From NCBI GenBank assembly GCA_002951815.1, contig CP019454.1:744001-808000 (forward strand): 64,000 nt of DNA, read 5' to 3'. A model generated the notes under the pieces. The model saw only the letters and a program-made list of their open reading frames with translations. It was not told where the DNA came from and made no database searches. The stretch's first letter is position 1, and each line of letters opens with the position of its first letter. Positions 1 through 64,000 of the stretch are shown here, one piece after another. The stretch is from Sulfobacillus thermotolerans. GTDB taxonomy: Bacteria > Bacillota > Sulfobacillia > Sulfobacillales > Sulfobacillaceae. The position numbers and the translations under genes are program-made.

Positions 1-725
1 AAACCTTCAAGCAGCCCGAAATCCTGAGTTTCGAGAGGGGATAAAACTGTTACGAACTGAAAATGACGGTATAATGCGACTTGATCCACTGAAATTTGTT
101 GCTTTGCGGGTTCGACAATGACGTCAGGCAAGTGGGGGTCGACGCCTGGGGTCACGGCGTCTTCCATGAACTGCCACAGCTTGACGCCCAAATTATCCGT
201 TTGGCAATGTTTACAACTGAACAAGGCCGAATAATAGAGTGTAGGAAATTGGTCTTGGTCGGTTTTAGCTTTCATCACCAAGTCTAAAGGTTCAGTGGTA
301 ACAAAAATGAATGGAGTCATATCCATTGTACCGATGCGGGTTAAAGAGATAAGGGCGTGGCGCATGACTTGAGGCTTCAGTTGACTAGAGACTTCAACAA
401 GCTGAATTTGTCCTAAATAAAGATCACGCGAGACTTGGGACTGACCGTCATTAAAACACTGTGCGACCGAGCGCCCTAAGCCGCTGACATCTGCTACTGG
501 TGTCATTTTGCTGATGCCGGAGTGTGCGGCATATTTGATAAGAGCTGGCGGGGTAGGAAATTGAAAAATCATTTTTAGGGGCATGGTAGGCGTCCCGTTT
601 TCCAACCCTAGTGTAAAGACTAGATCCCGCTCATCGACGGGACGATTATCCCAGCAACCTGCGAGACTGATTAGGAGCATGACAATAGTAAAGACCCGCA
701 TAGCGGAACGTAGAAACTTAGTCAT
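1..725 (-). CDS. gerC: Spore germination lipoprotein, Ger(x)C family (partial)
   Basis: Reading the minus strand from an ATG at 725 gives an open frame that runs off the left edge, so about 240 residues of the N-terminal part are visible. It starts with a basic stretch, a hydrophobic segment and the lipobox L-A-G-C followed by W-D-N-R, the usual mature start of GerC-type lipoproteins. In the family this is the outer-face lipoprotein subunit of a nutrient germinant receptor in the spore inner membrane. The ATG overlaps the last 8 bases of the gerA frame, which indicates translational coupling. The C-terminal half lies outside the window. The exact receptor subtype and germinant cannot be told. 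Confidence 0.85.
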   Translation of the reverse strand, partial: MTKFLRSAMRVFTIVMLLISLAGCWDNRPVDERDLVFTLGLENGTPTMPLKMIFQFPTPPALIKYAAHSGISKMTPVADVSGLGRSVAQCFNDGQSQVSRDLYLGQIQLVEVSSQLKPQVMRHALISLTRIGTMDMTPFIFVTTEPLDLVMKAKTDQDQFPTLYYSALFSCKHCQTDNLGVKLWQFMEDAVTPGVDPHLPDVIVEPAKQQISVDQVALYRHFQFVTVLSPLETQDFGLLEG

Positions 726-2538
726 CATCGAGCCTTTCTTTTTGCGTACTATAAAGCTGAGGACTTTTCATGGGACGTGGGATATTCTTTCCCCATTTGC
801 GTGGGTCTAGGGTACGGAGGTACGAAGGACGTTTTGCTAGGGTAAATTCTGGGAATTTTATCCATGTGTCCTTGAGATCACGCATGCGTAAGGGGCCGAA
901 TGGTGATAAGTAAGCGACGCCAAAGTTTTCTAAAGCCGCCAAATGCGTCAAAATCAGAATGATGACTAACACGATGCCGTATAGTCCAAAAATATACGAA
1001 GCAAAGACCAAAACCCAAAACAGAATGCGCCAAGGAGTCGCCATTTCATAGACGGGCGAAGTAAAGAGACCTAGAGCTGTCAACGTGATGATGATAATCA
1101 TCAGGCTATCGACAATTCCCGCTTTGACAATCGCAGTTCCCACAACAATAGCGCCTACCGTCCCTAATGTGGTAGAGAGCCCTCTAGGCAAGCGGATGGC
1201 AGCTTCACGGAGCACCTCAATAATGACCCACATGATAAGCACCTCCAATAGAGGCGGGAACGGAATGTCTTCACGAGATCCTGCAATAGTCATAATGAGT
1301 TTTAACGGCAGTAAGTTTGGGTTAACCGAGACAAAAGCTACGTAAAGAGGGGGCAACAATAATCCGACAAACAGTCCAAAGAGCCGGACAAGCCTTTCCA
1401 TACTGGCCGTCCAAAAGCTGACCGTATAGTCATCAGTCGTTTGGTAAAAATCCATGAAGGTAGAAGGAACAGAAATGGAAAAGGGGGTATTGTCCACTAA
1501 AATGACCACCTTACCCTGTAATAGGTCTCGGACAGCTACGTCTACCCGTTCTGTGGAGCGAACTTGGGGAAACAATGAGAGGGGATGAGTTGATAAAATG
1601 GAACCCAGTGTGCTGGAGTACTGAACACCATCTAGCTTGGCCCCCCGCAATCGGCGTTTGATTGCCATGACTAACTCTGGGTTGGTAACGCCTTCGATAT
1701 GGGCAACAATGACCATTGTCTGCGTCAGTGTGCCAATCGTAAGCTTGTCAAAATGCAGTTTGGGACTTTTAATTCGGCGACGCACCAGGTTCATCTGAGT
1801 CAGGACGACCTCGTTGAACGATTCCTGGGGACCCTTTACGGCTCGCTCCGTGCCCGGCCGCTCAATGGCCCGCGCTGGATATTTAACGGTATCTAGCACC
1901 AGGACGGATGCGGCGCCTTGAATAAAGACTAAGGTATTGCCGCCCATCATTTTCGGCAGCAGCTTAGACCATTTGTTTTCAGCTGTCGCATGGCCGACCG
2001 AAACAATGGAATCATGGACGAACTGATGAATCGCCGACCCGGACATGTTGAGCGATTCCGCATCTTCATACCGCTGCATTAAGGCAATGGTATCTTGATC
2101 GATCATCTGATTATCCGCCAACCCATCATTAAAGACCAACACGGCCGGAATCTGCTGGGTGCGTCCGAGGACAAAACGCCGAATATTGATGTCCGGGGAC
2201 TGGCCGACGGTATTTTTTAAGTAATTATAGGCATCTTCTACGCTGCCATTATAAATATCCACCGATTGCGTCGCTCCATGGCTTTGCCTGACGGTGTGAA
2301 CTAAGGTCTCCAGCTGCTTGCTAAAGGTTTTGGTCTCCGTAATGAGATCCTGAACCAAGCCGATATCGACTCCGGAGATTCCTTCTAGGCTCTCTTGGGC
2401 GGTCTTCATGGTCTCCATCAGCGTTTCGGCAGGAGACGGCTTACGGGGGGCTCCCCCTAGATGGTTTTTCACCACAGGTTTCTGGTTGGGGGATGTCTTA
2501 GGACCTGGGCGGGAATGGCGAGTCGAAAAGGGCCACAT
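718..2538 (-). CDS. gerA: Spore germination protein, GerA/SpoVAF family
   Basis: The 606-residue product has a long hydrophilic N-terminal half (about 1-375) and a membrane half with several hydrophobic segments between about 390 and 545, ending in a basic cytosolic tail; this is the GerA architecture. The motif TPFSISVPSTFMDFYQ just before the membrane part is typical. GerA proteins form the main membrane subunit of germinant receptors that sense nutrients in dormant spores. The ATG has an AGGAGG ribosome site 8 bases upstream on the minus strand. The gene is directly followed, with an 8-base overlap, by the GerC-type lipoprotein; no GerB-type permease is visible between them. SpoVAF itself belongs to the same family, but the GerC partner favours a receptor. 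Confidence 0.88.
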   Translation of the reverse strand: MWPFSTRHSRPGPKTSPNQKPVVKNHLGGAPRKPSPAETLMETMKTAQESLEGISGVDIGLVQDLITETKTFSKQLETLVHTVRQSHGATQSVDIYNGSVEDAYNYLKNTVGQSPDINIRRFVLGRTQQIPAVLVFNDGLADNQMIDQDTIALMQRYEDAESLNMSGSAIHQFVHDSIVSVGHATAENKWSKLLPKMMGGNTLVFIQGAASVLVLDTVKYPARAIERPGTERAVKGPQESFNEVVLTQMNLVRRRIKSPKLHFDKLTIGTLTQTMVIVAHIEGVTNPELVMAIKRRLRGAKLDGVQYSSTLGSILSTHPLSLFPQVRSTERVDVAVRDLLQGKVVILVDNTPFSISVPSTFMDFYQTTDDYTVSFWTASMERLVRLFGLFVGLLLPPLYVAFVSVNPNLLPLKLIMTIAGSREDIPFPPLLEVLIMWVIIEVLREAAIRLPRGLSTTLGTVGAIVVGTAIVKAGIVDSLMIIIITLTALGLFTSPVYEMATPWRILFWVLVFASYIFGLYGIVLVIILILTHLAALENFGVAYLSPFGPLRMRDLKDTWIKFPEFTLAKRPSYLRTLDPRKWGKNIPRPMKSPQLYSTQKERLDDD

Positions 2539-2644
2539 GGCAGAGATCCTCCTAAAGAAATTTCCTGGTGTTTTCCTGTGCTGCGCTTCTCTGGTACAAT
2601 GTGGCCACTATTGAGAGCCTTTATGCAGGAAGAAGGTCAAGACG

Positions 2645-3613
2645 GTGGAAATCCTTGAAGGACTGGCCCTCGTTGAACATGGGAGCATGGGCCAAAGCTA
2701 TTATCTGACAGGAGACTTAGAATTTTGGGCAAAGCGGTGGCTCGATAAGGCGCGCCAGTGGTTTTTGGGTGAGGCTTATGCGGAGGGCTATGTGGTGCTG
2801 GAGGGGGTGACCCAATGGACAGAAGTGGATTTGGCCCTTCGCACGAACGGGTTTTTCAGTACGCGCCGCATGGTCGTAGTCAGGGACGGGACTTGGGCGA
2901 AGCGCGATGCCCAACTGGAAGCGTATCGGCGTTCGGCCGATCCGGATGTGTTGCTAGTGATCTGGGATAAGAAACCATCGGTGCAGACAGCGAAGATATT
3001 TGGCCCGCAAGCAACGATTGAATTGAAACCCTTAGCTCCGGCGGTTTTTCGTCGCTTTGTCGCGCAAGAAGCCAAGAAGCGCCATCTACGTGTGACTTCG
3101 GATGCTATGGATTTGCTAGCAGAGATGCTAACACGCGATGCCCAACAGGTGATCTATGAACTCGATAAGATGGCGCTCTATGATCCATCGCGAACATGGG
3201 ACGAAGGGGCTATTACCGCATTTGTCCCACCGTTGCCCCATGACACCCAATTATGGCGTCTGACGGACCCGCTGGTACAGCGTCAAACCGGGTTGATTAT
3301 CAAGCAGGCTCAGGAGTTGTTGAAAGAGGGCAAGGCGCCTTTGTTGCTCTTTATTGTGGCAGTGCGCCAATTGATTCAACTCAACCACGTGCTGAGCGCC
3401 AAGCAAAAGGGGCAGGGGGTCGGGGAATTTGCTCGCCAAGAAGGGCTTAAGGAATTTCCGGCCAAAAAATTGTGGCAATATAGCCAGTACTGGACGCGCC
3501 AAGAGATTGAAAAGTTTTTAGAACGGGCCGCGTTTATTGACCGCGCGTTGAAATCGGGTTATGGTGACGCGGAATCGTGGCTATTAAGCTATCTGGCTTT
3601 GCTGGCACGGTGA
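2645..3613 (+). CDS. holA: DNA polymerase III subunit delta
   Basis: The 322-residue protein is the HolA/YqeN clamp-loader subunit that opens the sliding clamp in the DnaX complex. The N-terminal nucleotide-binding-like fold lacks a P-loop, as is normal for delta, and the C-terminal alpha-helical collar domain (about 205-320) is present. It starts at a GTG with AAGAAGG about 8 bases upstream. Its position before rpsT and spoIIP matches the conserved Firmicute order yqeN-rpsT-(gpr)-spoIIP, which supports the call. It is divergent from gerA, with about 105 bases between the two starts. It is followed by a small hairpin and a bidirectional terminator shared with rpsT. Confidence 0.85.
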   Translation: MEILEGLALVEHGSMGQSYYLTGDLEFWAKRWLDKARQWFLGEAYAEGYVVLEGVTQWTEVDLALRTNGFFSTRRMVVVRDGTWAKRDAQLEAYRRSADPDVLLVIWDKKPSVQTAKIFGPQATIELKPLAPAVFRRFVAQEAKKRHLRVTSDAMDLLAEMLTRDAQQVIYELDKMALYDPSRTWDEGAITAFVPPLPHDTQLWRLTDPLVQRQTGLIIKQAQELLKEGKAPLLLFIVAVRQLIQLNHVLSAKQKGQGVGEFARQEGLKEFPAKKLWQYSQYWTRQEIEKFLERAAFIDRALKSGYGDAESWLLSYLALLAR

Positions 3614-3618
3614 AGAAC

Positions 3619-3640
3619 AAGACCTTCTGGTGAGGTCTTT
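3619..3640 (+). terminator. Small hairpin downstream of holA
   Basis: AAGACCT (3619-3625) pairs with AGGTCTT (3633-3639) across a 7-base loop, six bases after the holA stop. The trailing T run is only three or four bases, so on its own it would be a weak terminator; the stronger one follows at 3656. Confidence 0.45.
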
Positions 3641-3655
3641 ACACACTAAATGAAG

Positions 3656-3683
3656 AAAAAAACCCCGAACCGACGGGGTTTTT
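3656..3683. terminator. Bidirectional intrinsic terminator between holA and rpsT
   Basis: The stem AACCCCG/CGGGGTT with loop AACCGA is flanked by an A run on the left and a T run on the right, so it can end transcription of holA on the plus strand and of rpsT, whose stop lies at 3690, on the minus strand. Confidence 0.85.
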
Positions 3684-3689
3684 CCCATA

Positions 3690-3965
3690 TTAGGCGGATG
3701 CCTGACGAACCTTATTCAATCGATGTGCCAGCCGTGATTTCTTGCGTGCGGCTGTGTTGCGATGAATCGCACCCTTTTGGGCCGCTCGGTCCAATCGGCC
3801 ATAGCAGAAACGCAATGCCAACTGGGCCGCTTCTAAATCATTGCGATTTAAAGCATCCTCAAATCGACGCACCGCCGTTCGAACCATCGTCTTTCGGATC
3901 TTGTTGCGGAGCGTGCGCACCTGGGTTTGCTTAATGCGCTTTTTCGCAGACTTAATATTAGCCAC
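3690..3965 (-). CDS. rpsT: 30S ribosomal protein S20
   Basis: The 91-residue basic protein begins with the S20 signature ANIKSAKKRIKQ after a GTG start; a good AGGAGG site lies 7 bases upstream, and an open frame reaching to 4190 is only extension. Family features are the repeated KK/RR helices and the C-terminal stretch around KGAIHRNTAARKKSRL. S20 binds 16S rRNA early in 30S assembly. The gene is convergent with holA and shares the bidirectional terminator. It is divergent from spoIIP, and the gpr protease gene often found between rpsT and spoIIP is absent. Confidence 0.97.
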   Translation of the reverse strand: MANIKSAKKRIKQTQVRTLRNKIRKTMVRTAVRRFEDALNRNDLEAAQLALRFCYGRLDRAAQKGAIHRNTAARKKSRLAHRLNKVRQASA

Positions 3966-4134
3966 GCCTATACCTCCTGACGTTTGATTATAGCATGGCC
4001 TTGACATGGGGTAAAGCGAGCATGGCAGGTCGAGCGCGAAAACTTTTTCACGCAGATTTCCCAGCAATTTTTCCAAAGCTGGTCTATTTCTCCATGATTT
4101 ACCATACATATCATCATCGCAAAGGAGGGAGAGT

Positions 4135-5385
4135 ATGCCGCGGCCATCTCGCCGGCGACGTCCGGCCATTATCTGGTTCAAATGGTCCAAACCTTCGAGA
4201 AAGCCTGGGAGAGCCGCTCGCTGGAAAAGGCGTCTGCCTTTGGCTGGCGCGCCCCCTCAAGAGACCTTTCGTCCCTTTCTTCCTAAACGGTTTCCTTGGA
4301 CGAGCTTGTCTCTTTACGGGATGGTGTTGGTGATGGCGGCGTTGATTTTTATCAAAGTCCCAGCCCGCACGGGCGCGGCGGTTCCGGTCACGGGTCCTAT
4401 TGGAACACCGCGCCAAACGTCATGGTTGGACCGGACGCTGCATGCATGGCAGGGCAGTTCTTCCTCATTTCTCACATGGATTGAGGACGGAATACCTTTG
4501 TCGCGCTTGTCGCAGGCTTCGCCCCGTTCCACCGTGTGGCACGTGCGTTCGGTGATTATGACGGCATTGGCAGATATTTCGGGGGTGCGCCTCACGAGTT
4601 TGACGGGCATTTTACGAATGGAAATTCCCGCGTTGGCCACCGTATCTCTTCCAAACTTACCGTCGCGGACTGCGACTGGCGTTCCCCGGCTCAAAGAGCA
4701 AGATGCTGTTGAACCCGGATTGCCGGGTGATCACCAAAGGGTGTGGGCAGAATTGGGAAAACAGCCCATCGTGGGCATTTATCAAACGCACAGTCACGAA
4801 TCGTTCTGGCCGTCCTTGCCAAAAAATGCGCCCACGGCTTATTCCACCGACTGGTCTAAAACCGTGGTGCAAGTCGGTTGGTGGTTAGCACAGGATCTGC
4901 ATAGTCAAGGGGTCGCGGTGGTACAGTCTCGGGTAGATAACATGTCTCAAGGGTTACTGCCCAGCTATAATGAGTCATATCACACAGCGAAGCGGTTGCT
5001 TCGCTGGTATCCTACGGTTCATATTCTTGTCGATATTCATCGTAGTGAAAAACCCTTGGCAGAAACGACGGCGAAGATCCATGGAGTGTCAACAGCACGC
5101 ATTTTATTGATTGTCGGGAGCAATAAATTATTGCCGAATCCCTATTGGCATCAAAATCTTGAATTGGCCATCCATGTTGCCCATCATTTGGCGGCGATAG
5201 CGCCGGGAATTCTAGAGGGGGATGGCATCGATATGGTACCTTACCGCTACAATCAGCAGTTGGCACCTGGAGATTTACTGATTGAAGTGGGGGGGCAATA
5301 CAATACCTTGGCGCAAGAACGATATGCGGTTAATGATTTGGCACGCGCGCTGGCGCTGGTGGTCCGGGACAAACAATATCCGTGA
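4135..5385 (+). CDS. spoIIP: Stage II sporulation protein P
   Basis: The 416-residue protein has a very basic N-terminus, one membrane segment at about 60-80, and a C-terminal SpoIIP amidase/endopeptidase domain. Diagnostic motifs are GIYQTHSHESFWP (about 218-230), LVDIHRS, a VGSNKLLPNPYW stretch and LLIEVGGQYNT near the end. SpoIIP removes septal peptidoglycan with SpoIID during engulfment of the forespore. The ATG has AAAGGAGG upstream. Family knowledge says the gene is under the mother-cell sigma factor, but I cannot point to a clear sporulation promoter in the roughly 170-base gap to rpsT. Confidence 0.93.
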   Translation: MPRPSRRRRPAIIWFKWSKPSRKPGRAARWKRRLPLAGAPPQETFRPFLPKRFPWTSLSLYGMVLVMAALIFIKVPARTGAAVPVTGPIGTPRQTSWLDRTLHAWQGSSSSFLTWIEDGIPLSRLSQASPRSTVWHVRSVIMTALADISGVRLTSLTGILRMEIPALATVSLPNLPSRTATGVPRLKEQDAVEPGLPGDHQRVWAELGKQPIVGIYQTHSHESFWPSLPKNAPTAYSTDWSKTVVQVGWWLAQDLHSQGVAVVQSRVDNMSQGLLPSYNESYHTAKRLLRWYPTVHILVDIHRSEKPLAETTAKIHGVSTARILLIVGSNKLLPNPYWHQNLELAIHVAHHLAAIAPGILEGDGIDMVPYRYNQQLAPGDLLIEVGGQYNTLAQERYAVNDLARALALVVRDKQYP

Positions 5386-5465
5386 TCACGAAGACAGGAT
5401 TCGGCAAGGGCTAAGTGGGGGATGGTACAATAAGGGTATCTTAAGGATGGGGAAGGACGGAATTT

Positions 5466-6422
5466 ATGCAGAAGATGCCAGTGGTATTGGACGTCGATAC
5501 GGGGATTGACGACGCATTAGCGTTGTTATACGCGCTGGCCTCAGACCGCTTGGATGTTCGGGGGATTACCACGTGCTTTGGTAATGGCGATGTTGAGACC
5601 ACAACGCGAAATACTTTGGCGGTTGTGAGCCTAGCCGAACGGGGAGCGCCGGTGTATCAAGGAGCTGCCCATCCCTTAGTCGGTCAGTGGGAGCCGTCGG
5701 CGGAAGCCTTTCATGGTACGGATGGGCTCGGAGGCTATGCCTTCACACCACAAGGCATCGCAGTGCAAGCCCAGAGCGCAGTCCAGTATCTCGGTGAGGT
5801 CACCCAAGAACTTAGCGGAGAGATTGTTCTCATCGCTACGGCGCGACTGACGAACATTGCGGCCGCTTTAACGGCGCATCCCGAGATGGTCAGGCGTGTG
5901 AAACGGTTGGTGATTATGGGCGGAGCGGCTTTTGTAGGGGGGAATGTCACCCCGGTGGCGGAAGCGAACATTTGGGGGGATCCGGAAGCCGCTTGGATTG
6001 TTTTTCATTCTGGCATGCCTATCACGATGGTGGGCTTGGACGTGACGATGCAAGTGCGGATTAGTGACGCGATGCTAGAGACGCTCGACCCGCGTCGTCC
6101 GTATGCTGCCATGCTGAAAGGGGCTGTCGACTTTTATTTGGGCGCCTATAATCCTGGCCGTCTTATAGGAGACCGGACAGCGCCACTGCACGACCCGTTA
6201 GCGGTGGCCGTCGCAGAAGAGCCCGACTTGTGCGACACTATTCCTTACGCGGTGGATATTGAGCGGTATGGAACGTTGACACGGGGAATGACAGTTGTAG
6301 ACCGACGAGAATGGTTGCCATTGCGCCCGAACATTGACGTGGCCGTTGGGGTCGATCGCGATCGCTTCATGACAACCTTCGCGCGACGCTTGGGATTTGA
6401 CGACAGGATTATCGAAGGTTAG
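5466..6422 (+). CDS. Inosine/uridine-preferring nucleoside hydrolase
   Basis: The 318-residue protein opens with VLDVDTGIDDALALLYAL, the calcium-binding DxDxGxDDxxAL signature of the IUNH family, and has the later Asp in APLHDPLAVAVA (about 237-247). These enzymes cleave the N-glycosidic bond of nucleosides to free base and ribose for salvage. The ATG is preceded by GGGGAAGGACGG. A TACAAT sequence at about 5425 could be a -10 element. It is probably a single gene, placed between spoIIP and the IS607-type element. Substrate preference (purine or pyrimidine) cannot be told. Confidence 0.92.
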   Translation: MQKMPVVLDVDTGIDDALALLYALASDRLDVRGITTCFGNGDVETTTRNTLAVVSLAERGAPVYQGAAHPLVGQWEPSAEAFHGTDGLGGYAFTPQGIAVQAQSAVQYLGEVTQELSGEIVLIATARLTNIAAALTAHPEMVRRVKRLVIMGGAAFVGGNVTPVAEANIWGDPEAAWIVFHSGMPITMVGLDVTMQVRISDAMLETLDPRRPYAAMLKGAVDFYLGAYNPGRLIGDRTAPLHDPLAVAVAEEPDLCDTIPYAVDIERYGTLTRGMTVVDRREWLPLRPNIDVAVGVDRDRFMTTFARRLGFDDRIIEG

Positions 6423-6451
6423 GAGTGAGGGTTTTAACAGTTTGCTAAAAG

Positions 6452-6481
6452 TTTACCTATGGTTACCCATTATTGTATAAT
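6452..6481 (+). promoter_or_regulatory. Promoter of the IS607 tnpA, probably leaderless
   Basis: A TTTACC -35-like box (6452-6457) and a perfect TATAAT (6476-6481) are 18 bases apart. The tnpA ATG at 6488 lies only 6 bases after the -10 box, so transcription would start on or next to the A of the start codon. No ribosome binding site is present between them. Confidence 0.6.
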
Positions 6482-6487
6482 TTAGGT

Positions 6488-7117
6488 ATGCATAGAAAAC
6501 TTGTCGGCATTCGTGAAGCGGCGGAATTTTTAGGTGTGACCCCATCGACGTTACGTCGATGGGAACACGAAGGAACGTTGTTGCCCGATGAACGCACAGC
6601 GGGTGGGTATCGGCGTTACGACTTGGCCCGGTTGCGACCTGACCAGTTTCACCGACTCAGCCCGCCTCGCAAAACCGTCGCCTATGCCCGCGTATCGAGC
6701 CACGACCAGAAAGACGATCTGGAGCGGCAAAAGCACGTGCTGGAGATCTATTGTGCCCGTCAAGGGTGGACCTTTGAGGTCGTGGCGGATCTCGGATCCG
6801 GGATGAATTATCACAAAAAGGGTCTCAAGCGCCTCTTAAATGACATCCTCGCCGACCGGGTCGGTCGGCTGGTTGTGACCCATAAGGACCGTCTCGTGCG
6901 CTTTGGGGCGGAGCTCGTCTTTGCGATCTGCGAAGCCAAGCAGGTGGAGGTGGTGATTCTCAATCAAGGCGAGGACACGACCTTTGAGGAAGAGCTGGCT
7001 CAAGACGTCCTCGAAATAATCACCGTGTTTTCGGCTCGGCTCTACGGCAGCCGCTCCCGCAAGAACCAAAAATTGCTCGACGGCGTGAAACACGCCGTGG
7101 AGGAGGCGTCATCATGA
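6488..7117 (+). CDS. tnpA: IS607-family serine recombinase TnpA
   Basis: The protein of about 209 residues has an N-terminal MerR-like helix-turn-helix (IREAAEFLGVTPSTLRRWEHEG, split by a short wing) followed by a serine-recombinase domain: YARVSSHDQKDDLERQ contains the catalytic Ser, and the later LVVTHKDRLVRFG stretch is typical. It catalyses excision and integration through a covalent serine-DNA intermediate. I chose ATG 6488 over the TTG at 6473 because the promoter -10 box overlaps the latter. The stop overlaps the tnpB start as ATGA. It appears complete. Confidence 0.93.
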   Translation: MHRKLVGIREAAEFLGVTPSTLRRWEHEGTLLPDERTAGGYRRYDLARLRPDQFHRLSPPRKTVAYARVSSHDQKDDLERQKHVLEIYCARQGWTFEVVADLGSGMNYHKKGLKRLLNDILADRVGRLVVTHKDRLVRFGAELVFAICEAKQVEVVILNQGEDTTFEEELAQDVLEIITVFSARLYGSRSRKNQKLLDGVKHAVEEASS

Positions 7118-8303
7118 TTCTGGCCCATAAGATTGCGCTCGACCCGAATAACGTTCAAGAGACGTATTTCCGCAAGGCCGCCGGGACGGCCCGTTTCGCG
7201 TACAATGGGGCCTTGGATCAGTGGCAACAACAGTTCGACGCATGGAAAGCCGATCCTACGTTGCCCAAGCCGACCGAAGCCGCTCTGCGGCGTCAACTCA
7301 ATGCACTCAAGCGCGCCGCCTTCCCCTGGATGCTGGAGGTTACCAAGAACGCCCCCCAGATGGCGATTATGCACTTGGGTCAAGCGTTCAAGAATTTCTT
7401 TGCGGGGATCGCCGAGTATCCCACGTTTAAGAAAAAGGGCCGACACGACAGCTTTACGCTCACCAACGACCCATTCACGGTCAAAGGGCAAAAAGTGCAT
7501 ATGCCCAAATTAGGCTGGGTGCGCATGCACGAACCGTTGCGATTTATCGGCACAGTGGTAGCAGGCACCGTGTCGCGGACCGCTGATCGCTGGTTTTTGA
7601 GCGTCACCGTCGAACTTCCCGATCCCCCCAGTGTCCGCCGCGAACGCCAAGCGGTAGTCGGCGTGGATTTGGGCGTGTCGGCGTTGGCGACGCTCTCGAC
7701 CGGAGAGAAGATCGTGGGACCGAAAGCCTATGCGGACGCCTTGGCACAGCTTCGGCGGTTATCGAAACAATTCAGTCGCCAGATGGAAGTCGCCAAAGTC
7801 CGCGCCGGGCTTCAGCCCGGCCAGCCCACCCCGAAAGGGATGCCCATGCCCTTGTCCCAGAATATGCGAAAGACGCAGCGGCGCATGGCCCGACGCCATG
7901 CGCGGATTGCGAAATATCCGGGCGGATGCGTTACACCAAACTGACCACCGATCTCGTGCAGCGCTTCGATGTCATGGCCATCGAGGACCTGAACGTCGCC
8001 GGGATGCTCAAAAATCATCCTCTCGCCCGGGCGATGGCTGATATGGGCTTTGGGGAATTCCGTCGGCAACTCGCATACAAAGCGGCCCAATGCGGGAAAA
8101 CGGTGGTCATCGTGAGCCGTTGGTATCCGAGCAGCAAAACGTGTTCCGCGTGTGGATACAAAATGCCGAAAATGCCGCTCGCTATGCGGGAGTGGACGTG
8201 CCCAGAATGTCACACACACCACGACCGCGACATCAATGCGGCGATCAATTTGCGAACCGTGGCCGAGAGTTCGGTGAGGAGCTCCTCACCCGTGTCTGCC
8301 TGA
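7114..8303 (+). pseudogene. tnpB: TnpB RNA-guided nuclease, broken by two +1 frameshifts
   Basis: The first open part (7114-7944) covers the N-terminal helix-turn-helix and wedge region and the first RuvC Asp in GVDLGVSALA. The second part (about 7945-8303) has the RuvC Glu in AIEDLNVAGM, the zinc finger CSACG...CPEC and the last RuvC Asp in DRDINAAINL. The frames join if one extra A is removed from the AAA at about 7911-7913 and one from the AAA at about 7944. The bridge then reads RIANIRADALHQLTTDL, as in intact relatives. All catalytic residues survive, so the damage is recent or a sequencing error. TnpB is the IS-encoded nuclease guided by an RNA from the element's right end. Confidence 0.85.
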
Positions 8304-8311
8304 CGGCAGAC
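8294..8311 (+). ncRNA. Hairpin at the tnpB stop, likely part of the right-end guide RNA scaffold
   Basis: GTCTGCC (8294-8300) pairs perfectly with GGCAGAC (8305-8311); the tnpB stop codon TGA forms most of the TGAC loop. In IS200/IS605 and IS607 elements the omega RNA covers the 3' end of tnpB and the right end of the element. The hairpin fits that position, but the RNA limits and guide cannot be set from sequence alone. Confidence 0.4.
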
Positions 8312-8604
8312 CTGCTCGGTGACAGCCTGTGGAGTGCCCGCCCGTGGACGACCGGCCAATGGCCCTAAGAAGCGGTGGCATGATGACACAGGAAGGTGGC
8401 TCCGGTTGATCAATTGATTAACGATGATCAGACTTGGATAAGTCCATCAGAATGGCTTTCTTAAAAAAGTGATCGGCGGTGGAAGTTTGATGGGCGTGAC
8501 AGGCGGCGTTTGACCATATGGTCTTGACGCTTCACAGGATAACGGGCAACCGACCGCATAGGTTTGTCAGGCGGGTTTGTACTATTTAGCGCGTAGGCCC
8601 TTAA
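8312..8604. other. Non-coding stretch: right end of the IS607-type element and spacer to fdhD
   Basis: No convincing gene is present. It contains short structures (GGCCAATGGCC near 8350, a perfect 12-base palindrome GACCATATGGTC near 8513) and must include the right end of the insertion sequence. I see no clear promoter or terminator. Confidence 0.5.
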
Positions 8605-9417
8605 CTAAAATGGGAGAATGCGCTCCGGATGACTATAAACGCTGAGTTCGTGGTTTCTAGCAAAGCCGACCGCCGTAATCCCCAGCGTTTCCGCTAGTTC
8701 AATGCCGAGATTGGTTGGCGCGGCATTGGAAATGATTAAGGGAATGCCCATGCGTCCTGCTTTAAGAATAACTTCGGACGACAGGCGGCCTGAAAACACG
8801 ATAGCCTTGTCCGAAAGGTGAATTTGTTGGCGTAGACAATACCCATAGAGTTTATCCAGGGCATTATGACGTCCAGCATCGGTGCGAATCGTCAACAGTG
8901 TTGCGCCGTAGGCCAATCCGGCGGCGTGCAATCCTCCTGAATGCTGTTGGTGTGTCCACTGGCTAAATTCTTCAAATAATGTGGTCATCGTCTCGGCAGT
9001 AAGCGGATGCGACAAGGGCTCGACCACTAAGGGACTGATATTAGCATCCTCAATGAAATAAAACCCTGGACGTCCTCGCCCACAGCAACTGCTGAGATAG
9101 CGCGTTCCGGTTTGCGTGATACGGGTGGGGTCGAGACCCGGGACTCGCACCCAAATTTGTTGGGTACCCGGATGATGTTGGAAGACCGTGATGGCGTCAG
9201 CCCGGGAAATAAAATTTTCTGAGGCAAGAAAACCCGTCACAAGCTCTTCTAAATCGGTAGGTGTCACTACCATTGTGACAAACTCATGTCCATTGACAAA
9301 GAGAGTTAAAGCCTCTTCCCTGACGACTTCAACCTCTTCGGCCCACCATTGGCCCCCTTGGTAATGGTGGCGGCGAACGTGGGTGATAGATTCGCGCAAT
9401 GATTGTGGTATTGGCAT
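8605..9417 (-). CDS. fdhD: Formate dehydrogenase accessory sulfurtransferase FdhD
   Basis: The 270-residue protein carries the FdhD signature SSCCGRGRPGF (about residue 112) and the C-terminal stretch IVFSGRLSSEVILKAGRMGIPLI. FdhD moves sulfur from a cysteine desulfurase to the molybdenum cofactor of formate dehydrogenases. The ATG at 9417 follows GAGGAGGGG; the frame is open up to 9582 but without a second good start. The CC pair replaces the CxxC of the enterobacterial protein, as I recall from Gram-positive homologues. No formate dehydrogenase gene lies in the window. Confidence 0.92.
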   Translation of the reverse strand: MPIPQSLRESITHVRRHHYQGGQWWAEEVEVVREEALTLFVNGHEFVTMVVTPTDLEELVTGFLASENFISRADAITVFQHHPGTQQIWVRVPGLDPTRITQTGTRYLSSCCGRGRPGFYFIEDANISPLVVEPLSHPLTAETMTTLFEEFSQWTHQQHSGGLHAAGLAYGATLLTIRTDAGRHNALDKLYGYCLRQQIHLSDKAIVFSGRLSSEVILKAGRMGIPLIISNAAPTNLGIELAETLGITAVGFARNHELSVYSHPERILPF

Positions 9418-9504
9418 GATGATGAGACCCCTCCTCTTCGTATTGTACCCTAGCGTGAAAGGTTCTCGTATGGCAAATCCCTGCGGAGGAGGTTGTGCGG
9501 TCGA

Positions 9505-9535
9505 TAAAAAAGAGACCGGATTATACTCCGGTCTC
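9505..9535 (-). terminator. Intrinsic terminator of the diiron protein gene
   Basis: On the minus strand GAGACCGGA pairs with TCCGGTCTC across a 6-base loop, followed by a run of six U. The stop codon of the upstream gene (9521-9523) lies in the loop, so the last codons form the 5' arm of the stem. Confidence 0.88.
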
Positions 9536-10273
9536 AATGCCCAAGCGTTTAACCCACCTTTCAGTATCGAGAGATAAATCATGTAAAAAGTCTTCAGGTT
9601 TCCAATCCAGTACCATCATCGAATCGTACAGTCGATGGCCAATGGCCTCCATGGTTCGGAAGAGATCATCGCGCAGGGCAATGAGCTGTGCCTTATGTTC
9701 GGAGTCCATGGTCGGCAGAACTTTTTCCAGATACCGCTCGGAAAATGCTTGGTGGCGAGCCTCATCTTTAAGGGTTCGGCGCGATAGCCGTCCGACCACG
9801 GTATCAGGGTAACGCTGAAATAGGCCGCCATAAAAGTGTTTGGCAAATAGATCGCTAATTAATATGCCCCAGATCCACTCTGTGGAATCTTTATGACTCA
9901 GAAGCCGGGCATGATATCGAAACATCTCGGGAATGCGGTGGCGGCTTGCCGGCTCTTCCTGAAAGATGTGGTAGAGTTTGTGTAAGTTGCGAAAATGACG
10001 TCCCTCATCTAAGCCCATACTGCTGAGGTATAAGGCTTCCTCATGATGTCCATGGCTTAGCATATCCGGCAGTACCGCACTGACCCCGTACATCGCCGTT
10101 TGCTCTCCCAAATAGACAGGCGTCAGCACCTGGGCGATAGCGTGGCGCAGGTCAGGCGTAATGCGATCTAAATCCCCCCACTCAATAGCGTCGGGGGTCC
10201 ATTGGCCCAGTGTCCCTTTATCAAATAATCGTAGCAATTGATCGTCGGTCAGTTCGGGATTAACTCGTATCAC
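9521..10273 (-). CDS. Ferritin-like diiron protein, oxygenase or desaturase type
   Basis: The product of about 250 residues shows the four-helix diiron pattern E...ExxH...E...ExxH: Glu in YLGEQTAMYG, EGRH, Glu in STEWIWG, and EARH in KDEARHQAF. That arrangement is shared by R2-like ligand-binding oxidases, acyl-ACP desaturases and AurF-like N-oxygenases. The substrate cannot be told. I set the start at GTG 10273 because AAAAGGAG lies 8 bases upstream; a TTG at 10333 has no ribosome site. It is followed by its own terminator, so it is not co-transcribed with fdhD. It is divergent from a DoxX-like gene. Confidence 0.7.
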   Translation of the reverse strand: MIRVNPELTDDQLLRLFDKGTLGQWTPDAIEWGDLDRITPDLRHAIAQVLTPVYLGEQTAMYGVSAVLPDMLSHGHHEEALYLSSMGLDEGRHFRNLHKLYHIFQEEPASRHRIPEMFRYHARLLSHKDSTEWIWGILISDLFAKHFYGGLFQRYPDTVVGRLSRRTLKDEARHQAFSERYLEKVLPTMDSEHKAQLIALRDDLFRTMEAIGHRLYDSMMVLDWKPEDFLHDLSLDTERWVKRLGIETGV

Positions 10274-10438
10274 CTGCGTCAGCTCCTTTTCCACACCATT
10301 ATGGCTAAAATTATCATTTTTGTCGCGGGTCAAATACGCCAGTCCCGGTAGTCTCTTGGGACTATTTTAGCCATAAAACCGCCGAAACGGCAAAACTGCG
10401 TTAAGATCGAACAAGAGGAAAGGCAAGGAGGTGGGCTG

Positions 10439-10864
10439 ATGGCCCGGTATCAGGTAAGCAGTCGGTGGTTGACAGTGCTTCGGCTGATTGACGGTTTATA
10501 TTTCTTTTGGCGGGGAATTTTTAAGCTCTATACCCCGACCAGCGTATGGCTTGTTCCGCGCGTGACGGCCGCTTTGCCGACAACACCCTTGGCCCCTATT
10601 ATCCGCACCTATATTTTTCCCCACGTGGCCACATTCGGCTTGACGGTTGGGATTATTGAATTGGTGTGTGGTGGTCTCTTAGTGCTAGCCCGGGGCGGAC
10701 GCATTCCTCCCATTATATTGGCCGTGTTGAATGGTATCTTCTTTTTAACGTTAGGGTTTAAAGAGCCTCACGATATGGAACTCAACTTATTAATGGGCAC
10801 CATGAATGTGATGTTTGCCAGTACCATTGTTGTTCACCGCAAGCACCGTGAAAAAGCGGCTTAG
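10439..10864 (+). CDS. DoxX/DoxD-like membrane protein
   Basis: The 141-residue protein has four predicted membrane segments (about 10-30, 58-85, 88-108 and 115-133) and the early Arg/Asp-Gly-Tyr-Phe-Trp-Arg-Gly-Phe-Lys pattern common in DoxX-family proteins. DoxD/DoxX proteins include a subunit of the thiosulfate:quinone oxidoreductase of acidophiles, but most members have no proven function. It has a strong AAGGAGGTG site before the ATG. It stands alone, convergent with cydB across an inverted repeat. A thiosulfate role is only a guess because no DoxA partner is here. Confidence 0.6.
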   Translation: MARYQVSSRWLTVLRLIDGLYFFWRGIFKLYTPTSVWLVPRVTAALPTTPLAPIIRTYIFPHVATFGLTVGIIELVCGGLLVLARGGRIPPIILAVLNGIFFLTLGFKEPHDMELNLLMGTMNVMFASTIVVHRKHREKAA

Positions 10865-10882
10865 AATGGGCTCTTATGATGA

Positions 10883-10913
10883 AGAGGGACCCAAGGCAAA
10901 CCTGGGTCCCTCT
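10883..10913. terminator. Strong inverted repeat between two convergent genes
   Basis: An 11-bp perfect stem (AGAGGGACCCA with TGGGTCCCTCT) with a 9-base loop sits between the stops of the DoxX-like gene and cydB. Neither side has a T run, so it may act as a transcript end or stabiliser rather than a classical terminator. Confidence 0.55.
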
Positions 10914-10924
10914 GTGCGGCAGGG

Positions 10925-11926
10925 TTAGTATTCCAAGTGTTGTTCGGGCGTAATGCGCTTGCGGAAGACCCAGTAGGTCCACGCTTGATACGCTAAGACA
11001 ATAGGCACCATGGTTAACGCAACAATGGTCATGACATGCAGCGTGTACGGATTGGCCGCAGCTGACGTCACGGTCAAGTCATAGCGGGCACCTAAAGTCG
11101 ACACCATGACATGAGGGAACAGTCCCAAAAAGAATGCGGCTGTACTCAGCGCAATCATAACGGATTGCCACAAAAATGCCGTGCCTTGTTTTTTGTCTAC
11201 GACGAAGCGGGCGACAAGCAGACTAATCCAGCCTAAAAGACTGATGGTGAAATACCAAGGACGATGGCCTAAGGCGGGCATGCGCATTGTCCATACCATG
11301 AAGACAGCCGCTAACACTAACGCTGTGGTTAATAACGGTTTGGCAACGCGAACGGCTGCATCGCGTAACGGGCCAGCCGTTTTCAGCGCAAGGAAGGTAG
11401 CGCCTTGGGCGAGAAACAAGGTTAGACTCAACAATCCTGCCCATACGGTATACGGACGGAGAAGGCTAAAAAATCCCCCAACGTCGTTCATTTGGGCGTT
11501 AATGGGCACGCCTTCGAGAAAATTGGCAAACGCCACGCCCCATAGCAACGCAGGCAAGAAGCTGCCTACGGTCATGATAATGTCCCAACGCTTGCGCCAC
11601 GCGGGGCTTTGGTCTTTGCTGCGGTACTCAATAGCAACGCCCCGGAAAATGAGGCCGACCAGCATGAGCACAAGTGCGAGATAAAATCCACTGAATAAGG
11701 TTGCATACCAGAACGGGAACGCCGCAAATAGGGCACCACCTGCGGTCACCAACCAGACTTCGTTGCCGGACCACAAGGGTCCGATGGTATTCAGCGCCAT
11801 GCGCCGTTCGGTATCATTATGACTAATGAAGGAATATAGCATCCCGACGCCGTAATCAAATCCTTCAAGGATGAAATATCCGGTAAACAACACAGCAATG
11901 AGGATAAACCATATTGTCGGTAACAT
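10925..11926 (-). CDS. cydB: Cytochrome bd ubiquinol oxidase subunit II (copy 1)
   Basis: The 333-residue membrane protein starts with the CydB motif ILEGFDYGVGMLY and has FSGFYLALVLMLVGLIFRGVAIEYRS, both family hallmarks. With CydA it forms the high-affinity quinol oxidase that reduces oxygen to water. ATG 11926 has AGGAGGG upstream; an earlier in-frame ATG at 11962 lacks a site. It lies 36 bases after cydA on the minus strand. No cydDC genes accompany this copy. It is a clear paralogue of the copy at 58505. Confidence 0.95.
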   Translation of the reverse strand: MLPTIWFILIAVLFTGYFILEGFDYGVGMLYSFISHNDTERRMALNTIGPLWSGNEVWLVTAGGALFAAFPFWYATLFSGFYLALVLMLVGLIFRGVAIEYRSKDQSPAWRKRWDIIMTVGSFLPALLWGVAFANFLEGVPINAQMNDVGGFFSLLRPYTVWAGLLSLTLFLAQGATFLALKTAGPLRDAAVRVAKPLLTTALVLAAVFMVWTMRMPALGHRPWYFTISLLGWISLLVARFVVDKKQGTAFLWQSVMIALSTAAFFLGLFPHVMVSTLGARYDLTVTSAAANPYTLHVMTIVALTMVPIVLAYQAWTYWVFRKRITPEQHLEY

Positions 11927-11962
11927 GATAGACTCCCTCCTGTTTGTATCCGCTGATGGCAC

Positions 11963-13360
11963 TTACGACCCAATAAACATCATCGGAGACGTGCTCTCCA
12001 CACTTTGAGCATTGTCTGTGGGGTCGATGCCGATAATCGTATACTTGCGGAACAAGTAGATTGCGGAGACGGCCATGAATCCATAGACCACGGCAAAGGT
12101 AATCAGGGATACGACAATGTCACTTTCTGACACGCTGCTGGGGGAGGAGACACCGTTGGCGGTGCGTAATAGGCCGTAGACGACCCATGGTTGTCGTCCC
12201 ACCTCGGTCATAATCCATCCGGCGGTATTGGCCAGGTAGGGAAGAATGAGACTCCATTCCAGCACTTTCAAAAACCAGCGCTTGTTGGTAAAGCGTGAGT
12301 GGCGCAGCAAATAGACCGCATATGCTGCGAAGACAAGCATCAAGGTTCCAGCAAAAATCATGGTGCGGAAGGCATAATACGTCGGGGCAACGGGCGGGAT
12401 ATAATTACCGGGCCCATATTTTTTGACGTATTCGGCTTGCACTTGGTGAATGCCTTGAACAGAGCCACTGAGCCGTTTGTAGGCTAATATGGTCAGCATA
12501 TCGGGAATTTTAATGTTGAATTCGTCCTTTTGGGCTTTGGTGTTGACCACACTAATCACGCTCCACGGGGCGTGGACGGAACTGGTATTCCACAAAGCCT
12601 CGGCCGCTGCAAGCTTCATGGGCTGTGATTTGACGAGGTGACTGGCTTGCATATCGCCTACGACAATCACCAGAACGGCCGAAATGAGACCAACAATGGA
12701 GGCCACGCGGAACGATTTTTTAAAGCTCTCAACGTGTTGGCCTCTTAAGAGATGAAAGGCACTAATGGCTAACATGAAGAACGAGGCGCTCAAGTAAGCG
12801 GCTAAAATCGTATGCGGGAATTCAACCCAAAGCTGGGGATTGGTCAATAACGCCCCAAAGCTGTCCATTTGAGCATGGCCATTGACAATTTGATAGCCCA
12901 CGGGTTCTTGCATAAACGAGTTGGCGGTCAGAATCCAAAAACCTGAAATCATGGTACCTGCGGCCACTAACCAAATCGATAGTAGGTGCAACTTTTTGGA
13001 TATGCGGTCCCACCCAAAATTCCAGACGCCAATAAACGTCGACTCCATAAAAAAGGCTAATAACGCTTCGACGGCCAGTGGCGCCCCAAAGATATCACCA
13101 ACAAACCGTGAATAGTTCGCCCAGTCTAGACCAAATTGAAATTCTTGAAGCAGACCTGTCACCACACCGACGGCAAAGTTGATGAGGAATAAACGCCCCC
13201 AGAATTGTAGAAGGGGCCGGTAGTCTTCGTTGCCCGTTCGTACGTAAATACTTTCCAGAATGGCAATGAGAAATGCCAGGCCAATAGTGATTGGCACAAA
13301 TAAAAAGTGATACACGGTCGTTACGCCAAACTGCAGGCGCGCAAACCCCAATTGGTCCAT
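11963..13360 (-). CDS. cydA: Cytochrome bd ubiquinol oxidase subunit I (copy 1)
   Basis: The 465-residue protein has the CydA quinol-site motif GWIMTEVGRQPWVVYG near residue 370, the heme-ligand His in VTTVYHFLFVPITIG near the N-terminus, and a short Q-loop (GIHQVQAEYVKKYGPGNYIPP is split over two segments) as in Gram-positive enzymes. It carries hemes b558, b595 and d. ATG 13360 follows GAGGAGGG; upstream in-frame codons have no ribosome site. It forms an operon with cydB and is divergent from lepA. I see no Rex-like operator in its upstream region, in contrast to copy 2. Confidence 0.96.
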   Translation of the reverse strand: MDQLGFARLQFGVTTVYHFLFVPITIGLAFLIAILESIYVRTGNEDYRPLLQFWGRLFLINFAVGVVTGLLQEFQFGLDWANYSRFVGDIFGAPLAVEALLAFFMESTFIGVWNFGWDRISKKLHLLSIWLVAAGTMISGFWILTANSFMQEPVGYQIVNGHAQMDSFGALLTNPQLWVEFPHTILAAYLSASFFMLAISAFHLLRGQHVESFKKSFRVASIVGLISAVLVIVVGDMQASHLVKSQPMKLAAAEALWNTSSVHAPWSVISVVNTKAQKDEFNIKIPDMLTILAYKRLSGSVQGIHQVQAEYVKKYGPGNYIPPVAPTYYAFRTMIFAGTLMLVFAAYAVYLLRHSRFTNKRWFLKVLEWSLILPYLANTAGWIMTEVGRQPWVVYGLLRTANGVSSPSSVSESDIVVSLITFAVVYGFMAVSAIYLFRKYTIIGIDPTDNAQSVESTSPMMFIGS

Positions 13361-13622
13361 CACACACCCTCCTCGAAATAACAGCCTATGCATGGCCGGT
13401 ATCCTTAGCATAAAAAGTCATGGGGGAGCAAGGAATGGACGTTTGTCGTAAAATGGCCAGACCATGAGGTCCGGGGGGTGTGGTGACAAAGAACTACATC
13501 AAAGGGTTAAGACCTCCAAAGCCCCCAAGGGGCATTGTTTCGGTAAGGGCTCGCGTCGCTTTTCATGCACCACGGAAATCGTTAAGATAATAAGGATACG
13601 GACCAAACGGTGGAGGGCTAGT

Positions 13623-15419
13623 GTGAAACAGTCGGATATCCGCAACTTCTCGATTATTGCTCATATAGATCACGGTAAAAGTACGTTGGCAGACCGGCTT
13701 ATTGAGACCACCGGCGCGTTGACGAAAAGAGAAATGGCGCCGCAAGTTCTGGACTCCATGGATCTCGAACGGGAGCGTGGCATTACGATTAAGGCGCAGG
13801 CCGTTCGTCTGGACTATCAGAGTCAAGGACATCTCTATGAGCTGAACCTCATCGATACGCCGGGCCATGTGGACTTTACTTATGAGGTGTCGCGGGCGTT
13901 ACAGGCTTGCGAGGGGGCTCTTTTAGTGATTGATGCCGCCCAAGGCGTTGAGGCTCAGACGCTGGCCAACTTATATTTGGCGTTGGAGCATGATTTAACG
14001 GTGATTCCTGTCATTAACAAAATTGATTTGCCGAATGCCGATCCGGACCGGGTCCGCGAGGAACTGATAGAAATTGGCTTAGATGGAACCGAAGCGATTT
14101 TAGTATCCGCTAAGCAAGGCATCGGCATTGCCGAAGCGCTTGATGCGATTGTTGAACGGATTGCCCCTCCCCGAGGCGACAGCCAGGGGCCGCTTAGGGC
14201 TTTGATTTTTGATTCTCGCTTTGACAGTTACAAAGGGGTGTTGGTCTATATCCGCGTGGTCGACGGCGCGTTGAAGGTGGGCGACCGGGTGCGGTTCATG
14301 GCTAATGGTGCGGAATTTGATGTGACCGAGATTGGAGTATTTCGGCCACATCCGGTGGCCGTATCGGAATTGCAAACGGGAGAGGTGGGATTTTTTGCCG
14401 CCGCCATTAAAACCGTTCAAGACACGCGCGTTGGGGATACCGTGACGTTGGCCGCCAATCCGGCAAAAGAATCATTGCCGGGCTACCGTCCTGCGCAGCC
14501 GATGGTGTTTTCGGGCCTTTATCCCGTCGATACCAATGAATACGGCCGTCTGCGTGAGGCGTTGGAAAAATTGCAGCTCAATGACGCAGCCTTGACGTTT
14601 GAGCCAGAGACCTCGGCAGCTTTGGGTTTCGGTTTTCGCGCGGGATTTTTGGGGTTACTTCATTTGGATGTCATTCAAGAGCGGCTCGAGCGTGAATACA
14701 ACATTTCTTTGATTACAACTGCACCTAACGTCGTATATCAGGTCCAACTGGTGAATGGCGAGCAGATTCGTGTGGACAATCCGGCTTTAATGCCGGTCGC
14801 TGGCGACATTGTAGAGATTCAAGAACCGGTCGTAACGGCGAGCATCATTACACCAAGCGATTATATTGGGGCCGTCATGGAATTGGCCCAAGAACGGCGC
14901 GGTGTCTATAAAGATCTTTCATACATCGACAGCCAACGTGCCATGCTGACATATCAATTGCCCTTGGCGGAGATTATGTATGATTTCTTTGACCAGCTGA
15001 AAAGCCGTACCCGTGGGTATGCCTCCTTCGATTATCAGTGGAGCGGATATGTTCCAGCCGACTTGGTGCGTTTGGACATTTTAATTAATGGCGAAGTCGT
15101 CGATGCGTTCTCGATCATTGTGCATCGCGATAAGGCATATCATCGGGGACGGGCTTTAGTGGAAAAATTACGGGATTTGATTCCCCGGCAGCTTTTTGAA
15201 GTGCCGTTGCAGGCGTCTATTGGTGGGCGCGTCATTGCTCGCGAAACGGTCCGTGCGATGCGCAAGGATGTCTTGGCTAAATGCTACGGTGGGGATATTA
15301 GCCGGAAGCGCAAACTGTTGGAAAAACAAAAAGAGGGTAAAAAGCGGATGAAATCGGTGGGGAGTGTCGATATTCCCCAAGAAGCCTTTATGGCCATCTT
15401 GCGGGTGGAAGACAAGTGA
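13623..15419 (+). CDS. lepA: Elongation factor 4 (LepA)
   Basis: The 598-residue GTPase starts with [19 protein letters not shown], the LepA N-terminus, with the P-loop AHIDHGKS and DTPGHVDF for switch II. The C-terminal LepA-specific domain ends in [20 protein letters not shown]. LepA acts on stalled or mis-translocated ribosomes. GTG 13623 lies behind GGTGGAGGG; the frame is open up to 13464 but that part is not family-like. The stop overlaps the hemW start as GTGA. The order lepA-hemW-hrcA is conserved in Firmicutes. Confidence 0.97.
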
Positions 15420-16585
15420 CGGATCCGGCCATCAACCACTGGGGCCTTTATGTGCATATTCCTTTCTGTCAATCCCGTTGCACGTATTGTGATTTTAACA
15501 CCGTTACAGGGATGGGCGAACAAGATCATGCCGTATATATGAAGGCCTTGATGCGAGAGTGGGAACGCATAGAAGACGTTCCAAGTGGCCCCTTAGTCTC
15601 GATTTTCTTTGGCGGGGGCACGCCGTCTTTAGTGAGTCCTGACCACATTGGAGAGCTGTTGCACGTGGTGTTGACAAGCCCTCTTACGGTATCCTCTGAC
15701 CTCGAGGTTACCATGGAGGCTAATCCTGGAACGGTGGACAAAAAGCGTCTTGAGGCCTACCGGAACGCGGGCGTGAATCGACTATCCTTAGGAGTTCAGG
15801 CGTTGCAGGATCATCATTTGAAGCGCTTGAATCGCATTCACTCGGCAAAGGATGCTCGCGATGCGGTATCTGCGGCCCGTGCCGCGGGCTTTTCCAATAT
15901 CAGTCTGGACTTGATTTATGGATTGTCCCAACAGACCATGGCGGAGTGGCACGAGACTTTGGACGCCGCATGCCAATTGGAACCGGACCACATTTCCATG
16001 TACCAGCTTCAAATTGAGGAAGGGACGCCCTTGGCGACGCAACTGAAAAAGGGGCAGGTGACGTTACCACTGTCCGACACGACAGCCGACATGGCCGATT
16101 ATGGTCGCGATTTTATGGAACGGGCCGGGCTTGAACGCTATGAAATTTCCAATTATGCCCGAAATGGCCGGTGGTCGCGTCATAACCGGCTCTATTGGAC
16201 CATGAACCCCTACTTGGCGTTGGGGGCAGGGGCGCACGGATACTGGCACGGACGGCGTTGGTGGAACGTGCGCGGGGTTAGGCGCTATATCGAAGCATCT
16301 TTAGCCGGCGAGTCTGTTGAAGCAGGAGCGGAGCCGTTAGCACGGCCCGAAGAGATGCGAGAATACGTCTGGTTAGGGTTGCGGGAGTGCCAAGGATTTT
16401 CGCGATCGCGCTTTGTGCGCCGTTTTGGCGTCGTGCCGGAAGCACTCTTTGGGCGTACGCTGGGGCGCCTTCTTCAGCAAGGCCTCATCGAGCGTGATGG
16501 AGACCGGATTCGGTTGTCAGCGCGGGGATTTGACGTGGCCAACTACGTATTTCGAGAATTTGTCGAGGAGACGGCAAGTGCTTGA
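15416..16585 (+). CDS. hemW: Radical SAM heme chaperone HemW
   Basis: The 389-residue protein has the CxxxCxxC iron-sulfur motif CQSRCTYC (about 19-26), the FFGGGTPSL stretch and the HemW/HemN core [14 protein letters not shown]. HemW-type proteins bind heme and are now seen as heme chaperones rather than coproporphyrinogen oxidases; true HemN has an extra N-terminal Cys pattern not seen here. It starts at a GTG that overlaps the lepA stop. Its own stop TGA lies in the -35 box of the hrcA promoter. Confidence 0.9.
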
Positions 16586-16611
16586 CAGTGATTGTAGACG
16601 CACGCTATTTT
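16582..16611 (+). promoter_or_regulatory. Sigma-A type promoter of the hrcA operon
   Basis: TTGACA (16582-16587) and TATTTT (16606-16611) are spaced by 18 bases; transcription would begin near 16618, about 10 bases before the CIRCE operator. Confidence 0.8.
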
Positions 16612-16626
16612 AGCTAGTAGGATACG

Positions 16627-16653
16627 TTAGCACTCGTGTGGTTAGAGTGCTAA
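16627..16653 (+). promoter_or_regulatory. CIRCE operator (HrcA binding site)
   Basis: TTAGCACTC, a 9-base spacer and GAGTGCTAA form a perfect copy of the CIRCE consensus. It lies between the promoter and the hrcA start, where HrcA binding represses the heat shock operon. Confidence 0.98.
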
Positions 16654-16673
16654 TTCGGGTGGGAGGTGACAAC

Positions 16674-17690
16674 ATGGATGCGAGAAAACGCAGCATTTTG
16701 CAGGTGCTGACCGAGGACTATATTCTCTCAGCAGAACCTGTGGGCTCGAGGACACTGGCACGCAAATATAATCTGGGAATTAGTCCTGCGACGATTCGTA
16801 ATGAAATGGCGGATTTGGAAGACTGGGGCTTTCTTGAACAGCCGCATACGTCAGCGGGACGTGTGCCGTCTGATAAAGGATATCGTTTTTATGTGGATGA
16901 ATTGATGGCGCGGCCTGCGATTGGCCACGATTTGCTAGAACGCATTCGGGCAACCTATCAATCGCGCATTCGCGAATTGGAATGGTTTGTGCATCAGACG
17001 GCGCGGCTTGTCAGTGATATTACAGGCTATCCTTCGATTGTGCTGGCACCATCTTGGGAACTCGGCATTTTTTCAGCGCTGCGTTTTGTCCGTCTGGGCC
17101 CGGACCAGGCGCTCCTTATCATGCGTACGGAAGATGGGTTGACGCAAAACCGTACGGTCTCCATTCCATCTGAACTCAGTTTAGCGCAATTAAATGAACT
17201 GGCCCTGGAATTTTCCCGAGAATTTTCGGGCATGGCGATACGGGACTTGCAGAATTATATTCTAGACCCGTTGTCGACGAGCCTTAAGCAGCATTGGTCT
17301 TTGTGGAAGTCGGCTTTAGGTTGGCTAGCCCGCGATGGTAGCGACGAGGAACGCATGACCCTGGCGGGCCCCTTAAACATCTTAAATTACCCGGAATTTA
17401 ATGACATCGAGAAGGTTCGTCGGGTTCTGGGATTTTTAGAGCAAGATAAGGCTGTCGAGCAAATGGCCCAAACTCATCCCATGACGGGCGGGGTAACCGT
17501 GCTGATCGGCACGGAGACATCGGTTGCAGACATCCAAGACTGCAGTGTTGTGACGGCCACCTACCAAATGGGAGAACGAATCGTCGGGCAGGTGATGGTG
17601 GTCGGGCCGCGGCGTATGCAGTATGCTTATGTGATGACCGTGTTAGAGGTCGTATCGGACGAATTGTCCCAAGCCTTGCGGTGGGCGTGA
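16674..17690 (+). CDS. hrcA: Heat-inducible transcription repressor HrcA
   Basis: The 338-residue protein begins MDARKRSILQVLTEDYILSAEPVG, the winged helix DNA-binding domain, followed by the SPATIRNEMADLE recognition region and the HrcA core domain. HrcA binds CIRCE and is released on heat or when chaperones are titrated. I chose ATG 16674 because it follows an ideal GGAGGTGA; the frame is open from 16638. It leads the operon with grpE and dnaJ and controls itself through the perfect CIRCE upstream. Confidence 0.97.
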   Translation: MDARKRSILQVLTEDYILSAEPVGSRTLARKYNLGISPATIRNEMADLEDWGFLEQPHTSAGRVPSDKGYRFYVDELMARPAIGHDLLERIRATYQSRIRELEWFVHQTARLVSDITGYPSIVLAPSWELGIFSALRFVRLGPDQALLIMRTEDGLTQNRTVSIPSELSLAQLNELALEFSREFSGMAIRDLQNYILDPLSTSLKQHWSLWKSALGWLARDGSDEERMTLAGPLNILNYPEFNDIEKVRRVLGFLEQDKAVEQMAQTHPMTGGVTVLIGTETSVADIQDCSVVTATYQMGERIVGQVMVVGPRRMQYAYVMTVLEVVSDELSQALRWA

Positions 17691-17764
17691 CAGCGAAAAG
17701 CGCGTATGAGGCGACACCGGTTGGGTGTAGCATAAGGTAGAATGTGAGAAGGAGAGGATTATCG

Positions 17765-18346
17765 ATGGCTGACGAACGTGAGATATCCCAGGAAGAGCCG
17801 GAAACCGTGGAATCTCAAGAGATGGAGCAAGAGACTGCGGATTCTCAAGAGCCTCAGGAGGATGCAACGAATTGGCAGCAAGTGGCCCAAGATCGCTACG
17901 ATCAATTAGTGCGGCTTCAGGCCGATTTTGATAATTTTCGGCGGCGGATGGATCGAGAGCGAGAAGAACTAAGGGGATTTGTCACGGGTGCAATTTTGAA
18001 AGATTTTCTACCCGTTTACGATAACTTAGAGCGGGCACTCAAGTATATGCCGGAAGAAGGCGAAGCAAAAGCTTGGCGAGCAGGGTTAGAAATGACCCTA
18101 AAGGGATTTAATGAAGTGTTCACTCGGTTTGGTGTCACCCCCATTGAAACCGTTGGGTTGCCTTTTGATCCCCGGGTTCATGAGGCGGTCCAGCAGGTGG
18201 ACAGTGCCGAGCCTGAGGGGACAATCGTTGAAGAGTTGCTCAAAGGGTTCCAATGGCGGGAGCAGGTCCTCCGGGCTAGTTTGGTTAAAGTATCGACAGG
18301 GCAAGGCGCTTCGGTCAGCACAGAAGAAGAAGCATTACCGGAGTAA
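17765..18346 (+). CDS. grpE: Nucleotide exchange factor GrpE
   Basis: The 193-residue protein has an acidic, Gln/Glu-rich N-terminal tail (about 1-40), a long helix with LQADFDNFRRRMDRE, and the C-terminal beta domain with PFDPRVHEAVQ. GrpE speeds ADP release from DnaK. ATG 17765 is preceded by AAGGAGAGG; an upstream in-frame ATG at 17744 has no site. It follows hrcA by 74 bases and precedes dnaJ by 48. The dnaK gene, its direct partner and usual neighbour here, is missing from this position. Confidence 0.95.
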   Translation: MADEREISQEEPETVESQEMEQETADSQEPQEDATNWQQVAQDRYDQLVRLQADFDNFRRRMDREREELRGFVTGAILKDFLPVYDNLERALKYMPEEGEAKAWRAGLEMTLKGFNEVFTRFGVTPIETVGLPFDPRVHEAVQQVDSAEPEGTIVEELLKGFQWREQVLRASLVKVSTGQGASVSTEEEALPE

Positions 18347-18394
18347 CGGGATAGCGATGTCAGGGACTGGCATTACGAGGAGGGATATCAAGTA

Positions 18395-19516
18395 ATGGCG
18401 AAACGTGACTACTATGAAGTGTTGGGCGTGAGCCGTAATGCGAGTCCTGACGAAATAAAAAGGGCTTTTCGCAAATTAGCGGCCAAATACCATCCCGATG
18501 CCAATCCAGGAGATAGTAGCGCTGAAGAGCGTTTCAAGGAAATTAATGAAGCGTACCAGGTGTTGCAAGACCCCGAGAAGCGCGCCCGTTACGATCAGTT
18601 CGGTGCGGATGGGCCGCAAGCGGGGAATCCGTTTGGGGGCCAAGACTTCGGCTTTGGTGGCTTTGGAGACATTTTTGATATATTTTTTGGGCAGGGTGGC
18701 GGTCAAGGGCGCCGGGGAGGTCCGGAAAAAGGTCCTGACTTGCGCTATGATCTGACGTTGACTTTAGAAGAGGTGTTGGCGGGTTCTTCTAAAGACATTA
18801 AAGTGACGCGTGACGAAGTGTGTCCTCACTGTCATGGCAACCAAGCCGAGCCGGGTACCCGTTTAGAAATGTGTTCGACGTGTCATGGCAGTGGGCAGGT
18901 TGAACGCATTCGGGAAAGCTTTTTGGGCCGCATTCGTCAGGTGGAAACCTGTCCAAAATGTCACGGGTCCGGACGGATTATTCCTGTTCCATGTAAAGAA
19001 TGCCATGGTCGAGGGCAAGTACGCGTCGACAAAAGTTTGAGTGTAACGGTACCCCCAGGCGTTGATGAAGGCACTCGATTGCGAGTGGCGGGTGAAGGAG
19101 GCGCCGGACAACACGGAGGCCCATCTGGCGACTTAATTGTGTTTATCCACATCAAACCGCACGAACGTTTCACACGAGACGGGGATGACTTGTGGGTGGA
19201 GCAGCCAATTACGTTCGCTCAGGCGGCCTTAGGAGCTGTAATTAAAGTGGCCACCTTGGATGGGGAGGAAACGCTGCATATTCCGGCAGGGACTCAGACG
19301 GGATCCGTGTTCAAGCTGAGTCGGCATGGGTTGCCGCGGATTGGCAGCAGCACCATTCACGGCTCATTGAATGTGCGTGTAAAGGTTGTGGTTCCCACCT
19401 CGCTGACCGCGAAAGAGCGGGAGATTCTTCACATGTGGGCGGAAATGCGAAAAGAAGAGGTTGCCCATGAGGACAAGAGTATTTTCCGCAAGGTGAAAGA
19501 TGCCCTGGGCCGGTAA
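18395..19516 (+). CDS. dnaJ: Chaperone protein DnaJ
   Basis: The 373-residue type I DnaJ has the J domain with the HPD triad (KYHPDAN, about 32-38), a Gly/Phe-rich linker, four zinc-finger repeats ([31 protein letters not shown]; about 147-208) and the C-terminal client-binding domains. It delivers substrates to DnaK and stimulates its ATPase. The ribosome site GAGGAGG lies upstream of the ATG. Its last codons overlap the likely start of prmA. Confidence 0.97.
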
Positions 19517-20405
19517 TTCCATTCAGCCCCTCAATTATATGGCCGTGACATGCACTGTGCCTGCTGAGGCGGTTGAGGAGACGGTTCAGATCTTCTTGTC
19601 ATGGACTGGAGCAGGGGTCGAGTGGGACGATGGCTCGCCAGCCCAAGCGCCCTACACGGATATTCCTTTGGCGCCTGGTGAGCCGTTTGTCCGCGCTTAT
19701 TTTCCTTTGGATGCCAGCTGGCCCTCTAACCAAGCTCGCATTGCGGCCGAAGCGCGCAGCAAGGGCTGGGAGGTGTCCTACCGGGAAATTTTGACGGAAG
19801 ACTGGGAAAATAGCTGGAAGCAATACTACCAGCCGATCTCCTTACCCGAAGGGTACCAGATCGTTCCCGCTTGGAGTGACGCTGTAACCGACGATTCTCG
19901 CCATCAGATTGTTTTAGATCCGGCGATGGCCTTTGGTACGGGCGATCATCCTACCACCTTAATGTGCTTAGAGCAAATAATCCGAGTCGCACCTGTGGGG
20001 CAGCGTGTTTTGGATTTGGGGGCGGGGTCGGGAATTTTAGCGATTTTAGCTGCACGCATGGGCGCTAAGCGCGTCGTGGCCGTTGAACCGGATCCCGTGG
20101 CGTTCCGTGCCCTGAAAGAGAACGTGGACCGCAACGCAGTCGCGGCGACCTTAATTTTGGGGACCTTAGCGGATGTACCACACCGCGAGGTCTTTGATCT
20201 TGCTTTGCTCAACTTAATTGCCGATATCATTATTCCCGAATGGCCGCATTTGGTTCCCTATTTGGCACAGGGGGCCCAAAGCATCTTGTCTGGTATTTTA
20301 AGCGAGCGCACTGATGAGGTGGCCCAGGTCGTAAGGCAATCCGGGTTTCAAGTCCAATCGGTGCAGCATCGTCAAGGGTGGGCGATGATGGTGGTGAGGC
20401 GATGA
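19500..20405 (+). CDS. prmA: Ribosomal protein L11 methyltransferase
   Basis: The 301-residue protein has the class I SAM-binding motif [21 protein letters not shown] in two pieces (about 166-186), the PrmA-type lead [14 protein letters not shown] and the LLNLIAD motif. PrmA methylates ribosomal protein L11. Start 19500 overlaps the dnaJ end and has AAGGTGA just upstream; ATG 19539 is an alternative without a site. The rsmE start overlaps its stop as ATGA. Confidence 0.92.
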
Positions 20406-21130
20406 TTCGCATCGTTGTAGAACCTTCGCAGATTCAAGGGCACGAATGCATGCTGACACCACCGCAGCAACACTATTTATTTCGGGTGATGCGCGTAAGA
20501 CCAGGACAATTGGTGGAAGCGTTGGTCAGTGGAGCCCGGTTATATGAGTGTAAGGTGGAGCCAGACTCACAGACCTTGACCATTCAGAACGTGGACGAGG
20601 TGCACGTGCCTATTGCCATTACCTTAGCTCAGGCGCTGATCAAACGCGATCTTTTTGCCCAAATTGTTGAAAAGGGCACAGAAGCAGGCATTTCTCGGTT
20701 CATCCCGGTGGTGACAGAACGAAGCATTGTGCGCGACGTCTCACCTGCAAAACAGCAACGATGGCAAATTATTGCCCAGGAAGCGACGGAACAGTCTCGG
20801 CAAACACGAGTTCCCCAGATTGAACCCGTCACGTCGTTTAAAGCACTGCCTACCATGCCCGGGCATGTCAAATGCGTTTTACATCCTGAAGGGCCGAACA
20901 TTCTGGAGTGGCTACTGGAGGAGCGTCCTCACGGCTCCGAGTGGATGTTGGTGGCTGGGCCCGAGGGGGGTCTTTCCGACTCCGAAGTGGCGATGTTGCA
21001 AGAGGCACAATACGTTGCGGTATCGTTAGGCCCTTTCATTTACCGGGCAGAGAACGCGGGCGTGATAGCTGCTGGGATTTTGACAGCGTGGGCGTCCTCA
21101 CGGCTTTCCTCGGTTGGTGACCTTTTCTAG
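20402..21130 (+). CDS. rsmE: 16S rRNA (uracil-1498-N3)-methyltransferase
   Basis: The 242-residue SPOUT-class protein has the N-terminal PUA-like part (HYLFRVMRVRPG) and the knotted SAM-binding C-terminus with GPEGGLSDSEV and SLGPFIYRAENAGV, both RsmE signatures. It methylates U1498 in the 30S decoding region. The ATG overlaps the prmA stop. It closes the hrcA-grpE-dnaJ-prmA-rsmE run; mtaB, often next in Bacillus, is not present. Confidence 0.95.
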   Translation: MIRIVVEPSQIQGHECMLTPPQQHYLFRVMRVRPGQLVEALVSGARLYECKVEPDSQTLTIQNVDEVHVPIAITLAQALIKRDLFAQIVEKGTEAGISRFIPVVTERSIVRDVSPAKQQRWQIIAQEATEQSRQTRVPQIEPVTSFKALPTMPGHVKCVLHPEGPNILEWLLEERPHGSEWMLVAGPEGGLSDSEVAMLQEAQYVAVSLGPFIYRAENAGVIAAGILTAWASSRLSSVGDLF

Positions 21131-21175
21131 GATTCTTGCCCGATCTTTCGGCCATGCTATAGGCAGGAGGTCGAG

Positions 21176-21328
21176 ATGATGGGCAAAGTTGTGGAGTTAA
21201 AGTTTTGTGATATCTGTCATAAACCAGTGGTGAAACGGGAGGCGACCTCCATGTCCACCGGCTTTTTGGAGAGCACCCTCTGCAAAGAGTGCTTATCAAA
21301 GTATGGGCACTTGTACCGTCCATGGTAA
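21176..21328 (+). CDS. Small zinc-ribbon protein, function unknown
   Basis: A 50-residue frame with AGGAGG 5 bases before the ATG encodes two CxxC knuckles, FCDIC near residue 11 and LCKEC near residue 36, spaced like a treble-clef or zinc-ribbon domain. I do not recognise a named family. It follows rsmE by 45 bases and may be the last gene of that operon. The good ribosome site and paired Cys motifs argue that it is real. Confidence 0.65.
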   Translation: MMGKVVELKFCDICHKPVVKREATSMSTGFLESTLCKECLSKYGHLYRPW

Positions 21329-21364
21329 GGTAGGATTTCAGACAAAAGACATAGCAATCAGGGT

Positions 21365-21394
21365 TTGACACACTTTTCCCTCGACACATATAAT
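21365..21394 (+). promoter_or_regulatory. Strong sigma-A promoter of rpsU
   Basis: TTGACA (21365-21370) and a perfect TATAAT (21389-21394), 18 bases apart, lie 48 bases before the rpsU start. The leader between them contains a short ACCCG-TT-CGGGT hairpin. Confidence 0.88.
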
Positions 21395-21441
21395 AAAGAG
21401 AAGCGTACCCCGACCCGTTCGGGTGGAGGGGAGGGAGAACT

Positions 21442-21618
21442 ATGTCAGAGGTAAAAGTCGGTAAAAACGAAAGCTTGGACAGCGCACTGCGGCGGTTTAA
21501 GAGACAGATCCAAAAGGCGGGCGTCCTTGCGGAAGCGCGTAAACACGAGCATTATGAGAAGCCGAGTGTCCGTCGCAAGAAGAAATCCGAAGCCGCGCGC
21601 AAAAAGCGTGCGAAATAA
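21442..21618 (+). CDS. rpsU: 30S ribosomal protein S21
   Basis: The 58-residue protein has the S21 core [18 protein letters not shown] and a C-terminal tail of Lys/Arg runs. S21 sits near the anti-Shine-Dalgarno end of 16S rRNA. The start follows GGAGGGGAGGG. The pairing with yqeY directly downstream is the standard Firmicute arrangement. Confidence 0.96.
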
Positions 21619-21643
21619 TTATGGTTTTTAAGGGGGTTCTCCC

Positions 21644-22093
21644 TTGACTCTCCGAGAGCGGCTGAATGATGACTTGAAGACGGCGATGCGGGCAAAAGAT
21701 AGTGTGCGTCTGTCTGTGATTCGTGCCGTAAAGGCGGGAATTTTGGCTCAAGAAACGCGCAGTGAACGCATTACCCTGGATGACGATGGCATCTTGCAGG
21801 TCATTGTGAAAGAAATTAAAGAGCGCAAAGAGGCCAACGAAGAGTTTCAGCGCGCAGGCCGCAGTGATTTAGTGGAGAAAAATGAGAAAGATATTGCTAT
21901 TCTCAGTGAGTATCTGCCAACACCATTGACAGAAACGGCGCTGACTGAACTGATTGTCGCAGCGATTCAAGAGACCGGAGCCCAAGGCCCCAAAGATATG
22001 GGAAAGGTCATGAATTTGATCAATCCTAAAATTCGTGGTCGGGCCGATGGTCGGCATGTTGCGGAGTTAGTTAAAGCGCAACTACAGGTTTAA
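21644..22093 (+). CDS. yqeY: YqeY/GatB-tail-like protein
   Basis: The 149-residue protein matches the YqeY family throughout: LRERLNDDLKTAMRAKDSVRLSVIR near the start (given in two parts here) and KDMGKVMNLINPKIRGRADG near the end. The family resembles the tail domain of the tRNA amidotransferase GatB and probably binds tRNA; its cellular role is not settled. It starts with TTG behind AAGGGGG and forms an operon with rpsU. A strong terminator follows, inside the next open frame. Confidence 0.92.
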   Translation: MTLRERLNDDLKTAMRAKDSVRLSVIRAVKAGILAQETRSERITLDDDGILQVIVKEIKERKEANEEFQRAGRSDLVEKNEKDIAILSEYLPTPLTETALTELIVAAIQETGAQGPKDMGKVMNLINPKIRGRADGRHVAELVKAQLQV

Positions 22094-22094
22094 G

Positions 22095-23114
22095 ATGCGT
22101 AAAGGCTGGGCTTTTAGACCCTTTTGGATCAGGTTGTCCAAAAGGGTCTTTTTGTTGTTTTTAACTCTCGTATTAGCAGGATGTGGTCCACTCTCCTATC
22201 CGCCCCATTTGGCGGTCGCATTTGCTAAGAATATAGGTCATAACCGTGAGGATTTGTGGGTGGGCCAATTTAGCGCGCAAGGTCATTTGCGCGGCCCGCT
22301 GTGGAATTTGGGAGCCCTGGGGTTAGTTGCCCAAGAAGAAATTATGACGGCCCATGGTGGTACCTTGTGGGTGACGACCGGCTATGCGATTTGGGCTATG
22401 ACACCGGGCCGCCAACCCCATGTCGCAGTCCGTGCGCCCAAAGGGATGACGCTGTTAGCCGTTTCGTATCTTGGAGGTCACCTATGGGTTGTAGCGGAGC
22501 GACTTAACGCCTTGCATGTTCGCATTTATGAATGGAACCACGGCCTGAGGTTACGCACGAGAACGCCTTTAGCGATTACCACGTTGGTATCGGCACCGGG
22601 CGGCACTGTTGCGGTGTTAAGTGCCGACCCCAATCACGCTACGATTACTCGCATAGGTGCTCACGTTCTCCAACATTGGACGGTTGATAGTCCGCCGCAA
22701 GGAACGTTGGCCTTTGGCCAAGCTCGCGGTTATCTTCCAGTCACGTCGGGATTGCGGGGATTTGATATGGTAACCATCCCGGCGAACCGTGGTAGGATTT
22801 TTAAACGATACCCCTATCCTAGTGTATGGCGTGCGGTGATTGCCGTGATGCCCACTAATCCGCCTTATGGGTTGACGGTTAAAGGCATTGTGCCACTGAG
22901 AGCGGGACAAGCCCAGTGGAAGAATCAAAAGCCATGGCCGCATCCCTTGCAAGCGACTATGACGACGGATGGTACTGGGCCTGGATGGGCTCTGATTGTG
23001 GATGGGCCAAGTCAAGGCTTCTGGTTTAATGCACAAAAGGACCAATTTGGGCCGGCTTTCGTGGTTCAAGCCCCGGCAGGGGCCTTTGCTAGGGCTGTGA
23101 CACCCTGGCCTTAA
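22095..23114 (+). CDS. Putative lipoprotein of unknown function
   Basis: The 339-residue product has a basic N-terminus, a hydrophobic segment VFLLFLTLVLAGC and a lipobox LAGC with Cys at about 30, so it should be anchored outside the membrane. The mature part is rich in Trp, Gly and beta-strand-like stretches (VGQFSAQG, LWVTTGY, HLWVVAE) that could form a beta-propeller; no family is recognised. A strong intrinsic terminator lies within codons 8-20, which is odd (see findings). The gene follows yqeY by one base and is convergent with the radical SAM pair. Confidence 0.7.
   Translation: MRKGWAFRPFWIRLSKRVFLLFLTLVLAGCGPLSYPPHLAVAFAKNIGHNREDLWVGQFSAQGHLRGPLWNLGALGLVAQEEIMTAHGGTLWVTTGYAIWAMTPGRQPHVAVRAPKGMTLLAVSYLGGHLWVVAERLNALHVRIYEWNHGLRLRTRTPLAITTLVSAPGGTVAVLSADPNHATITRIGAHVLQHWTVDSPPQGTLAFGQARGYLPVTSGLRGFDMVTIPANRGRIFKRYPYPSVWRAVIAVMPTNPPYGLTVKGIVPLRAGQAQWKNQKPWPHPLQATMTTDGTGPGWALIVDGPSQGFWFNAQKDQFGPAFVVQAPAGAFARAVTPWP
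22116..22153 (+). terminator. Intrinsic terminator of rpsU-yqeY, inside the lipoprotein frame
   Basis: AGACCCTTTTGGA (22116-22128) pairs perfectly over 13 bp with TCCAAAAGGGTCT (22137-22149), with an 8-base loop and T-rich tail TTTTTGTTGTTTTT. It lies 23 bases after the yqeY stop and within the signal-peptide coding region of the next gene. Confidence 0.9.
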
Positions 23115-23116
23115 AA

Positions 23117-23803
23117 TTAAAGGTAACCGGGGTAGACGGGCAACGACGTCATGTCCGACGAGGGTACTGGGGGCAAGAAGGCATGTTGCGGCAGAGCCGC
23201 CATAGGTAAAGCCTTATGAGGCCCAAAATCATGAAGTATAATAGGTCTTTGCAGTGCGGTGGCGATATCCACCAGTTGAGAGAGTTCCTGATCCGGAATA
23301 TGAAGTAATTGTAAGCGGTCGTCGGCCGCCAACAAATATGCGGCAAGGTCCCATCCGATCGAAGGCTGGTCTAGCCATAAGGAGGCGTGCGGGTACAAAG
23401 AGGCGAGACGCAAGATGGCATGGCTGGCCGCCATGGCTCCGACTCCCGGCTTGCGGTACACGATCCAACGGCACCCAGGCATGGCGGTACAGATCGCAAG
23501 GTCGATTAAGGCAGGAGATCTGTCAGGGTTATTTGCGGGGATTTCTAACATAATGTCCATCTCAGGGTCTTCTAGTTTGCCCACTAACACACTGGCATTT
23601 GGCATGCGCCATGGTCCTTGAATGGGGGCCGCGGTATATGTCCATGAGGGACAGTCGAAGTCTTGAGGAAGCGGACTGCGGGTAAGGACGTGACCGTAGC
23701 CATTATGGCTGCGGACAAAGACAGAAATTTGGCGCAATGTGAAAGGCGTCACTGCGCTATGACTAACGTCGAGAACAGGAACCCATGATAAGGGACGAGC
23801 CAT
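23117..23803 (-). CDS. Unknown protein coupled to a radical SAM enzyme
   Basis: The 228-residue protein starts at an ATG that overlaps the stop of the radical SAM gene (TAATG) and has AAAGGAG 9 bases upstream, so the two are translated together. It resembles no family I can name. It has alternating hydrophobic strands and helices (LVGKLEDPEMDIMLEIPANN, IDLAICTAMPGCRWIVY), which could fit an alpha/beta barrel or Rossmann-like fold, but this is only an impression. There are only two Cys residues and no iron-sulfur motif. A shared pathway with the radical SAM enzyme is inferred from the coupling. Confidence 0.7.
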   Translation of the reverse strand: MARPLSWVPVLDVSHSAVTPFTLRQISVFVRSHNGYGHVLTRSPLPQDFDCPSWTYTAAPIQGPWRMPNASVLVGKLEDPEMDIMLEIPANNPDRSPALIDLAICTAMPGCRWIVYRKPGVGAMAASHAILRLASLYPHASLWLDQPSIGWDLAAYLLAADDRLQLLHIPDQELSQLVDIATALQRPIILHDFGPHKALPMAALPQHAFLPPVPSSDMTSLPVYPGYL

Positions 23804-24645
23804 TAACCAATCTCCTTTGCGGTGATATAGACATGATTTACACCATGATGATGCAAAAGCGTAAGGGCATCCTCGGATAATAGGGTGCGGTTCATCACAA
23901 TGTCCACATGTGGCCACTGCGTTCTAATGGCTTGGACTACCGCCAATAATTCGAGAAGGTGAGGAGGATCCCAATAGGCCATTGGGGAACTTGCCGTTCG
24001 CAAGGGTTTGATTTCAATCACGGACAAATCCCGAATCGCTTGCAAGGCGTGGAGATGGGATTGTATGAGCTCAGGGGTTATGCCGTGAAAGACAAGTAGC
24101 ATAGCACGTGACTGCAAACCAGACTCCATGGCCAATTGTTGAATGCTCAGCCACTCGGCCGACCGCAGACGATGGGCCGCGACCGTTTCCCGCCATTCAT
24201 CGACTAAGAGCTCTCCACCCCCAGGGCCTAGACTCGTAGCACCTGCCCACCGCAATTCATCGAGCATATCGCGCAAGGGGATTTTTTCCACGCGGTGAAA
24301 ATGCATGAGTTCAACCGCAGAAAAGGCCTGAATCGGAGCCCGACTTTGCGAAGAGATGTGACGGACTAATTGTACAAAGTAACTCCATGGCTCCCATACG
24401 GTGAGCCCCCCACGCACTTTAATGAGATCATAAGAGGCGGCGGATACGGCTTGTTGGATGTGATCGGGGCTAATGGCGGGACTCGCTGTATGATGTCCGA
24501 CCAAGGGGGCATACTGGCTGAAATCACAAAAAGCACATTGCATCCAGCATTGCCGTGTGGTCGTGATGCGAAGCACTCGGACCATATTCAGCGGTCTTGC
24601 TGGAGGCAAAAGGGGTTCCACTACGTAGCGAAGCAAAGTATCCAC
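23803..24645 (-). CDS. Radical SAM protein, MqnE/MqnC/CofH-like
   Basis: The product of about 280 residues has CWMQCAFC, the CxxxCxxC cluster motif, near residue 30. It also has a GGL motif, AFSAVELMHFHRV, LDELRWAGATSLGPGGGELL and a SAEWLSIQQLAMESGLQSRAMLL segment (last two in pieces). This series matches the aminofutalosine synthase MqnE, the cyclase MqnC and CofH, which act in menaquinone or F420 synthesis. Which reaction it performs is not clear; it is shorter than MqnE and no other mqn gene is present. I chose GTG 24645 because AAAGGCAGG lies upstream; a frame-start ATG at 24672 overlaps a possible operator. Confidence 0.75.
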   Translation of the reverse strand: MDTLLRYVVEPLLPPARPLNMVRVLRITTTRQCWMQCAFCDFSQYAPLVGHHTASPAISPDHIQQAVSAASYDLIKVRGGLTVWEPWSYFVQLVRHISSQSRAPIQAFSAVELMHFHRVEKIPLRDMLDELRWAGATSLGPGGGELLVDEWRETVAAHRLRSAEWLSIQQLAMESGLQSRAMLLVFHGITPELIQSHLHALQAIRDLSVIEIKPLRTASSPMAYWDPPHLLELLAVVQAIRTQWPHVDIVMNRTLLSEDALTLLHHHGVNHVYITAKEIG

Positions 24646-24673
24646 TATAATACATCCTGCCTTTCTAAACATG

Positions 24674-24689
24674 TGTAAACATGTTCACA
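24674..24689. promoter_or_regulatory. Rex-like inverted repeat upstream of the radical SAM operon
   Basis: TGTAAA-CATG-TTCACA differs at one base from the Rex core TGTGAA-N4-TTCACA and lies about 30 bases before the chosen start. The wider AACATG-N6-CATGTT repeat (24668-24685) could instead be the true operator. Confidence 0.35.
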
Positions 24690-24945
24690 TTCCTGAGTGT
24701 GCACTCAGCACATCGTCCTGCTGAGAAGCAGGATATAGCCCTAGCCGGGCAAGGAACCAGGCTAAAATATTTCGAGCGGAATTTTTGTCGCGATCCATCA
24801 CGAGCCCGCACTGGTCCGTTTCCACAACAGCATGTCCTGGCGATAGCCACACCCTGAGCAGTCTTTGGAGGTATAGCGTTCACTGATGAGAGCTATATTC
24901 GCCACGAGGACGTACGGTTCCTGCAAACTTCGCTTCTAATTCTTT
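24685..24945 (-). pseudogene. tnpB: C-terminal remnant of an IS605-type tnpB
   Basis: Minus-strand translation in two frames gives ISERYTSKDCSGCGYRQDM and, after a small deletion, CGLVMDRDKNSARNILAWF. These are the zinc-finger and last RuvC segment of TnpB. The second CxxC half is partly lost, a TAG cuts the 5' side near 24945 and no N-terminal domain is found. It is a different lineage from the IS607 tnpB at 7.1 kb. A 72-residue open frame over the same bases is a shadow of it. Confidence 0.8.
24693..24732 (-). repeat. Two hairpins at the end of the tnpB remnant
   Basis: CTGAGT-GTGC-ACTCAG (24693-24708) and CCTGCT-GAGA-AGCAGG (24717-24732) are perfect stem-loops at the 3' end of the dead tnpB. 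In IS200/IS605 elements such stem-loops form the right end and the omega RNA scaffold. Confidence 0.55.
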
Positions 24946-25003
24946 CATGGCTGCTCATATCTAGGCATAGCATGAATGAGAGAAGGGACAAGGAGGACAC
25001 CGT

Positions 25004-25285
25004 ATGAAAAAGGGGCGTGCCATGACACGAATAGCCCAGATGCTGGAGATCCCCCCTGAAGTTTTAGTCAATGTTTCCCGCATCGAGGTGGTCGGGCATC
25101 TTCAATTCCGCGTCGAAAATCACCGTGGTCTCGAAAAATATGCTCCAGATCAAGTGATTCTGCGTTTGGCGGACGGCCGTCTTATTGTCCAGGGTCAGGA
25201 TATGGTGATTGGCTGGATAGACCGCGGCGAAGTATTAGTTACGGGCCATGTGCGTTCGTTAGTGTTTCAGGAGGGCCGGCCGTGA
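25004..25285 (+). CDS. yqfC: Sporulation protein YqfC
   Basis: The 93-residue protein matches YqfC: EIPPEVLVNVSRIEVVG and a C-terminal VLVTGHVRSLVFQ. YqfC is a small sporulation protein of unknown mechanism, always next to yqfD. AGGAGG lies upstream of the ATG. The yqfD start overlaps its stop. It is the first gene of the long phoH-era block. Confidence 0.9.
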   Translation: MKKGRAMTRIAQMLEIPPEVLVNVSRIEVVGHLQFRVENHRGLEKYAPDQVILRLADGRLIVQGQDMVIGWIDRGEVLVTGHVRSLVFQEGRP

Positions 25286-26481
25286 TTGATTTCTTGTACC
25301 GTCTAGTATTTGGTTGGATTGAAATTACCTTGACAGGTCGCAATCCGGAAGAAGCCATTAGCCGTCTCGTTTTGGCCGGGCCTAGACTATGGAATGTACG
25401 GCAAACAGACAAAGGATACACATTTACTGTAAGTCTGCAAGGCATTGTGTGGTTGCGAAAGTCCGTTCGGGGCTATCATTGCCGCGTTCGTTTTGGGCGC
25501 CGAGGGGGACTGCCATTTAAGGTGCAAGCGCTCAAGCAACGTCCTTTTCTCGGAGTAGGTGCATTGACGGCGCTATTTCTCATCGTGTTTGCGACCAGCC
25601 GTATTTGGGTGATTGACGCGCCGGGCGCTAATATCAGTCATGAGGCTCAAGAACAGCTCGTGGCCGCAGCGGAGCAAGCAGGGGTACACATTGGCATGTT
25701 GCGTTCACGCATGAATCTCAATGCCGAACGCCAAAGGATGCAAAGAAGGCTTCCCCAATATGCGTGGATTGGCTTGTCGGTGCACGGGATGTTGGTGACG
25801 ATTCATGTGATTCCCTTGGTCAATCGTCCCCCGGATGCACTGCCATCCAAATTGGTTGCGGCGCGAGATGGCGTGGTGACCTCCGTGTTGGTCTTTATCG
25901 GAGATCCGGAAGTGGTAGCGGGAGAGCGCGTGCACAAAGGACAGACATTAATCAGTGGAGCGGTCAGTGCCCAGATTCCAGTGCAGCCGCCAGATGCCAA
26001 GCAGCCGATTACGGATGCCGTGAAAACGCCGGCAAAGGGCGACGTGTTTGCGGATGTGCGTTATGCCGCCACTTGGTGGCAGCCGTTTCGTTTTTGGGCC
26101 TTAAAGCCTACGGGTCGACGGTTTGAGCAAGATTTTCTAAAATTAGCGGATGGTGAGCCAATTTTGCTCAAAGGATATGGAGCGGTACCATTTCGCTATT
26201 ATTGGCGCCAGAAAATTGTCCAGCCGCTGCAATGGCGAGAGGTGACCCTTCCGGTTGAAGAGGTTAAAATCGTATATAATGAGTTGCAAAGGCGTCACCA
26301 GCTGTTATCGCGCAAACAAGCATTGGCGCGTGCTGTCGCAGAGGTGACGCAGCGCTTGCAGCATGAAGCGCACGGGGGAACCCGTGTGCGGGAGCAGCGC
26401 ATCGTACACTGGACCAAGCAGGGAGTTTCGGTTCATTTGATTTGGACAGTCAATCAAAATATTGCAGTGCCGCCAGCTTAA
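25282..26481 (+). CDS. yqfD: Sporulation protein YqfD
   Basis: The 399-residue protein has the YqfD layout: an N-terminal domain, one membrane segment at about 93-110 (FLGVGALTALFLIVFATSRIW, split) and a large outer part with the conserved VNRPPDALPSKLVAARDG-type loop. It is a mother-cell sporulation membrane protein of unclear role. It starts with GTG in a GTGA overlap with yqfC. phoH follows. Confidence 0.93.
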   Translation: MIDFLYRLVFGWIEITLTGRNPEEAISRLVLAGPRLWNVRQTDKGYTFTVSLQGIVWLRKSVRGYHCRVRFGRRGGLPFKVQALKQRPFLGVGALTALFLIVFATSRIWVIDAPGANISHEAQEQLVAAAEQAGVHIGMLRSRMNLNAERQRMQRRLPQYAWIGLSVHGMLVTIHVIPLVNRPPDALPSKLVAARDGVVTSVLVFIGDPEVVAGERVHKGQTLISGAVSAQIPVQPPDAKQPITDAVKTPAKGDVFADVRYAATWWQPFRFWALKPTGRRFEQDFLKLADGEPILLKGYGAVPFRYYWRQKIVQPLQWREVTLPVEEVKIVYNELQRRHQLLSRKQALARAVAEVTQRLQHEAHGGTRVREQRIVHWTKQGVSVHLIWTVNQNIAVPPA

Positions 26482-26506
26482 CAGCGGAACGCAAAGGGGG
26501 ACGCCA

Positions 26507-27502
26507 TTGCCGCTTTCTCAGTGGGTGATAACGGATAACAATGCCGTAACGCTTTTGGTAGGACGTGGAGATGAGCATCTAAAGCATATTGAGAATGCCT
26601 TGCATGTCAAATTGACGGCTCGAGGCAACGTGATTGCCATTCAAGGACCTGACTCCGATCAAGCGTTGGCGCGAGAGGTTTTGGACTTGCTGTCGCAGTG
26701 GGCTTATGCGGGGCAGCCGATTCGCTTGGATACGGTTGATGCGGCCGTAGAAGCTGTTAAAGAAGGCACCCAAAGCCAGTTCTTGCATCTGCTTACGGAA
26801 GCTGTGTACACGACCACGCAAGGGCGCGTTGTGCGGCCTAAAACTGTGGGACAGCAAGTTTACGTGGAAGCGGTCCGGCAAAATACCTTGGTGTTCGGAA
26901 TCGGACCGGCAGGCACTGGGAAAACCTATTTGGCCATGGCGATGGCTGTGCAAGCTTTAAAGGCTCATGAGGTTGAGCGCATCATTTTAACACGTCCCGC
27001 TGTGGAGGCAGGAGAAAAACTGGGTTTCTTACCGGGAGCATTGGAAGACAAAGTCGACCCGTATTTGCGGCCGCTTTATGATGCCCTCTTTGAATTCCTT
27101 GGACAAGAGGCGGTGGAACGGTATCGCGAACGGGGTCATATTGAAATTGCGCCATTGGCTTACATGCGCGGTCGCACCCTCAATTCGAGTTTTATCATAT
27201 TGGATGAAGCCCAAAATACCACCTATGAGCAAATGAAAATGTTTTTGACACGACTAGGCTATGGGTCTAAGATGGTCGTCACAGGTGACGAGACTCAAGT
27301 CGATTTAGCACGCGGACAGCGTTCAGGCTTGTTTGAGGCGGAGCATATCTTGCGCGATATTCCTAACATCCGTACGATTCGTTTAGGAAAGCGGGATGTG
27401 GTAAGACACCCGTTAGTCGGGGAGATTATCGAGGCGTATCAGCGGTTTGAAGCAGAGCAAGGAGCTAACAATGAGCATGAACACGCAACGCAACGTCCAT
27501 GA
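26507..27502 (+). CDS. phoH: PhoH-like ATPase
   Basis: The 331-residue protein has an N-terminal KH-like part, then the P-loop ATPase core: GPAGTGKTYLAMAMAVQ (Walker A, about 144-160), LTRPAVEAGEKLGFLPG, FIILDEAQNTT (Walker B) and VVTGDETQVDL. PhoH proteins are RNA-linked helicase-like ATPases that accompany ybeY and era in rRNA processing. I chose TTG 26507, behind AAAGGGGG; the open frame extends to 26462. The stop overlaps the yqfF start (ATGA). Confidence 0.94.
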   Translation: MPLSQWVITDNNAVTLLVGRGDEHLKHIENALHVKLTARGNVIAIQGPDSDQALAREVLDLLSQWAYAGQPIRLDTVDAAVEAVKEGTQSQFLHLLTEAVYTTTQGRVVRPKTVGQQVYVEAVRQNTLVFGIGPAGTGKTYLAMAMAVQALKAHEVERIILTRPAVEAGEKLGFLPGALEDKVDPYLRPLYDALFEFLGQEAVERYRERGHIEIAPLAYMRGRTLNSSFIILDEAQNTTYEQMKMFLTRLGYGSKMVVTGDETQVDLARGQRSGLFEAEHILRDIPNIRTIRLGKRDVVRHPLVGEIIEAYQRFEAEQGANNEHEHATQRP

Positions 27503-29664
27503 CTGGTTTAGCAGACTCCGCTTTCAAGGCACACCCTATGGGAGTGCAGGGCAGTCTGGTAGCGGCAGGGGTCTGGTTGTTGGCCACTATCGTGTTCGCC
27601 ACGACGTTGTTGGCCCAACGCATCGATGTGGCAGCGGGGGATTTGGCGCCGCGTACGGTCGTGGCGCCGTATGGGGTGGTCGATTGGGGTGCCACCCAAA
27701 AAGCTCGTGAACAGGCGGCTAAACTTGTTCCCAGTGTCTATACGACGAACAATCAAATATTGCGCAATCAAGAGGCGGCGCTCCATAAGGATTTTTCCCT
27801 AATACTCTCGCTGTCGATAGACCAGACCGCCCCGTTAGATTTGCGAGAACAAACCATTGCCCAAGCCTTGCCCATCGGATTGCCCTTAAGCGTCTGGGGT
27901 AAGGTTCTAAGCCTGTCCCCTGCAAGTTTGTCGCAGCTGCAACAAGATGCGCTCGTGATCATTTCCTCCGCAATGGGTAATGGCAATGGTGTGCGCAACA
28001 ATAAAGTGGGCTTAGCCGAGGCTCAAGGCTTTGCGGCGCAATTGGCAGCGCAAGAGGAACAGCAGCCCAGCTTGCGCTTATTTTTAGCGGACTTCACAAA
28101 GAGCTTGATTGTGCCCAATACCTTTTTAAATGTGCAAGATACCGCAGCACGCAGACAAGCGGCTATGGACAAGGTACCGACCGTTAAAATTCTCAAGGGG
28201 GAAGAGGTCCTGCAAGCCGGGCAGGTCATCACGCCTGCTGATATTAAAGTTTTGCAAGAACTGGGGCTTCTTGATCAAGGATTCAATCCAGCCCCTGTGA
28301 TTGGGTCAGCCTTGTTATCATTTGTTTTGGTGGCCTTAATTGCAGGCTATTTGTGGTTCTTACGGCGTCAAACCCTCCTATCGCTACCCGCTACGATTAT
28401 TACGGGATTGATTTTTACCACGTCTCTCATTGGTGCGGACATCGTCAAAAACTTGCCGGCTTTAAGCTACCTGGTGGTGCCAACGGCGGCAATCATGGTT
28501 ACGGCTCTTGTCGATTCAGGCTTGGGTATGGTTATGGCTGGGGTACTGGCTTTGGGAGTGGCTACGCTCACGGGCGCTGATCTCAATGTGGCACTCGTCT
28601 CTTTCTTTGGGGGATTAGCAGGGGTCTTTGGGGTGACCCGTCTCTCTCAGCGCTATGACATTATTCGTGCGGGGGTTTTAGTCGGGATTGTCAACTTACT
28701 GGCCTTAGCGGGCCTCGATATCATGCAAGGGGCCGCATTAAGCCAAGCTACGACATGGGAGACGCTCTTATGGGGATTGCTCGATGGGATTTTAGCGGCG
28801 GTCTTGGCGATGGGCTCGATTCCCTTTTTGGAAGGGCCTTTTGGCATCATTACATCGATGAAGTTGATCGAACTTAGTAACCCCAATCAGCCATTATTGC
28901 GCAAACTGTTGGTTGAGGCGCCAGGCACTTACCATCATAGCATTATGGTCGGAAACTTAGCGGAACAAGCGACGGAGGCCGTCGGTGGCAATTCGCTGTT
29001 GGCACGCGTAGGGGCGTACTATCACGATATTGGAAAATCCAAGCGGCCTTATTTCTTTGTTGACAATCAATTTGGGGCGGACAATCCCCATGACAAGCTG
29101 GCCCCTACGGTGTCGGCGTTAATCATCTCCTCTCATGTACGCGATGGCATTGAATTAGCACGTCAGTACCATCTCCCAGATGCCATCGTGCAGTTTATTC
29201 GAGAGCATCACGGCACAACGCTGATCAGTTTCTTTTATCATAAAGCGCTCGCTGCCGATACGGGAGACGGGGTTTTGGAAGAAGATTTTCGTTATGATGG
29301 ACCGCGCCCGCAAAGCAAAGAGACGGCTATTGTGATGTTAGCGGATGCGTCCGAAGCGACAAGTCGTACGCTTAAACACCCTACCCCACAGACTATTGAA
29401 CAAGTGGTGCGGAAAATTATCAAAGACCGGCTTGAAGATGGACAGCTCGATGAGTCCAATTTGACCTTGAAGGAACTCGACACCATTGCCCGCACTTTTA
29501 CGCGGGTTTTGACGGGGATGTTTCATCAACGCATTGAGTATCCTGAAAGCGTGTTGAAGGAAATGGAAAGGAGTCGGGGACGTGGAAATATGGGTGGAAA
29601 GCCCCCCGGGATCATCAGAAAAATTGGAGGCCATAGTACGCGCGGCCGTCATCCGCACGCTTGA
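27499..29664 (+). CDS. yqfF: 7TM-HD family protein, cyclic-di-AMP phosphodiesterase PgpH/YqfF
   Basis: The 721-residue protein has an N-terminal membrane segment, a large extracellular 7TMR-HDED domain (about 50-260), seven membrane helices (about 265-455) and a C-terminal cytosolic HD domain with TYHHSIMVGNLAEQA, YYHDIGK and ISSHVRDG. PgpH homologues hydrolyse cyclic di-AMP. No good ribosome site is seen, so it probably depends on coupling to phoH. Its 3' end overlaps ybeY by 83 bases. Confidence 0.93.
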   Translation: MTGLADSAFKAHPMGVQGSLVAAGVWLLATIVFATTLLAQRIDVAAGDLAPRTVVAPYGVVDWGATQKAREQAAKLVPSVYTTNNQILRNQEAALHKDFSLILSLSIDQTAPLDLREQTIAQALPIGLPLSVWGKVLSLSPASLSQLQQDALVIISSAMGNGNGVRNNKVGLAEAQGFAAQLAAQEEQQPSLRLFLADFTKSLIVPNTFLNVQDTAARRQAAMDKVPTVKILKGEEVLQAGQVITPADIKVLQELGLLDQGFNPAPVIGSALLSFVLVALIAGYLWFLRRQTLLSLPATIITGLIFTTSLIGADIVKNLPALSYLVVPTAAIMVTALVDSGLGMVMAGVLALGVATLTGADLNVALVSFFGGLAGVFGVTRLSQRYDIIRAGVLVGIVNLLALAGLDIMQGAALSQATTWETLLWGLLDGILAAVLAMGSIPFLEGPFGIITSMKLIELSNPNQPLLRKLLVEAPGTYHHSIMVGNLAEQATEAVGGNSLLARVGAYYHDIGKSKRPYFFVDNQFGADNPHDKLAPTVSALIISSHVRDGIELARQYHLPDAIVQFIREHHGTTLISFFYHKALAADTGDGVLEEDFRYDGPRPQSKETAIVMLADASEATSRTLKHPTPQTIEQVVRKIIKDRLEDGQLDESNLTLKELDTIARTFTRVLTGMFHQRIEYPESVLKEMERSRGRGNMGGKPPGIIRKIGGHSTRGRHPHA

Positions 29665-30034
29665 CGTTCTTGGGGGTCTTGAAAACGCCGAGGTGAGTGT
29701 GGTGTTAACCAATGATGAAGCGGTGCATGCGTTGAATCGGGAGTATCGCGGGGTCGACCGTCCTACCGATGTGTTGTCTTTTAGCCAACGGGAAGGAGAG
29801 GATGCGAACCCTGACGATCCGGTGCTAGGGGACATCGTCATTTCGCTAGACCGAGTGGCAGCTCAGGCGGCAGACTATGGGCATAGTTTTGAGCGGGAAC
29901 TGGGATTCTTAACAGTGCATGGAGTACTGCATTTGCTGGGCTGGGATCACGAACTGCCTGATGAGGAACAGCGCATGATGGCGAAAACCGAAGAAATTTT
30001 AGGGGGCATTGGGCTGTCTCGTGAAGCGCGCTGA
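29582..30034 (+). CDS. ybeY: Endoribonuclease YbeY
   Basis: The 150-residue protein has the zinc motif HGVLHLLGWDHELPDEE (HxxxHxxxxxH; about 116-132) and the AVHALNREYRGVDRPTDVLSF stretch (in two pieces) that defines YbeY. It takes part in 16S rRNA 3' maturation and ribosome quality control, often with Era. It starts with GTG behind GAAAGGAG, within the end of yqfF. Confidence 0.96.
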   Translation: MEIWVESPPGSSEKLEAIVRAAVIRTLDVLGGLENAEVSVVLTNDEAVHALNREYRGVDRPTDVLSFSQREGEDANPDDPVLGDIVISLDRVAAQAADYGHSFERELGFLTVHGVLHLLGWDHELPDEEQRMMAKTEEILGGIGLSREAR

Positions 30035-30530
30035 GAGTCTTCAGGAATCATTCCGTTATGCGTTTTCGGGGCTCGCGTATGCTTTAGCCACGCAGCGCAA
30101 CTTGCGGTTGCATTTTTTCACGGCAGCGGCGGTTATGGTTCTAGGGTGGCTGCTTGACCTCCCTAAGCGAGAATTTATCGTCGTCTTGGCTGCCATTATG
30201 GTCGTGATGGTGGCTGAAATGATGAATACGGCGGTTGAGGCTGTTGTGGATTTGGCCAGTCCCCGGATTCATCCGCTCGCCCAAACGGCCAAAGATGTGG
30301 CTGCGGGAGCAGTTTTGCTGGCTGCCGTGGGGGCCGCTCTCTTAGGACTCTGGGTTTTTCTCCCACGCATCACGTCTGTGGGGCATCAATTTATGCTACG
30401 ATGGGACAATGAGCGGATCTTGACGGTGTTGTTTTTGATTTTGTTGGTAGCAATTCTTGGATTTGTCATATGGCTGCCACACATTTGGAAAGGGCCGTCA
30501 GCAGGCGCATCCGCGCCACACGACCAGTGA
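30021..30530 (+). CDS. dgkA: Diacylglycerol/undecaprenol kinase with an extra C-terminal helix
   Basis: The 169-residue protein has the DgkA core: RNLRLHFFTAAAVMV, the catalytic EMMNTAVEAVVDLASP segment and a third helix. In Gram-positive bacteria it mostly phosphorylates undecaprenol. An extra hydrophobic segment (TVLFLILLVAILGFVIWLP) follows, so it is longer than the usual 120-130 residues. GTG 30021 was chosen by alignment of the start; TTG 30009 is an alternative. It overlaps ybeY. Confidence 0.88.
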   Translation: MKRAESLQESFRYAFSGLAYALATQRNLRLHFFTAAAVMVLGWLLDLPKREFIVVLAAIMVVMVAEMMNTAVEAVVDLASPRIHPLAQTAKDVAAGAVLLAAVGAALLGLWVFLPRITSVGHQFMLRWDNERILTVLFLILLVAILGFVIWLPHIWKGPSAGASAPHDQ

Positions 30531-30569
30531 AAACTGACCGGTACAGTGAAAGGGGAAGGACAAAACCCG

Positions 30570-31844
30570 GTGAGAGGTATACGGTGGGGGCCCATTGTGA
30601 TTTTGATTGTACTCGTGGGCCTCTCAGCATTGTACTCAATGACGGAAACCGCCATGATGTCGTTATCTCGCGGTAAAGTCCGCAATCTTGTTGAAGAAGG
30701 TCATAAACAAGGGCGCTGGCTTGAACGTTTGATCGAGCAGCCCAATCGGTTGCTCGGGACGGTATTGGTGGGAAATAATCTCGCCAATATCATGTCGGCG
30801 ACGATCGCAACCGGTATTTTTATTCATTATTTTGGGAACAATGGCATTCTGATTTCCACAGTGGTTATGACCCTGTTTATTTTGTTAGTCGCAGAAATTA
30901 TTCCGAAGACGTTCGCCGCGCATAACTCAGAGCGTGTTGCGTTGCGTTTTGCGGTATTTCTAGAAGTTTCTGCGCGGATTTTCTATCCGATTGTGCAAGT
31001 GCTTACGTGGTTTGGTGCCGGCATTATCCGTGTTCTGGGCGGACGGGCCGAAGGGGGCCGGTTGCTGACGGAAGAAGAAATTCGCAGCATGGTCGAGGTG
31101 GGAGAAGAAGAAGGCTTGCTCGAAGCCGATGAACGTCAAATGATTCAAGGCATTTTTGACTTAGGCGATACCGTGGCCAGGGAAGTCATGGTGCCACGCA
31201 TCGATGTGAATGCGTTGCCAGATACCGCCCCCTTGCGGGAAGCGTGGGATGCAGTGATTCATTGGGGCCATTCAAGGCTCCCGGTTTTCAGACGGACGAT
31301 TGATGATGTCGTCGGGGTTATTTATGCCCGCGACATTTTGGCGTATTTAAAAGAGCGCGATCCGTCGACGTCCGTGGGAGAATTGGCGCGACCCGTCTTA
31401 TATGTGCCGGAAACAAAGAAAGTGGATGAGTTACTGGCGGATTTCCGGCGTCAAAGAACTCAGATTGCTGTGGTGCTGGATGAGTATGGTGGCACGGCAG
31501 GGATAGTGACCATTGAAGACTTGCTTGAGGAAATTGTGGGAGAAATTCAAGACGAATATGATCAGGAAGATCAGCCTGTTCGTTATTTGGATGATGGCGT
31601 GATTGACGTAGCCGGGATGGTACAACTAGACGAAGTCAACGAAATTTTAGAAGTCGATTTGCCCCATGAGGACTTTGACACGGTGGGAGGGCTTATTCTC
31701 CACCTTTTAGGCCGGGCCCCTGTAGAAGGCGAAGTCGTGAAATGGGACAACTTGGAATTTACGGTATCGAAGGTTGTTGGACGACGCGTGGCGCGCGTGA
31801 TTATCAAGGCACATGAACACGCCCGGGTTGACAACAATGACTAG
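30570..31844 (+). CDS. CNNM/CorC-type membrane protein with CBS domains
   Basis: The protein of about 424 residues has an N-terminal DUF21 membrane domain (SMTETAMMSLSRGKVRNL, helices to about 150), a CBS pair (MVPRIDVNALP and LDEYGGTAGIVTIEDLLEEIVGEI, split) and a C-terminal CorC_HlyC domain (about 340-420). Such proteins are linked to magnesium or cobalt efflux and are often named hemolysin C. GTG 30570 has GGGGAAGG upstream; GTG 30546 is an alternative without a site. It lies between dgkA and cdd, as in other Firmicutes. Confidence 0.9.
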   Translation: MRGIRWGPIVILIVLVGLSALYSMTETAMMSLSRGKVRNLVEEGHKQGRWLERLIEQPNRLLGTVLVGNNLANIMSATIATGIFIHYFGNNGILISTVVMTLFILLVAEIIPKTFAAHNSERVALRFAVFLEVSARIFYPIVQVLTWFGAGIIRVLGGRAEGGRLLTEEEIRSMVEVGEEEGLLEADERQMIQGIFDLGDTVAREVMVPRIDVNALPDTAPLREAWDAVIHWGHSRLPVFRRTIDDVVGVIYARDILAYLKERDPSTSVGELARPVLYVPETKKVDELLADFRRQRTQIAVVLDEYGGTAGIVTIEDLLEEIVGEIQDEYDQEDQPVRYLDDGVIDVAGMVQLDEVNEILEVDLPHEDFDTVGGLILHLLGRAPVEGEVVKWDNLEFTVSKVVGRRVARVIIKAHEHARVDNND

Positions 31845-31869
31845 TGAAGGGCGTTAGGGGGAATCGAGA

Positions 31870-32283
31870 ATGGCGTATTCGTTGCAGGAACTGAAGGAGC
31901 AGGCTCGGCAAGTGCGCGACCGGGCCTACGTGCCATATTCCCACTTTCCGGTGGGGGCGGCTTTGGTGGGAAAGGATGGGCAGATTTTTAGCGGCTGTAA
32001 TGTGGAAAATGCGAGTTATCCTCTCGGCATGTGTGCAGAGCGAGCTTGCGTGTCGATGGCACTGGCAGCCGGCGTCCGCTCGTTTGAGGCCATTTGGATT
32101 ATGGGCGAGAGAGAACGGCCGATGCCGTGCGGCGGATGTCGGCAGGTTCTTAGTGAGTTTGGTGATCTGCAGATATTTGTGGCATCAGGTGATGGCGATG
32201 ATGTCAAAAGCTACTGGTTGCATGACCTATTACCCGAAAGTTTTCACTGGAGCCCGACACACCCAGGGGAATTGGCAGAATAA
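31870..32283 (+). CDS. cdd: Cytidine deaminase
   Basis: The 137-residue enzyme has CNVENASYPLGMCAERA (zinc Cys and catalytic Glu, about 45-61) and PCGGCRQVLSEF (two zinc Cys). It converts cytidine and deoxycytidine to uridine forms for salvage. Its site in the block before era matches Bacillus. AGGGGGAATCGAG precedes the ATG. Confidence 0.96.
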   Translation: MAYSLQELKEQARQVRDRAYVPYSHFPVGAALVGKDGQIFSGCNVENASYPLGMCAERACVSMALAAGVRSFEAIWIMGERERPMPCGGCRQVLSEFGDLQIFVASGDGDDVKSYWLHDLLPESFHWSPTHPGELAE

Positions 32284-32298
32284 TGAGAGGGGACGCAT

Positions 32299-33189
32299 AT
32301 GGCGTTTAAATCCGGTTACATTGCATTAATCGGTCGGCCGAACGTGGGAAAGTCGACGTTGCTTAATGCCATCTTGGGAAGAAAGGTCGCCATCACGACG
32401 GCAAAACCGCAAACGACGCGAAATCGGATCCAAGGGGTATTGCATGACCCCTCCGGTCAAATTGTCTTCGTGGATACGCCTGGCATTCATCAGCCCCGCA
32501 CCAAACTCGATGAACGGATGGTGATGACGGCCGAACGGGCTCTAAAAGAAGTCGACCTGATTGCTCACGTCGTGGATATCTCGAAGCCTCCGCGCCCGGA
32601 AGATATCGCGATTGCGCAGTTGATTGCGCGTTTGCATCATGATGCAGTGCTTGTGGGCAACAAGAGTGATTTAGTCGAGCAGACCAAAGGGCGGCTTGAC
32701 CCGTACCGCGCTTTAGCGCCGTATGTCGAAGAATTTGTGGTATCTGCGCAGAACGAACAAGGAATTGAGGCCATGGTTCAAGCGCTGTTAGCCATGCTTC
32801 CCGAAGGCTTGCCGTACTTTCCAGACGATACCGTGACGGACCAGACGGAAGATTTCTATATAGCGGAGGTGATTCGGGAAAAAATACTCGAAGAAACCCG
32901 CGATGAAGTCCCGCATTCGGTCGCTGTCACCATTGAGGAAAAAATTCAACGCACCCCGACGCTGATGTATATCCGGGCAGCCATTTACGTGGAGCGAGAT
33001 ACACAAAAGGCCATTTTAATTGGCAATCAAGGACAAATGCTGAAACGCATAGGCTTTTTGGCGCGCAAAGACTTAGAAGAATATTACGGACAAAAAGTGT
33101 ATTTGGACCTTTGGGTCAAGGTGCGGGGACATTGGCGTGACCAAGAGGCGTGGCTCAAACGGTTGGGGTATGCACAACCGGAGGGGTAA
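32299..33189 (+). CDS. era: GTPase Era
   Basis: The 296-residue protein has G1 GRPNVGKSTLLNA, G3 DTPGIHQPR, G4 NKSD and a C-terminal KH domain with GNQGQMLKRIGFLARKDLE (split here). Era binds the 3' end of 16S rRNA and monitors 30S maturation. It follows cdd by 15 bases and abuts recO. Confidence 0.98.
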   Translation: MAFKSGYIALIGRPNVGKSTLLNAILGRKVAITTAKPQTTRNRIQGVLHDPSGQIVFVDTPGIHQPRTKLDERMVMTAERALKEVDLIAHVVDISKPPRPEDIAIAQLIARLHHDAVLVGNKSDLVEQTKGRLDPYRALAPYVEEFVVSAQNEQGIEAMVQALLAMLPEGLPYFPDDTVTDQTEDFYIAEVIREKILEETRDEVPHSVAVTIEEKIQRTPTLMYIRAAIYVERDTQKAILIGNQGQMLKRIGFLARKDLEEYYGQKVYLDLWVKVRGHWRDQEAWLKRLGYAQPEG

Positions 33190-33966
33190 ATGGCGCAATA
33201 TCAGGACCACATGCTGATTTTGAAATCGCGGCCGTACCGAGAATCGGATGCGCTGATCACGGCGTTTGGCCTTAAATCCGGAAAAATTGGGGCCATCGCC
33301 AAAGGCACTAGGCGGGCCAAGAATCGGTTGGCCGGTCTTTATCCATTGTCTTATACCGTCTGTGAAATTTATCATGGCCGGTCGAATCTAGATACCATTA
33401 CGGGAACGGACTTGGTCGAAGGGTTCTCAGGTATGCGTCAGGACTTAAGCCGTTTAAGTTGGGGCATGTTGTTGGCTGATCTTGTGGATGAAATGTGGGA
33501 AGAGCGCGATGCCGCGCCAGCGGTGTTCCCGTGGGTCGTGGGAGGTTGGGAAGGCCTTGCGCAAGGTGCCAACGCCCTGACGATTACCTTGACAGCGTGC
33601 TGGCATTTGCTACAATTGGCCGGTTATTATCCACAGTGGGAAACGTGTGAAGTGTGTGGACGCGTGCCGGACGACGGCCCGGTGGCGCTGGATCCGGTCC
33701 ATGACCGGCTCTATTGTACCCGTCATAGACCTGGAGATGATCATCTTGTCTCGGTGTTTCTTGGAACGTGGCGGACTTGGCGTAGATGGATGGAGCTAGA
33801 TGTGAATCGGTTGGGGCAGTATGAAGCTAAAGGGGCTATTGGCGCTCAGATCTTTACCGTGTTTCGCCGGTACGTGCAATCCCACATCGGACGATTGCCC
33901 CGCTCTTTACAATTTTTGCAGGAAGTTGAGAATATTGGGGTGGAAGGAGAGGATCTGACGACGTGA
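33190..33966 (+). CDS. recO: DNA repair protein RecO
   Basis: The 258-residue protein has an N-terminal OB-fold ([23 protein letters not shown], split; [12 protein letters not shown]) and a zinc region CEVCGR...LYCTRHR where the last ligand is His or lost relative to the usual four Cys. RecO loads RecA with RecR. It starts directly after era, and the glyQ start overlaps its stop. Confidence 0.93.
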
Positions 33967-34829
33967 CACTGCAGGACATTGTGATGGCGTTGAAGACTTA
34001 TTGGAAGGACCAGGGCTGCTTAATTGCCGAACCTTATGATATTGAGGTGGGGGCAGGAACGATGAGCCCATCCACCTTTTTTGGCGCACTCGGACCGGAT
34101 CCATGGAAGGTGGCATATGTCCAGCCATCCAGACGCCCTGTCGATGCCCGTTATGGTGAGAATCCTAACCGCGTATATCAACACCATCAATTTCAAGTAC
34201 TGCTCAAACCGGCGCCCGACGACGTCGTGGAACAATATTTACGCAGTTTAGAAGCGATTGGGCTCGATCGCCGGGAACATGATATCCGGTTTGTGGAAGA
34301 TAACTGGGAAGCGCCCAGCCTAGGGGCTTGGGGGTTAGGCTGGGAAGTCTGGTTGGATGGGATGGAAATTAGTCAGTTTACATATTTTCAGCAGATGGGG
34401 GGCCAAGAATGTCGGCCTGTTGCGGCTGAACTGACCTATGGGCTGGAACGATTGGCAAGCTACTTAGTCGGGGCGGATGAGATTTGGACCATTGAATGGG
34501 CTCCGGGCGTGACCTACGATCAATTGTTCCGCCGGGCCGAATGGGAGCACGCCACGTATAGTTTTGAGCAGGCCTCGTCTGATGTATTGTTTCAGCTGTT
34601 TGCCCTTTATGAGAGTGAAGCCAAAAGGCTGTTGTCCTTGGACTTAATTCGGCCTGGCTATGAATATTTGCTGAAAGCGTCTCATATATTCAACACTCTC
34701 GATGCCTTGGGAGCCATTTCGGTTACCGAACGTCAAGCCTATCTAGGCCGTCTGCGCACTTTGTCGCGGCTCGCTGCGACGCGTTATCTAGATCTGCGTA
34801 CTCCCAAAAAGCAGGAGGTGTTGTCATGA
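33963..34829 (+). CDS. glyQ: Glycine-tRNA ligase alpha subunit
   Basis: The 288-residue catalytic subunit of the bacterial alpha2beta2 enzyme starts [19 protein letters not shown] and has the class II motifs [19 protein letters not shown] (split) and [18 protein letters not shown]. It begins with GTG overlapping recO. No T-box is seen, as expected inside an operon. The glyS start overlaps its stop. Confidence 0.98.
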
Positions 34830-36874
34830 TGCTCGAAGATGCCCTTCCGCTATGGCGTCCTTTTCTCGTGGAAGTTGGTGTGGAAGAAATTCCCAGCCAA
34901 TATATCCGTGACATTACAAGCGCCTATCGGGACTTGATAATGGACGAGTTCGCTCTGATGCGGTTAAGCTCGCGAGACATTGCGGCCTATGCGACTCCTA
35001 GACGCTTGGTCGTAATGGGACAAGTCTCTTCCCGTCAAAGTCCTTTGCAAGAAACGGTGCGTGGTCCCTTAATGGCCAATGCGTATCAGAATGGAGTCCC
35101 TACTCCCGCTCTGCTAGGGTTTTGTCGCCGACTAGGAATTGGTCCTGCCGAAGTCCAGACGATGGGTGAAGGGGACAAGACATATGTATGCGCGGTGATA
35201 GAGAAACCCATTGAAGCCGCTGAAGATCTATTGCCAGGGATTATGGAGAGAGCCTTCGCGGCCATTCCCCTGGCACGCAGCATGCGCTGGGGAGATCACG
35301 ACTACCGGTTCATTCGCCCGGTACGGTGGTGTAGTTTGTGGCTCGATGACCAGGCGCTTCCCCTTTCGATTACTGGTGTTGCTTCGCAGCCATACACGTA
35401 TGGCAATCGTACCGATCAGCCTGGGGCTCTTGAGATTCGAGGCATTGCGAGTTACGAGCAAGCCTTGGCCCAAGGGTTTGTCGTGCTAGATCCCATGCGC
35501 CGCCAAGAAGCAATTGTGAGTGAGGCTGACGAACTCGCAGCAAGTGTCGGAGGGGTCCCTGCCTATGATGAGGGTCTGATGGAAGAAGTGGTCAATTTGG
35601 TCGAATGGCCTACCCCATTCTTAGGCGCATTTGATGCCGCATTTCTAGAGGTGCCTCAAGAAGTCTTAATGACGTCGATGAAAGTTCATCAGCGCTACTT
35701 TCCCGTGATTGATGGGGAAGGACGTCTGATGCCCTACTTTATTGGGGTGCGCAATGGTATCGGGCGGAGCTTGGAGACCGTAGTCCATGGCAATGAAAAG
35801 GTTTTGCGGGCGCGCTTGTCCGATGCGCTCTATTTTTACCGAGCCGACCGTCGCCACCGTTTGGAGGATTACGTAGAGGCGTTAGACCGTGTGGTGTTTC
35901 ACGCCAAGCTAGGAACTTATGGCGACAAAATCCGGCGATTACACCATATTTTCCAAGAGACGCGAGATGAATGGCCTCTAACGACACTCGAACAGGATTT
36001 GTTCCACCGAACGCTTGATTTATATAAAACAGATTTGCTGACGCAAGTGGTTCAAGAATTTCCCGAACTTCAAGGCACGATGGGGGGCATTTACGCTGAG
36101 CAAGAAGGGTTGCCCACCCCCATTGTGCAGGCGATTCGGGATCAGTATCATCCTGGCTATCAGGGGGACATTATTCCTGAAACGACTTTGGGGCGTCTCC
36201 TCGTATTGCTGGACCGCTTAGATACGGTGCTGTTGGGATTATCCCAAGGACTTAAGCCGACAGGCTCCGAAGATCCTTTTGGGATGCGCCGTAGTGCGCT
36301 GGCCATCGGGCGCATTCTTATGGAGAGCCAAGTATGGGAAAAACCTGCACGGCATCTCTTTGACCAAGTGGGACACATTTTAGGGGTTGACGAAGGGGGC
36401 ATTCAAGAGGCCTTTGAATTGACCTTTGGCCGCGTCACGCGTTTTCTCGAGAGCGATCGCCACATCGCCGCGCAATGGTCCACTCCTGTATTGCAGGCGG
36501 CTTGCCCATGGCACACTTTTTCTGACCGACTGAGTTTGCTTGAGCGTTTGCATCAGAAGCCTGACTGGGAGTTGGTTGCTCAAGCTTACAAACGTATAGA
36601 CCGTGTGATAGGGGATACAAGGGCGACGGATTCAACGCCAGAGGTGACGTTGCCGGCGGAATTAGCGGTCCAAGCGGCCGTGGAACAGGTTCGTCATGCG
36701 CCCACGCCGGACGCGTGGTGGAACGCGGTTCAAACCTTGTCCGAGGCGGTGCGGGTATTTTTTGATGCAGTGTTAGTCAATGATCCCGATCCGCAGGTGC
36801 AAGCAGCGCGCAAGCAACTTTTAGCGCTGGCCCGCACGCAATATAATCGGTATTTTGATATGAGTCAGGTCTAG
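34826..36874 (+). CDS. glyS: Glycine-tRNA ligase beta subunit
   Basis: The 682-residue beta subunit begins with [15 protein letters not shown] and has the HD-like middle region and C-terminal anticodon-binding DALR-type domain (about 580-680). It recognises tRNA-Gly. It is translationally coupled to glyQ. Confidence 0.97.
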
Positions 36875-36884
36875 GAGGGCGGAC

Positions 36885-37697
36885 ATGGCCAACCAGGGTC
36901 GGATTTTTATTGTGTCCGATTCGCTTGGTGAAACGGCCGAGCGAGTCGCTCATGGCGCGGCCATTCAATTTGATCACGCTGAAATTCGCATTGAGCGCTT
37001 ATCGAACGTATCCGATTTTGCGGGGATTGATGCGGTCCTAGAGCGAGCAGCTGCCCAAAGCTCTGTTGTCATTTATACTATTGTGCGGGCCGATCTCAGC
37101 AGTTATTTGCGGGACAAGGCCCAGCAGCTGGGAATTCATCATGTTGATGTCATGGGGCCCGTGTTGCAGGCTTTGCAAAATATGCTTGGTCAAACACCGC
37201 AATTGGTGCCAGGGCTCAGTCATCGCCTGGACCGAGAGTATTTTGACCGGGTCGAAGCCATCGAGTTTGCCGTAAAGTATGATGATGGCAAAGATCCGCG
37301 AGGCATTCGGGAGGCAGACATCGTGTTGCTGGGAGTGTCCAGAACCAGCAAAACGCCGGTAAGCTTATATTTAGCGAATCACCGTCTGAAAGTCGCGAAT
37401 GTGCCGTTAGTACCCGAAGTGCCAGTACCGCATGAGATTTTTCAAGAAGGCCGTTTGAAGGCTGTCGGACTGGTCATCGATGCGGAATTGTTGATGAGCA
37501 TTCGGCGGCAACGATTAAAATCCCTAGGACTGGGCTCGTCCGCGCAATATGCCACGATGGAGCGAATTATGGCAGAATTGGATTATGCATGGGACATCTT
37601 TACCCGTTTGAAATGTCCGGTAATTGATGTCAGTAATCACGCTGTTGAAGAAACGGCGACCAAAGTCTTGGAAATCACACAAGGAGGGCGCAGCTAG
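36885..37697 (+). CDS. ppsR: Pyruvate, phosphate dikinase regulatory protein
   Basis: The 270-residue DUF299 protein has FIVSDSLGETAERVA at the start, the P-loop-like GVSRTSKTPVSLYLAN (about 149-164) and KVANVPLVPEVPVP. It both phosphorylates, using ADP, and dephosphorylates PPDK to switch it off and on. It lies directly before ppdK, which fits that role; in Bacillus the homologue is YqfL. The start has AGGAGGGC upstream. Confidence 0.95.
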   Translation: MANQGRIFIVSDSLGETAERVAHGAAIQFDHAEIRIERLSNVSDFAGIDAVLERAAAQSSVVIYTIVRADLSSYLRDKAQQLGIHHVDVMGPVLQALQNMLGQTPQLVPGLSHRLDREYFDRVEAIEFAVKYDDGKDPRGIREADIVLLGVSRTSKTPVSLYLANHRLKVANVPLVPEVPVPHEIFQEGRLKAVGLVIDAELLMSIRRQRLKSLGLGSSAQYATMERIMAELDYAWDIFTRLKCPVIDVSNHAVEETATKVLEITQGGRS

Positions 37698-37698
37698 G

Positions 37699-40338
37699 AT
37701 GTCTCGATACGTATTTCCTTTCGAGCAAGGTCGGGCAAGTCAGCGTGAGTTATTAGGGGGAAAAGGGGCCGGCCTGTCGGAAATGAGCTATATCGGTTTG
37801 CCCGTTCCTCCTGGATTTACTATTACGACCGAAGCCTGCAATTTATACCAAGAGCTGGATCACTTTCCTGAAGGCATGATGGACGAAGTTTGGACGCATT
37901 TGACCGAGTTGGAAGCGAAGCTGTCACGAAGGCTCGGGGACCCTCAAAAGCCATTGCTGGTTTCCGTGCGCTCTGGAGCTCCCATTTCGATGCCCGGGAT
38001 GATGGATACGGTATTGAATTTGGGTCTCAACAGTGCGACTGTAGAAGGTCTGGCCGCTTTGACGCAAAATCGTCGGTTTGCGTTGGACAGTTATCGCCGC
38101 TTCATACAAATGTTTGGCAATGTCGTCATGCATATGGAGCATAACCGGTTCGAACATGTTCTCCAGGAAGTGAAAGATGCGGCCGGCGTCCAGCAGGATC
38201 CTGATTTGTCAGAAGCTGCGCTGGAAGACGTCATTGACCGCTACAAGACTTTGGTTCGCTCGGAAACGGGACGCGATTTTCCAGAAGATGCGAGAGAGCA
38301 ATTGGAAATGGCGATTAAAGCGGTCTTCGATTCGTGGAAGAACCCTCGCGCCATTGTTTACCGGCGTCTGAACAAAATTCCCGAAACGTTGGGAACGGCC
38401 GTGAATGTTCAGTCGATGGTCTTTGGCAATATGGGTCCCACGTCGGCGACGGGGGTGCTCTTTACACGCAATCCCAACACAGGGGAACCTGGCATGTACG
38501 GTGAGTATCTTACCAATGCCCAGGGAGAAGATGTGGTGGCGGGGATTCGCACGCCCAAAATGATTCAAGAAATGGCGCAGGAAATGCCTAAAACATTCCA
38601 AGAACTCACAGATGTCTGCCGTTTGCTGGAAACTCACTACCGGGATATGCAAGATATCGAATTTACAGTAGAGCGTGAGAAACTCTATTTGTTGCAAACT
38701 CGGACGGGAAAGAGAACAGCACGCGCGGCGGTCAAAATTGCGGTTGACCTCGTAGCGGAAGGGATTATCACACGGGATGAGGCATTGCTACGGCAAGATC
38801 CGGACCAAGTGGCGCGCTTGCTGTACCGTCAAATTGACCCCGCCGCCGAGCTTGATGTCTTGGCACAAGGATTGCCAGCGTCGCCGGGAGCAGCCTCAGG
38901 CAAAGTGGTCTTCGATGCGGATGAGGCGGAGGCGCGAGGCAACCGTGGTGAAGCGGTCATCTTAGTGCGACCAGAGACTACGCCGGATGATATTCATGGG
39001 ATTGTAGCGGCTCAAGGGGTTCTAACCAGTCGCGGCGGCATGACGTCGCATGCGGCGATTGTTGCTCGTGGGATGGGGAAGCCGGCCGTTACCGGTTGTG
39101 AGTCGGTACGCATTAGCCTCGAAGCGCGCGAATTTATGGTCGGTGATATCACAGTTCACGAAAATGACGTCATCACCATTGATGGCGGCACAGGACGGGT
39201 TGTGAAAGGAATTGTTCCGACTGTTGAACCCGGCTTGTCGGAGGATTTTAATACGCTGCTCGCGTGGGCTGATGAGATCAAAACGTTGGGCGTGGAAGCC
39301 AATGCCGATACCCCAGAGGATGCGCAAATTGCACGGGACTTTGGGGCTCAAGGAGTGGGACTCTGTCGTACCGAGCACATGTTCATGGGACAAGACCGAT
39401 TGCCGGCAATGCAAGCTATGATTTTGGCTGAAACCTTGGCGGAACGGGAAGCCGCGTTGCAAAAGCTCTTGCCTATGCAGCAAGAAGACTTTTATGGGAT
39501 TCTTAAGGCAATGGATGGGTATCCGGTGACGATTCGCCTTCTGGATCCGCCGTTGCATGAGTTTTTGCCGAACATGGCCGAGACCGAAAAAGCCCTAGCG
39601 CAAGCTCAACAAGAGGGCCGGGTAGACGACGTGGTGCGGCTTGAGGCGATTCTCCGGCGATCCCGTGTGCTCTTCGAATTCAATCCCATGCTGGGATTTC
39701 GCGGCGTCCGCCTCGGAATCGTCTATCCTGAGATCTATGCCATGCAAGCGCAGGCTATTTTTCAAGCGCAAGCGGCATTGTTGCAAGAGGGTTATCATCC
39801 CGTGGTCGAAGTCATGATTCCTTTAGTGGGAATTGACCAAGAGTTTATCCGGATGCGGGACTTGATTCAGCAGGTGAATGAAGCGACCCAACAGCGCACG
39901 GGACTAGATCTACCGTATAAGATTGGGACCATGATTGAGATACCGCGGGCAGCCTTGACAGCAGGAACTATTGCGGAGTCGGCGCAGTTCTTTTCGTTTG
40001 GTACCAACGATTTAACCCAGACGACGTTTGGCTTTAGCCGTGACGACGCCGAAAGTAAATTCTTGCCTCATTATTTGGCAGAAAAGATCTTAACCGAAAA
40101 TCCCTTTATGGTTCTGGATCGCCAAGGCGTGGGTAAACTCATCGAGATGGCAGTGCATGATGGACGCCGCACCCGTCCTGACCTGAAAGTCGGAATTTGT
40201 GGAGAACACGGTGGGGATCCCTCCTCGATCGAGTTCTGCCACTTAGCGGGGTTAAATTACGTGAGTGCCTCGCCATTCCGCGTTCCCATTGCGCGGTTGG
40301 CTGCCGCTCAAGCCTTTCTTCGCCACCAGTCACACTAA
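37699..40338 (+). CDS. ppdK: Pyruvate, phosphate dikinase
   Basis: The 879-residue enzyme has the nucleotide-binding part (LLGGKGAGLSEM and the GPTSATGVLFTRNPNTG loop), the phosphohistidine domain GGMTSHAAIVARGMGKP (about 450) and the PEP-binding barrel with GLCRTEHMF and FGTNDLTQTTFGFSRDD. It interconverts pyruvate plus ATP and Pi with PEP, AMP and PPi. ATG 37699 follows AGGAGGGC; an open frame back to 37624 overlaps ppsR and is not used. Two hairpins follow. Confidence 0.98.
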   Translation: MSRYVFPFEQGRASQRELLGGKGAGLSEMSYIGLPVPPGFTITTEACNLYQELDHFPEGMMDEVWTHLTELEAKLSRRLGDPQKPLLVSVRSGAPISMPGMMDTVLNLGLNSATVEGLAALTQNRRFALDSYRRFIQMFGNVVMHMEHNRFEHVLQEVKDAAGVQQDPDLSEAALEDVIDRYKTLVRSETGRDFPEDAREQLEMAIKAVFDSWKNPRAIVYRRLNKIPETLGTAVNVQSMVFGNMGPTSATGVLFTRNPNTGEPGMYGEYLTNAQGEDVVAGIRTPKMIQEMAQEMPKTFQELTDVCRLLETHYRDMQDIEFTVEREKLYLLQTRTGKRTARAAVKIAVDLVAEGIITRDEALLRQDPDQVARLLYRQIDPAAELDVLAQGLPASPGAASGKVVFDADEAEARGNRGEAVILVRPETTPDDIHGIVAAQGVLTSRGGMTSHAAIVARGMGKPAVTGCESVRISLEAREFMVGDITVHENDVITIDGGTGRVVKGIVPTVEPGLSEDFNTLLAWADEIKTLGVEANADTPEDAQIARDFGAQGVGLCRTEHMFMGQDRLPAMQAMILAETLAEREAALQKLLPMQQEDFYGILKAMDGYPVTIRLLDPPLHEFLPNMAETEKALAQAQQEGRVDDVVRLEAILRRSRVLFEFNPMLGFRGVRLGIVYPEIYAMQAQAIFQAQAALLQEGYHPVVEVMIPLVGIDQEFIRMRDLIQQVNEATQQRTGLDLPYKIGTMIEIPRAALTAGTIAESAQFFSFGTNDLTQTTFGFSRDDAESKFLPHYLAEKILTENPFMVLDRQGVGKLIEMAVHDGRRTRPDLKVGICGEHGGDPSSIEFCHLAGLNYVSASPFRVPIARLAAAQAFLRHQSH

Positions 40339-40357
40339 GTCGAGAAAAAAGTCCAGC

Positions 40358-40392
40358 AAAGAGCACGGGAATTCTCAAAACCCGTGCTCTTT
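40358..40392 (+). terminator. Hairpin after ppdK
   Basis: AAAGAGCACGGG pairs perfectly with CCCGTGCTCTTT (12 bp, 11-base loop), 20 bases after the ppdK stop. The T tail is short. Confidence 0.7.
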
Positions 40393-40429
40393 GTGATATA
40401 ATTGCTTCTGACAATAAACCTTCACGTAT

Positions 40430-40463
40430 CCCAGCCGAACGGCTTTGGGTATTTTTTTTCTTC
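40430..40463 (+). terminator. Second terminator between ppdK and dnaG
   Basis: CCCAGCCG and CGGCTTTGGG form a stem with a TT bulge, followed by TATTTTTTTTCTTCTTTTC. The long T run makes this a convincing intrinsic terminator, so dnaG-sigA is likely a separate transcription unit. Confidence 0.75.
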
Positions 40464-40543
40464 TTTTCGCATTAGAAGCCAAAAAGATGCAGGAATATTT
40501 CCCTCGGTGGCGAATTTTTTCACATGGACTGGAGTGATTCCTG

Positions 40544-42340
40544 ATGTCTGACCCCGAATACGATACTTGGGTAGCATCGGTGCGAGAAGCCGCGGACATT
40601 GTCGAGGTTATTGGTCGGCAGGTCACCTTGAAGCGGAAAGGGAAGCACTATTGGGGTTTATGCCCATTTCATCAGGAGCAAACCCCGTCGTTTAGTGTCG
40701 ATGCGGAGCAGCAATTATTCTACTGCTTCGGTTGCCATGTCGGCGGAACGGTGTTTACGTTTCTCATGCAACATGGCGGCATGAGTTTTTCGGAAGCTGT
40801 GGACATGCTGGCCACGGAAAATGGAATACCCAAGCCGCATCGATCACAACGGGATCATGCTCGTAGTCAGAAAATGAGTCGCTTGCAGGCCATCATGGAG
40901 TGGAGTCAGGAATTTTTCAGGGCAAGCGCCCAATCATCCGTGCGAATTTATGATGGCTATTTGCAACAACGGCAGGTGGATGAGGCAACACGCGAGCGGT
41001 TCGCATTGGGTTATGCACCAGATTCGTGGACAGCTTTGCGGGATTTCTTAATGAAGCACGGGATTGCCGAGGAAGAAATGTTGGAAGCGGGGGTCGTGGT
41101 AGCGCGGCGCGAAGGACGAGGTGTCTATGATCGGTGGCGCCACCGTATCATTTTTCCGATATGGAATCACCGGGGTCAAATTATTGCGTTTGGGGGAAGG
41201 GCAATATTACCGGAGCAAGAGCCAAAATATTTGAACTCCCCGGAGACGCCGTTGTTTCATAAAGGACAGGTGTTATATGGTGAGCATTTAGCGCGTCCGC
41301 TGTGGCGTCAAGGCCGTCGCCCACTGTTAGTAGAAGGAAATTTTGATGTAATTGCGTGTCATCAAGCGGGCCTGGGACAGGCTGTCGCATCATTGGGGAC
41401 AGCGCTTACAGAGGATCACGCACGATCGTTGTCGCGCCATGCGAAGGAAGTGGACTTGCTTTACGACCGGGACACGGCCGGAGAAGAAGCCATGCGTCGT
41501 GCTTTTCTGATCTTGTCAGCGCAAGGGTTACAGGTCAATCGCGTGCAGTTGGATGCAGGCAAAGACCCCGATGAATTTTTGCGGGAAAAAGGGGCCTTGT
41601 CTTTAGCCGAAAAGGTAGAAGAACGCATACCCTATTTTGAAGCCGTGTTTAAGGACCGTCTTAGTCGGTTGCCGAGTCTCACTGCGCGTGGTAAAGCCGA
41701 ACTGGTGGATGAGCTAAAACCCTTGTGGAAGGCGTTGACGAATCCGGTGGAGCAGGCGGGATATCTGGAGATGGTTTCGAGAACACTGCGATTAGATCAA
41801 AGTATTCTAGCACAAAGTTTTGGGGTAGCGCAAGGCTTTAGGCATACATCCCCTAAAAATAGGCATAATATGGAGAGAAACGTGTCAAAAGGGGCAAGGC
41901 CATCTCTCGATGTATACTTACTGGCGTTGTTGTTGCGTCACCCTGAGCATGTCGCTCTGGTGCGTGAAGAACTGCCCGACTGGATTGAGAAGTACCATCT
42001 GAGTGACATCGTCACTCACATTGAAATGGGCCAGTCGCCTGCTGAACTCAGCAGCCTTATTGACACGATGGATCCGGGTTTACGCAGTTTATTGTTAGAA
42101 GCAATAACTTTTGATGGGCCTGACGGGGGGATAAGAGTCATCAAGGATACGATAAAGGTGATTCGGCGGCGCGAGGACTATAGACATTGGCAGTCCTTGA
42201 TTGAGCGGTTGAGACAAGGTGAAAACACTGAGGCATTACGCGAAGAGATCCGAATGGTCCAAGGGCGTCTGGCACAAGGCCAAAACACGGGAATGGGAAC
42301 ACCATTTCCATTCGCTGGAATAATAGGAAAGGAGGGATAG
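40544..42340 (+). CDS. dnaG: DNA primase
   Basis: The 598-residue protein has the N-terminal zinc finger [11 protein letters not shown]...[10 protein letters not shown] (about 41-70), the TOPRIM core with [14 protein letters not shown] and [10 protein letters not shown], and a C-terminal helicase-binding part. It makes RNA primers for replication. It leads the dnaG-sigA pair of the macromolecular synthesis operon and has GGAG upstream of the ATG. Confidence 0.97.
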
Positions 42341-42341
42341 C

Positions 42342-43454
42342 ATGGCTCAGGGGAAGAAAACTGTTGGGCAAATTGATGAGGTTAAATCCCTGATACGCCG
42401 TGGTCAAGAGCGAGGCAAATTGTCTTATGGGGAAATTGTGGACACTTTGCAATCTATTGACCTTCCTCCCGACCAGATTGACAGCATCTACGAGATGTTT
42501 GGAGAGCTCGGCATCGAACTGGTGGGCGAACAACCCGTAGATGAAGAGCCCGGGCCTGATCCCGATGAGGTGGACGCTGAGGAAAGCGAAGATGTGGGGC
42601 ACGAACTGACGGTACCCGACGGCGTGGCCATTGACGACCCGGTTCGGATGTACTTGAAAGAAATCGGGCGCGTTCCGTTGTTAACAGCAGATCAAGAGGT
42701 AGAACTGGCGAAACGCATTGAAGAAGGGGACGAAGAAGCTAAGCGCAAGTTGGCCGAAGCTAATCTGCGCTTGGTGGTGTCCATCGCTAAGCGCTATGTG
42801 GGCCGAGGCATGTTATTTCTCGACTTAATCCAAGAAGGCAATTTAGGACTCATTAAGGCGGTCGAGAAATTCGACTACCGAAAGGGCTACAAATTTAGTA
42901 CCTATGCGACATGGTGGATCCGCCAAGCTATTACGCGTGCCATTGCTGACCAAGCGCGGACGATTCGCATTCCTGTGCACATGGTCGAAACCATTAACAA
43001 ATTGATCCGCGTTCAACGCCAATTGCTTCAAGAGTTAGGGCGCGATCCGAGCCCGGAAGAAATTGCCAAAGAAATGGGCATTACCGAGGAACGCGTTCGA
43101 GAAATTCTTAAAGTGGCGCAAGAACCCGTCTCCTTGGAAACGCCTATCGGCGAAGAGGAAGATTCTCATTTGGGAGACTTTATTGAGGACGAGGACGCAC
43201 CAGCCCCGGCGGAAGCGGCAGGATATCAGCTACTGAAGGAGCAGCTTGAAGAGGTGCTCGATACCCTAACAAATCGGGAAGAAAAAGTTTTGCGCTTGCG
43301 TTTTGGACTCAATGATGGGCGAGCGCGGACGCTTGAAGAAGTGGGCCAGGTTTTTGGCGTCACCCGCGAGCGGATTCGGCAAATTGAGGCGAAGGCGTTG
43401 CGCAAGTTGCGTCACCCCACCCGTAGCAAGAAATTGAAGGATTATCTGGATTAG
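42342..43454 (+). CDS. sigA: Primary RNA polymerase sigma factor SigA
   Basis: The 370-residue protein has a short region 1.1, region 2 with [20 protein letters not shown] and [16 protein letters not shown] (RpoD motif, -10 recognition), and region 4.2 with [20 protein letters not shown], which reads the -35 box. It is the housekeeping sigma factor (RpoD). AAAGGAGGG lies before the ATG, one base after dnaG. Confidence 0.98.
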
Positions 43455-43474
43455 GGCAACGCGCCAAGCATAAG

Positions 43475-43510
43475 TGCTCCCTTGACGACCTCGGACTCGT
43501 CAAGGGGGCA
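43475..43510 (+). terminator. Long hairpin after sigA
   Basis: TGCTCCCTTGACGA pairs with TCGTCAAGGGGGCA (14 bp with G-U pairs) around an 8-base loop, 21 bases after the sigA stop. The T run is weak. Confidence 0.65.
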
Positions 43511-43718
43511 TTTGCTGTCATATTCGGGAGCGTTCGGATGTACAACCCATCCCTGACCGGGGGTGTCACCATGGCGCTCGAAGGATATTGGCAAAATTCC
43601 CAAGAATTTGGGCATGATAATCCCAACATACCGTTATGACGGATGAGAATCTCTCATGAGCCATTCATGGTTTCTTGCAGCCGAAGCGGTATAGTAATCC
43701 AGACGGACCGAAAATGAG

Positions 43719-45623
43719 GTGGTTGCAATCTGCGGAATAGCAGGGATATGGCACCGGGAGCGACCGGTTCAGCCGGCGGATTTGAACGGAATGTTGAAGG
43801 CTATGGTTCACCGGGGACCGGATGACGAAGGACGTTTTGCGGAGCGCAATGTCGGACTGGGCATGCGGCGGCTTGCCGTGATTGACGTTTTTCATGGGCA
43901 GCAACCCTATTACTCGGAAGACGGCAAGATTGTCGCGGTGTACAATGGCGAACTCTATAACTACCAGTCATTGCAAACCCTGGTAGAAAGCCTAGGACAT
44001 CGTTTGAATAGCCGTGCGGATGGGGAAGTGCTTGTTCATTTGTATGAGGAATACGGCGTTGATTTTCTTGACAAGATTTCGGGCATGTTTGCGTTGGCAA
44101 TTTGGGATCGACGGACGCATCAGATGGTGCTGGCGCGAGACCGCATCGGACAAAAACCGTTATATCTTTACGAGCTGGCTGATACCGTGGCATTTGCCTC
44201 AGAACTCAAATCGTTGATGTATTTGCCAGATTTTCGGTTTGAAATTGACCCGAAAATGTTGTCAAGCTACTTGGCGCATCGATTTGTACCTGCGCCGCAT
44301 ACGATGTTGAAAAACGTAAGTAAGTTGCGTCCGGGCGAAGTTTTGGTGATTCACGGGGATGGACGGCGCCAGCGCTGGCGGTATTGGCAGCCGACGATTA
44401 GGCAACCTGAGTCCATGGACCAAATGGCTTATTGGGCAGATAGGCTTCATGGCTTATTGGTCGATGTGGTACGAACGCATTTGGCTTCCGATGTGCCCTT
44501 AGGCATCTTTTTATCGGGAGGGCTCGATTCGAGTATTGTAGCGGCCATTGCCGCGGGTACATTAAAAAATCCGCTTGAGGCATGGTCGGCGACCTTTCCG
44601 GCCAAGTATCCTGGTTATGATGAGTTCGGCTGGGCGCAAAAGGTGGCGTCGCATTACGCTATTCCCTTGCACCGGGTTGAGGTTGATTTGAGCATTACGC
44701 CGGATAGAGTGCGAGAGCTTGCCTATATACTCGATGAACCCATGGCAGATCCTACGGTGTTGCCTCTTGATGGGGTGGCGCGGGCCGCGGCGGAGCAAGA
44801 AACCGTGATGTTGTCCGGTGAAGGCGCTGATGAGATTTTTGCGGGATACGCAGGTTATGGAGAAGTTCAGAGTTTAGCACGGTTACGACAAATTCCGGCC
44901 TTCTTACGGGCACAGTGGATAAAACGGCAATGGCCTGGTAGCAATGCCTTTAAGCGTGCCATGGAGCCGATGGCGGAGCGCTACCGGGGTGTAGGCTACA
45001 CATTTAGCCCAGAAGAACAAGCTCAGCTGTTAAGACCGGAATGGCGTGTCGCTGACCGACCGGGTGCGGTCGCCGAATATTGGGCGAGTCACTTAGCTTT
45101 ACCAGACTTGCAAGCGATGCAAGGGTTTGACGTGCAGTGGTTTTTGCCAGATGATGTGTTGTTGAAGACGGACCGGATTGGCATGCATTACAATTTAGAA
45201 ATTCGCGTGCCGTTTTGCGACCACGAAGTGGTGGAATTGGCGCTAAGCATGCCTCTGGCACTGCGCCGGTTTGGTCGCCAAGACAAGAGGGTTTTGCGGG
45301 AAGTGGCCAAACGGGTGTTGCCATCTGAAATTGTCAACCGCCCCAAACAAGGGTTTCCCACGCCGCTCACAGACTTACTAGCGGGGCCGCTTCACGATAT
45401 TGCGTGGGATACGTTGGCGAGTCCCACGGCGCGCAGCCACGAGTGGTTTGAGGGCGCCCGTGTACGCCAGCTGCTCACGGACATGGGACCGGGACACGGA
45501 ACGACCTCGCGCCAAATCTATGCATTGCTCATGTTGGAACTGTGGTCGGAGGAAATGGGAAGTCGTGCGCTTAGCCGGCGACATGTCCCTTATGTCTCGT
45601 CTTCTTCCGATGTTCCCTCGTAA
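43719..45623 (+). CDS. asnB: Asparagine synthase (glutamine-hydrolysing)
   Basis: The protein of about 630 residues has an N-terminal class II glutaminase domain (CGIAGIWH, HRGPDDEG, YNGELYNYQ) and a C-terminal synthetase PP-loop SGGLDSSIVAA (about 262). It makes asparagine or amidates another carboxylate; wall-linked paralogues exist. Glutaminases of this class need Cys as the first residue after Met removal. Here Cys is fifth if GTG 43719 is used, while GAGGTGG sits just before an in-frame ATC directly before the Cys codon. The ATC at 43728 may be the real start (see findings). The 3' end overlaps a convergent gene by 34 bases. Confidence 0.9.
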   Translation: MVAICGIAGIWHRERPVQPADLNGMLKAMVHRGPDDEGRFAERNVGLGMRRLAVIDVFHGQQPYYSEDGKIVAVYNGELYNYQSLQTLVESLGHRLNSRADGEVLVHLYEEYGVDFLDKISGMFALAIWDRRTHQMVLARDRIGQKPLYLYELADTVAFASELKSLMYLPDFRFEIDPKMLSSYLAHRFVPAPHTMLKNVSKLRPGEVLVIHGDGRRQRWRYWQPTIRQPESMDQMAYWADRLHGLLVDVVRTHLASDVPLGIFLSGGLDSSIVAAIAAGTLKNPLEAWSATFPAKYPGYDEFGWAQKVASHYAIPLHRVEVDLSITPDRVRELAYILDEPMADPTVLPLDGVARAAAEQETVMLSGEGADEIFAGYAGYGEVQSLARLRQIPAFLRAQWIKRQWPGSNAFKRAMEPMAERYRGVGYTFSPEEQAQLLRPEWRVADRPGAVAEYWASHLALPDLQAMQGFDVQWFLPDDVLLKTDRIGMHYNLEIRVPFCDHEVVELALSMPLALRRFGRQDKRVLREVAKRVLPSEIVNRPKQGFPTPLTDLLAGPLHDIAWDTLASPTARSHEWFEGARVRQLLTDMGPGHGTTSRQIYALLMLELWSEEMGSRALSRRHVPYVSSSSDVPS

Positions 45624-45844
45624 ACAGACGCCGGGGTCATTAAGGCCGCGCTGAGGGAGGGCGGTAAGGCGGGATGATATCCCATCGCTTCTCGTGCCTG
45701 GCGGATAATGAGTCGCACCTTTTCTTCTGCGGCATGGAGTTGGTAGATATGGTAGTCACAAAAATCGGGGTCAGATTGCATAAATGCGTGTTCGGCTAGA
45801 TTGCGTTCAATGACGGCTTCCTGAAGCGCCTCCTGCCAAGTCAT
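45590..45844 (-). CDS. YaaL/DUF2508-like small protein
   Basis: The 84-residue protein has the pattern of the DUF2508/YaaL family: helical N-terminus, DPDFCDYHIYQLHAAEEKVR and RQAREAMG. The family has no known function; in Bacillus yaaL lies by recR. Here the context differs. AAAGGAGG precedes the ATG. Its 3' end overlaps asnB on the other strand by 34 bases. Confidence 0.65.
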   Translation of the reverse strand: MTWQEALQEAVIERNLAEHAFMQSDPDFCDYHIYQLHAAEEKVRLIIRQAREAMGYHPALPPSLSAALMTPASVYEGTSEEDET

Positions 45845-45941
45845 GCACTTTCGCCTCCTTTACCATATCCTATGCGGTAGGCATGCAATCAGACGTAGGT
45901 TGCGGAAGTTTTCGATGATGTTGTCTTAGCGGGTGGAAACA

Positions 45942-45971
45942 GGCCTAGCGCCACACAGGCGGCGCTAGGCC
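45942..45971 (-). terminator. Hairpin downstream of the ModA-like/DsrE pair
   Basis: GGCCTAGCGCC pairs perfectly with GGCGCTAGGCC (11 bp, 8-base loop), just beyond the stop of the minus-strand operon at 45980. The T run on the minus strand is poor. Confidence 0.65.
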
Positions 45972-45979
45972 CTAGCTAG

Positions 45980-46840
45980 TTAAAAACCGTCAAATGGCGT
46001 GTCCTGGTTAGGCGCTTCAAACCCGTATCGATGGTAGATATCTTGGGCCGTCTGGCTGGCGATAAAGCGCAAAAACTGCTGGGCAGTGTCTGGGTGAGGA
46101 GCCTGTTTCAGTGCAGCGATATAGTAGCGGCCTACAGGATTCGCATGGCTTGGAAAAGGCGCCCAGACAATGGGGAAGCCTTGCGATGCGGCATACATTG
46201 CTTCACTAACCCATACGACCCCGACATCAAATTGGCCTTGGGCAATGGCCGGAATCGTTTCGCGGTGATGAACTGTAGTGAAAACGGTCTCTTGTCTTCG
46301 AACTTTTTCCTCGAACACCGTCTTCGCCAATTGCGGGCCGCCGTCCATTTCGAGTGCGCGCCGGGCTAAACGAGCAATCCCTTCAGTCATGGGGTTGGGC
46401 ATGAGGACACGCACACTAAGGCGACCAAGGTCGCTTAGCGTGGCCAAATTCGAGGCGCCTTTGGGCATTACCAATGCCAAATGATTTTGCGCGTAGGGCA
46501 CTGGGGGAAGAAGGTGGGAGGCCAGTTGCTGCATTTCTTGATGCCCTGCTGCAAAGACATCGGGGTTGACATGCAGTTGTAAAGATCCAATATCAAGACG
46601 GCCATGGGCCGTAATTTGCTTTGCTAAAATGCCTGGAGGTAATGTCTCGTAGTACAGGGTCTGCGATTTATCGGAATCCAGACGGAATGCGGCGAAAAGG
46701 TCGGCTAAGACCATAAACTGATTGCCATTGAAGAAAGCGATGAAGTCGGCGTTACCGGGATTGCCTACACAATCGTGCACGATGTCGTAGAGTGGCAAGT
46801 CCAAGCGGACCATATCGGCATGTCCCTCAAGGTTTGACAT
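45980..46840 (-). CDS. Cytosolic ModA-like substrate-binding protein
   Basis: The 286-residue product resembles molybdate or sulfate periplasmic-binding proteins of type II: LALVMPKGASN, SDLGRLSVRVLMPNPMTEGIARLA (split) and FDVGVVWVSEAMYA, with a C-terminal DTAQQFLRFIASQTAQDIYHRYGFE (split). It lacks a signal peptide or lipobox at the chosen ATG 46840, which has GGGAGGG upstream, so it should stay in the cytosol. No ModB or ModC transporter genes are near. It overlaps a DsrE-like gene by 14 bases. The ligand is not known. Confidence 0.65.
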   Translation of the reverse strand: MSNLEGHADMVRLDLPLYDIVHDCVGNPGNADFIAFFNGNQFMVLADLFAAFRLDSDKSQTLYYETLPPGILAKQITAHGRLDIGSLQLHVNPDVFAAGHQEMQQLASHLLPPVPYAQNHLALVMPKGASNLATLSDLGRLSVRVLMPNPMTEGIARLARRALEMDGGPQLAKTVFEEKVRRQETVFTTVHHRETIPAIAQGQFDVGVVWVSEAMYAASQGFPIVWAPFPSHANPVGRYYIAALKQAPHPDTAQQFLRFIASQTAQDIYHRYGFEAPNQDTPFDGF

Positions 46841-47174
46841 AAGAAAGACCCTCCCGCTGTTTTCGCACCAATTCTCCAACGGCTGACGGGACAATGGTCA
46901 TGCCCGGCAGGAGGTCTGTCTCTTTAAGGTGGTTGGCTTTCATGGTGTTGCCGCATACCGCCACCGTAACCCCTTGCTGTTGCAAGGCCTCTAGTTGTTG
47001 GGGCCATGGCGAAGTTTCGGCGACGACAAGGTCAATGGCTGCGCCTTGAATGACAAGCTCGACGGGTGTCGACGGCATTTCCGCAAGTAAATTTTCGATA
47101 TTGCGTAAAGCACTGCGTTGTTTATTGGGATCAGCCTCATTAACGTGAAAGATGACGCCTAGAGAATTTGCCAC
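46827..47174 (-). CDS. DsrE/DsrF-like family protein
   Basis: The 115-residue protein has the DsrE-like fold pattern: VIFHVNEAD at the start, an alternating strand and helix (VELVIQGAAIDLV) and a GVTVAVCGNTMKANHL segment with the conserved single Cys, then MTIVPSAVGELVRKQREG. DsrE-like proteins act as sulfur carriers or oxyanion-binding subunits. I chose GTG 47174 behind AAAGGAGG. It is translated ahead of the ModA-like protein with a 14-base overlap, so the two probably work together. Confidence 0.75.
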   Translation of the reverse strand: MANSLGVIFHVNEADPNKQRSALRNIENLLAEMPSTPVELVIQGAAIDLVVAETSPWPQQLEALQQQGVTVAVCGNTMKANHLKETDLLPGMTIVPSAVGELVRKQREGLSYVKP

Positions 47175-47343
47175 CGTTGTGCCTCCTTTTTCCCGTTTCG
47201 ATTGATCAGGGATTTGACGGAAAGTTACTTCCTTATTCTTTTTATCATATCCAATTCTCGTCTTGGATAAAGACATCTACCACGTATTACGCTCCCGAAG
47301 GGTCGGGTGGAAAATATCGGAATGGTCACGGTGTGGTGGCCTG

Positions 47344-47550
47344 TCACGTCATGTGTGACCGGTCGGCTCGGCGGGCATTTCGGACGGGACCATTCTGCTG
47401 CCAGGATGCCATGGGGGCGGCGTGGTGGCCATCTCGGGATCCAGGGCGTGAACGCGCCGCCAATCGGGGGGCGGATAGGAATCGAAATGATTGTAGGGGG
47501 GCACGGAACCGATCCGGGGTGCCAATGCTGACAAATCCGCGCGTAGACAT
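47344..47550 (-). CDS. Possible small ORF of unknown function
   Basis: An AAGGAGG site 9 bases before an ATG at 47550 on the minus strand opens a frame of 68 codons. Two other minus frames are open over the same GC-rich bases (from about 47665 and 47534), one rich in Pro, Trp and Asp (YNHFDSYPPPDWRRVHALD). I cannot tell which, if any, is translated. Of the roughly 630 bases between the DsrE-like gene and the AbiEii-like gene, this is the only coding hint. Confidence 0.2.
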   Translation of the reverse strand: MSTRGFVSIGTPDRFRAPLQSFRFLSAPRLAARSRPGSRDGHHAAPMASWQQNGPVRNARRADRSHMT

Positions 47551-47805
47551 GAAAACCCGCCTCCTTGAAGGACAAGATAAGAGGGACAACGGGCGCGCCG
47601 GACAGAAGCAAAGGCGGGCTGACTCCGAGTGCCGCCACGCCGGCTCGATGACCGCCTCCGCCCATCAGCCGGAGATTACGAGATCTTACCTCCTCCTTCT
47701 GTTAAAGTCGAGGTGTGGGCATATCGGGCGGCGGCAGTGTGTGGTGTAAATACGTATAGACATGATGTTCGACCGTGCGGCGAATCTCTGGCCACGTCCA
47801 CGGTG

Positions 47806-48630
47806 TTAATGAGAGAGGCTCCGGTGAATTTTGGCATCGTCAAAATAGGTCAGACTGCGCAAGAGATGAGCGCGGTTAAGGTGGGGGGCTTGTGTGGCAA
47901 CGGCCTCAAGAACGTTCGAGAGAGACCATCCTGTTTGGAATAGCGCGTACAAATCAATGAAATCTTTTCGAGCACCGCGGTTCGCTATCGCGTTACATTT
48001 TAGAACGACTAATGTACGAAGGGATGCGAGAGAGATGTCTTGAAACGTCGGGCCTGAATCGAGCTGTATGCCTTGTTGCCATAAATAGGATACGTTAACG
48101 CCTTGAATGCGCGCATGAATGCTATAATGACTGCGATCGAGAATTTCCGCGTTGGGATCGAGGGCATAGATATGTTGGACAATAGAGTCTGAATTGTGCG
48201 CCTGCATGGTCATAAAATCCAGATCTTCAGACTGCCGATGTCCTAACATCAAAGCGAGTGCTGTATCCCCGCATAAGAGATAGTCGGGAGGACATAATTC
48301 CGCACCCACGCGTTCTAACAGTTTTGCGGTAGTAGGGTGTAATGTTTGGGGATACATGGATGGTGTCTCCTCTTGAAAATAGGGTTCCCAAAAGCGGCGA
48401 ATATGATCGGGAAGGCCACGCTGAGCGAGCGCGTGTTGAATCGTAGCCGAGGGATAGAGGCGAAAGAGTGCAATCCATTCGTCCCATGCTCCGAATTGAA
48501 GAATCCGGGCGATAATCCACGCAGCATGGCGCTGGGGATCGAGTGTGGTGGGGTTGACATCCCAAAAGGCGGCGGACTGTTGAAGGCGAGGCCAGTCCGA
48601 TGGGTTGACCGCGACGAACGGTGTGCTCAT
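47806..48630 (-). CDS. AbiEii/AbiGii-type nucleotidyltransferase fused to an antitoxin-like domain
   Basis: The 274-residue protein has two parts. Residues about 90-274 carry the AbiEii nucleotidyltransferase pattern LCGDTALALMLGHRQSEDLDFMT (split) with the G-D-TALAL and ExLDF site and a later ARKDFIDLYAL motif. Residues about 20-85 (FWDVNPTTLD, IIARILQFGAWDEWIALFR, GLPDHIRRFW) resemble DUF6922-like proteins that are usually encoded as a separate upstream gene, possibly the antitoxin. AbiE systems act as phage-abortive toxin-antitoxin pairs. The RBS AAAGGACGG is 12 bases upstream. The antitoxin assignment is inference. Confidence 0.7.
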   Translation of the reverse strand: MSTPFVAVNPSDWPRLQQSAAFWDVNPTTLDPQRHAAWIIARILQFGAWDEWIALFRLYPSATIQHALAQRGLPDHIRRFWEPYFQEETPSMYPQTLHPTTAKLLERVGAELCPPDYLLCGDTALALMLGHRQSEDLDFMTMQAHNSDSIVQHIYALDPNAEILDRSHYSIHARIQGVNVSYLWQQGIQLDSGPTFQDISLASLRTLVVLKCNAIANRGARKDFIDLYALFQTGWSLSNVLEAVATQAPHLNRAHLLRSLTYFDDAKIHRSLSH

Positions 48631-48868
48631 TGTGTGTTGTGACCGTCCTTTCCCACAGTGTCATGTCTAGTATATCCGAAGTGTACAGCATGAGGCGATG
48701 TTCCGGTGGGCCTCCGAGACGATCAATCCCGGTCGTGGGGGGAGACGGACGACAGGTTTTGGGAGCCGAGATCCTGGTGACTGCGCCAGAGCTGATTTGT
48801 TGGCGCGACGAAAACCATCATAATCCCTTCTGGGAAGAACTAAGGAATACGAGAAGCATCACACGGCG

Positions 48869-49192
48869 TTACCCACCGTGTGAGCAATAGAAAGAGTTTG
48901 CGGGCGTAATGACGAGAGCATGGCGCACAATGATTTGCACAAGCAGGATCTGGGCTTCTTCCATGCGCTTGCGTTGCTGATGTTGGGCGACATTGACCAC
49001 GCCAAACGTAGCAGACAAAGTGACCGGAACTTTCATGAGATCAAAGTCTAAGGTATCGGGATTTTCGCGATATTGGGAGCAAATGGGGCTATGAAAGTAA
49101 TTTAGGGAAGCAATATAGCCTTCGAACTCATTATTGTTAATAGCAGGAAAGGGTTGCAGGGCGTGACCCTGGAAAATATGGAAAACGCCTAT
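48869..49192 (-). pseudogene. Start-less coding remnant of unknown family
   Basis: The minus strand has 107 open codons after a TAA near 49193 with protein-like composition: VFHIFQGHALQPFPAINNNE, then FEGYIASLNYFHSP, LDFDLMKVPVTLSATFGVV and a helical QQRKRMEEAQILLVQIIVRH. No ATG, GTG or TTG start with a ribosome site exists at its 5' end. It looks like the 3' part of a decayed gene. I cannot name the family. The surrounding 48.6-49.5 kb stretch otherwise holds no supported gene. Confidence 0.4.
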
Positions 49193-49485
49193 TTACAAAA
49201 TTGGACATTAACGGGCCTGTCTTGATCATTCCCTAATTTCGGAGCGGCGGCCCTCGCCCACAGCGCCCCGTTCTTTAGGTTCGCCCGTATAGTAGCCTCA
49301 CCACCAGAAATTTTGTTTACGGTGGGAGAGAAAGCGCGCGATGGCTTTAAAAAAGGCGCATGATGAGTGTGTTCACCCGTACGAGAAAGCGCTAGAGAGG
49401 ACGGGTGCACCATATTTTTTTAAACATCGAACCTAGGGTGATGGCACCGTCATTTGTGCGAAGTAGCAAAGAGGAGAGAGAGTCA

Positions 49486-49971
49486 ATGGAACCGGACTTA
49501 AGTGTGATACGTCATCTGAAAAGTCGCGGCAAATTTGCGGACGCGCGTGCGCAGTTAGAACAGTGGATGGCTGCGGAACGTCACAATCCGTATTTGGAAG
49601 CCGAAATGGGAGGAGTGTTAGACGAGCTAGGCCTGATAGAGGAAGCGGTCCAATTTTATGAGCAAGCCCTGCGCCATGACCCACCCGCGGTGCTCATGCA
49701 GCATCTGGCTATTGTGTTGGGTAATGACTTGCGGCTATTAGGCCGTATTCATGAATCTCGACAAGTGCTGGAAAAGGCCAGGTCCCAAGGAGCGCCGAAC
49801 GAAATTCTGGACGCTGTCTATGCGTTGACATTGTGGCGGGATGAAGACCGCAGTGCGGCTTTTCGGCTCTTGTGGCATCTTGCCATGGCGGGGCTGGACG
49901 GGGAGCGCTTTGATCTGTACCGCGGCATTTTGCGTTATGGCATCGATCATCTTAATGATGCGGGGCATTAA
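49486..49971 (+). CDS. TPR-repeat protein
   Basis: The 161-residue protein contains TPR-like helix pairs: FADARAQLEQWMAAERHNPY, LGLIEEAVQFYEQALRHDP and LGRIHESRQVLEKARSQGAP. ATG 49486 has GAGGAGAG upstream; the frame is open from 49405. Such proteins serve as scaffolds. The partner is unknown and no neighbour suggests one. Confidence 0.75.
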   Translation: MEPDLSVIRHLKSRGKFADARAQLEQWMAAERHNPYLEAEMGGVLDELGLIEEAVQFYEQALRHDPPAVLMQHLAIVLGNDLRLLGRIHESRQVLEKARSQGAPNEILDAVYALTLWRDEDRSAAFRLLWHLAMAGLDGERFDLYRGILRYGIDHLNDAGH

Positions 49972-49984
49972 CGGACAAGGACAG

Positions 49985-50012
49985 AGGGAAGGCCCGGTCG
50001 AGGACCTTCCCT
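49985..50012. terminator. Inverted repeat between the TPR gene and ppc
   Basis: AGGGAAGG pairs with CCTTCCCT around a 12-base loop, between two convergent stops. No T run is present. Confidence 0.5.
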
Positions 50013-50021
50013 GCGTTGGGA

Positions 50022-52640
50022 TTATCCGGTATTGCGCATGCCTAAGGCAATGCCCTCCATGGTTTTCGCAATAAGCGGCAAAAGAGCCTCGTCCCCGGTT
50101 TGGCGAAATTGTGCCAACAGTTCAATCTGTAAGTAGTTCAAGGGGTCGACGTGCGGATTTCGCCATTGAATGACCTCTTGCAAACGGGGCTGATCTTCCA
50201 ACAGTTCGTCGTGGCCGGTAATAGTGAGCAAGGCATCATGCAAGCGGTTATAGTCCTCTTGAATTTTTGGCCAAAACATTGCGCTCAGCGGGCGCGGCAC
50301 GAGATCGTGATAGGCTATAGCGACATGCAAGTCCGACTTTACAAGGGCCAGTTCAAGATTGTGAATCGTGGTTGTCCAAAAAGGCCACGTGGCATACCAT
50401 TCTTGCAGAAGGCGCGTGTAACCTTCTTCCAAAAAACTACTTAGGGCGTGACCAGCACCATACCATCCGGGTAGGAGCATGCGGTTTTGGGTCCAAGAAA
50501 ATACCCAGGGGATAGCCCGCAAATCTTCCCAGCGGAACTGCTCGCGCCATGACGGACGCGAACCCCAATTAAGTGCGCTCATTTCACGAATGGGCGATAC
50601 GGACAAAAAGTACTCCCAGAACGCAGGATCATCGATGAGAGCACGATAATGGCGATGGGCGCGCTTGGCTATCTCATCCATATGCTCCCGGGTACTGGAG
50701 TTGGGGTCGCTGGAGGGGAATAGAACGGCCTTCGCATGCGAAACAATCATCAGTTCAAGACTCCGGTATGCCATCTCGGGCAGTAAAAATTTTTGAGAGA
50801 GCACTTCGCCTTGTTGGGTAATGCGGAGCACACTGCGCACGCTGCCGCTTGGTTGTCCGGAAATGGCGTATGACGTCGGCCCGCCGCCGCGGCCTAAGGC
50901 TCCACCACGGCCATGAAAGTAGCCAATCTGATGGCCGTTTTCTTTTGACCATTGGGTCAAATCCAACTGGGCGCGAAAAATCGCCCATGAGGCGCTTAAA
51001 CTGCCAGCATCCTTAGTGCTGTCGGAATAGCCCAGCATGACTTCTTGATAGTGTTGACGGGCAACCAAATGGTGTTGCCATAAGCTGTCGCGATTGATGC
51101 GTTCGACGAGATGACGAGCATGTTGCAAATCGTCCAAGGTCTCGACAACCGGAATAACGTCTAATGAAAGCCGGGGATCGACCACGTGCATTAAGAACAG
51201 TACGGCTAGCAGATCACTGGGGTGGTGCGCCATGCTGACGAGATAATGGGTGACACCTTCAGGACCTGACAAGTGTTGATAACGCGCTAAGAGTTCTAAG
51301 ACATCCTTCAAATCTTGCGTTAAAGGACTTTGCGGAATAAAGGGGGGAGGTGTTTTCCAAGCGTCGTGAATGGCTTGAATGCGCTGTTCATCATCCCATT
51401 TTTCGTAGTCAGGTCCCAAGATTTCCACCATGGCTTGCGTATGAATGCGGCTATGTTGGCGGATATCAAGATTCGCTAAATGCAGCCCAAAGATTTCGAT
51501 TTGGCGCATCAGCAAACGCAATTCCACCGGCCATTTGTCCGGATTAGGATCCCAATGCCCCGCTAGCTGCCGAACATCTTGCAAAAAATTGGAGGCGTTA
51601 GCATATCCCCCTAAACGGTGCGTGAGAGTCACTTGGAGCTTTGCGGCAATGAGACCCACCATTTGCCGAAGAGGTTCTTGGGGATATCGATGCTGCAAAT
51701 CGGCAGCTTGTTCTTGGAAAATTCGGGCATGAGCTGCAATCCACCGATTCAAGAGATCGACTTGATGAATGTAGAGAGGCTCGGCACTTAATGTGCGCTC
51801 AAGCTCATCCAATGCTTGTAGATAGAGCTCGACCGCGACCTCTTGATGGCGTTGGAGGGTCTTTTGGGTGATGGCCACATCAACAAAAGGATGGCCATCC
51901 CGGTCCCCGCCAATCCAAGAATCAATAGCCCATTGAACCGGAGCGGGGGTAGGAAGCGTACGCTGTAAATCATCAAGCACTGCCGGCAGCGCATGAAAAA
52001 GGGATTTGCGGATGTAGTAGAGGCCTAATTCCACTTCGTCCATGACCGTAGGACGCGCCGTACGTTGATTGGGCGTTCGCCACAGCACTCGAATAAGCTC
52101 GGTGAGATTATGTAGTGTGCCAGCAGGCAGAGATGGTCCATCAACGTGTTCTAATAACGTGGCAATTTTCGCTAGGTGCTGTAAAATCGTCCGGCGCGTA
52201 CTTTCTGTGGGATGCGATGTTAAGACGATCCGACCTTGTGCTGGCGCTGTGGGTTCGTCGCCGGGGCCGAATTGCTCAACTTGTTGCCGGAGTTCCTCGA
52301 GAGATCCGCGCAAAGGGGGATGGGGAGAACGGCGGCGGTTTTCCACTAAGTGGATACGATGCAGGTCCTCCGTCAAGTTTTGCAGACGAATTTGTTCAGT
52401 TAGCATGCGAATGATGCGATCGACTTCGTGAAGCGTAGATGATGCAGAAGCATACATGTTTCCACGCAAATGGTAGGGCACTTGCTCTTGCCGCAGACGT
52501 TCGGCGACCATATAGGCTTGCTGTCCTTTTTCTACGACGGCGCTCTGCTCTTCCTCAGATACGACACGGTGAAGAATATCCCATAAAAGTTGAACGGTTT
52601 CTTGCCAGGCATGGGACCCCGGCGAGTTGACGCTAGACAT
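50022..52640 (-). CDS. ppc: Phosphoenolpyruvate carboxylase
   Basis: The 872-residue enzyme has the catalytic His in VLTSHPTESTRRT (about 144), GGDRDGHPFV, the Lys motif LGYSDSTKDAGSL (about 540), FHGRGGALGRGGGP, and the C-terminal MRNTG end that is strictly kept in the family. It makes oxaloacetate from PEP and bicarbonate. I chose ATG 52640; GAGAGGATGTG lies upstream and an ATG at 52652 lies too close to it. It is transcribed alone, convergent with the TPR gene. Confidence 0.98.
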   Translation of the reverse strand: MSSVNSPGSHAWQETVQLLWDILHRVVSEEEQSAVVEKGQQAYMVAERLRQEQVPYHLRGNMYASASSTLHEVDRIIRMLTEQIRLQNLTEDLHRIHLVENRRRSPHPPLRGSLEELRQQVEQFGPGDEPTAPAQGRIVLTSHPTESTRRTILQHLAKIATLLEHVDGPSLPAGTLHNLTELIRVLWRTPNQRTARPTVMDEVELGLYYIRKSLFHALPAVLDDLQRTLPTPAPVQWAIDSWIGGDRDGHPFVDVAITQKTLQRHQEVAVELYLQALDELERTLSAEPLYIHQVDLLNRWIAAHARIFQEQAADLQHRYPQEPLRQMVGLIAAKLQVTLTHRLGGYANASNFLQDVRQLAGHWDPNPDKWPVELRLLMRQIEIFGLHLANLDIRQHSRIHTQAMVEILGPDYEKWDDEQRIQAIHDAWKTPPPFIPQSPLTQDLKDVLELLARYQHLSGPEGVTHYLVSMAHHPSDLLAVLFLMHVVDPRLSLDVIPVVETLDDLQHARHLVERINRDSLWQHHLVARQHYQEVMLGYSDSTKDAGSLSASWAIFRAQLDLTQWSKENGHQIGYFHGRGGALGRGGGPTSYAISGQPSGSVRSVLRITQQGEVLSQKFLLPEMAYRSLELMIVSHAKAVLFPSSDPNSSTREHMDEIAKRAHRHYRALIDDPAFWEYFLSVSPIREMSALNWGSRPSWREQFRWEDLRAIPWVFSWTQNRMLLPGWYGAGHALSSFLEEGYTRLLQEWYATWPFWTTTIHNLELALVKSDLHVAIAYHDLVPRPLSAMFWPKIQEDYNRLHDALLTITGHDELLEDQPRLQEVIQWRNPHVDPLNYLQIELLAQFRQTGDEALLPLIAKTMEGIALGMRNTG

Positions 52641-52721
52641 TCTAAGACACATCCTCTCGACAGGCGACTGTATAATTATTTAATAATAGCATAGGGCACA
52701 AGCGGCGGAACATAAAGAAAA

Positions 52722-52759
52722 TCACAAGGCCAGGGCCATAAACACCCTTGGCCTTGTGA
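52722..52759. terminator. Long inverted repeat between folE and ppc
   Basis: TCACAAGGCCA (52722-52732) with GGG and the mirrored CCC-TTGGCCTTGTGA (to 52759) form a stem of about 14 bp. It touches the folE stop at 52760 and likely terminates folE on the minus strand. Confidence 0.7.
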
Positions 52760-53422
52760 CTAACCCAAATTCAGCAAGCGTAAAATCTCCATTTGCCGAC
52801 TTGATTCTTCGTAGGTTCCCCGGGAAGCAATGGTGACCGTTTTGCTGCCAGGTTTTTTTATCCCACGCATAGTCATGCATAAATGTTCGGCTTCAATCAC
52901 GACCATGACGCCCTCTGCATCCAATTCTTGTTCAAGGGTGTCGGCCACAATGTTGGTCATACGCTCTTGAATTTGAGGGCGTTTTGCTACGAGGTCAACT
53001 AAGCGGGCCAATTTTGATAGACCGGTTACGACGCCGTGACGTGGCAGATAGGCGACGTGGGCGGCACCAAAAAATGGCAGAAGATGATGCTCGCAGGCTG
53101 AATAGAAAGGAATATCTTTGACCAAGACGACTTCGTTATGGTCAACATGAAAGCGCGCAGACAAAGTTTCAGCGGGATCACGGTGCAGTCCCGAGAAAAT
53201 TTCTTCATACATGCGCGCAACACGAGCCGGGGTTTCAAGGAGCCCCTCTCGTGTAGGGTCTTCCCCTATCGCTTCTAAAATCATCCGTACCGCCGCTTCA
53301 ATTTTCTGGCGGTCGACGGAGTGAGCGGCAGTGATATTCATCTCTGGAGAGTCGGTAATGGTTACAGCGGTATCCAGGCCGACAGGCTGAGACGATTTGT
53401 TAGTATGCAAGGATTGTGACAT
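52760..53422 (-). CDS. folE: GTP cyclohydrolase I
   Basis: The 220-residue enzyme has the zinc and catalytic motif [12 protein letters not shown] (about 120), [21 protein letters not shown] (split) and the C-terminal Cys in [10 protein letters not shown]. It converts GTP to dihydroneopterin triphosphate for folate. ATG 53422 has AAGGAATGG upstream; the frame is open to 53572. No other folate gene is nearby. Confidence 0.97.
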
Positions 53423-53682
53423 AAACCATTCCTTCTCTCTGTTGGGCTGATTCTCCGGCGATACCATGACATCTGCCGGAATTAGTAGTGCCCAAATCCC
53501 CTCAAATACGCTAAAGGATCTTGCTATTACAAACCATCTTCTATGGTACCCCAAAACCCGTGGGTATGGCACCTAGATTGCAATGATTTTTAAATGGGAC
53601 AAAGACAAGGTAGGCAGTGGGATGACCCACGAGGCGGGAGGTAAGAGCGCACCCTGGCGACGAGTGCGCGTGGGAGAAAGCG

Positions 53683-54414
53683 CTAAGCGATGATGTGGGC
53701 ACCAAGCTGCTCCATGGCACTGCGAATGCCATCAACGGATAGCAGGCCTTCGTGCAAAGCGCGGCCAATCAGCACGCCTTGGGCTCCGGCTTGGTACATG
53801 GGAATAATGTCTTGCACATCGTCAATTTGCCCTGAGGTCCAGACCGAAAAGCCTTGGCGACGCAGGGCTTCAATGAGTCGCAGATTGTTGGGGTGCGCCA
53901 TGTTTTCCGGGTGTCGTGCGGTCAATATGATGGTGGTTACCCCATGGCGACGGGCGTTATCGAGGCGCTGAGCCGCATCGGGAGCTATAAGGGCCCCATT
54001 GGCTACGAGAAAGCTCCCCCACAAACGTTGAGGCCCCACGACTCGTGCCACTCGGCGGGTCATGTGATCTTGTGCCAGGAGGGATCCGGCGACAAGATGC
54101 GTGGCACCATAAGCCATGCGTTGTTGAGCGGTCTCCACGTTGTAGATGCCGCCGCCCACGGAGATGGCAATAGGTCGTTTCGACATCGCCATTAACAAGG
54201 CCGGTACGACGCTCATCCGTCCATGAGAGGCATCAAGGTCCACAACATGGAGATGACGCGCCCCCCGAGCAGCCCACTGTAGGGCCATCGATAAGGGATT
54301 GGCATTGGCACCGGTGTAACGCACAGGATGGTCGCCTTGCCAGCGAATGACTCGTCCCGACGAAATGTGGATGACCGGCACTACGCAAAAGGAGTCCGTC
54401 ATATTAAGAGTCAC
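53683..54414 (-). CDS. HisA/HisF-like TIM barrel protein lacking catalytic aspartates
   Basis: The 243-residue protein aligns with HisA: VVPVIHISSGRVIRWQG (normally PAIDLxxGxVVRL), ARHLHVVDLDASHG, PIAISVGGGIYNVE and GAQGVLIGRALHEG. The first catalytic Asp is replaced by His, no Asp is present in the beta-5 stretch SFLVANGAL, and the usual TDIxxDG is TARHPEN. It therefore cannot work like the histidine isomerase. The start is GTG 54414 behind GGAGGTG. Its role is unknown. Confidence 0.7.
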   Translation of the reverse strand: MTLNMTDSFCVVPVIHISSGRVIRWQGDHPVRYTGANANPLSMALQWAARGARHLHVVDLDASHGRMSVVPALLMAMSKRPIAISVGGGIYNVETAQQRMAYGATHLVAGSLLAQDHMTRRVARVVGPQRLWGSFLVANGALIAPDAAQRLDNARRHGVTTIILTARHPENMAHPNNLRLIEALRRQGFSVWTSGQIDDVQDIIPMYQAGAQGVLIGRALHEGLLSVDGIRSAMEQLGAHIIA

Positions 54415-54429
54415 AGGGCACACCTCCAT

Positions 54430-54619
54430 GAGTGTACAATACGTTGAATCACGATCTAAATATATGACACAAAAAATAATAAGGCAACTATTATTGTTAG
54501 GTTTTAATAAGATTTACAAAGTATATGTTAGGTTTTAGTTAGAGAGTCACGGCCCATCGTTTTCTGATAATTATATACTTTAGGGGCGAGTATTAATACT
54601 TGGTGATAACATTTCTCAT
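54430..54619. other. AT-rich spacer with a 12-base direct repeat
   Basis: This 190-base stretch is much richer in A and T than the rest of the window and contains TGTTAGGTTTTA twice (54495-54506 and 54526-54537; 31-base period). No gene is present. Confidence 0.5.
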
Positions 54620-55768
54620 TTATTTCTCGTATAGCCCAAAGCGTCGGAGAATTTCTTCCCGGTGCTCATCTAGACGTGGTGGGGGAAGGGTGATGCGTCC
54701 TGGGGTTTCGGAAAGTTTCAGCGGAATGCCGGTCATTTTAATAGGACCGGCGATGGGGTGAGATATGGTCTGGACCATTTCGCGCAATTGTACTTGGGGG
54801 TCATTAAAGACATCCGCGAAATGTTGAATGGGCCCGGCCGGGACGCCGGCTTCCTCCAGGATGGCGAGCCAATGACGGACGGGATGTCGTTCAAAAATTT
54901 CTTCTAAACGCTTGATAAGTAGCTCCCTATGCACAACACGCTCTGGGTTGGTGCGAAAATGGGGGTCATTTCCGAATGGGATGTCACAGGCTTTCACGAG
55001 GCGTTGCCACAAATGGTCATTGCCACAGGCGACCACAAGAAATCCGTCTTGTGCGTGCAATGCTTGATAAGGGGCAATATTGGGATGGGCTGAACCTAAT
55101 GGTTCGGGTTCTTCGCCGGTGGCAAAAAAATTGCTGGCTTGATAGGTTTGCCAAGCAATCATCGATTCGTACAGTGACGTATCTATCCATTGGCCGCGGC
55201 CGGTATAGGAGCGCGCATGCAGGGCCACCATAATCCCGTACGCGGCCCACATGCCAGCCCCGATATCGGCGATTGAAAACCCTGCCTTGATGGGCGGTTG
55301 TTCGGATGATCCCGTCGTGGCCATAAATCCTGACATGGCTTGGGCAATCAGATCGTAGCCGGGCCTTTGACGCCCAGGGCCGGTGGCTCCAAAGCCAGAA
55401 ATTGATGCCATAATGAGCCGCGGGTTTATTGCGGACAAAGAGGGATAGTCGAGCCCCCACTGCCTAAGCGTGCCAGGGCGATAGTTTTCGACGACAACAT
55501 CGGCTTGAGCTGCCATTTGGCGAAACATCCGTTGGCCTTCGAGTGACTTGAGGTCAACCACGATACTTTTTTTATTGCGATTCACTGACAAAAAATAGGC
55601 GCTTTCACCATGGATAAAGGGTGGGCCCCACTGGCGGGTATCGTCTCCACCGGGAGGTTCGATTTTGTAGACAGTTGCGCCAAAATCCGCTAGCATCATC
55701 GTACAAAAAGGGCCAGTGAGAATTCTTGTCAAGTCGAGAACTACAAGATCAGCCAGGGCTTCGGGCAT
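54620..55768 (-). CDS. CaiB/BaiF-family CoA transferase
   Basis: The 382-residue protein has the class III CoA-transferase hallmarks LDLTRILTGPFCTMMLADFGA, VVVENYRPGTLRQWGLDY, ISGFGATGPGRQRPGYDLIAQ and the IADIGAGMWAAYG region. The family moves CoA between carboxylic acids such as formate, oxalate, succinate or carnitine-type acids. The substrate is unknown. ATG 55768 has AAGGAGG upstream; the longer frame to 55960 is not used. Confidence 0.9.
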   Translation of the reverse strand: MPEALADLVVLDLTRILTGPFCTMMLADFGATVYKIEPPGGDDTRQWGPPFIHGESAYFLSVNRNKKSIVVDLKSLEGQRMFRQMAAQADVVVENYRPGTLRQWGLDYPSLSAINPRLIMASISGFGATGPGRQRPGYDLIAQAMSGFMATTGSSEQPPIKAGFSIADIGAGMWAAYGIMVALHARSYTGRGQWIDTSLYESMIAWQTYQASNFFATGEEPEPLGSAHPNIAPYQALHAQDGFLVVACGNDHLWQRLVKACDIPFGNDPHFRTNPERVVHRELLIKRLEEIFERHPVRHWLAILEEAGVPAGPIQHFADVFNDPQVQLREMVQTISHPIAGPIKMTGIPLKLSETPGRITLPPPRLDEHREEILRRFGLYEK

Positions 55769-55951
55769 GATCGACCTCCTTATCAACAAGAAGACACTAA
55801 CGGATGCGGCAACAGAATCGGCGCAGCTTATGACATTTCGGTTACTATAGAGTAAAGGGTAACTGGAGACAGGTGGTGTGGTCAAGTTAAAACGCTCAGG
55901 CAGCTGCAGCCGGAAGAACCTACGGCGCTGCTCGTTAATCCCCACGCCCGT

Positions 55952-56800
55952 GTGGGACACGATCGCTTTGAAGAAGTTCGGCGCGCTTTAGCGCAGGCGT
56001 TGAATTTGGTATACGCCGCCATGCCCAATACCGAAGCAGACTTCTGCGCGCAAATCACCGCGCAACGCTCTTGTGGTGTGCGGCGAATCATTATTGGGGG
56101 CGGAGACGGGACCCTGTCTTTAGCAGCCAACATGCTAGCGGAAACGCCCGTCGTGATGGGGATTTTGCCGCTTGGTACGGGGAATACCTTCGCCGCAGGT
56201 TTGAATTTGCCTAGCGCGCTCAGCAGCCTCGCTCGTGTCATGGCTACGGGATATGTTATGCCGATAGACTTAGGGGTGGCACAAACCGCCAATGGACATC
56301 GCTATTTTCTTAATACGGCGACTTTGGGGGTCAGCGAACGGCTCACACAACTGTTAACGGCAGAATCCAAAAGAAAGCTGGGGTGGATGGCGTGGCCCAA
56401 AGGTGTGCGGCGTGCTATTGCCATGACACCGATTTTTCAAGTGCGTTTGGAATTTCGCAGCCGCGTCGTTTCCTTTCGGACCCGCCAACTTATCATTGCC
56501 AATGGGCGCAATTTAGCGGGGCCAGTGTTTGCGTTGCGCGATGCGTCACACCAAGATGGCAAATTGCATGCCTTTAGCTTAGGCGGACAGGACTGGTGGT
56601 CGTTGCTAAAAGTGGGCATGGTGTTGCTGGTGGGGCGACATATAAGTGATCGGCAAGCTCATTATGAGCAGGTGCGCGAGGTACGAGTCAGCGCTGAGCC
56701 GGTGATGGCCATTGATATCGACGGTGAAGTCTGGGAGCATACCCCGTGTACTTTTACGGTGCGACACGGGGCCTTGTCGGTGATTGTCCCGCATGGATAA
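55952..56800 (+). CDS. Diacylglycerol-kinase-like lipid kinase
   Basis: The protein has the DAGK catalytic pattern RIIIGGGDGTLSLAANML and GILPLGTGNTFAAGLNLP and a C-terminal YegS/DgkB-type domain with DGKLHAFSL and IDIDGEVWEH. It phosphorylates a lipid such as diacylglycerol or sphingoid-type substrate. The family N-terminus ALLVNPHARVG lies partly upstream of the first usual start (GTG 55952), in the same frame, from about 55925; only CTG codons are available there (see findings). It is divergent from the CoA transferase. Confidence 0.8.
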   Translation: MGHDRFEEVRRALAQALNLVYAAMPNTEADFCAQITAQRSCGVRRIIIGGGDGTLSLAANMLAETPVVMGILPLGTGNTFAAGLNLPSALSSLARVMATGYVMPIDLGVAQTANGHRYFLNTATLGVSERLTQLLTAESKRKLGWMAWPKGVRRAIAMTPIFQVRLEFRSRVVSFRTRQLIIANGRNLAGPVFALRDASHQDGKLHAFSLGGQDWWSLLKVGMVLLVGRHISDRQAHYEQVREVRVSAEPVMAIDIDGEVWEHTPCTFTVRHGALSVIVPHG

Positions 56801-56834
56801 TATCCTGTTGATCGATGAAGTGTCATACTAGGCA

Positions 56835-56852
56835 ATGTGAAACGGTTCACAA
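56835..56852. promoter_or_regulatory. Rex operator upstream of cydABDC
   Basis: ATGTGAAACGGTTCACAA matches the Rex consensus TTGTGAA-N4-TTCACAA at all but the first position. It is about 180 bases before cydA copy 2. Rex represses cyd genes at low NADH/NAD ratio in other Firmicutes. No rex gene is seen in the window. Confidence 0.75.
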
Positions 56853-57031
56853 TTACTAGAGAGAATGGACCTTGCACCGACATAGGTCCAACCCACGCTA
56901 GCCCGGATAGGGTCTGAATGCCAGCCTGTATTCTATGTTATACCATGGATAGTGATTCGCAAGTGAGGAATCCAGGTGAACAATTATTGTGGTGCAAGGG
57001 TGCAAAACAGGCCCTTAGGGGAGGGACAAGA

Positions 57032-58447
57032 ATGACGCAATTGGGGTGGGCCGAGCTGCAGTTCGGCGTGACGACCGTTTTTCATTTTTTCTTTGTTCCA
57101 GTAACGATCGGCCTGTCATTTTTGATAGCGATTATGGAAACAATTTACCTGCGAACAAAAAATTCAATTTATCGTGATCTGGCAAAGTTTTGGGGTCATC
57201 TTTTTTTGATCAACTTTGCTGTAGGCGTTGTTACCGGGTTATTGCAAGAGTTCCAGTTTGGACTGGATTGGGCGACCTTTTCCAAGTTTGTGGGTGACGT
57301 GTTCGGGGCGCCCCTCGCGGTGGAAGCTTTGGCTGCCTTCTTTTTGGAATCATCGTTTATTGGTGCCTGGGCGTTTGGCTGGGATCGTCTATCGCCTAAA
57401 GTCCATGCCCTGACGATTTGGCTAGTGGCGATTGGGACCACGTTGTCGGCTTTTTGGATTCTAACCGCCAATTCATGGATGCAAGAACCCGTCGGCTATG
57501 TCATTCGCAATGGGAACGCGGTGATGACGAGTTTCGGCGCTATTTTAACCAATCCGCAATTGTGGGTGGAATTCCCGCATACCGAATTGGCCGCCATTCT
57601 TTCAGGTTCGTTTTTCATGTTGGCCATCAGTGCCTATCAGATTCTGCGCAAGAAAAATGTCGATGCGTTTGTACGGTCCTTTAAGCTTTCCACCATCGTA
57701 GCGGCTGTGGCCAGTGTGTTGGTGATAGTGGTAGGAGACTCGCAAGCCGCGCACTTGGTGAAGGCGCAACCGATGAAATTGGCTGCGGCGGAAGCGTTAT
57801 GGAATACGAGTTCGCAGCATGCGCCGTGGAGCGTTGTGGCGCTTATCGATGCTAAAGCTCACCGTGACACTTTTCAGGTGCAGATTCCCGAAATGCTGAC
57901 GCTATTGGCCTACAAGCGCTTGTCTGGTTCGGTGGAAGGCATTAACCAAGTGCAAAAGCAAATGGTCCACCAATACGGGCCAGGCAATTATATTCCTCCC
58001 GTGGCGGTGACGTTCTACTCGTTTCGGACCATGATCTTTGCGGGAACGGCCATGTTGGCGCTTGCCTACTATGCGCTCTATCTCTTTAAGAAAGACCGCT
58101 TTATCCAGAAAAAGTGGTTCTTAAAAGTGTTAACGTGGTCGATTGCACTACCTTATCTAGCCAACTCGGCCGGATGGATTATGACTGAGGTAGGCCGGCA
58201 GCCATGGGTCGTTTACGGGTTGCAATTGACGGAACAAGGCGTATCACCGACGGCTTCTGTGCCAGCGCTTGATATTGAGCTATCTTTGTTGGCCTTTACG
58301 ATTTTTTATGGAGCGATGGCTTATGCGGCGGTTCATCTTTGGAAAAAGGCTATCCGTCAAGGATTGGATCCCGATCCAGCAGTCGCTCAGGATGTCACGA
58401 AGGACAGCGATTTGTTCTTAAGTGAAGGCGGCAAAGTCGCCCACTAA
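57032..58447 (+). CDS. cydA: Cytochrome bd ubiquinol oxidase subunit I (copy 2)
   Basis: The 471-residue protein is a close paralogue of copy 1: VTTVFHFFFVPVTIG, the short Q-loop and GWIMTEVGRQPWVVYG are all present. ATG 57032 follows GGGGAGGGAC; an open frame back to 56918 has no site. It leads cydABDC, unlike copy 1, and has a Rex-type operator upstream. Confidence 0.96.
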   Translation: MTQLGWAELQFGVTTVFHFFFVPVTIGLSFLIAIMETIYLRTKNSIYRDLAKFWGHLFLINFAVGVVTGLLQEFQFGLDWATFSKFVGDVFGAPLAVEALAAFFLESSFIGAWAFGWDRLSPKVHALTIWLVAIGTTLSAFWILTANSWMQEPVGYVIRNGNAVMTSFGAILTNPQLWVEFPHTELAAILSGSFFMLAISAYQILRKKNVDAFVRSFKLSTIVAAVASVLVIVVGDSQAAHLVKAQPMKLAAAEALWNTSSQHAPWSVVALIDAKAHRDTFQVQIPEMLTLLAYKRLSGSVEGINQVQKQMVHQYGPGNYIPPVAVTFYSFRTMIFAGTAMLALAYYALYLFKKDRFIQKKWFLKVLTWSIALPYLANSAGWIMTEVGRQPWVVYGLQLTEQGVSPTASVPALDIELSLLAFTIFYGAMAYAAVHLWKKAIRQGLDPDPAVAQDVTKDSDLFLSEGGKVAH

Positions 58448-58504
58448 GCCTACCTTTTACCTAAGGGAGGAATAATTCGACTATCTTCAGGGGAAGGTGA
58501 CAAT

Positions 58505-59515
58505 ATGTGGTTGCAGGACTTGTGGTTTGTGTTAGTCGCCGTGCTGTTTGTCGGGTATTTTATTCTGGATGGATTTGACTACGGCGTGGGAATCTTGCAT
58601 CCTTTTATTAACCGAACGGACTTGCAAAAGCGGGCCTCACTAAGCGCCATTGCGCCAGTGTGGGCGGCGAATGAAGTGTGGCTAGTTGCTGCGGGGGGAG
58701 CGTTGTTTGCTGCCTTTCCGCAGTGGTATGCGACCATGTTTAGCGGATTTTACCTCGCGTTGACATTGGTTTTGCTGGGCCTGATTGTGCGGGGCGTTGG
58801 TATTGAATATCGAAGCCAAGACCGCAGCCCCAGGTGGCGGTCTCTATGGGACTGGTTGATTTTTTCAGGATCCTTGGTGATTACCTTGATTTGGGGGATG
58901 GCGTTCGCCAACTTGATTCGAGGGGTGCCGATTAATGCGCATAAAGTCTACGTGGGCAATTTCGGGACCTTGTTCAATGGATTTGCTCTTTGGGGCGGGC
59001 TCACGTTCATTTTGCTATTTGTCTTGCACAGTGCCGGATACTTGGCGATTAAGGGAGACGCTGGCGCACGTAAAACGGGCAAGGCGCTTGAAGGCAAAAT
59101 GGTATGGCCCACGGTCTTGGTAATGGGCGTGTGGTTTGTTTGGATGGACCGTTTGCCGGCGTCTAATGGGCATGTGGGAGTATGGACCATAGGCCTGCAA
59201 GTGGTATCGCTCATGGCTTTGCTGCTGGCATGGGTTGCCACTTATGTGACACGGTCTAAACTGGCTTTCTTTCTGAACAGTGCGAGTGTGGCCGCGATGA
59301 CGGTGAGTTTGTTTACGGTTTTGTTTCCTCGGGTGATGGTGTCGAGTTTGAATCCTTTGTGGAATCTTACTGTTAGCAATGCATCCGCCACGACCTACAC
59401 CTTGCAGATCATGTCAGTGACAGCAGTCATTTTGTTGCCCATTATTCTGGGATACCAAACCTGGATTTACTGGACGTTTCGCAAGCCAGTCAATGATAAG
59501 GAGCTGGAATACTAA
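58505..59515 (+). CDS. cydB: Cytochrome bd ubiquinol oxidase subunit II (copy 2)
   Basis: The 336-residue protein has ILDGFDYGVGIL near the start and MFSGFYLALTLVLLGLIVRG as in CydB. GGGGAAGGTGA precedes the ATG. It follows cydA by 57 bases and is directly followed by cydD. Confidence 0.96.
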   Translation: MWLQDLWFVLVAVLFVGYFILDGFDYGVGILHPFINRTDLQKRASLSAIAPVWAANEVWLVAAGGALFAAFPQWYATMFSGFYLALTLVLLGLIVRGVGIEYRSQDRSPRWRSLWDWLIFSGSLVITLIWGMAFANLIRGVPINAHKVYVGNFGTLFNGFALWGGLTFILLFVLHSAGYLAIKGDAGARKTGKALEGKMVWPTVLVMGVWFVWMDRLPASNGHVGVWTIGLQVVSLMALLLAWVATYVTRSKLAFFLNSASVAAMTVSLFTVLFPRVMVSSLNPLWNLTVSNASATTYTLQIMSVTAVILLPIILGYQTWIYWTFRKPVNDKELEY

Positions 59516-61285
59516 ATGAACCCGCGGCTGCTTAAAGAGGTGAAATCAGTACAGACCTTGCTGGGATTAGTGATCTTGCAAGGGGTGCTTAGTGGGATTC
59601 TTATTATCGCCCAGGCAAGTGTACTGGCTCTTATTGTCAGCCGCGTGTTTATTGGGCATCAGACACTGGCCTCCGTTCAGCATCTATTATGGGTGCTGCT
59701 CGCCATCATTGTGGCGCGCGCTGTTCTCACATGGCTCGGCGAGACCGGCTCTTTGGCCTTGGCGACCCGCGTACAGTCCAGTCTACGCATGCGCTTGACG
59801 CAACGCCTGCTTAATGCGGGTCCATTGTATGTGCATGCTCAGAAAACTGGAGAACTGGTTAATACATTAATTCAAGGAATCGAGGATCTTGAACCCTATC
59901 TGGCCCGCTATGTGCCCCAAATAGCAATTACCGCATTGGTGCCGACAATCATTTTGGTTGAGGCGTTCTCGCGGGATTGGATTACGGGACTGATTCTATT
60001 AATTACGGTGCCGCTTATTCCGTTCTTTATGATCTTAATCGGACGCCAAGCGGAATCGTCGACCAAGCGACAATGGGAAACCTTGAGTCGGTTGAGTGCG
60101 CACTTTTTAGATGTATTACAAGGGCTCACGACGCTTAAATTGTTAGGCCAAAGTGCCGGCCAGGCACGTGGCATTGAGCGAGCTAGTGATGAGTTTCGGC
60201 GCGCGACGATGGCCAGCTTGCGTATTGCCTTTGTGTCCGCTCTGGTGTTGGAACTGCTGGCGTCGTTAAGTATGGCCATGGTGGCCGTAGCTATTGGGTT
60301 GCGTGTCATTCCAGGACGCATGCCCTTTGAGACCGCGTTCTTCTTACTTGTGCTTGTGCCTGACTTTTATTTGCCATGGCGGATGTTGGGCACCCGGTTT
60401 CATGATGGGTTAAATGGCATGGAGGCGGCCAAGAGGATTTTTGAAATTTTAGATGCTCCAGAGCTGGCCAAGGCGGGCGGCACGATGCGGCCAGCGGCTG
60501 TTGATGCTCAACCGATTGTTCTCAATCGGGTGGGGTTTCAATATCCAGGGCGTTCGGAGCCCGCCTTGCAAGGAGTTAGTGCGGTGGTGAAGCCTGGCGA
60601 GCGTGTGGCGGTGGTGGGTCCGAGTGGTGCGGGAAAGAGTACGCTGTTGGCGTTGTTAATGGGATTTGCGGTGCCCACGAGTGGAACGATTGCGCTGGGG
60701 GACACACCGTTTACGAGCCTTGATCTCGCTTGGTGGCGTCAACATGTGATGTATTTGACCCAAAATCCTTATATCTTTGCCGGCACCGTTGCCGACAATC
60801 TGCGCATGGCCCGCTGGGACGCAACGGACGCCGAGATTCGCCGCGCGGCCGAACGGGCAGGTGCCTGGGAGTATATTGCGGCACTGCCGCAGGGATGGCA
60901 AACAGTTTTAGGTGAAGGGGGAACGGGACTCAGTGGGGGACAAAAGCAACGACTGGCTTTGGCCCGCGCGTATTTGAAAGACGCTCCGGTCATCTTTATG
61001 GATGAACCGACCGCGAACTTGGATCCAGAAACCGAAGCGGAGTTGTGGGGTCATCTCGAGGCCCTATTGACGGGACGCACTGCTGTAGTTGTTGCGCACA
61101 GACTGTCGACGGCACGCCGTATGGATGTGGTTTGGGCGATGAATCATGGCCAATTAGAACAGGTGGGAGCTCCACGAGAATTGGAGCGGGTTCCTGGGTT
61201 GTATCGTGAATTGATTCAGGCCTATGCGCCGCTGCCAGAGGAGGGGCATTATGCGTCACTACACCGCGCTGCTGAAACCTTATAG
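59516..61285 (+). CDS. cydD: Thiol reductant ABC exporter, CydD subunit
   Basis: The 589-residue half-transporter has six membrane helices (about 20-300), a Walker A GPSGAGKSTLLAL (about 370), the signature LSGGQKQRLALARA and Walker B VIFMDEP. With CydC it exports cysteine and glutathione, which is needed to assemble the bd oxidase hemes. It starts on ATG right after cydB; AAGGAGC lies inside the cydB end. It overlaps cydC by 35 bases. Confidence 0.95.
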   Translation: MNPRLLKEVKSVQTLLGLVILQGVLSGILIIAQASVLALIVSRVFIGHQTLASVQHLLWVLLAIIVARAVLTWLGETGSLALATRVQSSLRMRLTQRLLNAGPLYVHAQKTGELVNTLIQGIEDLEPYLARYVPQIAITALVPTIILVEAFSRDWITGLILLITVPLIPFFMILIGRQAESSTKRQWETLSRLSAHFLDVLQGLTTLKLLGQSAGQARGIERASDEFRRATMASLRIAFVSALVLELLASLSMAMVAVAIGLRVIPGRMPFETAFFLLVLVPDFYLPWRMLGTRFHDGLNGMEAAKRIFEILDAPELAKAGGTMRPAAVDAQPIVLNRVGFQYPGRSEPALQGVSAVVKPGERVAVVGPSGAGKSTLLALLMGFAVPTSGTIALGDTPFTSLDLAWWRQHVMYLTQNPYIFAGTVADNLRMARWDATDAEIRRAAERAGAWEYIAALPQGWQTVLGEGGTGLSGGQKQRLALARAYLKDAPVIFMDEPTANLDPETEAELWGHLEALLTGRTAVVVAHRLSTARRMDVVWAMNHGQLEQVGAPRELERVPGLYRELIQAYAPLPEEGHYASLHRAAETL

Positions 61286-63005
61286 ATGGTGGGTGGTTTT
61301 GGCTCTATTAATGGCTACATTGACCGTGTTGGCCAATGTGGGGCTAATGTCCACCTCTGCGTATCTTATTGCCCGTGCCGCCCAACATCCGTATACGATT
61401 TTGCTTCTTTGGGTGCCCATCGTTGGGGTGAGGTTTTTTGGTACCTCTCGAGGCGTATTTCGCTATTTAGATCGTTATGTATCGCATAATGTAACGTTTC
61501 AATTATTGAAGGAACTGCGCGTGTATGTCTACCGGAAACTTGAGCCGCTGATTCCATCTCGCTTGCAGGCATTTCACACTGGCGACCTGTTAAGCCGGGT
61601 GGTAAGCGATGTGGATACCTTGCAAAATCTCTATTTAGGTTTATATGCCCCCCCTATTGTGGCTCTGTTATCGACGATTGTGATTTTAGGATTAATGGCT
61701 TATTTCGGGGTAGCTTTGGCCCTGGTGTTAGCGGTCTTTTTGGTTCTGGCCGGCGTGGTGGTACCTGTGCTCAGCCAATGGAGTGCTGGGGGCTTGACCG
61801 CCCGCATGGTGCAAGCCCGGGGGGAATTAAGCACAGAATTGGTCGAGACGATTCATGGCAACACGGACCTTTTGGTGTTGGGGCAAGAGGCGCGGCACTT
61901 GGAGAAATTGGGGGCATTAGTGCGCGCATGGGCGCTGCGACGCATTCGGCTGCATTGGTTAGCGGGCCTTAGCGCGGGGATTATGCAGGCTCTTAACAAT
62001 GGGGCCATGTGGTTGATCTTGGTGCTAGGGATTGGCATGGTCACTCGGGGGGCATTGCCTCCTGTACTCTTACCGGTCGTGGTGTTATTAACATTGGCTA
62101 GCTTTGAAGCGGTCAACGCCTTGCCACCAGCCTTTCAAATGCGGGGTCAGATTTCCGCCGCACGCACGCGAATCAATGAAATCGTTGATCAAACGCCTCC
62201 CATGTTTGCGGGACAGAAGACGTTGGAGGCAGCAGGTCTTGACGGTAAAGCGCCTGCTGTCCAGCTTCACGATGTGCGGTTTCGTTATCACTCCACCACG
62301 CCATGGGTTTTAGATAAGACCTCTTTTGATGTGTTGCCTATGCAACATGTAGCGGTGGTTGGCCCTAGTGGTGCCGGGAAGAGTACGCTGTCAGGGGTTT
62401 TGTCGCAACTGTGGCCCTATGAGGAGGGGCATATTCTCATTAATGGTGTGGAACTCTCGGATCTGCGGGTGGATGCCATGCCCCATCTCATCGGGGTCGT
62501 TGACCAAGAACCGCATCTTTTTGATACAACATTGCGGGAGAACCTATTGCTAGCGAATCCATCAGCGACCCCGACGCAGCTCCAAGAGGCTTTACGCATT
62601 GCACAGTTGGAGAGTTTGGTCAATGAATTACCGGACGGACTCGAGACGCCCGTCGGTGAACATGGGTTCAACTTCTCAGGCGGTGAGCGCAAACGCGTGG
62701 CGATTGCCCGGGTTATCTTGCAAAATGCCCCGATTCTGGTGTTTGATGAGGCCACGGAAGGTCTTGATGCGTTGACTGAACGTCGGCTGATTCAAGAACT
62801 GCGGCAATGGGCGAAAAATAAGACGGTGTTATGGATTACGCACCGTCTCGTCAACTTGGATGTGATGGATCAAGTGGTGGTGCTAGCGCAAGGCCGTGTT
62901 GTAGAACAAGGACCGGCAGAGACGTTGGGGCGCCAAAGAGGTCTCTTCCAGCGCATGCGAGAATCTGAAATTCAGACCTTTGCATGGAATGCCGATGCCG
63001 TCTAA
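61251..63005 (+). CDS. cydC: Thiol reductant ABC exporter, CydC subunit
   Basis: The 584-residue half-transporter has TMD helices, Walker A GPSGAGKSTLSGV (about 378), signature FSGGERKRVAIARV and Walker B ILVFDEATEG. I chose ATG 61251 behind GAGGAGGGG; an upstream in-frame start at 61224 has no site. Its stop overlaps the stop of the convergent flavoprotein gene. Confidence 0.95.
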   Translation: MRHYTALLKPYRWWVVLALLMATLTVLANVGLMSTSAYLIARAAQHPYTILLLWVPIVGVRFFGTSRGVFRYLDRYVSHNVTFQLLKELRVYVYRKLEPLIPSRLQAFHTGDLLSRVVSDVDTLQNLYLGLYAPPIVALLSTIVILGLMAYFGVALALVLAVFLVLAGVVVPVLSQWSAGGLTARMVQARGELSTELVETIHGNTDLLVLGQEARHLEKLGALVRAWALRRIRLHWLAGLSAGIMQALNNGAMWLILVLGIGMVTRGALPPVLLPVVVLLTLASFEAVNALPPAFQMRGQISAARTRINEIVDQTPPMFAGQKTLEAAGLDGKAPAVQLHDVRFRYHSTTPWVLDKTSFDVLPMQHVAVVGPSGAGKSTLSGVLSQLWPYEEGHILINGVELSDLRVDAMPHLIGVVDQEPHLFDTTLRENLLLANPSATPTQLQEALRIAQLESLVNELPDGLETPVGEHGFNFSGGERKRVAIARVILQNAPILVFDEATEGLDALTERRLIQELRQWAKNKTVLWITHRLVNLDVMDQVVVLAQGRVVEQGPAETLGRQRGLFQRMRESEIQTFAWNADAV

Positions 63006-64000
63006 AGACGCGGTCGCTTAATGTTGACATGCCCCAACACGGATTCTAACCCGACTTGCACCAGGTCGGGAGGCAAATGACCATGAGAGTAGAAATAATA
63101 GCTGTCAAAGCTCCATTTCATCAGGTGAGCACTGACTCCGTGGAGCGCGATGTCCGTTTGGCCTCCGTACATGGTGTCCGACAATATGAGGGTAGCTTCA
63201 CTGCCGCCTTCATACATGATGCAAAAGACTTCGGGCTTATAGAGCGGAACGTCGCCCGTATTGGTCAATTCTTTGACGACTGTGGCGGCGGCGATATCGG
63301 CCTGAATAATCGCTAGGTGGCCTAGTTTAGGAATGGTTAGAGCATTAACGTCGCCCGCTGCAAAAATGTTGCGGTGGGTTAAATGGCGCATGGTATGGTC
63401 TGTCGGGACAAACCCTTTTTCATCGCCGAGTCCAGAGTATTTAATGACCGAAGGTCCTGCGTAGGGCGGAATGACAATGGTCAGCGCGCTCGGTAATGTT
63501 GTACCATCACTAAACACGACGTGATCGGCAGCGATGGCCACAATGGTTTGTCTGCGCAAAACCGTAATATTTTTCACCGTCATGCGTTCGTGTAAGATAT
63601 GATGCACGGTCGTGCCGACATCTTCTAAAAAGTCTTGGCCTGGTGTGAACAAGGTGATTGAGCTCTTATCGCGCAAGCCGAGCCGTCTAAGGTCGTGGTC
63701 GAGCATGAACGTGACTTCTCCCATCGGGCCTTCGCACGCCACGTCTAAATGGGGGATTTGGACGGTATGCCCCCAATGCGTTTTAGCGGTCCCCAGTACT
63801 ATAGGGCCGCCTTTAAATTTTTTTAAGGCCTCTTGTAGGCGCGGTGCTTCGGTATCGTCACACATGGAATACCCAAAGTTGCGAAAGCCTTCGATGGCTT
63901 CGTAGTCCTTAACAATTCCCATGGTCAAAAAAAGGTAATCGTAATGTAGGACCTGACCATTGGACAAGGCAACCGTTTGTTTGTGGGGATCGATATATTG
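63002..64000 (-). CDS. SQR/NDH-2-like FAD-dependent oxidoreductase (partial)
   Basis: About 333 residues of the C-terminal part are visible, and the frame is open across the right edge, so the N-terminal FAD Rossmann motif is outside. Seen are LSNGQVLHYDYLFLTMG, CEGPMGEVTFMLDHDLRRLG, the second FAD-binding block NIFAAGDVNALTIPKLGHLA and a membrane-facing C-terminus. The family holds sulfide:quinone reductases and type II NADH dehydrogenases. The Cys in ACEGPMG and two further Cys (SMCDD, VFCIMY) favour an SQR-like enzyme. It is convergent with cydC with stops overlapping. Confidence 0.75.
   Translation of the reverse strand, partial: QYIDPHKQTVALSNGQVLHYDYLFLTMGIVKDYEAIEGFRNFGYSMCDDTEAPRLQEALKKFKGGPIVLGTAKTHWGHTVQIPHLDVACEGPMGEVTFMLDHDLRRLGLRDKSSITLFTPGQDFLEDVGTTVHHILHERMTVKNITVLRRQTIVAIAADHVVFSDGTTLPSALTIVIPPYAGPSVIKYSGLGDEKGFVPTDHTMRHLTHRNIFAAGDVNALTIPKLGHLAIIQADIAAATVVKELTNTGDVPLYKPEVFCIMYEGGSEATLILSDTMYGGQTDIALHGVSAHLMKWSFDSYYFYSHGHLPPDLVQVGLESVLGHVNIKRPRL

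Follow-up and report, generated by a model that had tools for sequence, protein, structure and literature searches.

Known thiosulfate and tetrathionate systems

A thiosulfate-oxidation gene cluster has been described in Acidithiobacillus ferrooxidans, where, according to passages of three papers, AFE_0042 encodes a thiosulfate dehydrogenase (Tsd) with a Tat signal, AFE_0043 a periplasmic solute-binding protein and AFE_0044 doxDA (PMC2754497, PMC6335251, PMC2621215). As stated in one of these passages, the tsd, sbp and doxDA genes are expressed more on sulfur than on iron (PMC2754497). The same gene order was reported for TPY_2171-2169 of S. acidophilus, and the part of that report considered here gives higher expression of the exported doxDA-SBP-Tat operon on FeSO4 medium, not on sulfur; accumulated thiosulfate was the explanation that its authors suggested (PMC5114278). 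In the same sections of these sources, the substrate-binding proteins (SBPs) of the cluster carry the annotation 'periplasmic solute-binding' or 'sulfate/molybdate binding' (PMC6335251, PMC2754497, PMC2621215, PMC5114278).

A cytosolic DsrE system has been described in Metallosphaera cuprina. In the passages used here, DsrE3A of this organism acquires a Cys-S-thiosulfonate from tetrathionate and passes it on to TusA, while DsrE3A was unreactive with thiosulfate itself and another DsrE protein was unreactive (PMC4175335).

The gene pair in the window

The stretch of DNA analysed here, called the window, is 64,000 nucleotides long and covers positions 744001-808000 of a single 3.3-Mb contig of Sulfobacillus thermotolerans. 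It holds a DsrE-like gene and an SBP gene in overlapping frames (Table 1). The DsrE-like protein scored 41 bits against Pfam PF02635, over the cut-off of 22.7, and this match together with cysteine C74 places it in the DsrE family. The SBP scored 120 bits against SBP_bac_11 (PF13531), over the cut-off of 25. An earlier note on this DNA had described a ModA-like SBP fold translated together with a DsrE-type protein, which the two Pfam matches and the 14-nt overlap bear out. The overlap would also fit translational coupling of the two genes.

Table 1. Features of the SBP-DsrE locus, in window positions
Feature	Position	Strand	Basis
DsrE-like protein, 115 aa, GTG start	47174..46827	-	PF02635, sequence reading
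SBP, 286 aa, ATG start, without signal peptide	46840..45980	-	PF13531
14-nt overlap of the DsrE and SBP reading frames	46827..46840	-	sequence reading
AGGAGG ribosome-binding site of the DsrE gene, 8 nt upstream of GTG	47183..47188	-	sequence reading
GGGAGG ribosome-binding site of the SBP gene, within the DsrE gene	46850..46855	-	sequence reading
DsrE cysteine C74	46953..46955	-	alignment A4, invariant
SBP ETLPPG motif, residues 65-70	46631..46648	-	alignment A2, invariant
SBP HHR motif, residues 191-193	46262..46270	-	alignment A2, invariant
SBP W210	46211..46213	-	alignment A2, invariant
Gene of 84 aa (about 85 in relatives), beyond the SBP gene	45590-45844	-	no Pfam match over cut-off, no NCBIfam match

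The SBP had been taken to be cytosolic, a reading that a signal peptide in a longer N-terminus would overturn. Such a peptide was looked for by eye as far as the limit of the frame, a TTG at 46894 that lies 18 codons upstream, and no hydrophobic stretch was seen; the objection of a hidden signal peptide therefore fails. In the AlphaFold model of the SBP, residues 1-8, 10-12 and 16-19 have pLDDT below 50 and form no helix, so that the N-terminus is modelled as disordered. The window SBP has neither the signal peptide nor the lipoprotein anchor of an ABC transporter binding protein, and neither a permease gene nor an ATPase gene of an ABC transporter adjoins the pair. The genes around it are housekeeping genes with no sulfur operon among them, and no cytochrome partner of the SoxA/TsdA type stands beside it. 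No Rfam match was obtained between 45500 and 49000. Promoter-like sites numbered 0 against 1.6 expected and terminator-like sites 4 against 2.6 expected.

Two further genes of the window were recorded. A lone toxin-like gene for an AbiEii-type nucleotidyltransferase with a DUF6922 part precedes the pair on the minus strand (47806-48630). At 6473-7944 (plus strand), what appears by eye to be a serine recombinase with a MerR-like N-terminus adjoins a TnpB-like gene, an IS607-like arrangement.

Fold and binding site of the two proteins

The AlphaFold model of the SBP (pLDDT 90.5) has its nearest solved folds among ModA/WtpA and sulfate-binding proteins, at Z of about 20-23.5. The PF13531 match and the structure matches, at Z 19.2-23.5 among the 50 listed, assign it to the type II SBPs. 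In alignment A2, whose 67 rows (66 of the 80 loci described below and the window) were chosen by ETLPPG itself, the residues E65-T-L-P-P-G70, N119, E153, G154, H191-H192-R193, W210 and E213 are invariant; 13 of the 80 loci have no exact ETLPPG string and stand outside A2, as does L116, which contains X residues.

The window SBP was also compared with the sulfate-binding protein 1sbp, in which W210 corresponds to W192, H191 to position 173 and E153 to position 130. Residues S130, A173 and W192 of 1sbp are taken here to be its sulfate ligands. At these aligned positions Ser130 is replaced by Glu153 and Ala173 by His191, and only the Trp is retained. This pattern suggests an oxyanion site that has been kept in place but rebuilt, as would fit a different anion. 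Against the modA family, the window SBP reached 26.6 bits where the cut-off is 62.5.

All 17 rows chosen for alignment A4 of the DsrE-like protein have the cysteine C74. Its match to the NCBIfam thiosulfate dehydrogenase family NF052225 amounts to 15 bits (E 0.011) over 28 C-terminal positions (232-259) only, under the cut-off of 300 bits. With 115 aa against about 235-325 aa, it is without the N-terminal part and the long insert of Tsd.

The SBP family and its cytosolic clade

A scan of named genomes with the SBP alignment found 509 relatives, here called the YETLPPG family. The best 80 were kept, so the tallies below describe the nearest relatives of the window SBP, among which the nearest named one (L058) comes from a Sulfobacillus MAG and is 61% identical. 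Most of these best 80 of 509 carry a signal peptide, as judged from a simple measure of hydrophobicity and from visual inspection. Thirteen SBPs are cytosolic: ten of the best 80, the window SBP, that of G002 and the first copy of G035, a genome that also has an exported copy (L017). In a tree of 70 rows built by a quick method, these thirteen form one side of one branch with an SH-aLRT of 98. By their record labels, mostly those of MAGs, they span Bacillota, Chloroflexota, Actinomycetota, Nitrospirota and Pseudomonadota. Among viral contigs, 35 pattern matches yielded no relatives.

A cytosolic DsrE gene lies directly upstream of nine of the thirteen cytosolic SBP genes (window, L058-L064 and L137); the other four (L127, L132, G002 and G035) are without an adjacent one.

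Linkage and shared compartment of SBP and DsrE

Among the best 80 of the 509 loci, 66 have a DsrE-like gene within 500 nt of the SBP gene, the gap being the distance between the edges of the profile matches, and 65 of the 66 have it on the same strand. No DsrE-like gene was found near PF13531 SBPs outside the family at 26 control loci, of which 23 came from the order and three from the host genome, with 1.5-kb flanks. The difference between 66/80 and 0/26 (Fisher P 6e-15, uncorrected for kinship) refers to neighbour profiles (c1, c2 and c7) that were built from these very neighbourhoods and to a count that takes in a few short or broken frames, such as the 60 residues at L066. The 14 loci without a nearby DsrE gene are L072, L086, L087, L101, L103, L107, L109, L113, L116, L117, L127, L132, L133 and L136; seven of them are from Leptospirillum or Nitrospirae, and six have a contig end no more than 1.5 kb away. 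At L113, a gene of the DsrE cluster is present some 4 kb away from that of the SBP and was scored as a miss.

The two proteins also share a compartment. With a simple signal measure used for the call and three of the 66 partners unscored, an unexported DsrE accompanies the cytosolic SBP in 8 of 8 cases, and a signal-bearing DsrE accompanies the exported SBP in 49 of the 55 scored. Four of the six exported partners under the signal threshold (L082, L085, L097 and L125) have a twin-arginine RR followed by an apolar stretch, L121 has RRSF, and the sixth is L070. This agreement represents few independent events, since the cytosolic clade is one lineage. The window pair conforms to the module as defined here, namely a YETLPPG-family SBP that adjoins a DsrE-like gene whose product is in the same compartment.

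Partners and neighbours of the exported relatives

The commonest partner cluster is found at 37 loci, and all 28 members scanned matched NF052225 at E<=0.001. The bit scores of two of them were 355 (L067), over the 300-bit cut-off, and 79.8, under it. The AlphaFold model of the Tsd-like partner at L067 (pLDDT 83.5) matched the DsrE-fold structures 8uja, 2pd2, 1l1s, 1jx7 (ychN), 3pnx, 3mc3 and 2qs7 at Z 8.2-12.6, the next match being at Z 4.0. Foldseek gave no match for this model at E<=0.001, and its five best were of DsrE type (E 0.016-0.052, probability 0.97-1.00); the Tsd-like profile, when compared with PDB sequences, gave nothing at E 0.1. A DsrE fold is thereby predicted, from the model, for this one thiosulfate-dehydrogenase-type partner. 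Profiles of the window-type DsrE and of the Tsd-like proteins aligned with a probability of 95-96%, and in the profile alignment C74 of the window protein falls on an invariant cysteine of the Tsd-like partners (alignment A3, 28 of 38 cluster members). Four other partners were scanned; three matched Pfam DsrE, and L113 gave no DsrE match.

Members of a cytochrome cluster with at least two CXXCH motifs share the locus in 37 of the 80; a single member, that of L104, was scanned with Pfam and has a SoxA/TsdA-type cytochrome domain. The SBP is fused to a cytochrome with at least two CXXCH motifs at L067:2326-4194, L097:5797-7662 and L098:5788-7632, in records labelled Phycisphaera or Planctomycetota. 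In these loci, whose flanks extend no further than 6 kb, DoxD/DoxA clusters occur at 9 of the 80, a YeeE-like sulfur transporter at 9 and rhodanese at 14, each cluster being named from one to four scanned members. A rhodanese gene also precedes the cytosolic pair of S. harzensis (L060). An ABC-ATPase cluster is present at 7 of the 80 loci and is by eye of the oligopeptide kind.

At L124, from an Acidithiobacillus MAG, genes for a Tsd-like protein, an SBP and a member of the DoxD cluster stand in a row. This gene order links the YETLPPG family to the tsd-sbp-doxDA cluster and suggests that AFE_0043 is a member of the family.

Two further proteins were seen at some of the loci. At six Leptospirillum/Nitrospirae loci, the gene after that of the SBP encodes an exported protein of about 480 aa (for instance L117:1906-3369 and L072:3710-5143); the one scanned, from L117, had no Pfam or NCBIfam match, and a homologue with 36-41% identity is fused C-terminally to the exported SBP of G035 (L017:1303-3783). 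A large protein, of about 870-920 aa if complete, occurs at 14 loci including L088 and L104 and is cytochrome oxidase-like by eye.

Occurrence among relatives

The SBP has matches at E<=0.001 in 12 of 61 relatives, seven of which are strong (E 1e-56 or better), and the DsrE protein in 25 of the 61. In these 25 genomes the SBP gene is adjacent in five (G000, G001, G008, G025 and G031) and elsewhere in two (G002 and G035), while 18 have no strong SBP match; in one of the 18 (G030) the DsrE match covers only 24 residues. With 18 of 25 relatives lacking a strong SBP match, the DsrE protein works without the SBP, and the description of the two as a locked pair, put forward in the earlier note, is contradicted and was abandoned. 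Its expectation that the genes would co-occur elsewhere held: the pair was found in G001, G008, G025 and G031 and also in Ktedonobacteria, Nitrospirae, one gammaproteobacterium and bacterium BMS3Bbin14. A DsrE match is present in all seven genomes with the SBP against 18 of the 54 others (one-sided P 0.001, uncorrected for kinship). Over the whole class, the SBP profile at E 1e-20 matched in 8 of 154 genomes, and the host genome has no second SBP of the YETLPPG family at that threshold.

Gene order in the same genus bears on the history of the SBP gene. The 84-aa gene of Table 1 stands beside the DsrE gene in G001, G003, G004 and G007. In G003, G004 and G007 the DsrE gene is followed by the approximately 85-aa gene that is found beyond the SBP gene in the window, so the SBP gene was probably gained or lost at a fixed place. 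On a tree of DsrE proteins, the paired and solo labels need 5 changes against 8.4-8.5 in shuffles, of which 1-2 of 500 were as low. Pairing thus appears clustered in the DsrE tree, yet not as one group, in a tree of weak support with long-branch warnings. For the nine cytosolic pairs, SBP and DsrE distances correlate at r 0.59 (15 of 20000 permutations as high), a correlation that shared ancestry alone can produce.

The host genome contains an Hdr-like gene set. Ten host proteins were scanned; those from the set are a lipoate-type GcvH, two CCG-domain proteins, one FeS protein and one flavoprotein, two DsrE proteins and a lipoate ligase, and the others are DoxA and DoxD, encoded elsewhere. The single DoxD match, at 216 kb, is in a different operon from the window pair, at 790 kb. 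No NF052225 protein was found in the host genome at E 0.01.

Possible roles of the pair

The tsd-sbp part of the thiosulfate-oxidation cluster would be the exported form of a thionate-handling module of two proteins, and the window pair is, somewhat more probably than otherwise, the cytosolic version of this module. Its SBP would serve no transporter and would capture thiosulfate or tetrathionate in its cleft. It would then present the thionate to C74 of the DsrE protein in a complex of the two, to be carried as a Cys-S-thiosulfonate, and the load would pass to a cytosolic sulfur relay that may comprise the Hdr-like complex and further DsrE proteins, perhaps also a TusA. In favour of this reading are the pairing at 66 of 80 loci, the shared compartment, the Tsd-type partner and sulfur-oxidation neighbours of the exported relatives, the profile alignment at the conserved cysteine, the Hdr-like and Dox genes of the host, the thiosulfonate chemistry of the Metallosphaera DsrE (PMC4175335) and the sulfur-favoured expression in A. 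ferrooxidans (PMC2754497). Gene context best supports the hand-over of an oxyanion or reduced sulfur inside the cell, as the earlier note had proposed; the molybdate or tungstate part of that proposal is disfavoured by the modA score and by the lack of ABC neighbours. Several points count against a thionate-handling pair: the FeSO4-favoured operon of S. acidophilus TPY described in part of PMC5114278, the housekeeping surroundings in the window, the 18 of 25 relatives whose DsrE has no strong SBP match beside it in the genome, the 14 of 80 loci and four of 13 cytosolic SBPs without an adjacent DsrE gene, and a window DsrE that misses the Tsd family threshold.

Type II SBP folds also act as sensor domains in regulators. 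The window SBP could accordingly be a cytosolic sensor that binds a sulfur oxyanion, with the DsrE protein signalling the state of the SBP onward to some enzyme or regulator and no bulk carriage of sulfur, and the housekeeping surroundings with no metabolic operon, the patchy presence among relatives and a LysR-type cluster at 13 of the 80 loci are in keeping with this. However, no regulator directly adjoins the listed cytosolic pairs, the ArsR-like and LysR-like genes of L064 being further off (by eye), and exported relatives that share loci or fuse with redox cytochromes fit an enzyme part better, which makes a sensor unlikely. That the SBP merely stores or buffers molybdate, tungstate or sulfate in the cytosol beside an incidental DsrE neighbour is quite improbable: its fold is closest to ModA and the sulfate-binding proteins and the modA match exists, but the match is weak and under the cut-off, the DsrE pairing recurs over many phyla, and only the Trp is retained among the presumed 1sbp ligand positions. 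A molybdate reading was rejected as the best explanation because of the missed modA cut-off and the neighbours.

The least probable of the alternatives considered is that both proteins together form a cytosolic, tetrathionate-forming thiosulfate dehydrogenase, an enzyme and not a carrier. The commonest partner of the exported relatives does belong to the A. ferrooxidans-type thiosulfate dehydrogenase family, but Tsd has an N-terminal part and a long insert that are missing from the window DsrE, the latter falls far under the NF052225 cut-off, and the window pair has no adjoining cytochrome partner.

A wider form of the thionate-handling reading is possible, although it is more doubtful than the reading for the window pair. 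The SBP and DsrE proteins would then constitute an unrecognised, widespread two-protein device of sulfur oxidation, in which the SBP is the subunit that presents the substrate to a thiosulfate-oxidising protein of DsrE fold. Outside the membrane, electrons would be accepted by a cytochrome or DoxDA; in one clade, found in at least five phyla, the device would load a thiosulfonate onto a cytosolic DsrE for the Hdr-like pathway. If this is true, the A. ferrooxidans-type thiosulfate dehydrogenase would be a DsrE-fold enzyme that acts through a conserved cysteine. The binding protein would be an enzyme or carrier subunit and not part of transport, in two compartments and many bacterial lineages, several of which are iron or sulfur oxidisers by name. 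The neighbouring cytochrome makes the question of the electron acceptor directly testable.

Comparison with known systems

In ModA/WtpA and the sulfate-binding proteins the fold is that of the window SBP; the latter differs by having no signal peptide or adjoining permease, altered ligand positions and a DsrE partner. The cytochrome thiosulfate enzymes TsdA and SoxA resemble the family in that a SoxA/TsdA-domain cytochrome shares the locus with, or is fused to, exported SBP relatives, whereas none adjoins the window pair. DsrE3A/TusA of Metallosphaera cuprina is alike in a DsrE active cysteine that carries thiosulfonate and in its link to the Hdr-like pathway, and differs in that the passages considered mention no partner of the SBP kind (PMC4175335).

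The earlier note had held that no standard transporter does what this pair might do. The pair is not wholly unprecedented: an exported form exists in tsd-sbp-doxDA of A. ferrooxidans. In open-licence PMC papers, mostly represented by titles with some passages, no account was found of a DsrE fold for A. ferrooxidans Tsd, of the generality of the SBP partner or of a cytosolic SBP-DsrE pair. The exported tsd-sbp-doxDA cluster is already known; the predicted DsrE fold of Tsd, the generality of the partnership and its cytosolic form are apparently new. In the clusters of A. ferrooxidans and S. acidophilus TPY, as in the window, a Tsd-type protein (of DsrE fold by model) or DsrE-like protein adjoins an SBP. 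There the proteins are exported and followed by doxDA, whereas the window pair is cytosolic, has a short DsrE and lies about 570 kb from doxDA.
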